Of a stretch of 64,000 bases of DNA, positions 1 through 64,000 are shown one piece after another. The translations under genes and the position numbers were made by a program. Below the pieces are notes generated by a model, which worked only from the letters and a program-made list of their open reading frames with translations, made no database searches and was not told the origin of the DNA. The stretch is from Turritopsis dohrnii. Lineage: Eukaryota; Cnidaria; Hydrozoa; Anthoathecata; Oceaniidae. Numbering within the stretch: position 1 is the stretch's first letter; each line of letters opens with the position of its first letter. The DNA is taken from positions 1-64,000 of the forward strand of contig BQMF02000199.1 of the NCBI GenBank assembly GCA_027922465.2, read 5' to 3'.

Positions 1-274
1 GAAACTTATGAGAGTGCATGATGCACTGTATACCAATCAGAACGATATCTTATCAGGTAGTTGTCCTGTCAATAGGAGAACTTGTCTCTTCTTTATGACC
101 TGCAGTAGACAGTTTATTACCGTGTAAGGTCCTCTTTTGTACATATTGTGCGAGTGGTGTGTAACCATACTTTTTGAAATCCTCTTTTCAGTTTGAAAGT
201 TACAGGATAGAATCTCTTAGCTTTGCACTTTTGTAATACTGTCACACATTTGTTAGCTTTAATGTTTCCTTTAG

Positions 275-364
275 ATTCAGCAAGTAGAAATGGACGTGAA
301 TAAGAATGTGATAGGAGCTATGGTAACTGGTGATGAAGTCGTTGAATCTGAATGCCCCAAACAA
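275..364 (+). CDS. Internal exon, copy 1 of a duplicated 30-residue exon
   Basis: The 90-nt exon is preceded by a pyrimidine-rich acceptor (TTTCCTTTAG) and followed by a consensus donor (GTAAGT). Read in phase 0 it is fully open and gives 30 residues beginning IQQVEMDVNKN and ending VVESECPKQ, an acidic and hydrophilic stretch. Length divisible by three and phase 0 at both ends mean that gaining or losing a copy keeps the frame. I do not recognise the protein family. The parent gene lies mostly to the left of the window. Confidence 0.6.
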
Positions 365-827
365 GTAAGTATGTTTCTGTTATATTAATTGTATTGTCTT
401 GTTGTTGTGATCAACTGTTTTGCATTTTATTGCATGTGGTATCCCCATATCATTGAGAACCAATTTATCTTTCTGCTTTGTTGTCTTTTGCCAAGTGCTT
501 GTTCTATGCATTTATGTGAGGACTCCCTCGTTCTAAAGGTATTGAAGGCTGTGAAACTTATGAGAAGTGCATGATGCACTGTATACCAATCAGAACGATA
601 TCTTATCAGGTAGTTGTCCTGTCAATAGGAGAACTTGTCTCTTCTTTATGACCTGCAGTAGACAGTTTATTTTCGTGCAAGGTCCTCTTTTGTACATATT
701 GCACGAGTGGTGTGTAACCATACTTTTTGAAATCCTCTTTTCAGTTTCAAAGATACAGGATAGAATCTCTTAGCTTTGCACTTTTGGAATACTGTCACAC
801 ATTTGTTAGCTATAATGTTTCCTTTAG

Positions 828-917
828 ATCCAGCAAGTAGAAATGGACGTGAATAAGAATGTGATAGGAGCTATGGTAACTGGTGATGAAGTCGTTGAAT
901 CTGAATGCCCCAAACAA
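828..917 (+). CDS. Internal exon, copy 2 of the duplicated 30-residue exon
   Basis: This exon has the same length, acceptor and GTAAGT donor as the copy 553 bp upstream. The difference noted in the exon is a synonymous T-to-C in the first codon (ATT to ATC), so the encoded 30 residues are unchanged. Flanking intron sequence shows several substitutions. That pattern suggests a recent duplication, or selection or conversion keeping the exon uniform. Function is unknown. Confidence 0.6.
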
Positions 918-1089
918 GTAAGTATGTTTCTGTTATATTAATTGTATTGTCTTGTTGTTGTGATCAACTGTTTTGCATTTTATTGCATGTGGTATCCCCA
1001 TATCATTGAGAGCCAATTTATCTTTCTGCTTTGTTGTCTTTTGCCAAGTGCTTGTTCTATGCATTTATGTGAGGACTCCCTCGTTCTAA

Positions 1090-1152
1090 AGGTATTGAAG
1101 GCTGCGAAAGTTATGTACCATTGTATACCAACTTTCACAGCCTTCAATACCT
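1090..1152. repeat. Inverted repeat at the edge of the tandem array
   Basis: The unit end at 1090-1112 (AGGTATTGAAGGCTGCGAAAG plus two bases) is repeated in inverted orientation at 1130-1152 with one mismatch. The stem is about 23 bp and the loop 17 bp. The array terminates exactly here. Confidence 0.8.
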
Positions 1153-1228
1153 CTACATTGAAGTGGTGCTCACATGAATGTATAGAAAAAGTGCAACTGT
1201 TAACAAAACAGAAACAAAAATTACTTAC

Positions 1229-4200
1229 TGGGGGATTTTGATCTTGAATAGAAAGTTTCCATTCATCCTGACTCTAAAACAGAAATTCTTTTATTACAAT
1301 GGATACAGTTCTCAAAGATTTAAAGATAAAATCTAGTGGAGGTAAGAATTCAAAAATGATATTATAGAACACTTGTACAACAGACTCAAACGAGGACTTG
1401 AAGGACTCATAATGAAGGAATTTTTGGCAGTTAATTTAGAGAAAAAGAAGATTAGATATTTTTAAGTGAAGAACTTGAATAAAAAACATTTTGGATAGGA
1501 AATTCTATCAACATGAGTTTGATATCAATTTGAATTTAATAGCTATGATAATGTAGCACTAGGACTTTGGTATCCTTGTCATTTCTTTCTTACTGAACCT
1601 AAATTAAAGCAGCAGCTTGAAAATAAACATCATGATGACTTACATTGTACATTAAGAACATGCATATTAGAGTGATATTGAATAATATTAAAAAAGTCTT
1701 ATTTTAGATGTCATACTGTCAACATTGTACACACAAACAGCAAGTGTGGATCTAATCATTTATTAACATTTATCTAATTATACTAGAACATACATCAACA
1801 TTAAAAACAGCGATAACAAAACCAAAATATCAGGGAAGTCAATCTGAGTTATTGTCCTGAAACTAATTAATCTCAAGGGAAGTAAACCATAAATAAAAAG
1901 TTTAAAAACACTTACTATGATAGTGAAATTAAGTTGGACACAGATTTCATCAATGAAAGTTAATTCCTAACAATTAAAAGAAAATGGAAATGCATGATTC
2001 TACACGGCAGTTGTAGAAACAACATCAGTGGAAAACCATTCATTGTGTACTAATAGAGCATAAGATTTAAGGATATATCTCAAGAATGAATGATATTTTG
2101 AGAGTCTGTAACTGTTGATGGACGAGATAACAATAAAACTTTGCAATATCAAACTGTAAATTACATTATCACCTTATGATAGGGAAAAGACACATTGAAA
2201 GCTGTAAATGAGTGGCAACTGCCTCTTTGCCAGCCATTTAAATTGTATCCAAACCTCTGTGAATTGGGATAACACATGTTAAAAGTTAATCACATGGTTA
2301 GTACACTCCTAACCGGTGAGTATAGCAACTCTCCATATTATTATGCTTGTGCAAGTGCACTTGAAAAGCCTGAACAGTTTGTTTAAGTTATTGTTTTGAT
2401 TTTTTCATTATCAGAACAAACAACCTTCCAGATCATAAAACTTCCAAGGCTGTTGGCACAAATGCATTTTAACACCAGACAATGAAACTAAATACCAGTA
2501 AAGAGGTTAATTCTTGTTTTGTCAAAATCTTCCTTGTGTTTTTCCTCAAATCTTTCAATCTTTCTTTTTCCTGCAAGAGAAGAATATTAAGTAAACAACA
2601 TTTCCCATTGCTTAACTTAAGTTTTGTAGTACTGAGAAATCAATATGCCATATGATTTGTTATAGTGTAGTAGCAAATGAAGCCCTATTGAATCAGTAGG
2701 TTAAAAGTTTGGCTTTTCTTATGAAATTGATTTGGTTCCCATCAATAGCACAAATCTGCCAAATTTTTTAGCAACTGCATAATCAGAACAGGAGATATAG
2801 CTTGGTCTGTATTTTATAGCAGGCTTTATGCATCCATTTCAGAGCTTTAACTTTTGAAACATAACACATGAATGATGAAATTTTGCCCTATGATAATTCA
2901 GTTTAAGTTATGTGTATAAAAAAGCCAAGAAACTCTAGAAATAAGATGCCATCTCTAAGGAATGTTGTTATAAGAATGAAATAAATGTTTAGTAACTCAT
3001 TTCATTATGGTACTTTTATAGCAAAAAGTACCATAATGAAAAGAACTCGTTTTATCTGTACATTTAATTGAATTTTTCCTGACAGAAATTTTCTTATTTT
3101 CCACAATTGTTCTGGATGAGAAGTTTAAGATGCTTTTTGTACTAACAAAAAAGGTCATTTTGGTGAAGTCCGTTTTCAATCAGTATTTCTTTATTGGTTT
3201 TGTCAGAAGCATAATGAGGAGCATGTTCCCTATTTCCTGACAAATTTTCTTTTCAAGTCAGAAATCTGTGTTTGACAAGGTTCTTGGATAGTCATCGACT
3301 TTCATAGACGTAATACAGCTTTCTGTTCCTTTGCACAACATCATTGGCAACTGCTTTTTCAGCTGCAGGGATAGTGTTTTATTAGACAATAGCGAAGAAA
3401 GACTTGTTATTTAACTTATTGGAGTTTCTAGAGTTTGGTAAAATGATTCTATTAATTTCTTTAAATTCTACTTTTCCAAGTGTTCTCCCAGCAGTTCGAA
3501 AAATAATGATTGGTAAAACTTTCAGTGACTTCATGAGTTAACTTCCATTCAATGATAGTCTAACTGGTTTTCTTTAACAGCAAATGAGTCACCATATGAA
3601 GAAAGTCACTATTATCTATTTGTTAGCTCATTCTACCTTTTCACTCTGTGTGGATGATACATTACATTTTGTGTGGTACTGTATATCACTACTCATATTG
3701 TTTTCAGCTGCTAATGTCCACTCAGCAATCCTTAAAGCTTTCTCATTGGATATACAAGATCACTCTATAAGTCAACGTTTTAAAAAATGTAGTTTGTTGC
3801 AAATCTAATTCATTATTTGTTGAATTTACTTGAGAAGTTTAATGTTAATCATGTAATGTTATCCATTCAATTTGCAACCAAAACTTTAGTACAAACCTTC
3901 ATAATGTTGTGATTTTTCAGTTTTACAGACAAAAATTTAAATACTTTTTAGTCTATACATCACAATCACATATATTTTGCTGGGAAAAATTGGTAACCCA
4001 GCAAAAGCAATTCCTTATAAGCTTTCCAATGATGTACAACTTCAGATTGAGCAGAGGACAAAAAAGTGACACTTGCTTCTGTACTTATTACATAAGCATC
4101 TCCCATTTATTTGTTACCCATTTTGATTTTTCTAGATACGCAAGAAAAATTCAAACCACCGAAAATTAATTTTTATACTTCCCCTTTAACTACCATCCAA

Positions 4201-5966
4201 TGATAGTTGCAACAGCAGATGAGTCACCTAACTGAAGAGGGTCATTATATCTTCTTTTACCTCATTTAACCTTTTCACAGTGTGAACGACATCAGTTCCA
4301 AGTTTTTTTCTCTATGAAATTAAATAACTCAACATTTCAGTTTTCTATAGAAAGATAAAACCTATTAATATCAATAAAATGATAGAAACTTTGCAAATTC
4401 TTGATATTCCAGGCTGTACTGTTCAAAATTGTTCAAAACTCAGTTCAGAATACTACTTTACTTGTGTTGTGAAACAAATATTTTGAAATAGAACATTCTG
4501 CACCTTTAAATATTACTCCTTGCAACAATAACTTCCATGAAAAGTGGAAGATTCTGATTATTCACAGAATGAAAATTGTTGTGCAATTTTTATCTAGCTA
4601 CTTTTGTGAATACTACAACCATTGTCTATGTTATTTGAAAAGATAAGGATTTGAAATATTTACTTATCTTATTTTCTCTTATCTTATTTATCTTATTTCA
4701 ATATTTCTAACAAATAAACACGAGGTTAAAGACCTTATTTCATTGCCTAGAAAGAAAGACCAGGAATTCAGGTTTTAACTCCATTTTATTACTCCATACT
4801 CACAGGACTATCAATATTGTTGAGTCGAATTTCAACTCATGAGCTGTCTATTACACATACTATTTGTAAAAATGGGTGAAACAAATGGCTGCATATTTTA
4901 CTATTATAAATCTGCAGCACACTTTAATAACAAGACTCTTACACAAACTTACTTTGCTCCTTCTAACAGGTTCCACTTTCTAAAAGGAAAAATCATATTA
5001 AAAACTTGATAAAAACTGGATGTATCCAGTGGGTTTTAATACCACGAGTGCGGCATTGGCACTAAACTCTGACCTTCAAAAAAAAAGTTTTAAATATGTG
5101 ATCTCAAAGATTCCTTCTAACATTAAACAAACTAATACAACTTTATAGCTATATTTACAAATCTATTTTGTGCACTCTGTGACACTTAACGTGTACACCT
5201 TTTTGTTAAGTGTTCGTACCTGTATTCATTATGGATTCTGTATGTAGATGTTTTACTTTAACTTATAGGACTTTTCTGTATATTTTCTCTTTTCATTCAT
5301 TCAAGTTGCTTATCAATGATGGCGCCACGACGAATGCTTTTGCCTGCAGGTGATTATTGAAAAAGAAAGAAAACATTGCACTGCTTTTTGTTGTGTGTGA
5401 TATATTTATTGAAAGAAAGAAACATTGCATTTCTTTTCGTTGCACATGCTTTTCAAATCAATGTTTTTTATACAAAACTCATCTTTCGTGCACGCAATAT
5501 TGTCTTGATAACACGAGTTCATGCGTAGTTTTGCAATGTATCTTTTACATTGTATATACTATGTTGTCATTTCAACAACTTGTTACATGCCTTCTACTTT
5601 ATTATATTTAGCTGCAGTAAATCCTAAAATATTCTGTGGTATTTTGATTGATATTCCTTCTAAAACATTTGTAATGAAAACAGTCAAATATTCATAGAAG
5701 TCGGATCCGTGTGTTTCAGTTATGGTGCTCTTCCGCAAGGAGTTTTCTGTTTTTCAACCTAGCTATTTTACCAAGGAATTCCTTCTGCAGTAATTATGAT
5801 ACTGAAAGTGTATTATCTCTTAGAAGTGGCATTTTCCAGCAATGTAGATCACATAAAAATCAAAAATTTTCTGCCCCTCAGGCCCCACCATGATGTTTAA
5901 GCTTTTGATCTGTAAACAACTATAATGATTTACCTGATTTACTGTTCCTGTGATGACGTCAATAAT
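1229..5966 (-). CDS. Chain of short phase-0 exons downstream of the kinase domain
   Basis: Five short minus-strand exons with AG acceptors and GT donors all begin and end in phase 0: 5934-5966 (33 nt, IIDVITGTVNQ), 4953-4979 (27 nt, KVEPVRRSK), 2496-2570 (75 nt, Lys/Glu-rich, starting EKERLKDLRK), 1916-1966 (51 nt, starting ELTFIDEICVQ) and 1229-1273 (45 nt, starting SQDEWKLSIQD). The first completes the kinase C-lobe helix: ...RPQMEK joined to IIDVITGTVNQ matches the usual end of a TKL or tyrosine kinase domain. The others would form a C-terminal tail. The 27-, 51- and 45-nt exons have GTAAGT donors; the 33-nt exon uses GTAAAT and the 75-nt exon GTATTT. Membership of the more distant exons in this gene is inferred from strand, phase and spacing, and further exons could be missing. 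Confidence 0.55.
3001..3040. repeat. Perfect 17-bp hairpin
   Basis: TTCATTATGGTACTTTT at 3001-3017 is followed after 6 bases by its exact complement at 3024-3040, and partial pairing continues outside the perfect stem. It overlaps no convincing exon. It may be a small fold-back element or intronic hairpin. Confidence 0.75.
3537..4290 (+). repeat. Diverged dispersed duplicate pair
   Basis: About 120 bp at 3537-3660 recurs at 4186-4290 with substitutions and gaps. Shared landmarks include CAATGATAGT, AACAGCA.ATGAGTCACC and CCTTTTCAC. No reading frame is conserved between the two, so they are treated as old repeat copies inside the introns of the minus-strand kinase gene. Confidence 0.55.
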
Positions 5967-6086
5967 CTGAATAATAAGAACAAATTTTGAGTAGCAGTTG
6001 GAGTTATCGCGACCCTTCAAAATACAATACTAACTGGGAATGATACAGGGCATTGTCGAAATTGGTATATCAACTTTAATTGCACT

Positions 6087-6106
6087 AATTTGGGCATGCC
6101 CAAATT
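6087..6106. repeat. Perfect 20-bp palindrome
   Basis: AATTTGGGCATGCCCAAATT reads the same on both strands. It lies in the intron between the kinase exon and the 33-nt exon. No function can be assigned. Confidence 0.8.
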
Positions 6107-6572
6107 TGAACAATCAAAACTGACTACTTTATTGAATGACAAAAAAGTATTTAACCAAAATAAAATCTAAACACATGCATCAAAACTGAAGCTTTACCTC
6201 CTTTCTATCGCATTATGAGGGGGTATTACAGATCGATTTTCACAACGGTGGCCGCTTTTTAGCACACAAAAATCGGCACCCCAAAAAAATTTTAAAAAAT
6301 TGTGTAATGATCAGGATATAGCAATTTTCTTATGGCATATAATGGTTCAGACTTATTACCTCCTTAATTAAGAATGAACTATTGCGACAACTATTTTTAA
6401 AACGAAAATTTGCACCCAGCTCTGAATCAGGATTTCTTACATCACAACCGATGCCCAAATTAAATTCCTGTAACAACCCCTGACTAATTATGATTGTTGT
6501 TGGTAAAACAAGTAGAATTTTGTAATAATCTATTGCAGAAAATCTCTGTTCAAAACTAAATTAGTTATATAC

Positions 6573-7456
6573 CTTTTCCATTTGTGGTCTCAAATTTGCA
6601 TCTTCACTCCATGACTGTTTTAATATATTAAGAACAGGAAGAACATCATCATCATTAGAGTATAAGTGTACTAAGTTTTCAATCTCAGGCCGAATGCCAT
6701 TTTGGAGACCATTAATCAGGATCTGGTCATTCATTAAGGGCAGTACACCAGCCCAAGCAGAAGGTTGATTGGTTAAGATTTCAAATACACATATTGACCA
6801 GGAATACACATCTGTTAACATTGATGCTTTCGTAACTTTGGCCATACACAATTCTGGAGCTGTGTAAGCCAGTGTCATTCCATTTACTACGTTTGTCTTT
6901 GTTCTGGTAGAAAAGGTTTGTTTCATTGTAACAAAGGAATCAAAGTCAGAAACTTTCACCACTATGTCTTTGATAAAACCAGAGACCAACAGGTTACTGG
7001 GTTTGAAATCTCTATGTATTATGCCATTATAGTGTAAATATTGCAACCCCTGGGAGGCTTGTTTGATAAGTTTCATACGTTCATCATATACAAAGTGCTC
7101 GTGAGTATTAAAAACATCAATAAGCTGCGCCATATTATGTACAGTTTCATCTTGCAGCTCCACATAACAAAATTCTAATGCAAAAGCACAAGGCTTTATA
7201 GAATAACCTCTAAATCCCACAATGTTTTTGTGTTGCAATGTTCGTAACATATTTGCAACTTCCAAGACTTCTTCTTAGGAAGCTGCTGCTTTAAAGATTT
7301 AATAGCAACAGACTTTCCTTTAACTTGGTGCTTATACACAATGGCTGCTGTTCCTTCATCTATAATGTCTTGAGGATTTAGCGTTAAATCTGGTATAAGT
7401 AAGTGACAAACGTTTTGCTCCAACTTCTCCAGAGTACAGGGGTTGAAAGATGCCAT
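6573..7456 (-). CDS. TKL-like protein kinase catalytic exon, one frameshift
   Basis: The start is ATG at 7456 (MASFNPCTLEK). The glycine-loop region is degenerate (IDEGTAAIVYKH) and is followed by the VAIK lysine (SVAIKSLK). A single-base frameshift at about 7265-7285 moves the frame into EVLEVANMLRTLQHKNIVGF, which is helix C and the HxNIV motif. After it come the catalytic loop IIHRDFKPSNLLV, the activation segment SDFDSF (DFD where DFG is expected), YTAPEL for APE, the SDVYSW equivalent TDVYSW, and a final ARPxM-like NLRPQMEK. Directly after GAAAAG is a donor GTATAT at 6572-6571, so the in-frame stop just beyond lies in an intron. Catalytic lysine, HRD and the Mg-binding Asp are present. 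The frameshift may be a pseudogenising mutation or an assembly error. Kinase family assignment is strong; the exact subfamily is not resolved. Confidence 0.85.
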
Positions 7457-7497
7457 CTATATGTTCAATATAGGAATGGCTTCAACAAAATGAACTT

Positions 7498-7960
7498 ATT
7501 ATTAACACTAAAAAAGGAAAACCGAAGTTATGGTGTTCAGTACCAGTAAACGTTTAAACAAATTGGATGACCCGCAACTACAGATATACCATCACCATTC
7601 ACCTATTAACAACACGAGAACGTATAAATACCTCGGATTAACGTTGAACAAAACACTTAACATGTCAGAACACTTGCAAAACACCATAAAGAGAACCTCT
7701 TCAAGAATAAACCTGTTAAAGAAAATGCGATCCCATCTGGACTCAAAAACCACAGCTTTGATCTACAAATCGATGATCTTACCAATATTAACTTACTGTT
7801 CGTTAGCAACGCATGGAATGGTACCAGCCACACTTGAGGAAAAAACAAGTGCCTTAGAACGACGAGCCCAGAAAGTTGTTGGTACACTTTTAACAATACC
7901 ATCATCGAAACAGATAAAAATGAAACGAGGAGCCGCCTATGTTCATCGATGTCAGGGCTT
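7498..7960 (+). pseudogene. LINE reverse transcriptase C-terminal fragment (5' part)
   Basis: The reading frame contains the region after the RT catalytic core that is typical of non-LTR retrotransposons: KTEVMVFSTSKRL, then TYKYLGLTLNKTLN, TSSRINLLKKMR and a LIYKSMILPILTYCS segment. The 5' end is truncated about 40 bp upstream of the kinase start codon, and similarity is lost near 7960. The missing C-terminal end of the same family reappears at about 9540, so I infer one LINE copy split by later insertion. No active RT motif is present. Confidence 0.8.
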
Positions 7961-9539
7961 GACAAATGGTGTACGTGCGTTCGTCACGAACGTTTAATGA
8001 TAGAAAATTCCCCATTACGTACTAAGATGCTTATGAATTCGTTCGCGCACGAACGCCAATCTTAACTTCCCAACGTACATCTCATATAGTGTAGCAGCTA
8101 AGAAAGCTAAGCACGTACAATCGAAATAAGTGATTTCGTCCGTGATGATGCTGCCGTTTTGAAATATACAGCAATTTGATGTTATATTTCTTTTCAAAAA
8201 TTGATAAATTTTTTCAATTTTTTCCGAAGAGAGCCGAACACAGCAAAATCGATAAGTCACGTTTCCATGTGTTTTATATCTACAAATAAACTATATATCT
8301 ATACTATATATATACTATATATATAACTACAGTGGAATCTCTCTATCTCGACTACCCTCTATCTCGAATATCTCTCTATCTCGAACAAAAATCTCGGTCC
8401 CTTGAACAGCTAGCTTGAAGAGCTAACTTTCTTTATCTCGAACATTCTCTATCTCGAACAAATTTTTCGGTCCCTTGCGAGTTCGAGATAGAGAGATTCC
8501 ACTGTATATATCTATAAATAAACCACCTGTTATTTTTGTTAAGAAAAAGACAAAGGGCAGATGTTCTATCTCTCCATTTATTTGATTAGTAGATTTTGTT
8601 TATTTAAATTGAATTGTATTTGCAAGTGTCCATATGATTTCTGTTATTACTTTTTTATTGATACATTTATCACGTGCAGAAGGGTTTTTTCGTAGTTCAG
8701 GCGTGCGAATCTCAGTCTTGTCATTATGAGGCCCATGATCGCGCTAGTGCTCGTTATAGCGCTCCTTGAGTTAAGATGCGCTTTAAATTGCACACGTAGA
8801 TACTCTTTAATAACATGCTCAACGTTCGTGCTCAATTGACGTCAAACTACTTAGGGATGTTAAGTGATTATTCGCTGTTGCTAGGAAAAACGACCACAGT
8901 TGCTAAGGTAATTTTGAAATTGAAATAGGAGTCATTTTCGTGTTATTCAATGAAATTGAAAAGCATCTTAGTTTCCAGCTCGCTTTAAAATATGATTTAT
9001 CTTGACTAACGACCAGTGTCTCTACAATTGCAGACATGACGTTCCCAGTGAAAATGTTTCTGATTGGTCAATTTTTCTGTACTCGTCAGCGAATTTCGCC
9101 GCAGTAGACTTGCTCGATATGAAAAAGTGAAAAAAATTTGAGTGCCGTGCTTTATACCGAAATCACCATCTTGCGAACCGTTGCTACGTTGAGTCAAAAT
9201 AGAGTAAATTCTTTAATCTTCCGTTCTATTAAGGCCTTCCAAATAAATGTAAGATGTTTACAAAATATAAGATATGAAAAAAAAAAAAAAATGCACGTGC
9301 AAGTTATGTGATTTAGACGTGCTATTTATATAATAAAATCGTACGCCCAAATACGATTCAGGTGCAATGACAAGACTGAAAATTTATGTATGTTTCCTAA
9401 TGCAAAACGTCTGTCTCAACGAATACGTAACACATGCCATTTCGCAATCGTAATAATAATACAACCTCGGAACAATAATACAACCCTGATGCCATGTGTA
9501 TACACGTACGTCTACATCGTTAGACTTTGTTCGACATCT
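7961..9539. other. Insert separating the two LINE halves; no gene seen
   Basis: Apart from the MITE at 8330-8504 and GTTCG-rich hairpins near 7976-7996 and 8039-8056, I see no coding or RNA feature. Several short frames are present on both strands but none has domain similarity or splice support. Confidence 0.5.
8330..8504. mobile_element. 175-bp pogo/Tigger-type MITE with TA target sites
   Basis: Terminal inverted repeats CAGTGGAATCTCTCTATCTC and its complement bound the element, with TA on both sides (8328-8329 and 8505-8506). Internal copies of CTATCTCGAA and TCGGTCCCTTG repeat between the ends. There is no coding capacity. TIR beginning CAGTGG and TA duplication are typical of the pogo/Tigger branch of Tc1/mariner. 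Confidence 0.9.
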
Positions 9540-9990
9540 TCAAAACCACGTACGACGCAAAAAATGATTATGTACGTTCACGAACTATCTTGTAAAAACG
9601 ATTTGTCAAGCCCTGGATGTATTAACGGAAGTGCGATTAAAAACTTCGAGAACTATTTCGAAATTTTGGAATCAAGAATAAACACACGAAACAATGGGCA
9701 TATGATACGAGTACCGAAGGTGAAATTGGAAGCTGCTCGGTCCTCCTTTTATTTTCAAGGAGCATTAACATTCAACAATTTACCAAAAGCGCTTCGAATT
9801 GAGAAAGACTTTTCAAAATTTAAGATTTTATTAAATAAACTTTAACTAAGGAATATCATCTTGGTCTTTTTTAGCTTACTTTACGTATAATTACATTTAT
9901 TCTATATTTGACAGGACTTCTTGTAAAACAGTGTAAATATTTTTATATATTATACGACTGAATGAACCATCCTGTATAAACATTTGATAA
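9540..9990 (+). pseudogene. LINE C-terminal end and 3' tail
   Basis: The frame ending at 9845 carries the C-terminal LINE signature NFENYFEILESR, RVPKVKLEAARSSFYF and FNNLPKALR, matching the copy at 14.9 kb (LPRVKLETARHGFFF). The 3' UTR ends with CCTGTATAAACATTTG followed by a (TAA)n tail. The copy near 15.25 kb ends CCTGTATAAATATTC with an A-rich tail, so this is the shared 3' end of one family. It probably belongs to the same insertion as 7498-7960. Confidence 0.75.
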
Positions 9991-10910
9991 TAATAATAAT
10001 AATAATAATAACAATAATAATAATATTATAACATTGGCATTTAAAAAAGTCTAAAAATTTTTAAAAAAGTCTAAGAATTTCGCAATGAGGTTGAGGAGTT
10101 TTTTAGAAAAAATCGCAATGTTGAATTTTCGTTATAATTCATAAAATCAAATACTGATTCGACTTATAAAGTATCATTAGCGTGTTTTGCACATTTATTT
10201 TTAGTCCTTGTTGTGTAAAATTGTTAAGGCTTTTTCACCTTTGTTTTCGTTAAACATCTGTTTTCGAGCAGTACAGTGACACCTGCAAGCTTGATCTCTT
10301 AACCTGGAGATTGTCTCTGAATATTAAGTGACCAAACATTTTTTCTTTGTTTTCTTAAATTTTTTTCTTCGCAGAGCTTTCTGTTATACACTAGTCATAC
10401 ATATTAAAAGCAAATCTTAAACCTCTTTAATTTCTTGAATATGCCTAAAGTTTTGTATCTATAAAGCATGTGCTTATTATATTTTCTTCTATTGAAATCA
10501 AACAAAGTTTCCACCGTTATAGGCATAACTCTTTCTTAAAATGTTAGCTTGGCATCAACTTTCTTTTAAGTTCAGTGTATGTTTAGTTTTTTCCGTCTTA
10601 TATCAATTAGATATGATCTTTACTTTTTTTACTATGATCTCACTTTACTTTGGTAGACTCACGACTTTCAAAAAATGTATATTTGCTGTGTGATTGTTTA
10701 TGAAAAACCACGGGAATTAAAAAATAACGATGAAAAATTTTGTTGTTAATAAAGACTTTTCGTTACTCCCTATAAGACTTAAAACATTTCCTCTTTACTC
10801 TACATTGTGTACCTTATAAGTTATTTTATTGATTCTTAGATAAAACTCGATCATGATATATTTAAGTTCGTTACAACTACTTTGTTATCATGGATTTTAG
10901 ACATAGCATA
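9991..10910. other. AT-rich non-coding stretch
   Basis: This stretch holds TAA microsatellite remnants at its left edge and otherwise T-rich sequence. No convincing frame, splice-bounded exon or inverted repeat was found. Confidence 0.5.
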
Positions 10911-11143
10911 CTTTATTGCATGAAAATTTTGTGGTTTTACGGTTGAGTTCGAAAAACCGTGAAATTAAAATTCGGCGAAAAATGAATTTAGAACTTGACC
11001 ACAAAATTAAAATGCCATGAAAAATGTCTTTCTCTTGGACCGTGAAATTAAAATGCCGCGAAATGCAATTTTTGGTAAAAAAACAACCACAAAATTAAAA
11101 TGACCACGAAAGTTTCATGCCACGAAATTTTTATGCAATAAAG
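10911..11143. mobile_element. 233-bp MITE, TIR CTTTATTGCATG, TA target sites
   Basis: The ends are CTTTATTGCATGAAAATTTT and the complementary AAATTTTTATGCAATAAAG, flanked by TA at 10909-10910 and 11144-11145. The interior is an array of short motifs such as GTGAAATTAAAATGCC and CACGAAA in both orientations. There is no ORF. TA duplication suggests mobilisation by a Tc1/mariner-like transposase. Confidence 0.85.
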
Positions 11144-12135
11144 TAGATCATTAACAATTAACGATTATTAACATCACAAAACTCAAAACAGTTCAGATTA
11201 ATCCCTAAAATAGAAAATCATAATGCAAAAGTAAAACAATTTTTCGCCTGCAACGGCCTAATATGCTCACTCCACTCGCAACATTTTCACGATCTGATTT
11301 TTTTACGTTAATTCAAGACCTGTAAATTCTTAAAATTACCTTAAAGTGATTAAATTTTGCTTGGATTATAAAAATATACGACAGAAGCTTCATTTTTCAA
11401 TTTTAAAATTTATTTAAAACGTTTTGACAAGCATCCGCAAGTCATCATTGGTTAAAAAATCGTGTGGATTAAATTTCACAAGTCAATGTCACAAAATTAA
11501 ATCCACGCAAAACACCAAGAGATGGATGATTTGAAAAAGTAAATCCCCCACAGAATTTCTTTCCTTCTTCATAATTAAGTATCATTTCTGTTGATTCTAT
11601 GCTGTGAGTATATATGTGGTGAATATAAGTTTTTTGCTGAGAGAAAGCTTTAAATATTGACAAAATATACAGATTATACTTTGGTGTATCATTTTGAATT
11701 TTGATATATAGTTCATTCGCATTCACAAAAATAAATTCACACAGTTTTCTAAAGGGAGCCTGACTCGCAAAACAGGCTTTTCACGGAATACAAACCAACG
11801 AGATTGAAGAAAAGGTCTCGTAAATAAAATATCGCGCGCGAAAATTGCTATAAACACTCTCGTCAAAAATGAGAATTTTCAAACATTCAGACAACTACAA
11901 AAATTATGTTCGGCACCCTTAGAAAGTTTCAAACTACCTCTACCTACTTCCATAACGGAATCAGCCGATTTGCTTGTACTAGGAAAGTAGGCGGAGCCAC
12001 TCCGAACACTAATAATGTAGAATCCTAGGGGTTCTGACTGACTTTCCTTTCGCCACTACCCCCATTCCTCGAAGACGAAAAGTTCGGTAATATACCACTA
12101 GTTTCAGTCAGACTGGTTTCCGTTTTTTATTCAAG
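11144..12135. other. Mostly non-coding, old MITE traces
   Basis: Near 11461-11530 are motifs (GTGTGGATTAAATTTCAC, ATTAAATCCACGCAAAA) like those in the 31.75-kb MITE, so an eroded relative is likely. The rest shows no supported feature. CpG density rises toward 11830-12130, just before the short ORF below. Confidence 0.45.
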
Positions 12136-12255
12136 ATGATAAGCGATAAGAACATTAAGAATTTTTACGATACGATCGCTAATTGGTGTTTCGGAAAGCA
12201 AGTTGAAGAAATGGAAATCAGAGGTGAACTTAAAACCATCATATCCCACCATTGA
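12136..12255 (+). CDS. Candidate small ORF or first exon
   Basis: ATG at 12136 opens a 39-residue frame starting MISDKNIKNFYDTIANWC. A possible donor (GAG followed by GTGAAC) lies inside it, so it may be a first coding exon and not a complete small protein. It follows a CpG-rich stretch that contrasts with the surrounding AT-rich DNA. No family is recognised. Confidence 0.3.
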   Translation: MISDKNIKNFYDTIANWCFGKQVEEMEIRGELKTIISHH

Positions 12256-12314
12256 AAACGATGTTTTTGACACCACCATTTTAGAAATCTTAAGTGTGTC
12301 TCCAAATATTTAAA

Positions 12315-12467
12315 TTAATCCTCAATATCACTGCTCCTGCTGCTTGACGAGCTGCTGGCACTGCTGGAGTCATCGCTAGACTCATACTCGATTTCAGAAT
12401 CACTGCTTTCTTCTGTGGGTTCAACATAAACTGGAACTGGAAGATCATTGGGTGTTTCAGCGGTGTT
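12315..12467 (-). CDS. Candidate acidic serine-rich C-terminal exon
   Basis: The minus frame is open from an upstream stop at 12468-12470 to TAA at 12315-12317. It encodes DLPVPVYVEPTEESSDSEIE followed by Asp/Ser clusters and ends SSDIED. Composition is strongly biased to Ser, Asp and Glu, like acidic tails of nuclear proteins. An acceptor CTTCCAG precedes the central part. No homologue is recognised and upstream exons were not found. Confidence 0.3.
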   Translation of the reverse strand, partial: NTAETPNDLPVPVYVEPTEESSDSEIEYESSDDSSSASSSSSSRSSDIED

Positions 12468-13516
12468 TCAGAATGAAAGAAGAAGCAACATAGGAAATAA
12501 AAAATAAAAAATATAGCTTTAAAAGGCTGCCTCTAATTAATCCTTTGTTTATCGTCTATAATGTTTTTCATTGTTTTTCATTGGCTACTTTTGCGACATG
12601 TTTTTGCAACGAAAGAAGAATTGAAAGGGTTTTTAAGTATCTTCACAAAATGTTTATCACATAATCTGATCCTTTAACAGGTGTATTAAGCAAAAAGAAA
12701 TAAAAAAGATATCTCTAACTCATTGAATTTTATTAATTGAATTAAAACAATATCTTTCGAAAATTTTTTTCTTTCTCCCCCGGCGTTGCGTAACCAAGAA
12801 GAGAAGAGAAAAACAAACATTGGGATGCTTTTTATTTGAATCAAAAAATATAGAACCCAATGTAATTGACGAGAGCGATTAATTGATCGCCAACATCTTT
12901 TTACGAGCTCCCTACCAAGCGCGAGAGCGATCGATCGCGTCTTAATGAAAAGCCTGCAAAAAATTTATCCAGGCAAAACCCACTCAAGGTGGGACTCGCA
13001 AAAATTGGTTCACGCAAAGTTCAATCCCCTTAAGGAATATACTGTATTATTTTGCTTTTTCAAATAGATTTTTATCCACTTCTATACCCTTTTATTTTAA
13101 TAGAATGCTGTTAGATATCTGTTATTAAAAACACTTTCACACCCATCAAATTATTACTAAAACATCCTTTCAGTGACAGATTGGTTTCGTTGGGATAAAG
13201 GCAACGATAATTTTTGTTGAAAAATTTTCTTTCACAAACCGTGTGTGAACATCATTTGTGAAAGAAAATTTATTAGTATGGAAAGGCCTTCCTAAAACTC
13301 TGAACCCAAAAAATAAACAAAAATTCTGGTTGGCAAAAAGTGACAAAATTGAAAAATTTAGTTGAATTAATAAGTGACTACATTTAGTTTTAGGAAGATT
13401 GATGATTCTAGAATACTACTTCCTACTCTCGCTAGTTATATATAGAACAAAAAACTAGACTAGAAAAACTTTGCTTAAAATATCAACAAAAGTCATAAAT
13501 TTTCAGAGTAAACATA

Positions 13517-13517
<1 letters not shown>
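12468..13517. other. Non-coding; terminal remnant of a CCTTAAG-type MITE
   Basis: The motif CAATCCCCTTAAGGAATA near 13021-13038 matches the terminus of the MITE at 31755-32146, and GACTCGCAAAAATTGG sits just before it. The matching left end was not found. No supported gene was seen in the remainder. Confidence 0.4.
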
Positions 13518-13573
<56 letters not shown>

Positions 13574-13580
13574 ACCCCCC
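13518..13580. repeat. 56-nt poly-C tract
   Basis: An uninterrupted run of C at 13518-13573 is followed by A and six more C. The minus strand therefore carries a long G run able to form G-quadruplex. Exact length is uncertain in any assembly. Confidence 0.9.
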
Positions 13581-13997
13581 TCTCACCAAGAGCACCTTAC
13601 GCTTTGTCTTTTTTGACCGTGTGAAGTCCTAGCATCACATCACATTGAACAAGCCAGCCCAATAAATATAAGTCCTCACACTATCACTTACTACCAATCG
13701 AAATGTTCCCAATATGTACTTGGTTATTACAGCTCTTCTTTATGTAACATACAAATATCACTTATCCAAAGGTTTTTGTGGTACTATTGACAGAGTGTGT
13801 GAAAAGTCCTCACAGTCCTTTTTTGTGCATGCCGGATTTAAGCGTGTGTACACCTGAATATAGTGAAACAACATGGCTGCACATCTATTTAGGCTATGTT
13901 TACAATATTAGTGTCTACAGCCTAAAAGTCATGAATAGCAAAAGGAAGTCCTCGGATACACAATTGCAGTTCAAGTCCTCACTTGACATAGTTCGCT

Positions 13998-14001
<4 letters not shown>

Positions 14002-14047
<46 letters not shown>

Positions 14048-14053
14048 GGGGGG
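14002..14053 (+). repeat. (TG)n followed by G-run
   Basis: About 14 TG units pass directly into 23 consecutive G. An imperfect palindrome, GGCCCCACCATGGTTGGGGC plus C, follows at 14080-14100. The proline-rich minus frame and glycine-rich plus frame here are repeat artefacts. Confidence 0.9.
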
Positions 14054-14233
14054 CTCAATAAATCTCTATTGTTGAAAGAGGCCCCACCATGGTTGGGGCC
14101 GATGCGCCAAGAAAATTTTCGAAAAATACTACCTCTAGATTGCCTATAAAAGCACTCAAAGTCTATAATTTCAACATGATTTTCAATTTTTAGGAAAGGC
14201 AAAAACAAATTTCTCATAATTGACAAAAAAGTT

Positions 14234-14260
14234 GGGGGGGGGGGGGGGGGGCCGCCCCCC
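14234..14260 (+). repeat. 18-nt G-run followed by CCGCCCCCC
   Basis: This is the third homopolymer G/C tract in under 750 bp. It lies at the left border of the SDNAGCYH-type gene remnant, next to AATTCTACGTCCTTGCA, which looks like a repeat terminus. Confidence 0.85.
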
Positions 14261-14282
14261 CTAATTCTACGTCCTTGCAATA

Positions 14283-15862
14283 TTCATCGGCTGCCAAAAG
14301 CAATTCTAACCACCAAGTATAGCCATGCTATAGAATTTTACAAAGAAAGCTGTCATAATTCTTCTTACAAGGCGTTATCTGACTCAACTTTATGGAATAT
14401 CCTGAATTCTATCAAACGTTCTCATGGGAAATATTTAGTAGGACTTTATGATTTTGTCGTAACTGGGATGAATGGATTCTCTACACTAGAAAAGTGTATG
14501 CAGAATCACTGCTCAAGAAGTCTCCTGGACAGATTTGAGCAAGGAAGAAGATATCTGAAGACAAGGTACACATTGGATTGTTCAGAAGAAGCAACTGTTT
14601 CAACACACAGCTGTCTTCTTGAAGATACAGCGCATTACAGCGCATGAGGGGATTTTTAACGAGCAAAGCTGCTTTGGATGTTTTCATGTCAATGATAGTA
14701 CCGATATTTACCTACAGCAGTACGCTGAAAGTCATGTACAATGCTACACAAATGAAAAGGCTGGATTCTCTCGATGACCGTGCCAGAAGAATCATAAAAA
14801 CCAACAAGCGATTACCCGAAATTACTTAAGTAGTCAAACGAGATCAATGTATGATGGTCAAAAAGTGCCTTTTGAATGAGTTAAATATTGACGCCTTCGA
14901 AAATTATTTTACGACTTTTCATCATTGTAAAACAACAAGGAATAATTTATATTCGATTAAGTTGCCACGTGTGAAATTAGAAACCGCAAGACATGGCTTC
15001 TTTTTCGCTGGTGGCAGAAGTCTCACCAACATCCAGTTATTATTATCTCATTTAGTCTAGCCTGCCATCCTGTCACTTCTAGTTGCTTTTTGGTTTTTGT
15101 TTTCTCTTGTTTGTCCAATTTTCTTTTGTTTTTTACTAACCTATTTGTTCATTTTTAACTGAATTTTTATCACACAGGACGGTTATTGGTAGCAGTTTAT
15201 TGTATATATCATATGTATATCATTTATACTGACAACCAAATCCTGTATAAATATTCATTAAATAAAATAAAAAATAAAATTGTCTGATCCACTAAAGCCA
15301 GATTTATGTCAAAAAAACTTGTTTGAAAAAGCATGTTTGTGTTGATTGTTTAAATCTGTTTTCAGCCTTGGAAGAAACCAAGAAAATTGCTTCTCCTTTG
15401 GATGATGACACACAATTTGACATTGACCTAGCTATCATTGACATTATTGCTTATATGAAGCATTTGATTAGAGGGATTGTCAACAAAGAAAAGCAAAGGT
15501 ATATTGTTTTGAAAAGGTAGATGATTCTACAGGATTCTGGCTTCGTGATTTTTGCCAAAAGGTTCTGCTAGTCCGCTTTAGAGAATCACAACAGGAGTAT
15601 TTTGGAAAGAAGGGCATGACCCTCCATGAGGATGTTCTGTTCGTAAAGAAAGGCAATGATATGAAAAAGCATGTTTATTTTACAGCCATACAAAATGCTG
15701 ACCAAGATGCTTCAGATGTCTTAGGAATTGCTTCACTTGTTCTTGATGAAATAAGAAAAGATGAGCCATCCCTATCTAAACTTTTTATCAAATCTGATAA
15801 TGCAGGATGTTATCATGCTGCTATCATGCCTGAGGCAATTTTTCGTCTGTGTAAAGACAAAG
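14283..15862 (+). pseudogene. Broken transposon-like gene with SDNAGCYH motif
   Basis: The 5' part (14283-14640) is open and includes YKALSDSTLWNIL, GMNGFSTLEKC and RRYLKTRYTLDC. After a LINE insertion the protein resumes at about 15290: LSDPLKPDLC, then DCLNLFSALEETKK, FWLRDFCQKVLLVRFRESQQ, EYFGKKGMTLHEDV and LFIKSDNAGCYHAA. The order matches a widespread, uncharacterised family of cnidarian and fish repeat proteins in which an FGKKG/R motif precedes RSDNAGCYH; I know it only by pattern. Frameshifts and a stop occur at 15344-15350 and near 15510. The 3' end is cut at about 15862, where piggyBac sequence begins in the other orientation. The Asp of SDNAG could belong to a DDE-type active site, but that is inference. 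Confidence 0.65.
14641..15283 (+). mobile_element. 5'-truncated LINE inserted in the SDNAGCYH gene
   Basis: The insertion begins inside the RT C-terminal region (AALDVFMSMIVPIFTYSS), passes an in-frame stop, continues NAFENYF-like DAFENYFTTFHH and ends with LPRVKLETARHGFFFAGGR. The 3' UTR ends CCTGTATAAATATTC and an A-rich tail. The SDNAGCYH protein is interrupted exactly across this interval, and its frames resume on the other side, so the LINE arrived later. Confidence 0.8.
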
Positions 15863-17113
15863 GGTATTGGAGAAAGCTCACACGGCATCTTGTTCCCACC
15901 ATTTGCTCATCTACTGACAACTCCTTAGAGGGACTGTATGCAGCATTGAATAACTGGTTCATTGTATGATGAAGCCCAGCAAGTTTGCAAAGTTTGTATT
16001 CAGTTGAATCCTTTTCGGGTGTCATAGTATTGTCAGCAAGATGAAGAAACCGAAGAATTTCTTTTTATCGGTGGATGGGCATGATTGAGGAAAACCATGG
16101 AACATTACAAATGCCATCCTTCCTCCAATAACTTTCAATTTCTAATTGTTATTCCTAGAAATGCTTGTAGCTCTTCTGAAGTAATGGGCTTCCAATTGTT
16201 ACCATTCCCTGAAACCTGGTTGTGATATCGATTGCTTTCTATATATAACAATTTTCTGAAATACATCATCAGTGAAATACATTCTGAAAGCCTCAATTGC
16301 TGATTTTATATTGATGGCACATCTATTGATACCTGTGTACTCATCAAATAGAAGTTCTGCATTTGGATTTAGAAATGGTACCTTCTAATCCTTGCATAAT
16401 GGTTCATTGTCGACTTCATTTGATGCTTTTCGTTTATTTACTTTCTTGTTCTTTTGTGTATTACCTTTCTGTTTTGACAACTGCTTTGGTTTTGCTGTTT
16501 CTTTCAGTACATCATTTTTCCTGGTAGTTTTTGTCGGATTGTTGTTGGAAACATTTTCGTCAGGCGTAAAATTAATCTCAATAGCTTTGTCCGCCTCGTG
16601 TTAGTCAATATCATCACTGACTGCTTCATCAAGATTCGATGTTGCATTGTTTTCATCAATTTCTCCATTATTGTGCACCTTGAAAATAAAAAGCTCAGGT
16701 GAGAAAAGTGAAACTGAAAATGTAACTTTTTGCATGTGTGGTCAAGGAGTACAAGTCCTATTTCTGCCCTTCTTCAGAATGACTAAGAAGTGGATATCAT
16801 AAAGGTAATTTTACTTACATTTGCATGGGGTAAAACAACATCACCATCTGCATCTTGAGCTGGAAGTGGAGAAGGAACATTGTCATCTGAAACATTTTCA
16901 TCTGAAACCAAAACAGATTCCCTGAATACTGGCTAGTCTTCATCAATATTTCTGACCATTTGGTTATAATCAATATCTGATATTTGTCAGAGCTCCTTAC
17001 TATCATCATCTGAGTCTTCGGAATCAATCTCTTCATCACTATCACCGTCATCTGATTCCATACATTTAGCAATAACTTCTTCTAGAGTGTAGCTTGTTTT
17101 TTTCCTGTTTTCT
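15862..17113 (-). pseudogene. Decayed piggyBac transposase
   Basis: Reading right to left, ATG at 17113 starts MAENRKKTSYTLEEVIAKC, an acidic N-terminal region (ESDDGDSDEEIDSEDSDDDS) typical of piggyBac-derived proteins, with two in-frame stops. A donor GTAAGT follows PHAN at about 16820. The next exon starts at about 16680 after TTTTCAAG (VHNNGEIDEN) and contains KVPFLNPNAELLFDEYTG, EAFRMYFTDDVFQKIV and EELQAFLGITI-like sequence. It runs on to LRFLHLADNTMTPEKDS, then SPSKELSVDEQMVG and RVSFLQY, which includes the first catalytic Asp region (SVDEQM). At least four stops and several frameshifts are present. The C-terminal two thirds, with the remaining catalytic Asp residues and the zinc finger, are missing. 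Confidence 0.85.
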
Positions 17114-17496
17114 GCCATTTTCAGTTTTGATTTGATAATGAATTAGTGTATTTGTAATGTCCAGTAATCTAAGTGTACTGATCAACTGTTGATTTTCCTG
17201 TACCTAACTGTACATAGCAAAACACCACTTGTATTTTCCGTATGTTGGCTGTATTTACTTATTTGTTATTTGGGGGTCAGTAGGATGGCAAAAGTTATGA
17301 GGTAATTTGTTTTCACTGCCAATTATATTGAGACGGACTTTAAGAAGAAATTCTTGTAAAAAATTTTCAGACCATCTCAAATTAAGAGTAGCAGTTGTAA
17401 ACTTTGTAAGAGAAAACATAGTCACAAGAAAAAAACTAGTCTGGAATCAGGGCCGTTTTCGGGCCGTTTCTTAAGAATAAAGGCTGAAATACGCTA

Positions 17497-17626
17497 TCAT
17501 TTTTCAATGGTCATTGAAAAATGACAGTGTATTCAGAAAAAAATGTCATTTTTTACACTTTAATTTTCAATGACATTGAAAAATGATAAGTTGAACATGT
17601 TCAACTTTTAATTTTTCAATGTCATT
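17497..17626. repeat. Fold-back cluster with nested palindromes
   Basis: TCATTTTTCAATG at 17497-17509 pairs perfectly with 17512-17524 across a 2-base loop. A second structure has 16-bp arms (17569-17584 and 17611-17626) around a perfect 20-bp palindrome AAGTTGAACATGTTCAACTT at 17588-17607. Both reuse the word CATTGAAAAATG. It is probably a small fold-back or MITE remnant. Confidence 0.85.
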
Positions 17627-17668
17627 TTTTTTCTATTGTTTCGAATAGAATCTATTGTTTTCCGTGAA

Positions 17669-17716
17669 ATTGAATATTATTATTATTATTATTATTCTTA
17701 TTATTAATATTATTGT
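17669..17716. repeat. (TTA)n microsatellite
   Basis: Imperfect ATT/TTA triplets run over about 48 bp. Confidence 0.8.
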
Positions 17717-17924
17717 TCCGTGAAAAACTAGAACCCATGCTTTTTTATGGTGCAAAAAATCTTTAAATCAGGCTGGAAGCTTTAGATTTTTTGAATTATT
17801 TTTCAGTTCATCTGGTCTTCCAGGGGCAAGTTTCACCATTTTTGGCTGTTAAATAAACTCAAGGTACCCTTATATTTCGTCTTCCTCGAGGAGACGACGA
17901 GTATAGCGAGAATTAGCGATCGAA

Positions 17925-18044
17925 ATGGGTGGATGTTGTGACACAGAGAGACAGGATGGTTCGTTGATAACCCTCGAGCAAATTAAGAAAATGAATATAC
18001 ACAATATGTTATGTGAATGTTATTCCGAAGAACAACAATTGTGA
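17925..18044 (+). CDS. Small 39-residue ORF with MGGCC N-terminus
   Basis: ATG at 17925 opens MGGCCDTERQDGSLITLEQI and ends at TGA 18042-18044. Gly2 followed by two Cys residues fits an N-myristoylation plus palmitoylation signal, as used by small membrane-anchored proteins. The 60 bp upstream are unusually CpG-rich (CGAGGAGACGACGAG, GCGAGAATTAGCGATCG) in an otherwise CpG-poor region, which suggests a promoter or 5' leader. No splice donor is obvious inside it. Lipidation is inferred from the motif only, and the ORF could be a chance frame. Confidence 0.35.
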   Translation: MGGCCDTERQDGSLITLEQIKKMNIHNMLCECYSEEQQL

Positions 18045-20150
18045 AGGGGAGTAGGTTCTATCATATGAAATTTTCTTTACTATTTTTATGCATATAGCCA
18101 GCTACAGCTAGAAGTATATGTATACAATATATATTGTGTTTATAAAGTCTCTTGTTACAAAATATGCTATTTCAACAATGTAAGTAATAAATGAAATTAA
18201 AATAAATAGAATTATGAAATTCTATTGCAAAGAAATCTTGGTCTGCTAAAAAATATTAAACTGAAAAATTTATTATATTAAAATTATCATAATATTTATT
18301 AAACTTCTTATATATAACAGCCAATTTCTAGACAAGGCCCTGAGAGAATCAGGTAACTCTATTTCTTCAAAGACAAAGATAATGACCATTATCCATTGAT
18401 CATTCTCGTATTTGTTTAGGTGCTCTACTTTCTGCAATATACTATTATAGAATTATATCATCTTCTATAATTTGATTCACAAGCGTCATTTATAACTTAA
18501 AAGTCTTTTGAATAAAATTGTTACAAAATGTTATAAAAAATATCTAACGAAAATGTATTCCTTTACAAAGTATATATCTATGATAAGCCCATTTCTTCCT
18601 GTTTTCCCATATGTAACTTTGATTTCAGGATATATCCCTACTTTAAACCTACTAGTCAAAAGTATTCCACCATCAAGTTCCACAACAAGACAATCTATAT
18701 TTATCTTTTTTCCTTGACATAAGAAATTTTAACGACAATTCCTTTTTACCATTCTTTTCCCTTATTCTAAGCATGTACAGCCTGCAAGACTTAATAATTT
18801 TATTACTTTTTATGCAACTCAATAATTCCAGTGACACAACTCATATTTATGGGCCATGAAAGACCATTAAAATTTTCTTGCACTTAATCAAGTAGCCCCC
18901 TCAAATAAAATTCTGTTCTGCAGTCCCTGTTATGTTATTATGACAAAAAGAAATATGAAGCTGCTTCATTATCTCAGTTTACATAACCAGTTTCTTTTAT
19001 TAATCATGTGCTGTGAATTTACAACCCAAACACTCAAATCTTCCAACACAACAAAGTTCATGTTTATGCTTCCAAAATTATTGCACAACCACATCAAGTT
19101 CTCATATTACTCAGTCATAAATGCCAAGGTAGCACCAAAGTTTTTAGTTAGTGAGTCAAGTTCTTCGAGGTTTTGGTCTATTAGATGCATTAGGCATAGT
19201 TGCAATTTGTTTGTTGATGTTATGACATACGTAATAACATTGAATGCGTCCATAGGTTAAAGCCATTTTTTATGTCTATTTTGCAACATGTTTATATCCA
19301 AGCAAATCTAAAAAAGTGATCAGAATCAGCATGCATTCAGTGATTGAATTCGTCAAATATTTGGTATCTATACGATATGTACTCTGGAGTCCTCAATAAT
19401 AAGAGGGGTGCAATAATAGGAGATTGGATGTTGCAATAGATATTAATAATAGGTAGGGAGGGGTAGAATAATTGGCGACAGTTCGCAGGAGTCGCACACT
19501 TGAAAATTACTTTGGGCTAATAGAGTCAGCGAGTGTAAGAAAGTGCATTTTCCTCCCTTCCCCATCTTCATCGGAAACTAATTGAAATACTTAAAGCAAA
19601 TAAATACCTTAAATCCATAAATTATTGTGTTCACAAGGAACTTTATTGATAGCAAAGCTAGAATTTGAACTGCTATGTCTTTTGTAGATGTAATTTCTTT
19701 ATTTGTTTTGAAATGTTTTGATTTTAAGACAAGCTAGTCATGATGGAGATAATTACGGGAGTACTTCTGCCTAATACTTCTGTCTTATCTCAGCCATTTT
19801 TATTATCTCTTTGTAATATGGCACATAGGTTGAGATTTAGGTTTAATTTAACCGCTAAAACAGACTTTTGAAGGGTGTAGGGGATGAGAACAATGAAAAC
19901 ACAGGGTCTTACATGAAAGTGTGTCCAATTAATGCTTTTATGATATGTATATTGCTATAAAATAAGCTGTCTTCAGAGGCTGCTTCAGTGTCCTTGAATA
20001 CCCAAGTTCAATAATTTCGTTTTGATATATCCTTGAATATCCAAGTTCAATAATTTGGTTTCAATATATAAGTCTGCAACAATTTTGTTCTAGTTTTGTT
20101 ATATTTCATCTTGTGAAGCTGTTGTTTATCTTTCTTAAAAGAAAAGGTTC
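18045..20150. other. AT-rich stretch without recognised genes
   Basis: The short frames here have no domain similarity, no splice support and AT-driven composition. No inverted repeat or tail diagnostic of a mobile element was noticed. Confidence 0.45.
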
Positions 20151-20479
20151 TTGTGCAAATGCCCAGCATGAGCAAATTTTCACGTAAATTCATTGAAGGT
20201 TCTTTCTTCATGACATGGTCATCTCTGGTCCTTATTTTAGAAATAAGTCAAGGATGTAGGAATCTTTCACCAAATGCTTTCCTTATTGTCAACAGCAGTA
20301 AAAATATATTAGGACGTACATTCCAAAATCCATTTTAATCATGAGCGTCAATCAGTTTGTGCTCCAGAAAACATGCAGTGATATTGTCAAATTTTCCAGC
20401 AAGAGAACTGATAAACAATGTCGATTATTAAGCCTTCTTGAAACGTATTCATTGATATATATTCCCAAACATATAAGCA

Positions 20480-21130
20480 ATAATTGAAAATCTTTCAGTA
20501 TTTTTGCAGTTAAAATTCCTCTTGAAAGCTTCTAACATCAGTTAAGTGAGCCAAAATATGATTTACAATTTAAAAGCCCACAACTACAGAACACTTCTTA
20601 CTGATCCCTTGAAACAAATCTTCAGCCTTGTTTGATGCACATGTATAAATTTTTGAATAAAACTTATCAGCATCTCCATGATCTTTGAAAGTATAAAGCA
20701 AAATAACATCACATTTTATTAACTGTAGGTCAGGATAACAACCCTCTTCGACCAGTTTTTTCTATGATTTTCCTTTCAAAAACGTGTGAAGCATTTTTTC
20801 TGTAATTTTAGAGGACGTAGAATTTATCATGTTTGGAAATTAAACCAGGAGTTTGAACACGTTCTACCAGGCAAACCTTTCTTAAAATGTTTACAAGTAA
20901 ACGATGCCCAACAAGAAGAGTCATAAGGCATATCACCAACAACTGAAATACATCCCTCATCTGACTGACCACTTACTGATTTCAGATCCTGACCGATAGC
21001 CGCAAAAATTGCATCAAGGAGCATCTCCAGAAAAGAAATCTTCCTGTCTTGCTGCTATTCCTGCTTGTTTTTTGCACCATAATTGTACGGGCCGTATCAA
21101 TTTGAGGTTCATGCTGCAAATTGGTCATTT
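20480..21130 (-). pseudogene. Unidentified decayed coding region
   Basis: Reading right to left, codon-like stretches appear in changing frames: ATLNDQFAA near 21130, then QDRKISFLEMLLDAIFAAIG, QSDEGCISVVGDMPYDSSCW, ASFTCKHFKKGLPG. Further on come LVEEGCYPDLQLIKCDVILL, YTFKDHGDADKFYSKIY and SNKAEDLFQGISKKCSVVV, then IVNHILAHLTDVRSFQEEF. Stops and frameshifts separate them. The amino-acid composition looks like a real protein, but I cannot name the family. A transposon gene is likely from the surroundings. Confidence 0.4.
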
Positions 21131-21404
21131 AGGGTCGCATCTTCCAGACTATTTTTCTTGTGACTATGGAGAAAATCAAGATAATGTTAAATATATTAGA
21201 ATTCTAAAGCATGTTTACTCTCAGTTCCTGTTTGCAGAAAATGACAACAGGTTTTGGGAAGAATTTCTATTATACCTGGAACGAAATTCAGTTTATGCTG
21301 CAGAACTTTTTTGTCAAGCTACTGCTGCATTTTTAGAAATAGAAATTTTTTTGAATACTGAAAATTGCAGTAGACAGCATCCATATCATTGTATCAGTAA
21401 GTAA
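21052..21404 (+). CDS. Unidentified ORF with donor-like end
   Basis: The plus frame reads CLAAIPACFLHHNC, then GHLGSHLPDYFSCDYG, FAENDNRFWEEFLLYLE and AAELFCQATAAFLEIEIF, and ends at HPYHCIS where GTAAGT follows. Cys and aromatic residues are frequent. It overlaps coding-like traces on the opposite strand at its left end, so one of the two is probably spurious. No family is recognised. Confidence 0.3.
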
Positions 21405-21834
21405 TTGGGAATGTTTCGTCTCCGAGTCCTATGTTAATTGGCTCCTGATCACAAATGCATTTTCAGAGTCTTGTTCCATCGCAATATTTACCAATAAGCA
21501 TTTTTACTAAAACTTAGAACTACGTAAAACCAAATTATAACAAGCATGTACTTTCACATGTAACAGAGTCGAAAACTTGCCCAAAGATAGATTTTCCCCA
21601 TTACCAAGTAATCAATATAATTTTAATAACCATTGTGTATCCATTAAGGAAGAATGATCTGCTACTAGTATTCATAATAACTTTCATGATTATGTATCTC
21701 GTAAGGTTGAACCAAATCACAATAACACCAAGGAGTTGAATGATACTGATTTTACAATTGTTAAAGCAGTAGAAAAAAGTGCACTTTGAGCCAAACACAG
21801 TTTTGTTGTGACATCCGATGCGTGGAGTATTACC

Positions 21835-22490
21835 TTAACTAAACTTCAAGAGCAAATGACAAATGGCTTCAATAATATTAAAAATGATATTGAAAAAATG
21901 AAAGATCAAATAATCAACAATTTAATCAAAGAAAACAAAAACTACCAAATAAAGTAATGAATCTTGAAAACGAAATGATCCTTCTAAAAATGCCCAAGAT
22001 GAACTTGAAACAAGTGTTGAAGCGATCAACCAATACTGCAGAAGGAACAATATTGAAATTACTGGGATTCCCAATGAAGTTGGTGATGAAAATCTATAAG
22101 ACAAAGTAGTTGAACTATTGGAAAAATCTAGGATTGCTAATATAAAGAAAGAAGATATCGAAGCATGCCATCGACTGCCTCCTACTAAATAATGCAAAAA
22201 TAGAAAAGTCATAGTAAGGTTTGTGAACAGAAAGGCCAGTGAAATTTGCTTGAACAATTAGAAGAATCTGCAGAATTTTGATATGGAGAGTGTTGAGTTT
22301 CCTCCTGAAACACAGCTGTTCATATGTGAAAAGTAAAACCTTTTAACCAAAGGCTAGCGTTGCGATGTAGACAAATAAAAAGGGAGAACCTGATTTATTC
22401 TTTTAAATATCAACATGAAGCCTGTGTTCATCAAAGTCGGTCAAAACGCTAATACAAAAAAAATTCCTTCTGAAAGAAATTTATTTGAAC
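21835..22490 (+). pseudogene. LINE ORF1 remnant
   Basis: The translated traces follow the L1-like ORF1 plan: a Lys/Asn/Glu-rich coiled-coil region, then NQYCRRNNIEITGIPNEVGD, DIEACHRLPPTK, KVIVRFVNRKASEICL, FPPETQLFICEK and VFIKVGQNANTKKI. RRNNIEI-x-GIP and the EACHRL motif are characteristic of the ORF1 RNA-binding domain. Several stops interrupt it. The same ORF1 type occurs at 28.4-29.9 kb, where EACHRLNSKESNKPV is visible. ORF2 is absent downstream. Confidence 0.75.
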
Positions 22491-22757
22491 TCTTTTTTGA
22501 ACATTTTTTGATAATGTTGTTGAAATGCATTAATTACAATACTTTATCTCTCCCAATCATTTTTGTATTTTTTGCCGCCTAAACATATAAACTTCTCACC
22601 CAGTATTTACTAAAATGTTTCCGAAGAAAATATTCAAAATGTGCATAATTGACTGTACAGAAATTTTTATTGAGCGCCCATTGAATTTCACTGGCAGGGC
22701 ACAAATGTGGTCAAATTATAAAAACCATAACGCAATAAAGTATCTATTTACCACCAC

Positions 22758-22924
22758 GGGAAGCTAACTCCTCCGCAATTGTGAAGCTCATGTCAGCTCA
22801 TGTGGAGCAGTTAGCTTTTTGTCTGAAGGATGGGGTGGACATGAATCAGATAAAGAAATAATCAAGACTGGTGATCACGTTTTAGCTGACATGAGCTTCA
22901 CAATTGCGGAGGAGTTAGCTTCCC
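22758..22924. repeat. 41-bp perfect inverted duplication of transposase coding DNA
   Basis: 22758-22798 is the exact reverse complement of 22884-22924. The right arm encodes ADMSFTIAEELAS of the transposase remnant, so the left arm is an inverted copy of coding DNA placed upstream, with an 85-bp spacer. It resembles a TA-flanked MITE at first sight, but the arm content argues for a snap-back rearrangement. Confidence 0.85.
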
Positions 22925-23155
22925 ATTAGTGGTATTTTAAAAATTCCATGTTTTACAAAAGGGAAATCTCAACTTACTGCAAATGAAGTCCATTTATCTC
23001 GACAGGTGGCTAATGTCTGAATTCATATTGAACATGTTATTGGTCGATTACGCAAATATCAGATTTTAAATACCATCATACCCACAACACAAGCTGAGTT
23101 AATGGACGATGTGATGATTTGTGTTTCGGGACAATATAAATCAAAGTGTTATAGT
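22800..23155 (+). pseudogene. DDE_Tnp_4-type transposase C-terminal remnant
   Basis: The frame gives FLSEGWGGHESDKEIIKTGD, HVLADMSFTIAEELAS, KIPCFTKGKSQLTANEV, HLSRQVANV (stop) IHIEHVIGRLRKYQILN and IPTTQAELMDDVMICVSG. This order matches the DDE_4 transposases, where GG..SDKEI, DRGF and RIHVERVIGRLK are the hallmark segments. The Asp of ADMSF stands at the position of the second catalytic Asp and the Glu of EHVIGR at the third acidic residue. The 5' half is missing. A duplicated inverted piece replaces upstream sequence (next entry). The right end is cut by the Helitron at 23161. Confidence 0.75.
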
Positions 23156-23276
23156 TTGAATCTTATTATAGTAATCATCAATATGTGTCAAATTTTTATC
23201 TTAGAAAGTGACAGATTGCCCTACTTAAAATCTGGTAGGATCTTGTCAGGATTTTAACCAGGGTTGCTTTATTTTA

Positions 23277-23490
23277 AAGCTTGGTTTCCAATAGAATTAT
23301 TTTTGTTGCACAACCGTTTTGCAGCACTTTGTTGTGCAACAAGTGTAGGAAATTGTTGCAGAGATCTCTGCAACAGGTGTTGAACAACATATCTTTTGTT
23401 GCACAACATTCAGGTTTGTTGTACAAAAGTTCTGAAAAAGGGTTGCACAACCGTTGTGCAACAAAAATAATTTTATTGGAAACCAAGCTT
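23277..23490. mobile_element. 214-bp palindromic MITE nested in Helitron E
   Basis: Ends AAGCTTGGTTTCCAATAGAA and the complement TTTTATTGGAAACCAAGCTT are flanked by TA on both sides. The inverted repeats continue inward through TTATTTTTGTTGCACAACCG, so most of the element folds back on itself. Interior words TGTTGCACAAC and GTTGCAGAG recur. Open frames exist on both strands only because of the palindrome. Confidence 0.9.
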
Positions 23491-23602
23491 TACGGTCAAC
23501 TTCTTCTTAGGAGCAAGTAAAACCACAGAGGAGACAGACACTTTTTCACGCTTATTTTTTATAAATCACTATATTAAATCGGTATATCGATATTATATGT
23601 TT

Positions 23603-23788
23603 CTAGTGTTTTTGACAATTGGGGCAAAACCAGTTTTTGTTCTTTGGTGGTGCTCTTGATAAGTTGACACATGAATAATGATACCACTCAATTTTGCAAT
23701 TCAATTTATCACAAGCAATCATTGGTGGAAAATTAGGTCTTGTACAGATAGAATAGAGCATTCCTTTTTTATTCGTTATTTGGATCAA
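23603..23788 (-). pseudogene. ING-type PHD-finger fragment inside Helitron E
   Basis: The frame ends FPPMIACDKLNCKIEWYHYS, CVNLSRAPPKNKNWFCPNC, QKH. MIACD..NC.IEW.H..CV......W.CP.C is the second half of an ING/Yng-type PHD finger that reads methylated histone H3K4. The first zinc pair is damaged: the usual YCxC is YSIC, so one Cys is Ser. Its position between Helitron termini suggests a captured host exon. It is read antisense to the Helitron. Confidence 0.7.
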
Positions 23789-24114
23789 ATTTTCTGGAAA
23801 CTCGCTGTAGCAAAAGAAGCTTGTGAAGTACTTTTTCTAATTTGCCCTTGAGATCTTCACAAAAACTGTTACGTTTTTCAACATGTATAAGGAATCTATT
23901 TTCTTTTGGTTCACCATCCGACCAAACAAAAAGTCATTTTGATTTTTATCTTCTGAATAAATGACTGTTCTGCGCTCCTATATCTAAAGTTTAAAGTACT
24001 TACAGCACTGATACCCTTTCTGTTCGTCATGCTGTGATTTAATTTTTCGAAACCATTTTTGAGACGTCACTTTCAGAATTAGAACCCGTAAAAAATTTTT
24101 ACACGGGATACTAG

Positions 24115-25513
24115 TTCAGTAAATTCCTAAATGTTTTTGAGTATAAAACACATCTACCTAAATAAAACTCATGACTAAAGCCGCCTTGATCTATTCCTGT
24201 TTCACCATAAAAATATATCGATAATACGGCTCCCATTTTTTGCTGCACCCAAGAAGATTTTACTTTATCACAAAAATCTTCAAAATAATGACATCTTCTT
24301 ATCTTCACCCATATTCCATTGTTTTTATTCAATTTACAAGATGTCAATTTAGTCTTTAGTTGGTCAATAACAGTAGCTGTATCCAATGGACTTGGTCCAG
24401 TTGATTCATTAGCATGATGTTCATACTTAATATCGATATCACTTTCACATTCACTTTCTATGATTTCTGGGAATTTAGCAGAAGGACAAGAAGATGAGTG
24501 AGTTACAATATCAGTGGAGCATACTTTCTGGGTACATATCACATAAGGAACCATTGTTTTGCTTTCTTCATCTTTATCTGAAACACTGGTTGATTGATCC
24601 TCTTCTGTTGAACCATTTCCTTTGCACTTGCTATATTGATACTATATTTCGTTTGTCAAATCTGAGTTAATGCACTCTCTCATGTACAGCAAAACCTTCT
24701 CATATGTTTGCACAGATTCATTAGGATAAACAACACGGAATGGGCATCCATAACACAATTCAAACAAGTCAAAATCTGGGCTTCAACTCTCAACCCAATC
24801 ATAAACAACCTCCATTTTCTGATCATCACTAATGAACCTGGTACATCTTCCAAGTGTTTCATGTTGAACACAGATTATACAACAGTTTTCTTGTGGTGGT
24901 ATATCTGCTGGAACAAGAACAGCTCTTTCTTTCTGTAATTTTTGTAAGTACTGCTGTTTTTTATTTTCCTCCCTTTCCTGTGCAATTTTCAATTCTTCTG
25001 CATTGTTTTTAAGTTGTTCCTTGAGCTCATCAGCTCCTAGAGTCAGTAGGTATGCTTGATCTTGTTCCAGTATTAAACTTCTTCTTTTTTGAAGCTCTCA
25101 CTTGTGTTTGTTTTATGTTCTAAGTTGAAAGATGTACATGGATGAGGAGCAATGAGGATGAAAAGTGAGGACCAATGCTGTTGGTGCAAAAGTAAAAATT
25201 TGTAAAAGGGAATTTATAGAAGTTTGGTTGACTTACGTTCTTGAACATTATGCACTTTGGGTGTTGAATGATTCATAGGAGGCAACTCAAAATCAGAATC
25301 AGAGTCTGAACCAAAAAGTTTGTCAGAAACCTTCAAAGGTTTGAAATACAAGTAAAGCTTTTTAATAGTAGTCTTTGTCCTTTGGAAATGGTCTGCAACA
25401 GTGATCATCAAATCATCAATCTGTTCCATGTCAGCTGCCCTAAGTTCAAAATTCATCAGATTTTTGTAGCCTATAACAAAATGTGAATCATGTAATTTCA
25501 TTTTACCATTCAT
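24115..25513 (-). CDS. UBX-HECT type gene, 5' exons and start of the HECT domain
   Basis: An upstream exon (about 25472 to 25236, FELRAADMEQIDDLMITVAD through acidic SDSDSDFELPP to KVHNVQE) ends at a GTAAGT donor. A second exon from about 25100 reads KKRRSLILEQDQAYLLTLGA, a Gln/Glu/Lys coiled coil, then RFISDDQKMEVVYDWVES and FDLFELCYGCPFRVVYP, the layout of a UBX-type ubiquitin-like domain. A frameshift near 24785 and a TAG near 24642 occur. The frame continues to VLSIYFYGETGIDQGGFSHE, the opening of a HECT ubiquitin-ligase domain (GxxGIDxGGxxxEF), and FYLG runs into a GTAGAT donor. The catalytic C-lobe Cys lies in exons that are not here: Helitron E begins directly to the left. It may be a host gene fragment or a captured one. 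Confidence 0.65.
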
Positions 25514-25672
25514 ACTTTTAATGCATTTTTAAAACCTATTTTTATCATGAATGTTCAGCCTAATTGACCTGATTCAAACTCCACTATTTTCTATTTCCTA
25601 GCATACAGTCTATGATAATTGTTGAGATTTGTAGAACAAAGTAACTAATGTTAATGAAAATTATTTGGAAAT

Positions 25673-27437
25673 CTAAAAGTCAGAACCTTTTTTGTTCTTG
25701 CTTTTTGGAAAATACAAACCTTTAATTTGTTCCAATAAATTAATCAATTTCATATCTTTTTCTACATTTTCAAATTTTCTTGCACCACCCCCACTTTGTG
25801 CCTTTATAACCGCATACTTTGATTTGTTGGAGTCCCAGTGATACCATGCACAATCAATGGTATACCTTGTTTTTTTCTCTTGCAGTCTTGTTGTTTTTTT
25901 CACAAAGTACGAAGGCCTTCCGTAATAAATTTCAAATGGACTTTTCCATGCCAATTCTTCGCGTGCAAGTTCATCCAACACTGGCATGTAGTTCCCTAAA
26001 TTTTGAACCCAATTCACACCTTTCTCTAACAATTTGATCATGTCGTAATGAATTTTGTTCCTCAATTCTCTGTGAGATCGCTCGACTTTCCCTTGAGCCT
26101 TCGGGTTATACGGTCTACTTAGAACGGTTTTTACTTTGAACTTCTTACAAAGTTAAAAGAAAAAATAACAATGAAGATTATTCCTTTATCTCTTTCGATG
26201 CCAGAGGATTATCTGAATTTTCATGATTAAGTTGTACTGTATGAGACGTAGGGGTGAAATAAAGATAGTTTATGCAGCTGATTGTATTTTTATTGCAACA
26301 ACGCGAAAAATTGAGCGTCATTTCAATGAAAATTCACTCTTCCACATAATGCATTTAGGTACTTTAACCATGATTCCAGAAAATATAAATTTTTAAAACG
26401 TTAGATATATTGAAAATCTGCACAGAAGAGGTTAATACAACGAATAGTTTATTTTATCAGAAATCCACATTGAGGGCATTGAGAAGACGTCCTTTGTACG
26501 TCCTATGTACGCCCCCTGGACTTATGGGTACAAAACACGTCCTATTGCCAAAAAAAACTTCTTATTTTAAAGGAAAGAAGTAATCGGTAAATATAAGTTG
26601 AGCGGCCTATCATTCCTTTTCAAAATATAAATATCTTTGATCTGTTTGTAATCCTAGTATAAGTACATAACATTTCTTTTTCAAGATCTCCTAAACAATG
26701 CTGTACCAGACTTATTCAATATCCTCATTTACTATCATATCAGCGTAAATTCACGGGAAGAAAAGCAGTCTCAGGCACGTAGCAAATTTTCGTTGACATG
26801 GGCCTGAGTCTGATGGGCTAAAAAGACAATGAAAACGACTAAAAACGTCCATCAAAGAAAAGATATATTTGTACCTGTTGCCATTAAACGAGACAGCTAA
26901 CGATTTCATATCTACTAAGTCAATCTGAAGCTGGTCCATCACGTTTTTTGCAGGAACCGGTTGTGGGGTAGCCTTGTTAGTGAATTTGGCATTGAATTTT
27001 TGATACTTCACATGATGATTGGTCACCTTTTGGATGTTTCGTTCACTTAGACCAGCTATGCTATGTGCCGCTTTCAATCTTATTTTTCTGGGGCAGCTGA
27101 CTTACATTCACCAGGTCCGCCAGGGCGCACAGTGACCTTCCGCACCTCGCTTCATTTATGATGAATTTGCGTTACCGAAATAAAATTATTTGTTATCAAA
27201 TAATAAATATCCATCTTTAGCAACAGAAAATTTGCCTTTTGCTCTCCAATATTTCACGATAGCGGTCTTTTCTTGCCTTGAACGCTCCGCCTTAGGCTTT
27301 GCAAAAGTTCCTTTGGTTAATGCCAGTAAAATATTGTATTCTTCTTCGTCCACAGGATGAATGTAACAAGTGGAAACAGAAATACAAACGAATAGAAATA
27401 TCAACGAAATGAAAAACAAGTTCCTCTTAAAAAACAT
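25673..27437 (-). pseudogene. Ginger2/KRBA2-like DDE integrase remnant
   Basis: Reading right to left: EEYNILLALTKGTF, RSRQEKTAIVKYWRAKGKFS and KDGYLLFDNK (27400-27186), then GLSERNIQKVTNHHVKYQKF and VMDQLQIDLVDMKSLAVSFN, NRYKYIFSLMDVFSRF (27050-26840). After a gap of about 600 bp come VKTVLSRPYNPKAQGKVERS, HRELRNKIHYDMIKLL, then WKSPFEIYYGRPSYFVK, ending at 25673. IDLVDM and SLMDVFSRF mark the first catalytic Asp of an rve-type core, and KAQGKVERSHR marks the catalytic Glu. The middle Asp segment lies in the missing part. Stops and shifts near 26800 and 27150 disable it. The signal-peptide-like start (MFFKRNLFFISLIF) is probably spurious. It is DNA-transposon-type integrase, not an LTR element: no LTRs or gag were seen. 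Confidence 0.7.
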
Positions 27438-27663
27438 TTTTTCTTCTTAAACTAAACCTCTCCATGTCATCAAAACTTAACTACTCTTAATCCGACGTTC
27501 TACCAAATGAAAACTTGTTTCTCTATTTTAAAACGAAGTTATAAAAATAGCGTTTGAGTTCAATTGTATCTTTGACATAATCTTCGTTCGAATTTTAACA
27601 TATGTCAATTTCCAAGGATTTGGAGTACATTCGAATTTTGATAATATATACAAACTATTTAAA

Positions 27664-27809
27664 GGGATTACAAAGTGTGGGACAAGGGATTACAAAGTGT
27701 GGCAAGTGGGGTTACAAAGTGTGTGAGGTTGGGATTACAAAGTGTGGGGTGTGGGATTACAAAGTGTGGCAGGGATTACAAAGAGTGTTGGGATTACAAA
27801 GTGAGTTGG
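27664..27809 (+). repeat. Minisatellite of GGGATTACAAAGTGTG
   Basis: Seven to eight copies of a 16-17-bp core are separated by 1-12 variable bases, giving an uneven spacing of 16-28 bp. Later copies are eroded (AAAGAGTGTT, AAAGTGAGTT). It lies between the integrase remnant and the LINE at 28.4 kb. Confidence 0.9.
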
Positions 27810-28411
27810 TACAATTTTTGGGTGTTGACTCATTTCTTAATGACTTGAATGGACGGAAAAATAATAGATAGCCATTATGGTTGCTCAAGTCAGATATAAA
27901 AAAATATTTTTCACTCATTTTCTTTGGTTTTATATAAGGGAACTAGGCGCCAAATTTCTCAAAGCCTACTGGTTTGTTAGTTATGATGTTTACAAAATTG
28001 ACTGTTTAACATCACATTTGTGACCATTTTTGCTGAATCAGCAAATTGCTAAGATAATTTTCGGAAAAAATTGTTGATTTTGCATTATTGGCTAGTTCTT
28101 TTGAGTTAAATCAATAAAAGTTATTATATCAAAGCATTTCAATATTCAGTTTTTTTCTATGGGAACCCCCTTGAAGTTGCTTCTTACATCTTTGGCCAAA
28201 ACAGAGTAATTATTTGATCCTACATTTAAAATTCCATTCTTGACCTTCGTGGAGTGCGGACGTCGTCTTACAAGTTCTTACCAAGTTGGCTCAAAGAAAT
28301 GGAAACCTGATGTAATCTACGCGCACCAAAAGTCAGCCACACCTAATGACTGTTTAACTCTTGTCTTTTTATATCTTTTCTTGTGTCTTTTGAATTAGCT
28401 TCGTATTTATC

Positions 28412-30675
28412 ATGCCTGGTCCTACGAAGAAAGAAATGCTGGAGGCCCGCGGAAAAACTTAACATCACCAACAAAGATATTAATAGAATAACTAGCCGCC
28501 AAGGCGGCGTCGCTCGCCGCCCATGTCCACCTCTGCTCTGTATCACTGTATCAATAAACGTCAAATTTCCTTATAAACGGCTCGTACACAACTTGTGTTC
28601 AACCAGAAGCATATTCGAAGTCACAACCTCTGATAAAACCAATCTTTTATCAGTGTAACAATACACTGAAAACGTAGAGAGAGAAAACTTCAACTTTTTA
28701 TTAGCTTTTGTTTTAAAAAAGTTACGCGCTCTAACATGGGTGCTATCAAACATAAGGGGGAAATGGTTTCTCTTTTTAAAAAGATCACACGGGAGGAGAG
28801 AAAAAAAGCACGTGTTAAATGAATAAATCGAATAAAAAAACGTTCGATCAGAACGCTTAACAATTAAAAGAAGAAATTAATTTATTAAAAGAAAAGCAAT
28901 AATAAAAAAAAAATAAAAATTTTGTTTTGATATGATACTCTTTTTTTACCTATCGGTTTTTAAACATTTTGATTGCTCAAAAAAAAGTTCACCCGTCTCA
29001 GACAGTCAGGCAAGAGTTTGTGGCAAACCGAACATATGCTGCCACGTTCTGCCACTGCTGCTTTTTGTCCAAAATGTTTAATCAGTTAGTTTCTTTGTAT
29101 TTAGTTGATGTACTGTTTTCAAAGCCAAGTCAACGTGGAATATAAAACTAACAATAATGATAAAAACAAAACGTTATTCCTATTAGTTCATCAGCCAAAA
29201 AAAGTCACGTTTGATTGGGGTTGCAATGTATTTGCTTCGAACTCACGTCGCACACAAAAAAAGAAATAATTTCGCTCACAACTTCATCTACCATTTTGCG
29301 TCACTTACAAACAAACAAGCAAACAGACAGAGAATCGGCTATTAATATATAGAAGGAAAGTTTAATTGAAATCAAGGAACATGCTATCCAGCGTCTGTTG
29401 GAAGAAAACCAACATCTAAATAAAGAAGTTAAAACCCTTTCGGATAATGTTTATGCCTTGGGGGCTGAATCATATGCCAATAACCAGTACAATAACCAGT
29501 ACAATCAGCGCAACAATGTCGAACTGACAATAAGCTTGAGCCAACTATTGTCAACATCCTCAGTGCAGTCCAAATTAATGTTACTGCAACCGAAATTGAA
29601 GCCTGCCATCGCCTTAATTCCAAGGAATCGAACAAACCTGTTATAATCCGCTTTGTATATAGAAAGAATGTGGATAAGTGCTTCAATTCATGGAAGCTAC
29701 TTGATACTTGCGATAAAACAGATTTTGGTTTTCCTGAAAACACTAAACTATCATTTAACGCGAATTTATAGCCTGGAAAGCTCGCTGCCTTAAAAGAGGA
29801 GAACGTATTAACAAAATATACACAAACAATGGTCTCGATCAGCATTAGAAATAAAGACAAATTGACCCATGACAGTATCATCGAAGATAAAAATTGGGGT
29901 TAGGAAATTTTTCCTCATATCTTGGTGTGGTCCTTGATGGAAATCTCAACTGGCGCCAACATGTCAATACCCTTGCAATTAGGCTGCACAGAGCTAATGG
30001 AGCACTATGTAAATTAAGACATTATGACCCCAAACGTACCTTAATCTCTATCTATCATGCTGTCTTTTCGTCATATCTAGGCTATACTTGTCAAACTTGG
30101 GTCAGCGTGAGACAACTAATACTAAAAGTATCCTCATACTGCAAAAGGCAAAAGATCCGAATCTTAACCTTCTCAAATCCTATTGCACCCTCTCGGCCTC
30201 TTTTCAACAACCTTAAATTACTGAATATCTTTGACCTTGTCAAGTCATTGAATATTCTATTTATTCATCAAGTCTTAAATTTTTAACTCCCTCCCAGCGT
30301 TCATAGTACTCTCAATTACACTAAACTCTGCCATACTTTCAACACCAGAGGTAAGTCTCATGGGCACCTACATCAACCTTCAGTTAAAACTCAAGCATTT
30401 GGAATTGCTTCAATGAAATTTCAATCAATTATTTGCTGGAATCATATGCAAAGTCAATATCCAAATCTTGATCTAGCTTTAGTAAACTATTATCAACTAA
30501 AAACCTTAACCACAAAATTCTTCCTGGAAAAATATACCATCTAGTCTCACTCTCCAGTAGTTTTGTTTTTCATACTTAAGCCATTTTTGTTTTTTATCCA
30601 ATACCTAAATTTCTTAATTTAGTTTATTTCTTTATTTATTTGGTGGCCACCCCCTTTGTTTAGTATTAGGGACCT
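28412..30675 (+). pseudogene. Internally deleted LINE: ORF1 fused to RT C-terminus
   Basis: ORF1 starts MPGPTKKEMLEARGK at 28412. After removal of Helitron C the frame continues NITNKDINRIK, ESLIEIKEHAIQRLLEENQ (a coiled coil), later TATEIEACHRLNSKESNKPV, IIRFVYRKNVDKCF and FGFPENTKLSFN, with frameshifts. At about 29890 it passes directly into the ORF2 C-terminal region: SSYLGVVLDGNLNWRQHV, RLHRANGALCKLRHYDP, IYHAVFSSYLGYTCQTW and NLKLLNIFDLVKSLNILF. Endonuclease and the RT catalytic core are absent. The 3' UTR shares TTGGTGGCCACCCCCT with the LINE at 54.9 kb, so both belong to one family. Confidence 0.8.
28492..29353 (-). mobile_element. Helitron C (family 2), inserted in LINE ORF1
   Basis: On the minus strand it starts TCTATATATTAATAGCCGAT and ends with a GC-rich hairpin (GGCGGC...GCCGCC) and GGCGGCTAG, then T. 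The same 5' end starts Helitron D at 48569. Removing 28492-29353 joins ...AATAGAATA to AAGGAAAGTTT and leaves LINE ORF1 open through the junction, so the borders are exact. The base 5' of the element on its own strand is T, not the usual A. No ORF of note is inside. Confidence 0.85.
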
Positions 30676-31754
30676 TACAAAAATATGACGGCAACGTGGA
30701 CGATGACGTACAAGATATTCATCGTCAATTAATCTCAAAAGAGCAGAACCTATACGCTTGGGTTAAGAAGTTTATTTGTAATGTCTTTGAAGTTTGTTTT
30801 TTGAACTTTGAGAGACACAATCATGAAGGAACTAAGGAAAATTTATCGGAAGTACTGCTATTCATAAGGATTAGTAAGGAAGTTTTCGTCAAAGATATTA
30901 AACTGATTTAGATGCAACAACGTGGACTTAAAGAAAAAGCGTTTTTCTCAAGGAAAACCCCAAAGAAGAATCTATGTTGTGTTTACAACACAAAAACGGC
31001 CATTTTCACGTTGTCCTCTTCACAACGGGAAAGACAGAAAACAAGACAAGACAAACTTCAAATTGCAATGGGAAAAATGGATATCAAAAAGAATAAAACA
31101 GCCCTAAAGGGCGGTAACTCAGCCTATATAACAATTATAATTGCGATTAAATTGTGCTCAACGTTACAGTACATTACAGGCAAGCCCTTTCAGATGACGC
31201 TTATAGTAAGAAGGCTAGTATGAAGTGAGGAAGACTAAATAAATTGCAGAAGTATATCTAGCATATTATCTTATTATCTTATATATCTTATAATATCTTA
31301 TTCTTTGACTTGTCAATAAAAAACTGTAAAGTTTTCTCATTTTAATATATCTAACATAAATTATTTAAAATTATATGGATCGAAGACTTTCATAATTGTA
31401 TTGACTTCAACATTATTAAATCTATTACAATCAAATGAGTAAAAATAGGTCAAACTTGCTTAAAAACTGAAGACCTTGTCAAATCTGCAAAAGTGACTGT
31501 CAAATTTAACATCAGGACCTTCCAATTGTTCTTTGTGCAAACCTTCCAAATTTTGCCAGAAATGGGAAACATATTTAAGTAAACGTTACATAAAATTGTT
31601 CACAACTTGGATTAGTAGGAGCAGGAGAAACTTGACCATTTCAAAGATCCATGACAATGTAAAAATTATATGTATTGGATATAATTTAAATTAACATAAC
31701 ATACAATATGAAAATCTATTTCTACTAAACCTGCCAGTGGCGGAACAAGAAGTA
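30676..31754. other. No recognised gene; short frames and TATCTTAT repeats
   Basis: Frames at 30696-30911 and 30912-31223 are Lys-rich with no domain recognised. A short GTTGTGTTTACAAC hairpin lies near 30976, and TTATCTTA-type low complexity near 31262-31305. Confidence 0.45.
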
Positions 31755-32146
31755 CCTTAAGGGGATTTACTTTTGCGTGGACTTATTTTTGCGAGCCACG
31801 GTTTGTGAGCGTTTTGCGTGGATTGATTTTTGCGAGTCTGATATTCTCAAGAAAATGTAAGGATTTATTTTTGCGAATGTGAACAAAGTGCAATGTGAAA
31901 ATCACCATTTCCATGCCTACCACATTGCAAAACCAATGGGTGCTTGATAAGTAAAAGGAAAATAGTTAATATACGAAAGGTACACAGAGCCAAAAAATGA
32001 GCAAATAAAATCATAAAATTTTGCTTGGATTTTTTTTTTGCGAATCGTTCATATCTTGACGTTTTGCGTGTATTTATTTTTGCGAATTTGGCCAAAAGTC
32101 GGAAAAGTCGCAAAAATTAATCCACGCAAAAAAAATCCCCTTAAGG
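31755..32146. mobile_element. 392-bp MITE, TIR CCTTAAGGGGATT, TA target sites
   Basis: Ends CCTTAAGGGGATTTACTTTT and the complementary AAAAATCCCCTTAAGG are flanked by TA (31753-31754 and 32147-32148). Near each end, copies of TTTTGCGTGGATT and TTTTTGCGA alternate in direct order (left) and inverted order (right), separated by short spacers. The open frame at 31865-32113 is made of these motifs and is not treated as a gene. Fragments of the same family lie near 11.5, 13.0 and 37.36 kb. Confidence 0.9.
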
Positions 32147-33810
32147 TAAGTCGCAACTTGTGTAAGAGAGTGTTAACAATTCAAACATAAAAGAAAAACA
32201 TTTGAACAATCCCATTGGTAATATAAACCAATTTGACAAATGATGTTAATGCGTTTCTCCATAAGTTGCGCCTGCCCTCTAGATCCACCACTGACTGCAT
32301 ATTACCACTTGAATCTTTTCATGGAGTTTACAAATAAAGCAATTGTGCACGAAAAGACAAATGACACAATAAAACTTTTTTAGGATCCGTATTGTAATGT
32401 TCTTTTCAAACATGTTATATTGTGTCCTAGCACATATTACATGCCAAATTTTTAAATTATATGTATGTATATTGGTTTGATTCTAATTATCATCCAAAGA
32501 TTTTTTTCCTGACATTGTATTATATCCCAAACTTAATCTGTGCCTGCGTCAAGTGGTTTGCAGTAGAAAAAATCTTGATTATTTTGAATAATGTCATCTT
32601 TTTCAATGTGAATTTAACACTAATCAGTCCCACACAGTGGTAACTTGATCGAGCATTGTACAGTGACTAAAAATTTGATACAGACTGGAATTCACCAAAT
32701 TACTCCCTTATTTATTTTATTATTAAACTTAATGTTAATCTCAACCACGTTTCAATTCACTGTGACATTTCGGAGCCGGAAAAACAGTTTTATTAAACAT
32801 AATCGTTCACCAATATCTTGCGCATGATGTATATACTTTCGGTCTGTATCAGTGTGTAGACAGAGATGGATCAGTTCAGTCACCAGTGTAGTATATTTGT
32901 GCTTTCAATGACAATTTCACTTGTTTACTTTTTTTCAATGTCTTCAACTTTCAGTGTAATATTTATCAAATGAAATGAGCATGTTTCATGGATTTATTGA
33001 TAAGACGTATTCACCAGTAATGTTGATACTACATACATTTCTGTTGTGACATTGAAAGTTTTTCAACAGTACAGTTTTGTTTATTATCAATCCTTCATCT
33101 TCTTTTTGGAGAACTTTTCCCAGAGTCGACTAAACATAAATATTGCCTACAAGGAATGTTCTCATGATAATATTTCCATGGCAATAGTTGATAAAGACAG
33201 GAAAGAAGTCTTAAAATTCTTCTTCAAAGATTCTACAAAGCTACCTCTACAATTTCCTCAAAACATAAGCGAAAACGTTTTACGAGCTCTGTGTGCATAT
33301 TTTACAGACTTGATAATAAAAATTTTAAAGATTGAATTGAGAAGTTATCAACAAAAAAGGTCTAAAATAACTTCTTAAAGTATTTCAGAAGTACAGGAAA
33401 GATAATTCTTTTATGAGTTATTATTGAAAGTATTTGTATTGCATTTAGCATAAAGTTTTGGGTCTGTCATTAACTATTCTGAATAAACAAACAATCCGAA
33501 CGGACTTTCCGAAAACGGCAAAATTTAATGAAGAAGAAGAAAAACGCCGATTCCAATACTCATCTCGATCTAAGATCGGCTGAGTAAAAAGTAAGTATTT
33601 TATTTTGCAAATAAAAATTTTATGCAACAAATTGAGATAAACAAGGTTACCTGCTTTTCTAAATACAAACAGTACAAATCAAATGAACATTTTATAACTT
33701 TGTAAACATGAAAATAAGCTACTAGGAGTAAAAATCCAATGTTTACATTTTTTTCCCTATTATAACCAGTATTATGCTTGAAATTAAGAACGTTTTCCAT
33801 CTTTTTTGTA
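32147..33810. other. AT-rich stretch; one unrecognised frame
   Basis: The frame at 33046-33378 contains NISMAIVDKDRKEVLKFFFK and looks less random than its neighbours, but no family is recognised and there is no splice support. Nothing else can be supported. Confidence 0.4.
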
Positions 33811-33815
33811 GGGTT

Positions 33816-34462
33816 ATGCCATGGACTGAGGAAAAGGAAGTCTTAATGATGCGAGAGGTGATTGGGGAAAGTGTACTCATACACAAATCTGGCACTCAAG
33901 AGAGAAGCAATGGCTGGCAAAAAGTAGCTGATACCTTAAATGTTATGGAAGGTTTTAATGTTACAGACCGTGCAGTTAGAGATAAAATCGGAACCTTGAA
34001 GAAAAAGTTTAGACTGCCGATAAATAAAAGCACCCAAGACACTGGGCTTGGGGGAGATCAGACTACTGAACATGAAGTTTTAATTGAGAAAGTGATAAAC
34101 ATTTCTGATGACACAGCCCAGAAAGCTCAAGCAGCTGTCACTGAAGCTACTGAAAGGGAACAAACTGACCAGCTTTGGAGGTGAGACAATTTGCCATGGA
34201 ACATAGAGCAGAAACTGCAGAACGCAAAAAGTTGGATGACAAAAAGGAGAAACCTCCAAAACGTTCAAGCACCGATACTGTGGAATGTTTGAGACAAAAG
34301 CTTGAGTTTGATCGTGAAATCGAGAGAAGGATAGAATTACAATTAAATCAGTGGAACATGCAAACCCAACTTTTGGCTAATTTATTACAATCTAATCAAC
34401 AAATGATGGCTCAGCAAACCATGCTAATGCAAGAACTTTTAAAACAAAAACAAAAAGACTAA
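33816..34462 (+). pseudogene. Harbinger 1: Myb/SANT-like DNA-binding protein
   Basis: A TTTTTTGTAG acceptor precedes ATG at 33816. The N-terminal MPWTEEKEVLMMREVIGESV and NGWQKVADTLNVM form a trihelix Myb-like domain as encoded by the second gene of PIF/Harbinger transposons. A frameshift at about 34170 (QTDQLW to EVRQFAMEHRAE) leads to a Lys/Glu-rich coiled coil and a Gln/Met-rich tail ending LLKQKQKD. It faces a transposase on the opposite strand, the usual convergent layout. In active elements this protein binds subterminal sites and helps import the transposase. Confidence 0.75.
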
Positions 34463-34648
34463 AAAGTCAGTGATTTATCTTTAGATTAGATATTTTTTGA
34501 TATCATGGTGTTTATATAAAATTGTGTTTGTAAATATAAAAAAGAAAAAGAAAGTTTATATTTTTACTGTTCTATGTGAAAAAATGTTCAGAAAACAATA
34601 TGTTTGTGACTTGCTTTCTGCATGGAATTTCAACAAATTATTTATTGT

Positions 34649-35610
34649 TTATTGAAAATAGTCTCTGATTGGAGGTGTATCTATACCAAATGTTTCTGAA
34701 ATTTGGTTTCCATACAAACAAGTGTGTGCATTTTGAAGAATCAAACAAACTATATAAACTTTTCCAACAGGGCTCATTCCAATTCTTTGCATTTTTTGAA
34801 GTCTATAAATTTGAAATAATTTGAAACTAATCCAAATATCCATTCAAATATTCATTCCATTGTTATAATTTCTTTCATTTTGAGTCAAAGCAGCTCCTCC
34901 AAAAGGAGCTTGTAAATGAACGCTTAGTGGGTATGGAGGGTCACCAAAGGGGTGTGTTGTTATACCAAGCATGTTGTTGCAATTGATTTAGCTATCCGGA
35001 ATCAGCCAGCATATAGCTGTCATGCCTTCTTCCCTCGTATGGTCCTGCTAAATTTCAAATCATTCCATTAGGCAAAGTTACATTTTGAAACTTAAGTGCA
35101 TGCATTCTCTTGTGACCATTGTAAACTTGTCTCTGATTTTTTTGGGGCCTAGTAATTCTTCGTACAGTGCCATCTACAAAACCAAAACAAGTTTCTAGAG
35201 GAGCCCCCTTTTCATGGATCTTGTCTGCATACAGTTGCAGTTGAGCAGGTGCTAACATGGGTTGATTCCAATCGTTTAATCTGTGGGTATGTTGATTGTA
35301 TATATGATCTAGCATCCAGTTATATATTAAACACATCTCTGTCATATTTCTGCCAAACATAGGGGTCATCTGGGATATTGAATACATCTAAAAGGGTATA
35401 GAGGTCATTTTTTCTAAGCCTAAAGTCTATGAAACCTTGTTCATCGTCAATCATCCCAATATCAAATTTACTATATTTCCAATAGGGATAAATATGTTTT
35501 GATTGATTAGCATCATAAAGTAACACAAATTCTTCGGCATCGATTATATCTTCGGCATAAGCAAAAAGAGTTTGCTCACGAACAGCTCTCAAACTGCTAT
35601 TTGTAGCCAT
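34649..35610 (-). pseudogene. Harbinger 1: DDE transposase, internally deleted
   Basis: ATG at 35610 starts MATNSSLRAVREQTLFAYAE. After LLDVFNIPD an internal piece of roughly 40 residues is missing and the frame shifts to MTPMFGRNMTEMCLIYNW. Then come LETCFGFVDGTVRRITRPQ (first catalytic Asp), YNGHKRMHALKFQNVTLPNG, GPYEGRRHDSYMLADSG (second Asp region), a stop and frameshift, FGDPPYPLSVHLQAPFGGA (Asp of GDxxYP) and an end at IRDYFQ. The Glu region is eroded. This order is diagnostic for PIF/Harbinger (DDE_Tnp_4). Several lesions make it inactive. Terminal inverted repeats could not be located. Confidence 0.8.
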
Positions 35611-35759
35611 TTTGTTTGTTCATTTTTTGGTGCGTTCCAAGTTTTTCTTCAAAATCTAATTTTTTAAAAATGACGACGCCAATAATGCATTACGTCACAC
35701 ATGTTGTCTAGACGTTCGCGTTGCCGCATCTAAATTAGCCTATTTATGGAATAAAGACA

Positions 35760-37086
35760 ACTTGCATCAAAAGTACTTGGAAAATAAGGATGCCTTACAT
35801 CAGAAATATTTGGAAAAAAAAGGGTGTTCACAGCATTAAGACTTACTGTCAAAAATGCATCATAAGTATCTTGATAAAAAAATGTTCAGAAGTAAAAGAA
35901 GTAAAAGAGAAAAATATATTGCAGCTAAAAGGAATTTATTTAATACAACAGTGGAAAAATGAATCCAATCATTTAAACAGACGATTAATGAAGGACCTTA
36001 TTATATCTGTGTTTCATGTAATCGTCACGATCAGTTGTATATTTTGATAGAAGTAAATATGATATTGAAACTCCTGATTTCCAATTTTTAATTGGTTCAA
36101 GTTTTGACAATATGCCATATATTTGGAAAAAGTTCTTATTTCAAAGCGAATTATATTCAAGAAAGTTCCTCTTGTTTTAACTGAAAAATCCAAGGATGAA
36201 TACACATCATTTCTTGATGCAGTTGTTCGAGTTGATTTACCAGATCCTGTTCTTGAACCGGAATTGTTTGAATTGGTTAAACACACTCATTCCAAAACTT
36301 GTCGGAAACATAAAAACAGTTCTTTGGTCATTTATTTTACAGATCGTACTATTATTTCCAGTCCATTACCTGAATATATGGATGATGATGAAAAATTGTG
36401 TCAGATAAGGTTAAAGAATACATAGATGAATTTCTACTGCTAAGAAAACGTTATATAATGGATCCATCAAGTGATGACTACGAGAATCAGAAGATGAGTG
36501 CTCCAAGGCATTGAAGCAAGGCATTGAAGCAAGTCTTAGAGGAATCAAAATCCTAAAGCTTAAATAAATTTGATCAAATGTTATCAATTGATAAGGCATA
36601 CTCTTCCAGAAGAGAATGTTCTGTGTAGGAAGCAGTGTATCATGTGATGCCTGAATTGTGGCTATGCAAGACATTTCCAAAAGTCATATTTCCTAACATC
36701 CAAAAGTCATTTTTGCTAATCACCAATTTCGAATTTACAAGTCTCAGGAGGAATTGGATGAATTGCCTGAGGACAGCAACGATATTTTTTAAACCAACAT
36801 GCTTGATCGTTACATAGATAGACCAGATGATTCATATAAAGGTGGAAAGTTTGCATCGGTTGATAGTATGTGCCTAGCAGAATTTTTAGCATACTACTTT
36901 CTGGATTCCAAGCCAAACGATTCAACTGAAAATGATAATCAATCTATTGTTCTGTGTGATGAAGTGATGGAAGAGGAAAGCTTCAACAGTCTTTACCCTC
37001 ATGTCACTCCGTTAATGAGTAGTAAAAGTAAAATGAATGCAGAAAAACTTGTGATGTGTTTTCCTGCACATCGTTTTCCTGAGTAA
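35760..37086 (+). pseudogene. Second Helitron Rep-helicase type, heavily deleted
   Basis: The start has repeats of an 11-residue unit (NLHQKYLENKD, ALHQKYLEKKG, MHHKYLDKK), then KREKYIAAKRNLFN and INEGPYYICVSCNRH, a Cys-containing segment seen in large Helitron proteins. After a deletion come ISKRIIFKKVPLVLTEK, then VVRVDLPDPVLEPELFELVK, HTHSKTCRKHKN and FTDRTIISSPLPEYMDDDE. Next is VKEYIDEFLLLRKRYIMDPS and, after another gap, MLDRYIDRPDDSYKGGKFAS and MCLAEFLAYYF. These follow the order of the DUF6570/Helitron-like N-terminal proteins known from fish and cnidarians. The Rep HUH core and the helicase are absent. It is a different lineage from the copy at 38.3 kb. Confidence 0.65.
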
Positions 37087-37354
37087 TATGCACACTATTT
37101 GTAGTTTATGTATTTTCCTTTCCAAACTGAAAAGGAACAAGAGGCCACGAGGCCACTGAAGGTCAGCACTTTCGCCAAAGTTGAAAAATTTTTTACCATG
37201 AAGCAAAATGGAAAAATCACGTTTTTGTTCCAGGAAGGTCAAAATAGGATTCATGAGCGATTACTGAAGTAATATTGATGGGAATAAGGCATTCAATGAT
37301 AAAAACCAAACAGGTCTGGTCTCACTATTCAAATATTTTCCCTGAATAGTTCTG

Positions 37355-37420
37355 ACTCGCAAAAATTAATCCACGCGAAACGCTTTCAAACCTTGGCTCG
37401 CAAAATTTCCATTCCTTAAT
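37355..37420. repeat. Fragment of the CCTTAAG/GCGTGGATT MITE family
   Basis: GACTCGCAAAAATTAATCCA followed by CGCGAAACGC and CTCGCAAAATTTCC matches the right subterminal part of the MITE at 31755-32146. No complete ends were seen. Confidence 0.6.
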
Positions 37421-37757
37421 GGCCATGGTCTTAAAAGTTTTAGGTTATGCTTTAAGTGCTAACCTGCGAAAGTCCGGGCCTTATTTCCAGCAGTGACACA
37501 GGAAGCACGGTTCCCTTCCTCGTCAGGAGCGTTGGGAGTTTTCTGATTTTTGACCAGTTTCAGCCCTTATTTAAAAGAATTAGAGTGTCCAAATTAGATA
37601 TGTAAAAACTTAGTGTTTGAAATGTTGGCAGACACAGATGTATCGTTTGAGACTTCAAAAACTATCAGAAGTATCATTTAAAAATGAAAACAAGCCCTCA
37701 GAAACCCAATTTAGGAAATTGGAAAATAACGACGCTTTTTTCGAAATGAAACGTATT

Positions 37758-37860
37758 TTTGGCCCTTATTTTGCCGGCCCTTATTCCGCCGGCCCTTATT
37801 CCGCCACCTGGCACAAAATAACGCCACTTAGGGCCGGCAGAATAAGGGCCGATAAGGTAT
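37758..37860. repeat. GGCCCTTATT direct and inverted repeat cluster
   Basis: GGCCCTTATT(C/T)(C/T)GCC occurs three times in direct order at 37758-37806 and in inverted form (GGCGGCAGAATAAGGGCC-like, then GATAAGG) at 37838-37856. A further GGGCCTTATTTCC lies at 37468-37482. GC-rich half-sites in AT-rich DNA suggest a MITE terminus or protein-binding array. Confidence 0.6.
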
Positions 37861-38334
37861 CTAAGAACTTTTCTGTCTGGATTTATTCAGGTTCATTTGT
37901 TCCTTCCTGTGTAGTAGAGAGAAAGTAGAAAGGCAGAGTAGAAAGAAAGGTATGTCACTTAAAACTTAGATATATATATATGTTCCCAAAGCAGAATTTT
38001 TGCAGTTTAAAAAAATATATATGTTAAAAAAAACTACATTTAAACAACGTTTCGATTTCTCTTCGTCAGGTATATATATATATATACCGTTTTATTTTAT
38101 TTTTTATTTTATTTTATTATATATTTTTTTTTTATTTGACGTGTAATGCACGTTTTTTCGCTTTCTCCTAGGTTGTTTAGCTATCTGTTTGGTGACATTG
38201 CCCCTTCAGTGTCAGTGTGTTTTGTAGAAAGAAAGGTTTGTTTTCGCTCCCACCGGTTTGTTCTGTGCATTATTCACTGACTGGGGGTGGCAATTTCTTT
38301 CTTCTATCTATTTTTGTTAGTGTTTCTGTGCTGT

Positions 38335-41300
38335 GATGTTTAATGTAAGAGGCACTAATATTATTCCTGGCTTCCAAGCAGTTTTTAGGAATGGTCAGTT
38401 TGTTTTGCAGCCACCTGATCAACAACAAATGCGCTCTGTTATTCAGCGTAGGCATGCAAATGAGGATGTAGCTGAAGCAAGGCGCAGACAGTTTCAGGCA
38501 AATAACATCCATTATCAGAAAATGAGATACTTAGAAGCAACAATGCTCAAAGGCAAGTTGATTATCGTCAAGATGGAGAGCCAGGTGAAAGATTAGCCAG
38601 GCAGAATGAGAATACGCAACGTATGAGGGCTAGGCGGCTGATGCTAATCCCCCTTTGCATCGTGCTGCTCGACAAGACCAATTGCTTGAGCTACATTATC
38701 TTGGTGCCATGGACAAGGTCTGTCAGTTTTTTGGTGCTAACATGTTTGCTGGCGAGACCAATTTTAAGTGTTGTCACAAAGGTAAAGTTCATTTAGATGA
38801 CATTTATTATCCTAATGATCTTAAAGAACTTTTAGTAGGTGATTCTAATCAATCAAAGAACTTTCAAGAAAATATTCGAAAATTCAATAGTTCAGTTGCT
38901 TTTGCTTCTATGGGTGAGAAATTGGCTGTACCGCCAGGACGTGGGCCACCAGTTTTTTGTATTAATGGCCAGGTATGTCACCGAACAGGTAATTTGCACC
39001 CACCACCGGGCATTCCTCCATCCTTTGGTCAATTATATATCTATGATGGTATGGATGCATTCAATGAGAGAATGGCAAGACCAGAAAATCAAGGTTGTTC
39101 TCCTGAAGTTATGCAAACTTTGCAAGACATTATTTAAGGGAGAGTCCATATGCAGCTGCTTACAAACACATGGGTGATGTAGAAGCTGAGAAATTTGAAT
39201 TTGCAAATCAACAAAATCGTCGCCCATCTGAGGTAAATGGAAAATGCGTAAATTAATAATTAAAAATCTTTGAACTAATATTTCCAGATCTTTGCTATTG
39301 TTTTCCAGGTCAGAATGCATTTGAGAAGTGGTGGTGACCGGCGTCGATACAATCTACCTCACCATGATGAAGAAGCTGCTATTTTTGTTGGTGAAGATGG
39401 TGTACCACCATTGGCTAGAGACATCGTTGTTTACCCTCGAGATAGACCCTTGCAGGATTTGCCTGTTCATTCACCTAATGTTGATCCAATGTATTTTTTC
39501 CAAGAGGAGAGATGGGTTGGAGTTCCGCCATTCCACATGTAGCAGAATATGCAACAGGCCAGCAACACCGTACGACCATGCTGCAATACTATACTTATAG
39601 GTTTGCATTTAGAGATGCTTTTAACCCCATAAAAAAAAAGATTACTTCAACAATATGCTGTAGATTGTTACTGCAAAGTTGAATCTGACCGTCTTAATTG
39701 TGTTCGTCAAAACCAGGGCAATTTCCGTGTTGATCAATATCAAGGGCTCATTGATTATCTTGGAAATGTTGCAGAAAATTATGGCCTTCATGCAGGCAGA
39801 CCAGTGATTCTTCCGTCTTCTGTTAAGGGTGGTCCTAAAGCCATGCAACAGAATTATCAAGATGATATGGCTATGGTTACTGAAATGGGCAAGCCGGATT
39901 TGTTTTGCACATTTATCTGCAATCCAAAATGGAGAGAGATCACAGAAAACTTAGATAATGAGCCTGCACATTATCGTCCAGACTTGATTACACGTGTTTT
40001 CAATTTGAAATTAAAAGAGCTTTTGGAGGATATATGTAAAAATGGTGTTTTGGGAAAAGCCATTTCTCATTTGTATGTTATTGAATTTCAGAAACGTTCT
40101 TTACCTCATGCTCATATTCTTATCCATTCAGCACAAGAGGACAAACTGCGTAATGCTGATGACATTGACAGCTTAATTTCTGCTGAAATACCAGATCCTG
40201 AACAGGAACCAGAACTTCATAATATCATCAAGTCATGTATGATTCATAGTACCTGTGGGAATGCTAACCCTCACACAGTTTGTATGGGAGATGATGACAA
40301 CTGCACCAAGGATTTTCCAAAGCGGTTTTGAGAAGCAACCCAAATGAAAGCAAATGGGTATCCACTTGGTTGTCCGAGAAGTATAATGCTCACATAAATT
40401 TGGAAGCATGTACCACGATCAGGAGCGTGAAATATCTCTTCAAATATGTTTATAAGGTGCTAATGTGGAGATTGATGAACGTTTGGAACATGACGAAATA
40501 AAAACATTTCTGGATGGTCGATATGTCAGTGCGCCTGAAGCATTATGGAGAATATTTGAGTTCTCTTTGCATGAAAAATCGCATACTATTAAGCGATTAG
40601 CTGTTCATTTACCTGATCGTCATCAAGTTTATTTTAGAGCTGGCGAAGAAGAGGCAGCTGCTGAAGGGGCATTAAACGATAGTCCTAACAGCATGGTTTA
40701 ATCTGAATGTAGACGATCCTGATGCACGGCGCTATCTTTACTCAGATTTTCCGTATCATTATGTCTTTCATGATAAAGAGAAAAAATGGCAAAAACGAAA
40801 AAGAACATTTAAGCCTATAGTCGCTCGGTTATATAATGCTCAACCATCAGAAGGAGAACGTTTTTTTCTTCGAGTTTTGCTGCTACATGTTGCAGGTGCT
40901 ACGTCTTTCGAGGATTTGTCTACTTTCGATAAAGTGGTTTACGACACATTCAGAGAAGCATGTAATACCAGACGTCTTCTCCAAGATGATGCAGAATGGC
41001 ACAATACATTGGAAGAGGCTTCAGCGTTTCAAATGCCCCAACAGCTTAGACAACTGTTTGTTACTATTTTGATTCACTGTGAGCCTTCCAATCCTCTTGA
41101 ATTGTGGAATACATTCAAGGGGAATCTGTGTGAAGACTACCTTCGAACATTGGCTGGTGCTCAAGCTGAGCAAAGGGTTTTAGGTTATATTGATAATGTC
41201 CTGAGACAATTTGGCATGACTTTAACACAGTTTAATCTTCCTGAATTGGTTCAACAGGTTGCTCAGGAAGAAGATGATATGAATATTTACATCGTAAGGG

Positions 41301-42690
41301 CTGAACAGGTAAGGCCTTTGCCTAACGAACAGCAGTTAGTTGTGGCAGACGCCATTTTGTCTGCAGTTTCGAATGTGCATGATGGTTTAGCACAAGTTGA
41401 AACATTGTTTTATTTGGACGGACCGGCAGGCACAGGTAAGTTTTTTACATACAGTTATGTTATTGCAGCATGCAGAGCCAGAGGTTGGAAAGTTGCTACT
41501 GCTGCATATACAGGTATTGCAGCCACCTTACTGTCTGGTGTTTGTACATTGCACTCATTATTTCGTTTGCCTGTTCCTGTTTTAGAAAATAGCGTATGTA
41601 ATATAACACCAGCATCGAAACATGCAGAATACCTTCGAAGTGTCGACCTGTTTCTGATTGATGAAGCGACTATGGTTTCTACCCATGTTTTCCATGCTGT
41701 GCCAAGATTACTCAAGGATATTTGTGGCAGTGATGCACTTTTTGGTGGCAAGGTTCTTTTGTGGAGTGGAGATTTTCGTCAGTATTTGCCGGTTGTGAAA
41801 AAGGGAAAGCCAACCGATGTTATTGAAGTTTGCTTGACCAGTTCTGTGTTATGGGCATCAGTGGCGAAATACTCTCTCACTGAAAATATGAGAGCCAGAC
41901 CGGAAGAGCAAGAATTCTGTACTTGGCTGTTGCAACTTGGTAACGGTGAACTTCCAACCAAACAAAACGAACATGCTAAAGGTTCCATCAAAATTATGTA
42001 CGATGGACTGGAGCCTCACAAATGTGCCACCACAGCCATTCTGACACCCACAAATGAGCAATAGTTGATCATTAATAATGAGGTGTTTGACAGACTGCCT
42101 GGAGATGCAGTTTGCTATTACAGTGCTGATGAAGTGGCGTGTGACGATGAAGAAGAGCAGTAAAACTATCCGGTTGATTATCTGAATAGTATTACACCAT
42201 CCGGTATGCCTCCACATTGTTTGAAACTTAAAGTTGGGGCTATTATTATGCTTTTGAAGAATCTGAACATGTTATTGGAGGGGTCTTTGTAATGTCACCC
42301 GCTTGATTGTTTGTGAATTGTCGCATAACTTTATTAAGGCTGAAGTTTTGACAGGGTCAGCAGTTGGGGAAATGATTTTTATACCTAGAGTACAATCGTC
42401 ACCATACGAGACAGGTATGCCTTTTGTATTGAAGCGCAGACAATTTCCTATTCACTTGGCGTAATCTTTTACTATTAACAAAAGTTAAGGTCAAACATTT
42501 GAAAAAATTGGTTTGTTTTTGTAGAGACCGTGTTTTTCACATGGACAGTTGTATGTTGCCTGTTCAAGGGCAAAAGCATTTAGTAATGTTAAAATCAAAG
42601 TTGCTGGTAGGGGTAAGCAAGGTTATATTAATGGAAAGATGTATACTCAAAATGTTGTCTTTCCACAGGTGTTGCTGTGAATGTTTGATT
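38335..42690 (+). pseudogene. Helitron Rep-helicase, near full length, multiply inactivated
   Basis: The protein is spread over several frames. N-terminal: MFNVRGTNIIPGFQAVFRNG and an Arg/Gln-rich part; zinc-finger-like CQFFGANMFAGETNFKCC; Helitron_like_N segments LHPPPGIPPSFGQLYIYDG and VRMHLRSGGDRRRYNLPHH. Rep part: IDYLGNVAENYGLHAGRPVI, LPSSVKGGPKAMQQNYQD and FQKRSLPHAHILIH with the HUH pair HAH at 40106-40114. YLFKY at 40433-40447 supplies the two-Tyr motif. PIF1-like helicase: Walker A DGPAGTGKFF at 41418 (the usual Thr after Lys is Phe), Walker B LFLIDEATM, WSGDFRQYLPVV, LTENMRARPEEQEF. After a TAG at 42062 homology continues through [20 protein letters not shown] to YVACSRAKAFSNVKIKVAGR at about 42600. 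Many stops and shifts occur. The element would have replicated by a rolling-circle mechanism. Confidence 0.85.
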
Positions 42691-42960
42691 GTTGTGGCCT
42701 ATTTGGTTATATAACAAAATAGCATAAATACCTACAGTAGAGGCTACAGTTGATTTTTTGTGGCTTCTTCTGTACGTCAGCCACTGTTTGATGTTGTGGC
42801 TTATTACCAGTATAGTTTAAATACCTACAGAGGGGCTGCTGCTGATAGTTGTTGTGGCTTTTTCTGTACGTCAGCCACTGTTTGATGTTGTGGTTTATTA
42901 TAAGTGTATCGTAAACATTTGGTGTGGCCACAGTTGATAATTGTTGTTGTTTGGCAACTT
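42680..42960 (+). repeat. Tandem repeat, about 95 bp, three partial copies
   Basis: Units share TGTTGTGGCTT, TCTGTACGTCAGCCACTGTT, TTGATGTTGTGG and AAATACCTACAG. It lies just downstream of the Rep-helicase C-terminus. Confidence 0.75.
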
Positions 42961-43157
42961 TGTACCTAATGAACAGTCTGTATGTTTTGTTGTTTTTTAG
43001 GTGGAGTACAAGTCCCATTGACTCACGTTCACGTCGTGTACTCCGTTACCATGAATTGTTCCTGAAGGATACTTTGTGAACAATTCATGAACCAATAGTC
43101 AGGTCATGCTCCATATTATCTCTCCATGATTGTAACTTTTGTTTTTTCTCCATTTAG

Positions 43158-44458
43158 TGATATAAATATAATTACCATGGCAGATGATTTTGAAGGCCCC
43201 ATGGAATTGTCCCAGGGTAAAATATTTTCTTTAACTTTCTATTAAAGTAATTAAAATACTGAAAGCCTATTGATTTAATTTCAGGAACAGAAGATAGATT
43301 ATTAGAAGGAGGTAAAATTGTTTGTTTGAGAAAAATATTTCTACAGAGCATTCATTCTCATACTCTTATGATGTTTTAGACTTTTCTGTATGCTACCATT
43401 ATAACATCATCCTTTCCTTCAATAGATACTGATAATATAGAGGATGCAGAAAGGAGTAAGGATTGTTATTGAAACTCTTTTGGTTTTAAATGTTTTCTAT
43501 TTATTTTCTCTTCGGGTTTTTTTGTTGGTTTTTGTGAAGTTTATGACAGCTACTTTTGAAACCTTTTTTATTTAGATGCTTCTTAAACAGCTAACAGTAA
43601 GGGTCAATATACATTAATGTCTCCTTTCCATATGTTGTAGCTTTTACAATATCCCTTTATATACTACTTTGTCAATGATGTATTTGCGCTTTCTGTATGC
43701 TGCTATTATAACACCATTCTTTCCTTCATTAGATACTGGTAACATAAAAAATGTGGGAAAGGGTAAGGATTGTTATGGAAATGATCTCCTATATTATACC
43801 AATCAAGTTTACCATTCATCCTAATGTTTTAGATATTCAAATGTATTTTTTTATCAAAATCTACTACTGCTCTTTTATGAACACTAATAACATCTTCTTT
43901 TACTTTATTTGATACAGATACCAGTGAGAATCTTGAAAAGAGTAAGGATTATTACTTTATCCAGTTATTGTCATCTACTGAACCCAGTAAGTTTTCAGTG
44001 TATGCATAGTTTTTGTATAACAGTTACTTTTTAAACCTTTTTTTTATTTAGATGAAGCTTTACCAACGACTGATAGTAAGATTTCATTTCATTGTTAGTA
44101 CAACATGTTTTAACTTTCACAATCACTTTATTTTATTTCATTTAGCTGCATCATCATCACATTATCGTGTGCAGCCAAAAGTAATGTCTTATAACTTACA
44201 ATAATAATATTAACAATATAATATAGGTCAAGAAATTATTTCATTATGATCAAATTCTTCATTTTTTAGTTGGTGTCTTGGCTGCTAAAAGAGAATGTAA
44301 GTTTCCATCAATACGTATTTATTGTTTATTTATAGTTATTTAATTTCTTTACTAATAAAAATTGTAAAATTGTAGATTCATACCAAGATTTCGTACACTA
44401 TTGCCGTAGTCACCCTGGCCCCCGGTCTCAGTCGGCATTCCGGGCCTGGAAGAGATAA
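43158..44458 (+). CDS. Micro-exon gene: ten short exons, mostly phase 1-1
   Basis: Exons with AG acceptors and GT donors: 43158-43216 (ATG at 43177, MADDFEGPMELSQ), 43285-43311 (27 nt, TEDRLLEG), 43426-43455 (30), 43576-43596 (21), 43733-43762 (30), 43918-43941 (24), 44052-44075 (24, EALPTTD), 44146-44180 or 44166, 44270-44296 (27, GVLAAKRE) and 44376-44458. The last exon encodes SYQDFVHYCRSHPGPRSQSA then FRAWKR and TAA. Nearly every internal exon fits 3n with phase 1 at both ends, so any subset can be spliced in frame. Exons 3 and 5 and their flanking introns are duplicates 307 bp apart, and exons 4 and 7 are also related. Exon 4 reads a TAA in that phase, so it is either skipped or the gene is decayed. 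The N-terminal part is acidic and the C-terminus basic with His and Cys. I recognise no family. Confidence 0.5.
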
Positions 44459-46340
44459 GGGGGTCGGGACCACCCCAATTTCAAAAAGTCTAAGCGTCCA
44501 AAAAGTCCAAAAAAATAGTATCTGTAAAACCTGTACAGTCCAATGAAGGTGTATTGGCTGAAAATAGACACTACACAATATATAATAATTTTGCCCCATC
44601 AGCTTTCAATTCATTCAAGTGAGTACACAGTTCTTTGTGTTAATCATTTGGTTGAGCCTTAGGTGAATGAATATGTGATGAACATTTTCATAAGGGCGCC
44701 TGTAAATTTAACCTTGAACGCCTAAGGCCTTCATGACAAAATAAATAGACTCATTAAAATGAATTGAAAACTGATGGTGGCATGAAACTACCATACATAG
44801 ATAAGGTCTTCTGAAATGTTTCATTGTTCTTCAATAACAATACGTATTTCAATACACAATAACGCTATGATACAAGCAGTTGTATGGTTGTTTCATAGCA
44901 ATGTTTATGTTATTTAAGAGTATAGTTATCTTATTAGAATAAAGTTATTTGTTTCAATGTCTTTTGCTTATCTCTTTCATCACAGTATCCTAGCATTCTA
45001 GCTTTCGCACTGTCAATTTACTAACCTAAGATTTGTGTTTAGTTCTGTCTGTCACTCTATCAATTAGTTAAAAAACATTCACTAAGAATGCTCTCTGTCA
45101 CAATGATATTTTGACGATTTTGCACAATGGGTTACAGATCTGATTAATGGAGTGCCATTTCTTTGAAGTGATACGGCTTTTGTCATTGTAAATACAAATG
45201 AACATTTGCTTTGTTTTGTTTGCTTAGATTCCAGTCAGTTTTTAAGGCTACTTTAACATGATTATTTGTTCTCTGCATGCAGTAGATGATTATAAGTTTA
45301 GAAACATTATAAAGATGTATACTGTTAGTTTAGATGTGAAGGGAAAATGGCGAGTCAGATTCAAACTCATCCTTCAAGCTTATTTTTTTGCTATTCATAA
45401 TTTATTTTTTGATTACATTTACAGATTGGCAGCAACGAATTATTGGAGACGGCCTCCTTATCCATTGCTCATGATATTTATTTCATCAAACATTTTGTCT
45501 ATGCGAAGTTCGAAATAATATCATTATCGTTACCTCACCAACTTATTTCGAAGTTCAATGATGTATGAAATGGCTATTTAAATGTCGTAGAAAATGGTTA
45601 ATGCTTAATCAAAACGTTATTTAATACACCTTTCTGATGAACATATTTTATTTTACTTTCGTATTGCAATCAGTAATAATTTATAAAATATATGCCTTTG
45701 CTAACTACAACAGACACATATTCTTTATTAGCAACTGTAAAAACCTTTTACACTGGATGCAGAACAGGGTTTTTGACAAAAGTTTTGGCGGGATGTGTGA
45801 TACTAAGATATTATTTATGCTATGGCTATTAAATCTGAATTATTCATGAGAATTTCTGTTACTGTTCTAAGAAACCTAAACCTATCACTCTTTTTACCTC
45901 AAGCACTGCCAGAACCTTATTTTCATGGTCTTTTAATATATTCTTTTGTGGCTAATATTATAATAAGATGGTTGCAGTGTAATGTCATGGTTTAAATCAT
46001 GATGTTGGTTTTGTTGGTGAAGATCATTATATTCATTGAAAGGATTTGCTACTCTGATGTTGCATTAGTGGAAAGAATCATCACTGGAAGGTATCCGATT
46101 CTTCATCATTGTGTTTCGTATATTTAAGAATAAAGTGCAGTTATAAAAGCTAATTTGTATACCTAAGTATAAAGTTATTATGTTAATGTTTGGTTCTTTC
46201 CAGAGAACAATTTTATTATACTACTTTTATTTTACTACTTTTATTTTTCATGAACTGGACGCTCCCATACATTGTTTTGATCAGTTTTTCAAGCTCTACA
46301 ACATCAGTACACTTTCCAGTCCCGATTCCGTAATTGAAAT
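44459..46340. other. AT-rich stretch between micro-exon gene and Helitron termini
   Basis: No supported gene was found. The minus frame at 44378-44599 overlaps the last micro-exon and has no similarity. The region could be the 3' portion of Helitron X, whose terminus lies at 46380. Confidence 0.4.
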
Positions 46341-46380
46341 TAAGTTAAGTTCGGTAAAAAGTTTTTACCCGGGATACTAG
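46341..46380 (+). mobile_element. 3' terminus of Helitron X (family 1)
   Basis: AAGTTAAGTTCGG leads into the hairpin GGTAAAAAGTTTTTACC, then CGGGATACTAG, with CTAG at 46377-46380. It is nearly identical to the 3' ends of Helitrons A and B. Sequence further upstream differs from them, and the 5' end was not identified. It may be the end of the autonomous Helitron whose Rep-helicase lies at 38.3-42.7 kb. Confidence 0.75.
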
Positions 46381-48568
46381 TCTTATTATAATAATCCGCG
46401 ATTGTGTGTCACACTTTTATTTTAGAGAGTGATATATTTACTTTTTTTTCACGGTCAAAACCTTCTTATTTTTTCCCTTTTCGTCGTAAAACCACGCCAA
46501 AGCGACAGACACTTTTTTTCATTTTCCGCGATTAGTATATGCTCCTCCGTTTTGTTGTTTTTGGTTTGCGCACTGGAAATCAGCCGAAAAACGTCTTTGG
46601 AGGAGTGCGAGCAATGCAATGTTAATCGTTCGAAATTTGTCAACGATCATTTCGTGAGCAAGAAACTTCGCGAAGAAGACGTGTTTCTTTTTGTATACGA
46701 ATATTTTAATTTAAATTTGATTGTTTTAGGCAGCAAATCGACGAAAGAACTGACGAAGAAACACAGGTTTGTATGCACGAAGGTATTCTTATTATTATAA
46801 AACGTTTTATTATCGTTTGTTTACAATGAAAAATCATATTTAGATATACAGAAGAAGTGCAGTGAAGTTTTTAAAAGATCGAACGAACAAAAGGTATTAT
46901 TATAAAACTGTTACTTTTGATTAATAAAAGAACAAGTTAGGTATATGTATTTGTATTTAAATGTATTTAAATGTTTGTTTACGTTTTAGTTATCAAATAT
47001 CGCTATACAGAAGAAAGTGTAGTGAAGAAATGCAGAACAAAATGATGTTTATTTACACAGTAAGGAATGGTTTTAATTTAGTTTTGAAAGATTAGATACT
47101 GTAGCTTTGAATAGATATCTTATTTTATGAGTTCTTTCTTTAGTTTATATGCTACTGGATGAAAAACGAAGACGAGAGTAATTTGTTTTGGTAACGCGCG
47201 CTATTATTATTTTTATAGTTAGCAAAGAAGATTTGATTTGATTTATTTATTTACAGATCAATTAAAAATGGTCCCACAGCTATGACTGTTTTCCTTCTTT
47301 CTCATGGCTGTGGAAGTAGGGAACGTGTTATGCTGTCAAATTGTATCTATTGACGATGTTTGATGCTTTGTCTGCATGCCTTTCTGCCAGCCATTTATGC
47401 CTTTTGTTTTGGTTTGCTTAAATATGGTTGCAGTAGTAGTAAGTATTGTAATTGTTCTTTACTGAAATCTTTTAGGTCAGAAAAGAAAAAGTGTAGCTAT
47501 TTATAAACGAAATTATAAATGTATAAATGAAACACATGGTATGTTGAGAAGGTTATTTAAGAAAGAAGCATTGCTGGGGTTTATTTTTCTTCAGTTTATA
47601 TTTGTTGACGGCATTCATTATTTTGTGTTATGTTAATTGCTACATACATACTTGCTAGGTATATAAGTTTAGCATTATATTTTTATTTGTTGCTTTTAAT
47701 ATCTTCTGGGTATTTAATTATGGTTTTGGTCAAAGTAGGGCATTTTGTTGTTTCAATTATTTTTATTAATTTGATATTTGGTTGTGTATGTCAGGTAAAA
47801 GTCTTTATTCTGTTCAGCTCCAGTGTTGAGTGAACCCGTATTGACTCACAGTATCGGTTGACTTTATAGACCAAATTTTGTTTTTAATTGTTATCTTTAG
47901 GATAAATGCGTACTTGAATTTTCTTTTTGTTTTTTCTTTCTTTTTGTTTTATTTTTTATTTCAATATTGTTATAGCATGATAAGGTTTTCGGTATTACAA
48001 TTCAAGTATTAATTTTTTAGGTAATAATAAAAAAAGCATAAAGAAATGAAACTCATGGTTTTAATCATGACGTTGATGGTTTTGGGAAGAACAGACTACA
48101 TATCATTTCAAAAATTCATTAATGGTTGCAGTCGAGTAGTAACTTTGGAACAAAAGAAAAAGTTGGAAGGTATCAATTTGTTTTGAATTAACATTTTGTT
48201 ATGTTTGGTTTTGTATGTCTGGGTAAACAGTTCTGTGTTATATATTGCCATTTTTTTAACATTAATTTTACTTCTCTTCTGCGTATAAATATATTATTCT
48301 GAGCCATGTTGCTATTTGTTTCTGTTATTAATCTTCTGAATGTAAGAAATGAATTAAAAAATTAATGTGTGTAGAAAATTTTACACGAGTTAAATTTCGC
48401 AACACAACGCATACTGAACATGGGTGGCGAGCGACGCCGCCTGGGATCTTTTTGAGTTGCGATTCTATCATTTATTTTTTCGTCACGGGGTACGTACACG
48501 GGAATGGTGGATTTGACCTAATGTTTTCGAAATTAAGTTCGGTAAAAAGTTTTTACCCGGGATACTAG
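46381..48568 (+). mobile_element. Helitron A (family 1, non-autonomous)
   Basis: It begins TCTTATTATAATAATCCGCG directly after the CTAG of Helitron X and ends with GGTAAAAAGTTTTTACC, CGGGATACTAG at 48568. Length is 2188 bp. Much of it aligns with Helitron B: the 5' 400 bp, AAGCATAAAGAAATGAAACT and the last 300 bp. An apparent frame near 46550-46720 (LEECEQCNVNRSKFVND and SKKLREEDVFLFVYE) is shared with B and may be a captured exon. Near the 3' end a GGCGAGCGACGCCGCC stem resembles the family-2 terminal hairpin. No transposase is encoded. Confidence 0.85.
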
Positions 48569-49408
48569 TCTATATATTAATAGCCGATTCTCTGTTTGTT
48601 TGTTTGTTTGTGCGTTTGTTTGTAAGTCACGCAAAATGGTACATTGAGTTGTGAGAGAAATTATTTCTTTTTTTGTGTGCGACGTGAGTTTGAAGCAAAT
48701 ACATTGCAGCCCCAATCAAACTTGACTTTTTTTGGCTGCTGAACTAATAGGAATAACGTTTTGTTTTTATTATTATTGCCAGTTTTATGTTCCACGTTGA
48801 CTTGGCTTTGAAAACAGTACATCAACTAAGAAACTAACTGATTAAACATTTTGGACAAAAAGCAGCCATGGCAGAACGTGGTAGCATGTTCGGTTTGCCA
48901 GTGTATCCTAACGTATCCTTGCCTGACTGTCTGAGACGGGTGAACTTTTTTTTCGAGCAATCAAAATGTTAAAAAAGCTATAGGTAAAAAAAGAGTATCA
49001 AAAAACAAAATATTTTTTTTTTTGCTTTTGTCATAATAGTTGTCTTAATTTGTTTTAATCGATTTCTTTTAATCTATTTTAATCTGATCGAACGTTTTTT
49101 TATTCACTTTATTCATTTAGCACGTGCCTTTTTTTCTCTCCTCCCGTGTGATCTTATTAAGAAGAGAAACCATTTCCCCCTTACGTTTGATAGCACCCAT
49201 GTTAGAGCGCGTAACTTTTTTAAAACAAAAGTTAATAAAAAGTTTTTATACGTTTTGAGTGTATTGTTACACTGATAAAAGATTGGTTTTACCAGAGGTT
49301 GTGACTTCGAATCTGCTTCTGGTTGAACACAAGTTGTACGAGCCGTTTATAAGGAAATTTGACGTTTATTGATACAGTGATACAGAGCAGGTGGACATGG
49401 GCGGCTAG
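48569..49408 (+). mobile_element. Helitron D (family 2, non-autonomous)
   Basis: It begins TCTATATATTAATAGCCGAT directly after the CTAG of Helitron A and ends GGACATGGGCGGCTAG at 49408, followed by T. It aligns along its length with Helitron C read on the minus strand (shared CAGTCAGGCAAG complement, GTGTTAC.CTGATAAAAGATTG, GATACAGTGATACAGAGCAG). Relative to C it lacks about 22 bp at the terminal hairpin, consistent with deletion between two GGCGG repeats. Confidence 0.85.
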
Positions 49409-49439
49409 TTCTTATAATTAGCATCACTTCTGACTTTAA

Positions 49440-49590
49440 ATTTTCGAAATCGCTTTTCCGATTCAAGTGAATCGCTCGATTCAAGTGAATCGCTTTTCCG
49501 ATTTGGAAATCACTTTTCCGATTATTTTGAATCGATTTTTTGTAGCTAAAAATCGATTTTAAAGAATCGATTTTTCGCTTGTTATCCTTT
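49440..49590. repeat. GATTCAAGTGAATCG short repeat cluster
   Basis: GATTCAAGTGAATCGCT and related TTTTCCGATT words recur several times, followed by AATCGATTTT palindromes. Each unit is itself an inverted repeat (GATTCAAGTGAATC). Confidence 0.7.
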
Positions 49591-49601
49591 TCCCATAAAC
49601 C

Positions 49602-49800
49602 CAGGGGCGGACGCAGGGTACGGCTCATACGGCTCAAGCCGTAGCAAACTTTAGTCAAAAGAATGATTACAAAAACTGATCTGCTGTCGTGCTTCTTTGT
49701 CTGTGTTTGTCTATTCTTGACGCCGTGTCGTAATCACGCAATAACGGCGACGTTTGAAAATCAATCTAATAGGTTTTTTATGCATTAGCGCATTATTTGT
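49602..49800 (+). mobile_element. hAT-type left end
   Basis: CAGGGGCGGACGCAG starts at 49602, and the interior has copies of TACGGCTCA. CAGGGGCGG-type termini are typical of many animal hAT transposons. The matching inverted end is at 56719-56733. AAACC occurs just outside both ends. Confidence 0.6.
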
Positions 49801-51377
49801 TGGCGCCCCATTTGACTCGCAAATTTTAGGTAAGCTATAACTGCAAACCCCACTGCTGGATTGTTCTTCTTTACGGCTCAAAAATCGGCTCCTTTTGATC
49901 AATGATGATAAGGGTTATAACTAACAGTTTTGAACCGTATTGCAGCTCTTCGATACGGCTCAAAGTTACTGCTCAAGTCCCGATTTTACGGTAGTTGGAC
50001 ACCTGTACCCCTAATCCCAGCTTCATGGTACTTCTTTCGGTTTTCCATTTGTTTTGAAAGTGCGGCTGTTGTGCCAAAAGTACACAAGACGATAATACGT
50101 TTCAGAACAAATCGTTAGGCTTTAAATCTTTCGGTTGTCGGTAGAGTAAGCAAATACGGCTCAAAACTCACACACGTGCATCATATCATCCTATGATGAA
50201 CCTCTTTCTAAATTTTTCTGGATCGGACATGATACATAGAGAAAGAGTTTTTGAGACGCTTATTCTCAACGATAACATGGCAACAGAATATTTAAATTTA
50301 CCCATACTGATGAAGAAAGGTTTTTGTGTTTCAATGAGCGCATGAATCTGGTAGAGGTAAAGCCTTGAAAAAGTACTTTACAGCTGAGAGAAATACAGAA
50401 CATAGTGTGGTAGGAGACATCATGTTGGATGCACAGTCATTGCTTTAAAGTAAGTTTATGTTTTTCTTTATATTTTACTTTGTTAACGTAAGTGTTACTT
50501 TGTTTTTTTAATTACTATACATTAATTCAAATTCATTTAATGACCGAAACAACACAACAACAAAAAAGCTTATGAAAGTTATGTGAATGTGGATTCAATA
50601 TTTGTTTTTTTATTTTCATTCACATGCATGGCTTTTTATATTTGTAACTTTGACGAAAAACAAAATTTTATAAATTTTGAAGAATTTGTATGTTTTCTTT
50701 ATTATTTTTTGCCTTGCTAAACTCTGGTTGGGATTTTACTAAGAGTCGTTGGACTTGATTATTACACAAACTTAGTATGTCTTTTAAACATGGCACCTTT
50801 TGGCGGTGATCAAAAACTACAGAGTTTGGATGTATACATTAACTTTTTTTTGTGATATTTAATTTCAATAGATATAATAATGCAATTATTTTGAGATTTT
50901 TCACTGATGATGAGCATTTGTATAGCTATGTGTTGCTAGCTGTATTTGGAAAAAATTCAGTAGTGAGTTTATGAGGGTTAATGAGGAACAACATTGCAAA
51001 TTTGTGAGGAACAATTTTGGTGTTCTGTCTTGTATTTGTTGGGACATACATAAGTCATGCACCCATTATGCACCCACTTTGAGGATAAAATTGAAACCAA
51101 ATGCTGTTAGTGTGGCCTGTTAGTGTAAGCTGGATGAATCTTATCTCACAATCCATATTTTGTTTTGTTTTGAGGGGACATTAATTTCAAGCACTTTTTC
51201 CATAATCACTAATGTTCTGTTGGTTCCTGGGTTTCTTTATAAAAGAAAAGGAACCACAGGTACATCTAAGATTCAAAGAAAACCTTCAGCATAGAAGGAA
51301 TAGTTGCCCAAGATTGAACAAATTTCTCATGATATATATATTTTCAACATGCCAATTGAGTTTATCTTCTTCTACAG

Positions 51378-51481
51378 ACAAAGCTAAGGAAAGCCATGAA
51401 GAATTAGCATTATTGGATGATGATGTTACAACCCATATTGACACGTCCTCTGCAGCTTCTCCCCAGGATATAAAATCATAA
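51378..51481 (+). CDS. Candidate terminal exon 1
   Basis: A CTTCTTCTACAG acceptor precedes a frame reading DKAKESHEELALLDDDVTTH, then IDTSSAASPQDIKS and a stop. It is acidic and hydrophilic. No family is recognised, and the upstream exons were not identified. Confidence 0.3.
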
Positions 51482-51694
51482 TGTTTTTGAGCTCGAAAAA
51501 GACACAACAGATGGATGCCATTTCAGTTGAAATGGCTAGATGCTTATTCTGTTGGTTTTAAAATTCCCCAACTACTCTTTCTTGGTTGGAAACCAGCTTT
51601 AGTCAAAGAAATGTTTTCGTGTGTTGACAAGGTCCTTATGTTCTGGTAGTTTTATTCCATGCATGTCATGATTGATAATTGAATGAAACAAATA

Positions 51695-52235
51695 CCTTAA
51701 GTGTACAAAATTTAGCGGTGACTAAAATTTAGCGAATCGCTAAATTTTTTCAAAAAACTTTTTTTAGCGTGTATTAAATTTAGCGATTTTAATCTTATGA
51801 GATTTTTCGCGTGTATTAAATTTAGCGATTTTTAGCAAAATCATTTTTTTTCAAAACGGTTGAAACACGAAATAATACACTGATTATGCTTTGAACACAA
51901 CTAACAATAACGTTTATTTATCTATAATGGCCCTAAAAAACAAATATAAATGTAAGAAGTTTAAAATGCTGAAGATGATTGTATAGTTATCGACTAGGAT
52001 TTTTTAAAATAAAAATAAAAATCACATTTTTACAATGAAATTACCCTTTCTCTTTAATTTTTGAAATTTTATCGATTTTGGAGTTTTTTTGAAATTTTTA
52101 GCGTGTTTTAAATTTAGCGATTTTCATCTTATGAGATTTTTCGCGAGTACTAAATTTAGCGATTTTTAGCAAAAAAAATCGCTAAATTTAGTACTCGCTA
52201 AATTTTAGTCACCGCTAAATTTTGTACACTTAAGG
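51695..52235. mobile_element. 541-bp MITE, TIR CCTTAAGTGTAC, TA target sites
   Basis: The ends are inverted copies of CCTTAAGTGTACAAAATTTA, continuing with GCGGTGACTAAAATTTAGCG, flanked by TA. Near both ends AAATTTAGCGA is repeated many times in alternating orientation, with TCTTATGAGATTTTTCGCG in two copies. No ORF is present. The first seven TIR bases match the MITE at 31755. Confidence 0.9.
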
Positions 52236-52702
52236 TAGTAGAATTCAATGGATATAAGTTTGTGTCAAATTGTATAGATGTGATTTGGAATTATCTAGAA
52301 AAAGAATACTACTTGCATTTCCAAGTCATCTGAATCAGTGTGGGAATTTGATATCTCACCAGATTTTAGACAAATAAAGAGAAACAATTTTTTCCTATAC
52401 TTGATGATAAAACCTGTTATGATTCTACTAAGAAGCCTTTGTCTTAAGAGAAGACTTTGTTTTGTGGAGTGTGGTTGATTGTCTACTGAAAACAAACAAG
52501 TAGAATAGGAAGAATTATTTTATGTGGACAGTTCTGTTTTGGTATGTCTTGACTATATATTCACTGTATATTCTATGAGAACATACTATTTTATTTATGT
52601 ATTTGAAAAAAATAAATGGTGGGAGACTTAATACTAATTCTAATTCACCATGTATATATGAAATATTTTATTTTGAATTTGTTCACCTTTTGTCTTTTTT
52701 AG

Positions 52703-52810
52703 CACAAGCATCAACAGATCGACCTAGATTTAATGAGGTGTGGAAAGGTGTCAAAGGATGTTGAGAAGATTAAGAAGTCAAGGAGGAGTGCAGGACGAAA
52801 ATCAACATAG
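52703..52810 (+). CDS. Candidate basic terminal exon
   Basis: A TTTTGTCTTTTTTAG acceptor precedes a phase-0 frame of 35 residues starting HKHQQIDLDLMRCGKVSKDV and ending KKSRRSAGRKST. The Lys/Arg-rich end looks like a nuclear localisation signal. It may be the last exon of a host gene, or of the element with hAT ends, but no partner exon is certain. Confidence 0.35.
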   Translation, partial: HKHQQIDLDLMRCGKVSKDVEKIKKSRRSAGRKST

Positions 52811-53076
52811 AGGGCGGAAAATTAGAACTTACAATAGCACCATGAATTTATAGGAAAACTGCATTCTTAGTCAGTTTTTGGTGTCAGTTTACAAAATTTA
52901 TGGTGCCAATTTTCGTTATATTTTTTCAAATATACTGTTTTTTAGCCTCTTAGTTCAATGTTGTGCTCCATTTTGCTTGGGTGAAATAGATTTGCTTTTG
53001 AAAATGAGAATGCTAGTAAATTCTTCATGCAACGAAAGAAATGTGTAATCGTGCAGTGTGTTTGGTATTTTAGACA

Positions 53077-56000
53077 TCTTATTATAATAATCCGCGTTGT
53101 GCATCCCACTTTTATTTTAGAGAGTGACATATTTGTTTTTTTTTTCACGGTCAAATCCTTCTTATTTTTTCCCTTTTTGTCGTAAAACCACGCCAAAGCG
53201 AGAGTGATTTTTTTGATTTTCCGCGATTAGTATATGCTCCTCCGTTTTGTTATTTTTGGTTTGCGCACTGGAAATCAGCCGAAAAACGTCTTTGGAGGAG
53301 TGCGAGCAATGCAATGTTAATCGTTCGAAATTTGTCAACGATCATTTCGTGATCAAGAAACTTCGCGAAGAAGACGTGTTTCTTTTTGTATACGAAATTA
53401 AAATTGATTGTTTTAGGTAGTTTCTGCGAAAAAACGTATCGTGAAGATTGAACTAACAAGTGTGGAAGCAAATCGACGAAAGAACTGAAAAAAAATTAAG
53501 TTTCGGGATCGTTTTCTTTTCGGGTTTATCAAGTAGAGTACATTATTGTTTACAGTGCAGAATGTACAAGAATCTTTTACTTATTTACTAACTTTACTTA
53601 TTATAATACCTTTCCTTTTTTGTTTCTAGAACTTAAAAACGGATGCCTGCAGAAAGATCTTTACTCAGGTAAAATGTTTTTGTTTTTTTATCGTTTTCGT
53701 TGAGCTACCACTTCGTAGAGATTTAATTAAGAAGTGGACATTAATATACGAAAAACTGATTGTTTTCTTCGTTAGCATATCAGTAGAGAAAGACGAAAAA
53801 GAAAGAAAAACTTTACGGGGCGAATAACTTGGATGTGGAGCATCGTTGTTATTGTTAACAACAGCATGCTTAGCAAAGGTGATGTTACTTATTATTATTC
53901 TGTATTATTATATTGTTCTGTTATTTACAAAAACAAAAATGGTTCCAGAGTTGTGACCATGAGGCAAGCGTAAGCTGTTGCTGTTGAAAGGCTCTTTGGC
54001 TGTAGCTACATCATACATGATCTTTATAGATTTTATTCATTTAAGCGTATTTTTACTTTTTAAATGTGATTATAGTGTCTTCTTCTGCATGGTTTATTCA
54101 TTTAGATTTGTTCCTTTTTCACAAGAAAGAAAGTAAACAAATAAACGTCATTTAAGGAAAGTATCTTTATATTATGAGTTTGGGAATACTTGGGTATTTA
54201 GTTTGATCATGTTCTCCTTCGTCATCCAGCTAATAATTATTCACTGTTGTTTCATGTGTAATGTATCTCTGTCTGACTTTCCGACTATTATCAGCATCAT
54301 AATTTGAATTTGTTTTTAATAATGCTCCCAGTGGATGTATATACCTGTATTTGTTTACGCGACATTCTAATTCATGGAATTTTTCTTATTTTTATATTTT
54401 TTCATGTTAATGCATTATTTTGTGTTATGGTAATCGTTTACGTACTATGCCTGGGTAATTAACTTTGGCATTATGATTTTATTTGTGACTTCTGGGTAAA
54501 TTTTTGTTCTTAGTTATTGTTTTTAGGATAAATGCGTACTTGAATTTAATTTATTTTTTATTTTTTTTGTTGTTGTTTATTTCAATATTCTTACAGCATG
54601 ATTAGGTTTTCGGTATTACAATTGAAATATTATCCTTTTAGGTAATAATAAAAAAAGCATAAAGAAATGAAACTCATGGTTTTAATCATGACTTTGATGG
54701 TTTTGGGAAGAACAGACTATATATCATTTCAAAAATTCATTAATGGTTGCAGTCCAGTAGTAACTTTGGAACAAAAGAAAAAGTTGGAAGGTATCAATTT
54801 GTTTTGAATTAACATTTTGTAATGTTTGGTTTCGTATGTCTGGGTAAACAGTTCTGTGTTATATGTTGCCATTTTTTTTTACATTAAAGTTACTTTTAAC
54901 CAAAATTTCTGGAATCTACGTTCATTGAAATCCCTCAAAACAGACGAGGTAATCTTTTGATTGCCTCAGTATATCGCCACCCCAATGCTTATTGAAGAGT
55001 TTAACAATGACTACGTAATTCCTCTCCTTGAAAAAACTAGCAGAGAGAAAAAAACTTTAATTTTGCTTGGTGACTTTAATATTGACTTGCTAAAATCTGA
55101 CATCTCTCCTTATTCTAATTTTCTTGATACATTAGGCTCTTTCTCTTTCTTTTAAATTCATCAAATATCTTGGAGTGTATCTTGACGAGGATCTCTCTTG
55201 GAAAAAACACATTCATGAGCTATCAATTAAACTTCGACGAGCCAATTGTGCATTGAGTAAAATCCGCCACCTTATTCCTGAATCTGTCTCTTTATCTGTT
55301 TATCATTCTATTTTTTCTTCTCATCTTCGTTATGGTTGCCAAGTCTGGGCCTTACACAAGTCTACTTACAATAAACGCATTCTCCTTCTTCAAAAAACAG
55401 CTGCTCGCCTTATTACCTTTTCTTCTTTCAGATCTCACTCTAAACCACTCTTTTCAAAACTTGGCTTGCTTTCCATCTTTGATTTAACAATAACTTTAAA
55501 TATTCTATTCATTCATCAAATTCTTAATCATAGGATTCCTGATCACATTCATAGTGCTTTAAATTTCTACGCTATACCTCACAATGTCAATACTAGAAGC
55601 AAATCAGCAGGCTCCCTATTTAAACCTAGTGTTAAAACCAAATTGTATGGATTAAACTCATTTACATATCAATCTGTATCCTGGTGGAATTACTTTCAAA
55701 CAACTTTTAGCCATCTCGACCTAGCTTCTCTTTCATATAACCAACTTAAAAACCTTCTCACTGACTTCTTTCTTAACAAATATGCATCCTGTGATTAACT
55801 TTTCACTACTGGACAACCACTTATATTAATATTATTTTATTATTATTTTTTATTTATTTATTTATTTATTTTTTATTTATTTATTTATTTATTATTTATT
55901 TTATTTATTTATCTATCTATTTATTTATTTATTTTTTTTTTTTTGATTGTATGATTTTGCATTATATTTGTTTTATTTTCTTGTTTACTAGTATAATTGA

Positions 56001-56442
56001 TTGTTTTGGTGGCCACCCCCTGTGTTTAGATTTATCTATTGGGGTGGTCTCCTGTCACCACTTTATCTTGATGTAATCACCCTACCATTGTGACAAATAA
56101 ATGAATATTCTATTCTATTCTATTCTATTCTATTCTATTCTATTCTTTTCTTCTGCGTATAAATATATTATTCTGAGCCATGTTGCTATTTGTTTCTGTT
56201 TTTAATCTTCTGAATGAAAGAAATGAATTAAAAAATTAATGCCTGTAGAAACTTTTACACGAGTTAAATTTCGCAACACAACGCATACTGAACATGGGTG
56301 GCGAGCGACGCCGCCTGGGATGTTTTTGAGTTGCGATTCTATGATTTATTTTTTCGTCACGGGGTACGTACACGGGAATGGTGGATTTGACCTAATGTTT
56401 TCGAAGTTAACTTCGGTAAAAAGTTTTTACCCGGGATACTAG
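53077..56442 (+). mobile_element. Helitron B (family 1) with nested LINE
   Basis: The element starts TCTTATTATAATAATCCGCG after A53076 and ends GGTAAAAAGTTTTTACC, CGGGATACTAG at 56442 before T, the expected A|T target. Without the LINE at 54898-56144 it is about 2.1 kb, close to Helitron A. No transposase is encoded. The frames ending at the terminus (56239-56442) match one in A only because the terminal sequence is conserved. Confidence 0.9.
54898..56144 (+). pseudogene. Internally deleted LINE: endonuclease fused to RT C-terminus
   Basis: The 5' part encodes the end of an AP-type endonuclease: FIEIPQNRRGNLLIASVYRH, a two-base frameshift, then FNNDYVIPLL and KKTLILLGDFNIDLLKSD (the GDFNID active-site Asp). 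At about 55150 it passes directly into FIKYLGVYLDEDLSWKKHI, the region after the RT core, and continues open for 200 residues to NKYASCD, including SVYHSIFSSHLRYGCQVW. The RT catalytic core is missing. The 3' UTR has TTGGTGGCCACCCCCTGTG and a (TATTC)n tail. CTTTT flanks both sides (54893-54897 and 56145-56149) as a likely target duplication. Confidence 0.85.
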
Positions 56443-56718
56443 TCTAATATAATGATGCAGTTAATATTTGTTCTGTATATATGCTGTGTTAATCTCAAAA
56501 AAAAAACTATTTTATTCAGCTTCTATTCTTCTATCCACCTTTGGTTAAAATGTTTAATGTAGGCTAATTTTGGTGTTGGGAGTTCAAAGTAGCTTACTGG
56601 AAATGAACGTTGATCTCCCGGGATGCATTCGTCCGTAAATCGGGTTATTCCGAGAAAAATCGGGGAATCGGAATTCTTATTGGAATCCACAAGGTTGAGC
56701 CGTACCTATAAAATGATG

Positions 56719-56733
56719 CTGCGTCCGCCCCTG
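56719..56733 (-). mobile_element. hAT-type right end
   Basis: CTGCGTCCGCCCCTG is the exact inverse of the left end at 49602-49616. Just inside lies GGTTGAGCCGTACC, the inverse of the TACGGCTCA motif of the left end. If both ends belong to one element, Helitron B and its LINE were inserted into it. Confidence 0.6.
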
Positions 56734-56789
56734 AAACCGTCACATATATTGATTATTCACTTTCCCTAGTCATTCGCGAAAGTTATTGC

Positions 56790-56932
56790 TACTAAAATTG
56801 AGCATTCACAAAAAACCGCGAAAGTTTCTTCCGTAAATTTTCTTCAAAAAGTAAAAATCACGAAACTTAAATCCGCGAAATTTCGCGACTTTTCGGTCTC
56901 GCGAAAGTTTCTGCCCGCGAAAGTTTCTCTCT
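56790..56932. repeat. GCGAAAGTTTC motif array
   Basis: Copies of CGCGAAAGTTTC, CGCGAAATTTC and ACGAAACTTAAATCCGCG alternate in both orientations. It looks like the subterminal part of another MITE of the motif-array type. Confidence 0.6.
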
Positions 56933-57391
56933 TAGGGGGGGGTTTACACGTAAAATTTCATCCCGGGATGAGTTGCTCCCTGTGTCTGGTTAAAACCTTT
57001 ATGTTGTTTACATGTTTTTGACGGGATGAAATCTCATCCCGGGATGAGTTCATCCTTGTCTCCAGGAAAGGGACGAGATTTCATCCCGGGATGAAATTCG
57101 CTAAAAAAGACATGTAAACACTTCCTAAACACGTGTAAACACATATTAATATTCATCTCGTGCTTAAGATGCAGAAGGTACGCATTTTGAACAAAATTTT
57201 GAGTATTCGACACAAAAGATCCTTTTGCACGTGGACGCTGTGTTAAGATAAGTAGAAGAGAGAATCAAGGAAACAGGTTTGTTAATATTATCACTTCAGA
57301 TATATATTTGAGCAACATTTATGAACTTTTACATGAAACTACCTATCAAAATAATCATACATAATACATAATACATATTCATTTTAGGAAA

Positions 57392-58619
57392 ATGTCAATT
57401 AAGCAGATAGGATCATTTTTAAATCCACTTGCTGAATTAGATGGTGTAGAAGTAGATGACGACACTGAAAGACATACCGAGCCAAACGATGATCCGCAGG
57501 AGGCTGGAAAAATATCGAAAGCAAAGAACGACACAGAAAATACAAAGAAAAAACGGTTGAGGTGGAACGACGAAATGGTGGAGTACCTTTTGCAATGTTT
57601 TTCGGAGATTAAGACAGAGAGCGAGTTTCAGGGCAAGGACTTCGAAGCAGATTTGGTAAAACTGTATGGTGAAGTAAGGATAATGATGGCGAAGAAGTTT
57701 AATAGTGCTGATTTTGGTCCGGTTGTTTTAACTGACCCTGGTGACAATTTAACCAAAGCGGAATCAAGCGACTACAAAATGAAGTTAGCGTTGGAGAAAA
57801 AAAACAAATAAAAACAGGTTACGAGAGAGTGAAAGAAAAGTCTAAAGCAATCCGCCAAGACTACCGCAAAGCAGTGACGGAGGGACGAAGGTCTGGAAGT
57901 GGCAAATTGATTTGCGAGAATTGGGACACTTTAAAGCATTTATAGGGTGGATCACCATCTGTTATTAAAGTTAGGAACCACATCGCATCTATGGAGAACG
58001 ACGAAGAAGAGATTGAATATAAAAGTTCTGACGAGGAGATAAGGAGCCCCGACATTTATACCACTAACGAAGACGATGACGGACATGACGATCATGATCT
58101 TAGAAATGAATCAATTCAGTTGCAGTTAGATAATTCAACAACAAGCTCAGAAAATTTTGATGACGAAAGTATTTGTAAAAACGCAAACTAAGTGGAACTG
58201 CCAAATACGTAGACAACAAAAGGAAGATGCTAGAGAAAAATCTGTCAGGACACCAGCGGGATCAAATTTATCTTAAAGTTGCAGTGGATGACTTGAAGGT
58301 TAAAGAAAAGATGGTCTCTATGTTAACAGAAGCAACAGTACAATCAAACAGAACCATGGAAAAGATTTCGGATTCAATTTCTTCTGTTGGAAAGTCCATA
58401 GGAGATGGGCTAGCTGTATTGGCAGCGGCATTGGCTCCACCTAAACAAGTAAACCCTCAACAACTTTTTCAGCAACCCCTTCAACAACAACCATCGTCTT
58501 TCAGTGGGCACTATCAACATCAACAAATGCAACCATATGGTCAACTGTATTCCGACCACAACCATTACTCACCTCAAAACAGTGACAACGTCTCCCAAAA
58601 ACAATACCATAATTTTTAA
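57392..58619 (+). pseudogene. Harbinger 2: Myb/SANT-like protein
   Basis: ATG at 57392 follows a TTTTAG acceptor. The N-terminal part is acidic (EVDDDTERHTEPNDDPQEAG). Then KRLRWNDEMVEYLLQCFSEI begins a Myb/trihelix domain that continues FEADLVKLYGEVRIMMAKKF. A one-base shift occurs in the A-run near 57800, after which the frame is GYERVKEKSKAIRQDYRKAV. A TAG follows KHL near 57942, and another shift near 58180 leads to KLSGTAKYVDNKRKMLEKN. An acidic middle, a long helix and a Gln/Pro/His-rich tail ending QKQYHNF complete it. The lesions are few, so inactivation is recent. Confidence 0.75.
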
Positions 58620-58766
58620 CCATCATTTTTAACCTAGGATATGATGTAAATTAGTATGCTTATCTAAAATAAATTATGGTACTTGCTTGAGATTTATTTC
58701 TTATACATCCAGCTGATTTTGGTTACACAATCTTAATAACCACAAGTTTATACTACGTTTTTGTGT

Positions 58767-59903
58767 TTACAAATATTTTTTAAAGTACTTTGTGATAGTA
58801 TCGTGGACTTGAGTGCACTCAGATGTGTTGTACGAGTAAATTCTATCAATGATAGGTATATTGCGTCGTTCTTCTGTCATAACTCGTTCCACTTCCTCTT
58901 GATGGATGTCGATTTTTCTTCGCTCACAAAAATTATGCAAAACGAAGCACGCGTGTATAACGATCGGGGTAAAATCAAGGTTTAAATCAATTGGTCGCAT
59001 CAGTATCCGCCATCTTGCTTTCAACCGTCCGAATGCACATTCGATTTGGTTTCAAGCAGAACGCAGCATTTGGTTGAACGCAACTTCTTCATTCATATTA
59101 CACGACTCGTACTCTTTCATGCAATGTGGCAAAAGTGGGTAGGCGGGGTCTCCAAGCAATATCTGGGGAACGCATTCTTCTCCTGGAATCAACTCTTTAT
59201 AAAACAAATCGAACTTTTTATTTGTATAGTTATTTTGAACTTTGGAATTTGCAAAAACTCTGGCATCGTGCACACAACCCAGCCATTTTATATCAGCGTC
59301 AATAAAATGACCATTATGATTGCAAATAGCTTGACAGTTAAGCGTGTATTTCATCTTGTAAGAAAAATAATCTTGGGCATTTTCCATGGGTCGTTTTATT
59401 GGGATTTGAGTGCCATCGATACATCCGATTGCTTGTGGAAAACCAAATCGTTCATTAAACCCATCTGCTGCTTTCGAAACTTCCTCCTTTGTTACCGGGT
59501 ATTTGATATATTCCGCGCCTAACTTCTTGGCAAAGATCTCACATATTTCTTTCAATGTCACTGACAAAGTTGACTTTGAGCATCCAAATACATTACTGGT
59601 CATGCGAAGGGACCCTTGATCCTTTAAAAAATATAAAGTCATAGCCACCCTTTTCTCCAGACTTATTACATCTTGTCGAACTCTGTTAGATCTTATCTTA
59701 GCGTATGGTCTCACCATATTTACCAACTCCGTGAAATCTGCGCTAGACATACGCAAATTTGCTTTCCACTCTTCATCTGGTGCTTTTCCTGATTCCATAT
59801 TTTGCCACCATTGATCTGTTCTACCTGGTTTGATCCACACCGATCTTTTTCTCCGCATGTACCTTAAAATCAAAACACAGTTTCCAACGTTTCCCAACAA
59901 CAT
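58767..59903 (-). pseudogene. Harbinger 2: DDE transposase, intact except one stop
   Basis: The frame runs 378 sense codons from ATG 59903 to TAA, broken only by TGA at 59052-59054. Motifs: WWQNMESGKAPDEEWKANLR, a helix-turn-helix stretch SLRMTSNVFGCSKSTLSVTL, AIGCIDGTQIPIKRP (first Asp), IKWLGCVHDARVF (second Asp region), ILLGDPAYPLLPHCMKEY, then after the stop NQIECAFGRLKARWRIL (catalytic Glu). The C-terminal ACFVLHNFCERR is also typical. Length and order fit a complete PIF/Harbinger transposase. A TGA where CGA is likely (SA-stop-NQIECAF) would be a single C-to-T change at a CpG. Confidence 0.9.
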
Positions 59904-60284
59904 TCTTACACAAAAATAAATCAGGCATTCGCAATAAATTTTTACCTTAACCTTATTCGTCGATATCTAGCCAACGGTAGCTAAAACAGCTAAAACAGCT
60001 TCCTTTAAAAGTATACTTCTTTGCCTGTGTTGTTCTTCCAATTGCATCAAAACTACTACATGTAACTGCATAAGAAGGGATGCAATTGTTAAAATTGTTG
60101 ATAAAGTTGCAGTTAAAAGTGCAAATTTTCGCTGTTCAATAGCCATCTTTCTACGCGTTTATTCTTTTATCAGCTCTTTTCAAAAAATAAAGTTCAGTTT
60201 CGATTTATCATATGCAAGGAGAGTAAAAGCCCATTTCATCCCGGGATGAAACTACTCATCCCGGGAAGAAATTAACACGATTGT

Positions 60285-61111
60285 TCTAAAGCACACACAT
60301 AACCTAATTATATATATAACTGAAAGGAAAGTTTTGTATTGTTACATGATGTATCTTTTGAATTTACAGACAGTTGTTTTACAGATGTTCTAATTTGATA
60401 TTGTCATTAGTCACTCGTAATAAGGGACATTGACAGTATAACTTAAAAACTGATCAAACAATAAAACAAGTAAGTAGTGCAGGGTAGACACAAATTTGCT
60501 ATGTTGGAGCTGAAGAGGAAACAAAGCTGAGCCAAAGTAGTCAGAGCTTAAAAGCGTAACAGCTCATATACAAAACAAACAAAGATGTTTTGAATTTAGA
60601 CACGCTTAAAGAATATCAAAACATTTCTCTATAAAAACAAACAAATAGCTACCTTTTTCAGTCAGGGACAACTGCAAATTAAGCTATACCGTCTAATTTA
60701 GATACTCGCTTAACTTGGAGATTTTTATTACACTTATTAGGCGATAATAGCCTATTTAGGCGGTACAATTCATGAAAACTTCAAAATCTCAAAAACTACT
60801 TGTAGTCGCGCTCTCATTTTTTCCAGTAGGCTAGTTTAGAGTATAAGGGATCGAATTCTAAAATTTTGTCTTGTTTACTTCGCGGAGCGTTAAGATATAC
60901 TCCAAAACAACAAATTAGATTATTTAAGATGTTTTCGGAACTGCATCTCAGTATGATATGCGCGGGATGTTACACGAGAGATGCGCTAAATGTAATCACC
61001 AAATTAAGCTATGATGTACTAAGCTGTTATAGGCTAATTTAGAGATTAGTGTGAAGTGTCGTCACTTTTAATACTTACCGTGTCAAAAGTCAACTGACAA
61101 CAGCAGAGAGT
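60285..61111. other. No supported gene
   Basis: AT-rich sequence with no convincing frame. It separates Harbinger 2 from the HIRAN ORF and contains the presumed promoter of the latter. Confidence 0.4.
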
Positions 61112-61657
61112 ATGAGGAGCTTAACAAATGAGGAGATATTTCGCTATAGAGATAGCTATTTTGCGTATCGTGCTTCTCAAGGATGGGCTGATGATTGCGC
61201 CGTATTGGTAGCATTTTGCGTAATAAATGGGTACCATCATTTTAAAGTAAGGCCACTTATTGGCATGGATATGCCTATGAAACTTGTGCGTGAGCCCGAA
61301 AATGCCTTCGATACAAACGCAATCAAGGTGGTTGTACCTGGACTTCACGAACTGAAGCCTGAGATATTAGACCTTGTGGTTAGGGAGAGAACAGGAGCCA
61401 CTGTTAGGGAGATCGCTGGTCGTACCGTAGGAAGAGTACCCAGGGTGTTATCAGGGATATTTTCCACCTACATGGATAATGGACATATTCGTGAAAGCAC
61501 TGGTTTCTACACTGGTGGAATGATAAATCAAGATCATCCAACCTTGGGGAGAGGTCCTAAGCTGGAATGCATGTATTGCTTTGACATGGACAGTCATGAA
61601 ACAAAGGAGTATTTTATTGAAGAGATATCAAGAGTAACAAACATGGGAGAACCTTAA
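61112..61657 (+). CDS. HIRAN-domain-like protein, 181 aa, intact ORF
   Basis: ATG at 61112 opens an uninterrupted frame. After MRSLTNEEIFRYRDSYFAYR come VRPLIGMDMPMKLVREPENA, FDTNAIKVVVPG, AGRTVGRVPRVLSGIF and HIRESTGFYTGGMINQDH, ending in a C-terminal ECMYCFDMD segment. The pattern (G..L.L.REP.N..D.NAI.V......VG..PR..S) is that of HIRAN domains, which in SWI2/SNF2 proteins such as HLTF bind DNA ends. Stand-alone HIRAN-like proteins occur in many cnidarian genomes, often as repeats. Intact coding in a window full of decayed genes suggests recent arrival or selection. Family assignment is from motif memory. Confidence 0.7.
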   Translation: MRSLTNEEIFRYRDSYFAYRASQGWADDCAVLVAFCVINGYHHFKVRPLIGMDMPMKLVREPENAFDTNAIKVVVPGLHELKPEILDLVVRERTGATVREIAGRTVGRVPRVLSGIFSTYMDNGHIRESTGFYTGGMINQDHPTLGRGPKLECMYCFDMDSHETKEYFIEEISRVTNMGEP

Positions 61658-62212
61658 GTTTTATATTATCATTGTATTTTTAGTTGTTACATTAGTTGAA
61701 ATATATATTTTTTTATCTCTTTTGATAACTGGAATGATCTTTCGGATTCCCGTGATATTTTTCGTCTAGTGTACCAGCTTTAAGACCAATAGCATAACAG
61801 TTAAAATGAAAAAAATAACAATTTCATGTGTCACTCAAAAATATATACAATACACATATTTAAATTCGACATCTGCTCCTTATCGAAAACACATATCAAT
61901 CAAAAACACTGAAGAAATAAAGTGTCAACCCATGAGAATTACATAGGACCAACTTTTTGAAAGGAAAAAACCTGCCGATCAAAAAATGATTGTAATTCAA
62001 ATTATCACAAATAAAATCGGCACATCCTGTTTTCGAATTTAAAAAATTCAATTGATCAAAGAAGTTTTTGAAATAAAGTGTCAACTAATACAAATTCTGT
62101 TCGGCCTCGTCTTATAAATAAAACGTAAACATCAATCTAAAAACTATAAGTGTAATCTCAGTGAGTGCGAACAGACGAAGTGATTGAGTATTTGTAATTA
62201 AAACTGAAGAAT

Positions 62213-62885
62213 ATGGCAGACGTTTTCAATCAAGAACTAAAAGTAATAAACCATAAAGATTCTAATAAACATAAAGTAACTACAGATGACAGCACAGGAA
62301 AAAAACGTTGCAGAGGCGAAAAATATATCGATAACAAAACTGCACGCAGTGACTGTCGCTATAAAAGGAGAATAGGTCTTCTGAGGAGCGCATCATTATT
62401 GAAACTTTGCACGAATGATGACGTTTACATTGAGTTCGAGCATGGAGACACAAAAGAAAAAAAATTTAGCACATCACCGGCGTTGTTGTTTGACAACCAG
62501 CTGAACGCAATCAGTGCACAGAATTCAAGCTTGCTGAACGACGCACAATCATCGAAACAAATAATCAGATCATAAAACACCAGAAAAAAATGGAGATGCT
62601 ACCCTTTTAGATGAAACATTACTCGAGTTGACACCCTCCAGTTCGTTGAGTGTAATAGACCAAATTGACGAGAACACTTGCCAATTATGCAAAGCAAAAC
62701 ACGATAGCGATGAAGACTTAGATTCACCGTGGATTGGTTGCAACGCCAAAGGTTGTAAATATTGGGTGCACTTTTTATGCCTCGGGTTTACCAATAACAA
62801 AGATGCTAAGGTATTAAGTGATTTCTGGTGTCCAGCTCACTTAAAGAAATTCTTTGTTGCTGCTCAGAACCGGTTGAAAAAGTAA
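62213..62885 (+). pseudogene. PHD-finger-like protein, one frameshift
   Basis: ATG at 62213 starts MADVFNQELKVINHKDSNKH; a Lys/Arg-rich part follows (KRCRGEKY, CRYKRRIGLL). Near 62560 the frame ends and continues one base out of phase as KTPEKNGDATLLDETLLELT, then ENTCQLCKAKHDSD, SPWIGCNAKGCKYWVHFLCL and FWCPAHLKKFF. C-x2-C, C-x4-C, H-x2-C and C-x2-H give a PHD-like zinc finger at the C-terminus. The arrangement (basic N-terminus, C-terminal PHD) resembles small accessory proteins of some DNA transposons. Confidence 0.6.
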
Positions 62886-63125
62886 AAAGAACTACCAGCT
62901 TAGACTTTTTTATAGATATATTGCATTGACAAATGTTTCTTCAGTTTTTAGGGTTAACGTATATACTTTTAATTTTGAAAATATTGTGTATACAGTTATA
63001 ATAATTATTAAAGGGATTCTTTCATTCAAAATTATGTGGTAGACTTTCCGATGTTACTTTGAGACTTGCTATTGTACAATTAAAATTATAGTTGAGAAAA
63101 TATAGTTGAAAGCATCCCTTTAAAA

Positions 63126-63932
63126 TTATTCATCATCACTATACTCAGACTCACTATAGTATAAATCTGTCTCTGTTGATATACAAAGCAGGTCATATGA
63201 AATGTCCTGTAATCTTTATCCTTGCTGATGCTGTTCCCAATACAATAACTGTTTTTCCTTTAAATTTTCAGACAAATTTAGTAGGGAGGTGCTCATTGCT
63301 TCACCATATATGTTGTAAATGGCAGCACCCTCAGAATTTAGATATTTTGAATGACGTAAAATAGCTCTCCATTCCATTATTTCTACACTGAGTATAACAT
63401 TTCGTGTTTTAGTATCTTCTTTTAAATTTAATATACTTGACATGTTCTCATATATATTGTCAAAGATATCAACTGATCTTGATATTCGTTGCCACGTAGA
63501 TTTATCGACTGTTCCCTTTGGTGCCATCATTTTTTGCCTCTTGATTTTTTGCTCCAGTGAAAAGTCAGCTCCTTGATTGTGACTTAAACAATCTGAAGTT
63601 GAAAATGTGACATTTTCATTTCTTTGCTCTCTAACAGCAGTTGGGTAAATAGCTTTGTTAAATAAATCGCGGTATTCAATTTCTTGATAAAACGGATGTC
63701 TAAATCCGTAAAACCAATCTGCAAAAGCATATCTTCCTGCATTACTAATTTCAACATCATTATTCCAATCACCAACTCTTTGAGCATATATTCCCAATCC
63801 AAAAGTCAAAACTAATTGCACAACAAGTTTAAGGGTGGCTGACTTGATCAGGGCTCGAAATAAGAAAACTTTGTGTAGCTGGCTGTTTTGAATTAAGTAT
63901 GGAAATAAGGCAGTGGGACAAATGTTGCCCAC
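63126..63932 (-). pseudogene. Unclassified repeat-family protein, one premature stop
   Basis: The recognisable frame reads FADWFYGFRHPFYQEIEYRD, LFNKAIYPTAVREQRNENVT, NQGADFSLEQKIKRQKMMAP and TWQRISRSVDIFDNIYENM, then EIMEWRAILRHSKYLN. A TAA at 63216-63218 interrupts it, but the same frame continues RLQDISYDLLCISTETDLYY and ends SESEYSDDE, an acidic tail, at 63126. I recall this type (HP.Y.EIEYRDL, then APKG and WRAILR) only as an uncharacterised cnidarian repeat protein. The N-terminal start is uncertain, because the first 30 residues look spurious, and the gene may continue beyond the window. It faces the PHD ORF tail to tail. Confidence 0.55.
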
Positions 63933-64000
63933 GGGTTGGGCGACGAAGAAAATTTTTTGATTTGTAGAACAGCTTAAACGCTATTCTAAAGGCTTTTCTC

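Follow-up and report, generated by a model that had tools for sequence, protein, structure and literature searches.

The stretch of DNA analysed here (the window) comprises 64,000 nucleotides. On its forward strand, positions 43158-44458 hold nine splice-bounded stretches of 40, 27, 30, 21, 30, 24, 24, 35 and 27 nt, together with a terminal coding exon of 80 nt. Acceptors and donors were scored with generic animal splice matrices. The features of the locus are listed below, the exons being predicted ones.

38634..42682, + strand: Helitron Rep-helicase reading frames (Helitron_like_N, PIF1), with stops and frameshifts towards the end
43177..43216, + strand: exon e1, with an ATG in ACCATGG and 40 coding nt, read as MADDFEGPMELSQ plus 1 nt
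43285..43311, + strand: exon e2, 27 nt, phase 1-1
43426..43455, + strand: exon e3 (A1), 30 nt, phase 1-1, within the duplicated unit 43368-43474
43576..43596, + strand: exon-like stretch e4 (B1), 21 nt, phase-1 reading AS*TAN with an in-frame TAA
43733..43762, + strand: exon e5 (A2), 30 nt, phase 1-1, within the duplicated unit 43675-43781
43918..43941, + strand: exon e6 (A3), 24 nt, phase 1-1
44052..44075, + strand: exon e7 (B2), 24 nt, phase 1-1
44146..44180, + strand: exon-like stretch e8, 35 nt, phase 1-0, with a good acceptor (8.4) and a weak donor (score <4)
44270..44296, + strand: exon e9, 27 nt, open in both phases 0 and 1
44376..44458, + strand: terminal exon e10, 80 nt (44376-44455) plus TAA in phase 1, acceptor score <4
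44460..44493, + strand: candidate Helitron 3' end, a GC-rich hairpin with a 13-nt spacer and CTAA followed by G, not T; not diagnostic

The earlier note on this DNA had described at least nine splice-bounded exons of 21-40 nt within 1.3 kb, nearly all of phase 1-1. Nine such stretches do exist, but e4 contains an in-frame TAA, and e8 has a weak donor and breaks the phase. The phase pattern holds for six (e2, e3, e5, e6, e7 and e9), each divisible by three in length and free of stops in phase 1; e4 is not open, e8 is of phase 1-0, and the last exons are open in two frames. With a stricter donor cut-off five phase-1 micro-exons are left instead of six, the donor at 44075 scoring only 4.7.

If e4 and e8 are omitted, a choice made since they do not fit, the remaining eight exons join into a stop-free 282 nt (94 residues). 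An alternative donor of A3 gives a longer exon (43918-43986, 69 nt, phase 1-1) that is likewise open, and with it the stop-free join grows to 327 nt (109 residues). The introns of the core model measure 68, 114, 277, 155, 110, 194 and 79 nt, and an AATAAA is found at 44740, 282 nt 3' of the stop. Further acceptors would shorten the two omitted stretches: one at 43591 would cut e4 down to an open 6-nt exon, and one at 44175 would leave 6 nt of e8.

Both ends of the model allow more than one reading. The 3' reading frame is ambiguous: both phase 0 and phase 1 are open in e9 and in the last exon, so that DFVHYCRSHPGPRSQSAF represents one of two alternatives; use of e8 would move the last two exons to phase 0, in which they are open as well, e10 for 56 codons to a TGA at 44544-44546. 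The transcript may begin further upstream than e1, because a good acceptor precedes it (43158, score 7.6), and with entry in phase 2 the part of e1 before its ATG is open as well. An island of 61% GC amid AT-rich DNA (44391-44480), ranking among the highest 0.18% of 90-nt windows, takes in most of the terminal exon and the hairpin that follows. The RNA fold of this GC-rich exon gave a z of -1.02. In the window as a whole, an Rfam scan returned nothing at gathering score and a tRNA scan (bacterial setting) returned no tRNA.

The Helitron upstream of the array is a dead copy, because stops and frameshifts interrupt the helicase near its end. A unit of about 100 nt occurs twice in tandem behind the helicase reading frame (42682-42908, 78.5%), and 43050-43089, in the Helitron 3' region, forms a perfect 12-bp hairpin stem with no CTRR behind it. 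Just 3' of the array, 44592-44624 recurs imperfectly in inverted orientation at 44749-44782 (about 85% over 34 nt). Elsewhere in the window, 28492-29353 (- strand) and 48569-49424 (+ strand) are two copies, 86.7% identical over 871 columns, of an apparent non-autonomous Helitron, one end of which carries TC and the opposite end CTAG before TT; the copy at 28.5 kb retains a GGCGGCG/CGCCGCC hairpin before CTAG, where the copy at 49.4 kb has lost about 21 nt. Three segments of about 350, 400 and 305 nt, 91-96% identical, recur in the same order at 46381-48577 and 53077-56451, the second set being more widely spaced.

Duplicated units and excess over chance

Unit A consists of 58 nt of intron, a 30-nt exon and 19 nt of intron, and its copies at 43368-43474 and 43675-43781 are 80% identical over 107 nt. 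A third, more distant copy (43887-43954) matches 43401-43468 of A1 at 75% over 68 nt; over the same 68 nt the identities number 55 for A1-A2, 51 for A1-A3 and 49 for A2-A3. Exon A has kept phase 1 open in each of its three copies. Where A1 and A2 have the AG of their acceptor, A3 reads TG, and its acceptor lies exactly 6 nt downstream, which makes the exon 24 nt long instead of 30 and keeps the phase. Unit B (43542-43578 and 44016-44054) is 87% identical over 39 columns, and the clear likeness of the 43576/44052 pair lies almost wholly in the upstream intron and ends 3 nt into the exon. The claim that exon-plus-intron pairs are duplicated (43426 with 43733, 43576 with 44052) is borne out, the second pair being nearly all intron. 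Since the order is A1-B1-A2-A3-B2 and the two A-to-B introns are 120 and 110 nt long, the array suggests, as far as the order of events can be inferred, that an A-B pair was copied and that an extra copy of A was added later. An exact-pattern scan with the exon A boundary found no occurrence in the genome contig set and none in the viral contig set.

Substitutions between the copies say little about selection. The ten differences between exons A1 and A2 are all transitions, compared with 5 of the 11 flank differences; such small numbers bear no interpretation. Inside the similar unit the exon diverges more than its flanks (Fisher p 0.033), although the ends of that unit were chosen by similarity; with wider flanks, the added part of which barely aligns, the difference vanishes (p 0.68). 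For the three A pairs pS is 0.55-0.70 and pN 0.28-0.30 on about five synonymous sites, with pN below pS in all three. A signature of accelerated exons was therefore dropped. Codon counts this low cannot reveal coding constraint, and no conclusion for or against selection is drawn.

To compare the array with its surroundings, non-overlapping exons of 15-75 nt were counted whose length is divisible by three and which lack stops in the phase considered. The array region holds six such exons in phase 1. Elsewhere, in 18366 sliding windows of 1420 nt taken every 20 nt on both strands and in three phases, the maximum is two; 641 of them hold two, 3833 one and 13892 none. Six were reached in none of 9000 simulations (three Markov models with 3000 sequences apiece, best phase each), nor in any of the 1000 simulations of an earlier Markov run. 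For the chance test four is a fairer count than six, because each duplicated exon is then counted once. The number of acceptor-donor pairs without the frame rule is less striking than the in-frame count: the region has 7, where 1300 nt contain 1.28 on average, and the tandem repeat at the window start has 13. There, at 1-1115, a 563-nt segment is tandemly duplicated with 97.5% identity. The exon array is real as sequence, and it likely belongs to a gene.

A proposed host gene and the competing readings

We give about an even chance to the reading that the array belongs to a small gene of the host, a cnidarian-like animal, with symmetric micro-exon cassettes enlarged by local exon duplication, just 3' of a dead Helitron. 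The middle of this gene would be a row of 24-30 nt phase 1-1 exons, grown by local duplication of exons with their introns; on the simplest course the A-B pair was doubled (giving A1-B1 and A3-B2), and a further copying of exon A produced A2. Gain, loss or skipping of an exon, or a shift of its acceptor as in A3, would alter the protein by about 8-10 residues per cassette, and start and stop would stay in frame because every open cassette is symmetric. B1 with its stop might be left out in splicing, contribute a 6-nt exon, or function as a poison exon. The symmetry and duplication of the micro-exons support the view that in-frame skipping would be permitted; a variant-making role of the array is a guess. 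Short introns go with intron definition, where exon skipping is less usual, and the introns of the array (68-277 nt) point to this mode.

The predicted product, of 94 or 109 residues, is hydrophilic (GRAVY -1.0), with an acidic front (pI 4.05), a basic tail (pI 10.17) and one cysteine; it would probably be intracellular and disordered. By a simple hydropathy measure it has no signal peptide or membrane helix, because the best 15-residue hydropathy is 0.41, and that stretch lies away from the N terminus. Neither of the two joins matched a Pfam family at E 1, and a PDB search gave one row at E 0.95, which is no relative. A protein search with the 109-residue join found one candidate with shared words and none at E 10 or better; this search requires shared five-residue words and would miss a fast-evolving relative.

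As to the host group, the best 120 of 474 relatives of the helicase are headed by a metagenome protein (53%); Hydractinia, Hydra and Clytia (37-52% identity) lead the named organisms, ahead of insects, a nematode, a spider and plants. Among the best 120 of 440 relatives of a harbinger transposase at 59055-59966 the top one reaches 76%, Hydractinia 50-61% and two stony corals 49-51%. For both transposons the nearest named relatives are hydrozoan, and the host is probably a cnidarian close to the hydrozoans, although transposons can move between species. The viral contigs held no confirmed relative of the Helitron helicase, and the genome contigs none of the LINE reverse transcriptase.

A host gene is favoured by the six phase-1 exons with their excess over all 9000 simulations, the stop-free join of 282 or 327 nt from ACCATGG, the unit duplications, the 6-nt shift in A3, the similar A-to-B introns and the AATAAA. 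Against it stand the lack of a homologue in these searches, the stop in B1, the phase break at e8, the ambiguous 3' frame, the weak terminal acceptor, the few codon counts and the p of 0.68 with wider flanks. Several of these points would also suit a decaying fragment of a larger host gene rich in micro-exons, severed when the Helitron inserted or through duplication, which is possible but doubtful. This reading could account for the in-frame TAA in B1, the phase break at 44146, the weak terminal acceptor and the unclear 3' end of the array, as well as for an acceptor at 43158 that no known exon precedes and a dead Helitron immediately upstream. However, eight exons still join stop-free over 282 nt, and phase 1 has stayed open in all three copies of exon A.

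The earlier note had placed the array between a Rep-helicase and a Helitron 3' end and had considered that it might be Helitron-borne. The helicase is indeed found upstream, as a dead copy, and directly behind the stop codon of the array follow a GC-rich hairpin, a 13-nt spacer and CTAA, so that the array could be cargo captured between the helicase and an end at 44493. But the base after this CTAA is G, not T, motifs of its class (hairpin plus CTRR) number six on the + strand of the window, and a canonical 3' end (CTRRT with a strong hairpin) is found nowhere on that strand. Helitron-borne status is thus not supported; we hold capture to be quite unlikely and think that the array is probably not inside the element. 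A fusion of helicase and array was considered separately and rejected: splicing from a donor at 42613 to the acceptor at 43158 in the helicase frame runs into a stop within three codons.

Decidedly unlikely is a secreted, variant-generating product like those of schistosome micro-exon genes, with a signal-peptide exon upstream of 43158, beyond or inside the Helitron. The exon design and the duplicated cassettes would suit it, and the acceptor of 7.6 before e1, together with phase 2 entry into the sequence upstream of the ATG, would leave room for such an exon. On the other hand, a Kozak-like ATG lies within e1, the predicted product has no hydrophobic segment, and no upstream exon was found, the listed donors of at least 5.5 in 42500-43160 being all in helicase sequence. 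Chance assembly in AT-rich intergenic DNA, where splice motifs are common and a chance exon could be multiplied by duplication, is extremely improbable, given that with copies counted once four same-phase units were reached in 7 of 9000 simulations (0, 3 and 4 per Markov model) and in 0 of the 18366 other windows.

Comparison with known small-exon genes

Runs of small symmetric exons are found in the micro-exon-coded variable tip of troponin T and in the phase 1-1 exon arrays of the tropoelastin type; the N-terminal part of troponin T is acidic and the protein intracellular. The likeness of the array to these genes lies in exon design and, for troponin T, in the acidic front, whereas its product has no sequence match in Pfam or PDB. 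With gene capture by Helitrons, in which the cargo lies between a 5'-TC end and a 3' hairpin plus CTRR before a T, the array shares the position beside a Rep-helicase, but it differs in that enclosing Helitron ends, 5' or 3', are not established. The exons of the cytoplasmic tail of Hydractinia Alr receptors were also considered, and the literature search found no usable paper on them; nor was a paper on a cnidarian micro-exon array found in the open-licence literature searched.

Among cnidarian genes with small exons, the SA8 toxin genes of sea anemones offer a likeness, with 3-5 microexons (PMC10210398). SA8 products, however, are secreted and cysteine-rich and are encoded by few exons with large introns, whereas the array encodes a product with one cysteine and no signal peptide in many symmetric cassettes.

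The closest parallel in design are the micro-exon genes (MEGs) of schistosomes. In the passages drawn on here, about 80% of their coding region lies in symmetric exons of 6-36 bp (PMC5825161), their products carry an N-terminal signal peptide and are secreted (PMC4350168, PMC10526429), and their introns range from 100 to almost 5000 bp (PMC10526429). The array resembles them, as far as these passages describe them, in its short symmetric exon rows, repeated exon patterns, small product and absence of relatives outside the group. The likeness claimed in the earlier note stands for the size and symmetry of the exons and stops there. Six symmetric exons of 24-30 nt account for 162 of the 282 coding nt (57%), below the share in MEGs, two of the seven core introns are shorter than 100 nt and none is long (68-277 nt), the predicted product lacks a signal peptide, and the source is cnidarian-like. 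The array may work like a MEG, but we do not class it as one, and we regard it as a gene prediction, a lead rather than a proven variant-making gene.

Freely skippable symmetric micro-exon genes are seemingly restricted to flatworms in the passage cited (PMC4350168). It is unlikely, in our estimate, that the array represents such a gene outside the flatworms, that is, an independently evolved cnidarian cassette array that would furnish a small intracellular protein with dozens of isoforms by means of duplicated phase-1 micro-exons, an alternative donor (24/69 nt), in-frame acceptor shifts and a 35-nt exon that switches the frame, both C-terminal frames being open. Should a cnidarian gene share the MEG-like design, this strategy of protein variation would have a convergent origin; and an array in which the copying of units is still legible in the DNA would, if the reading is true, show how such arrays begin.
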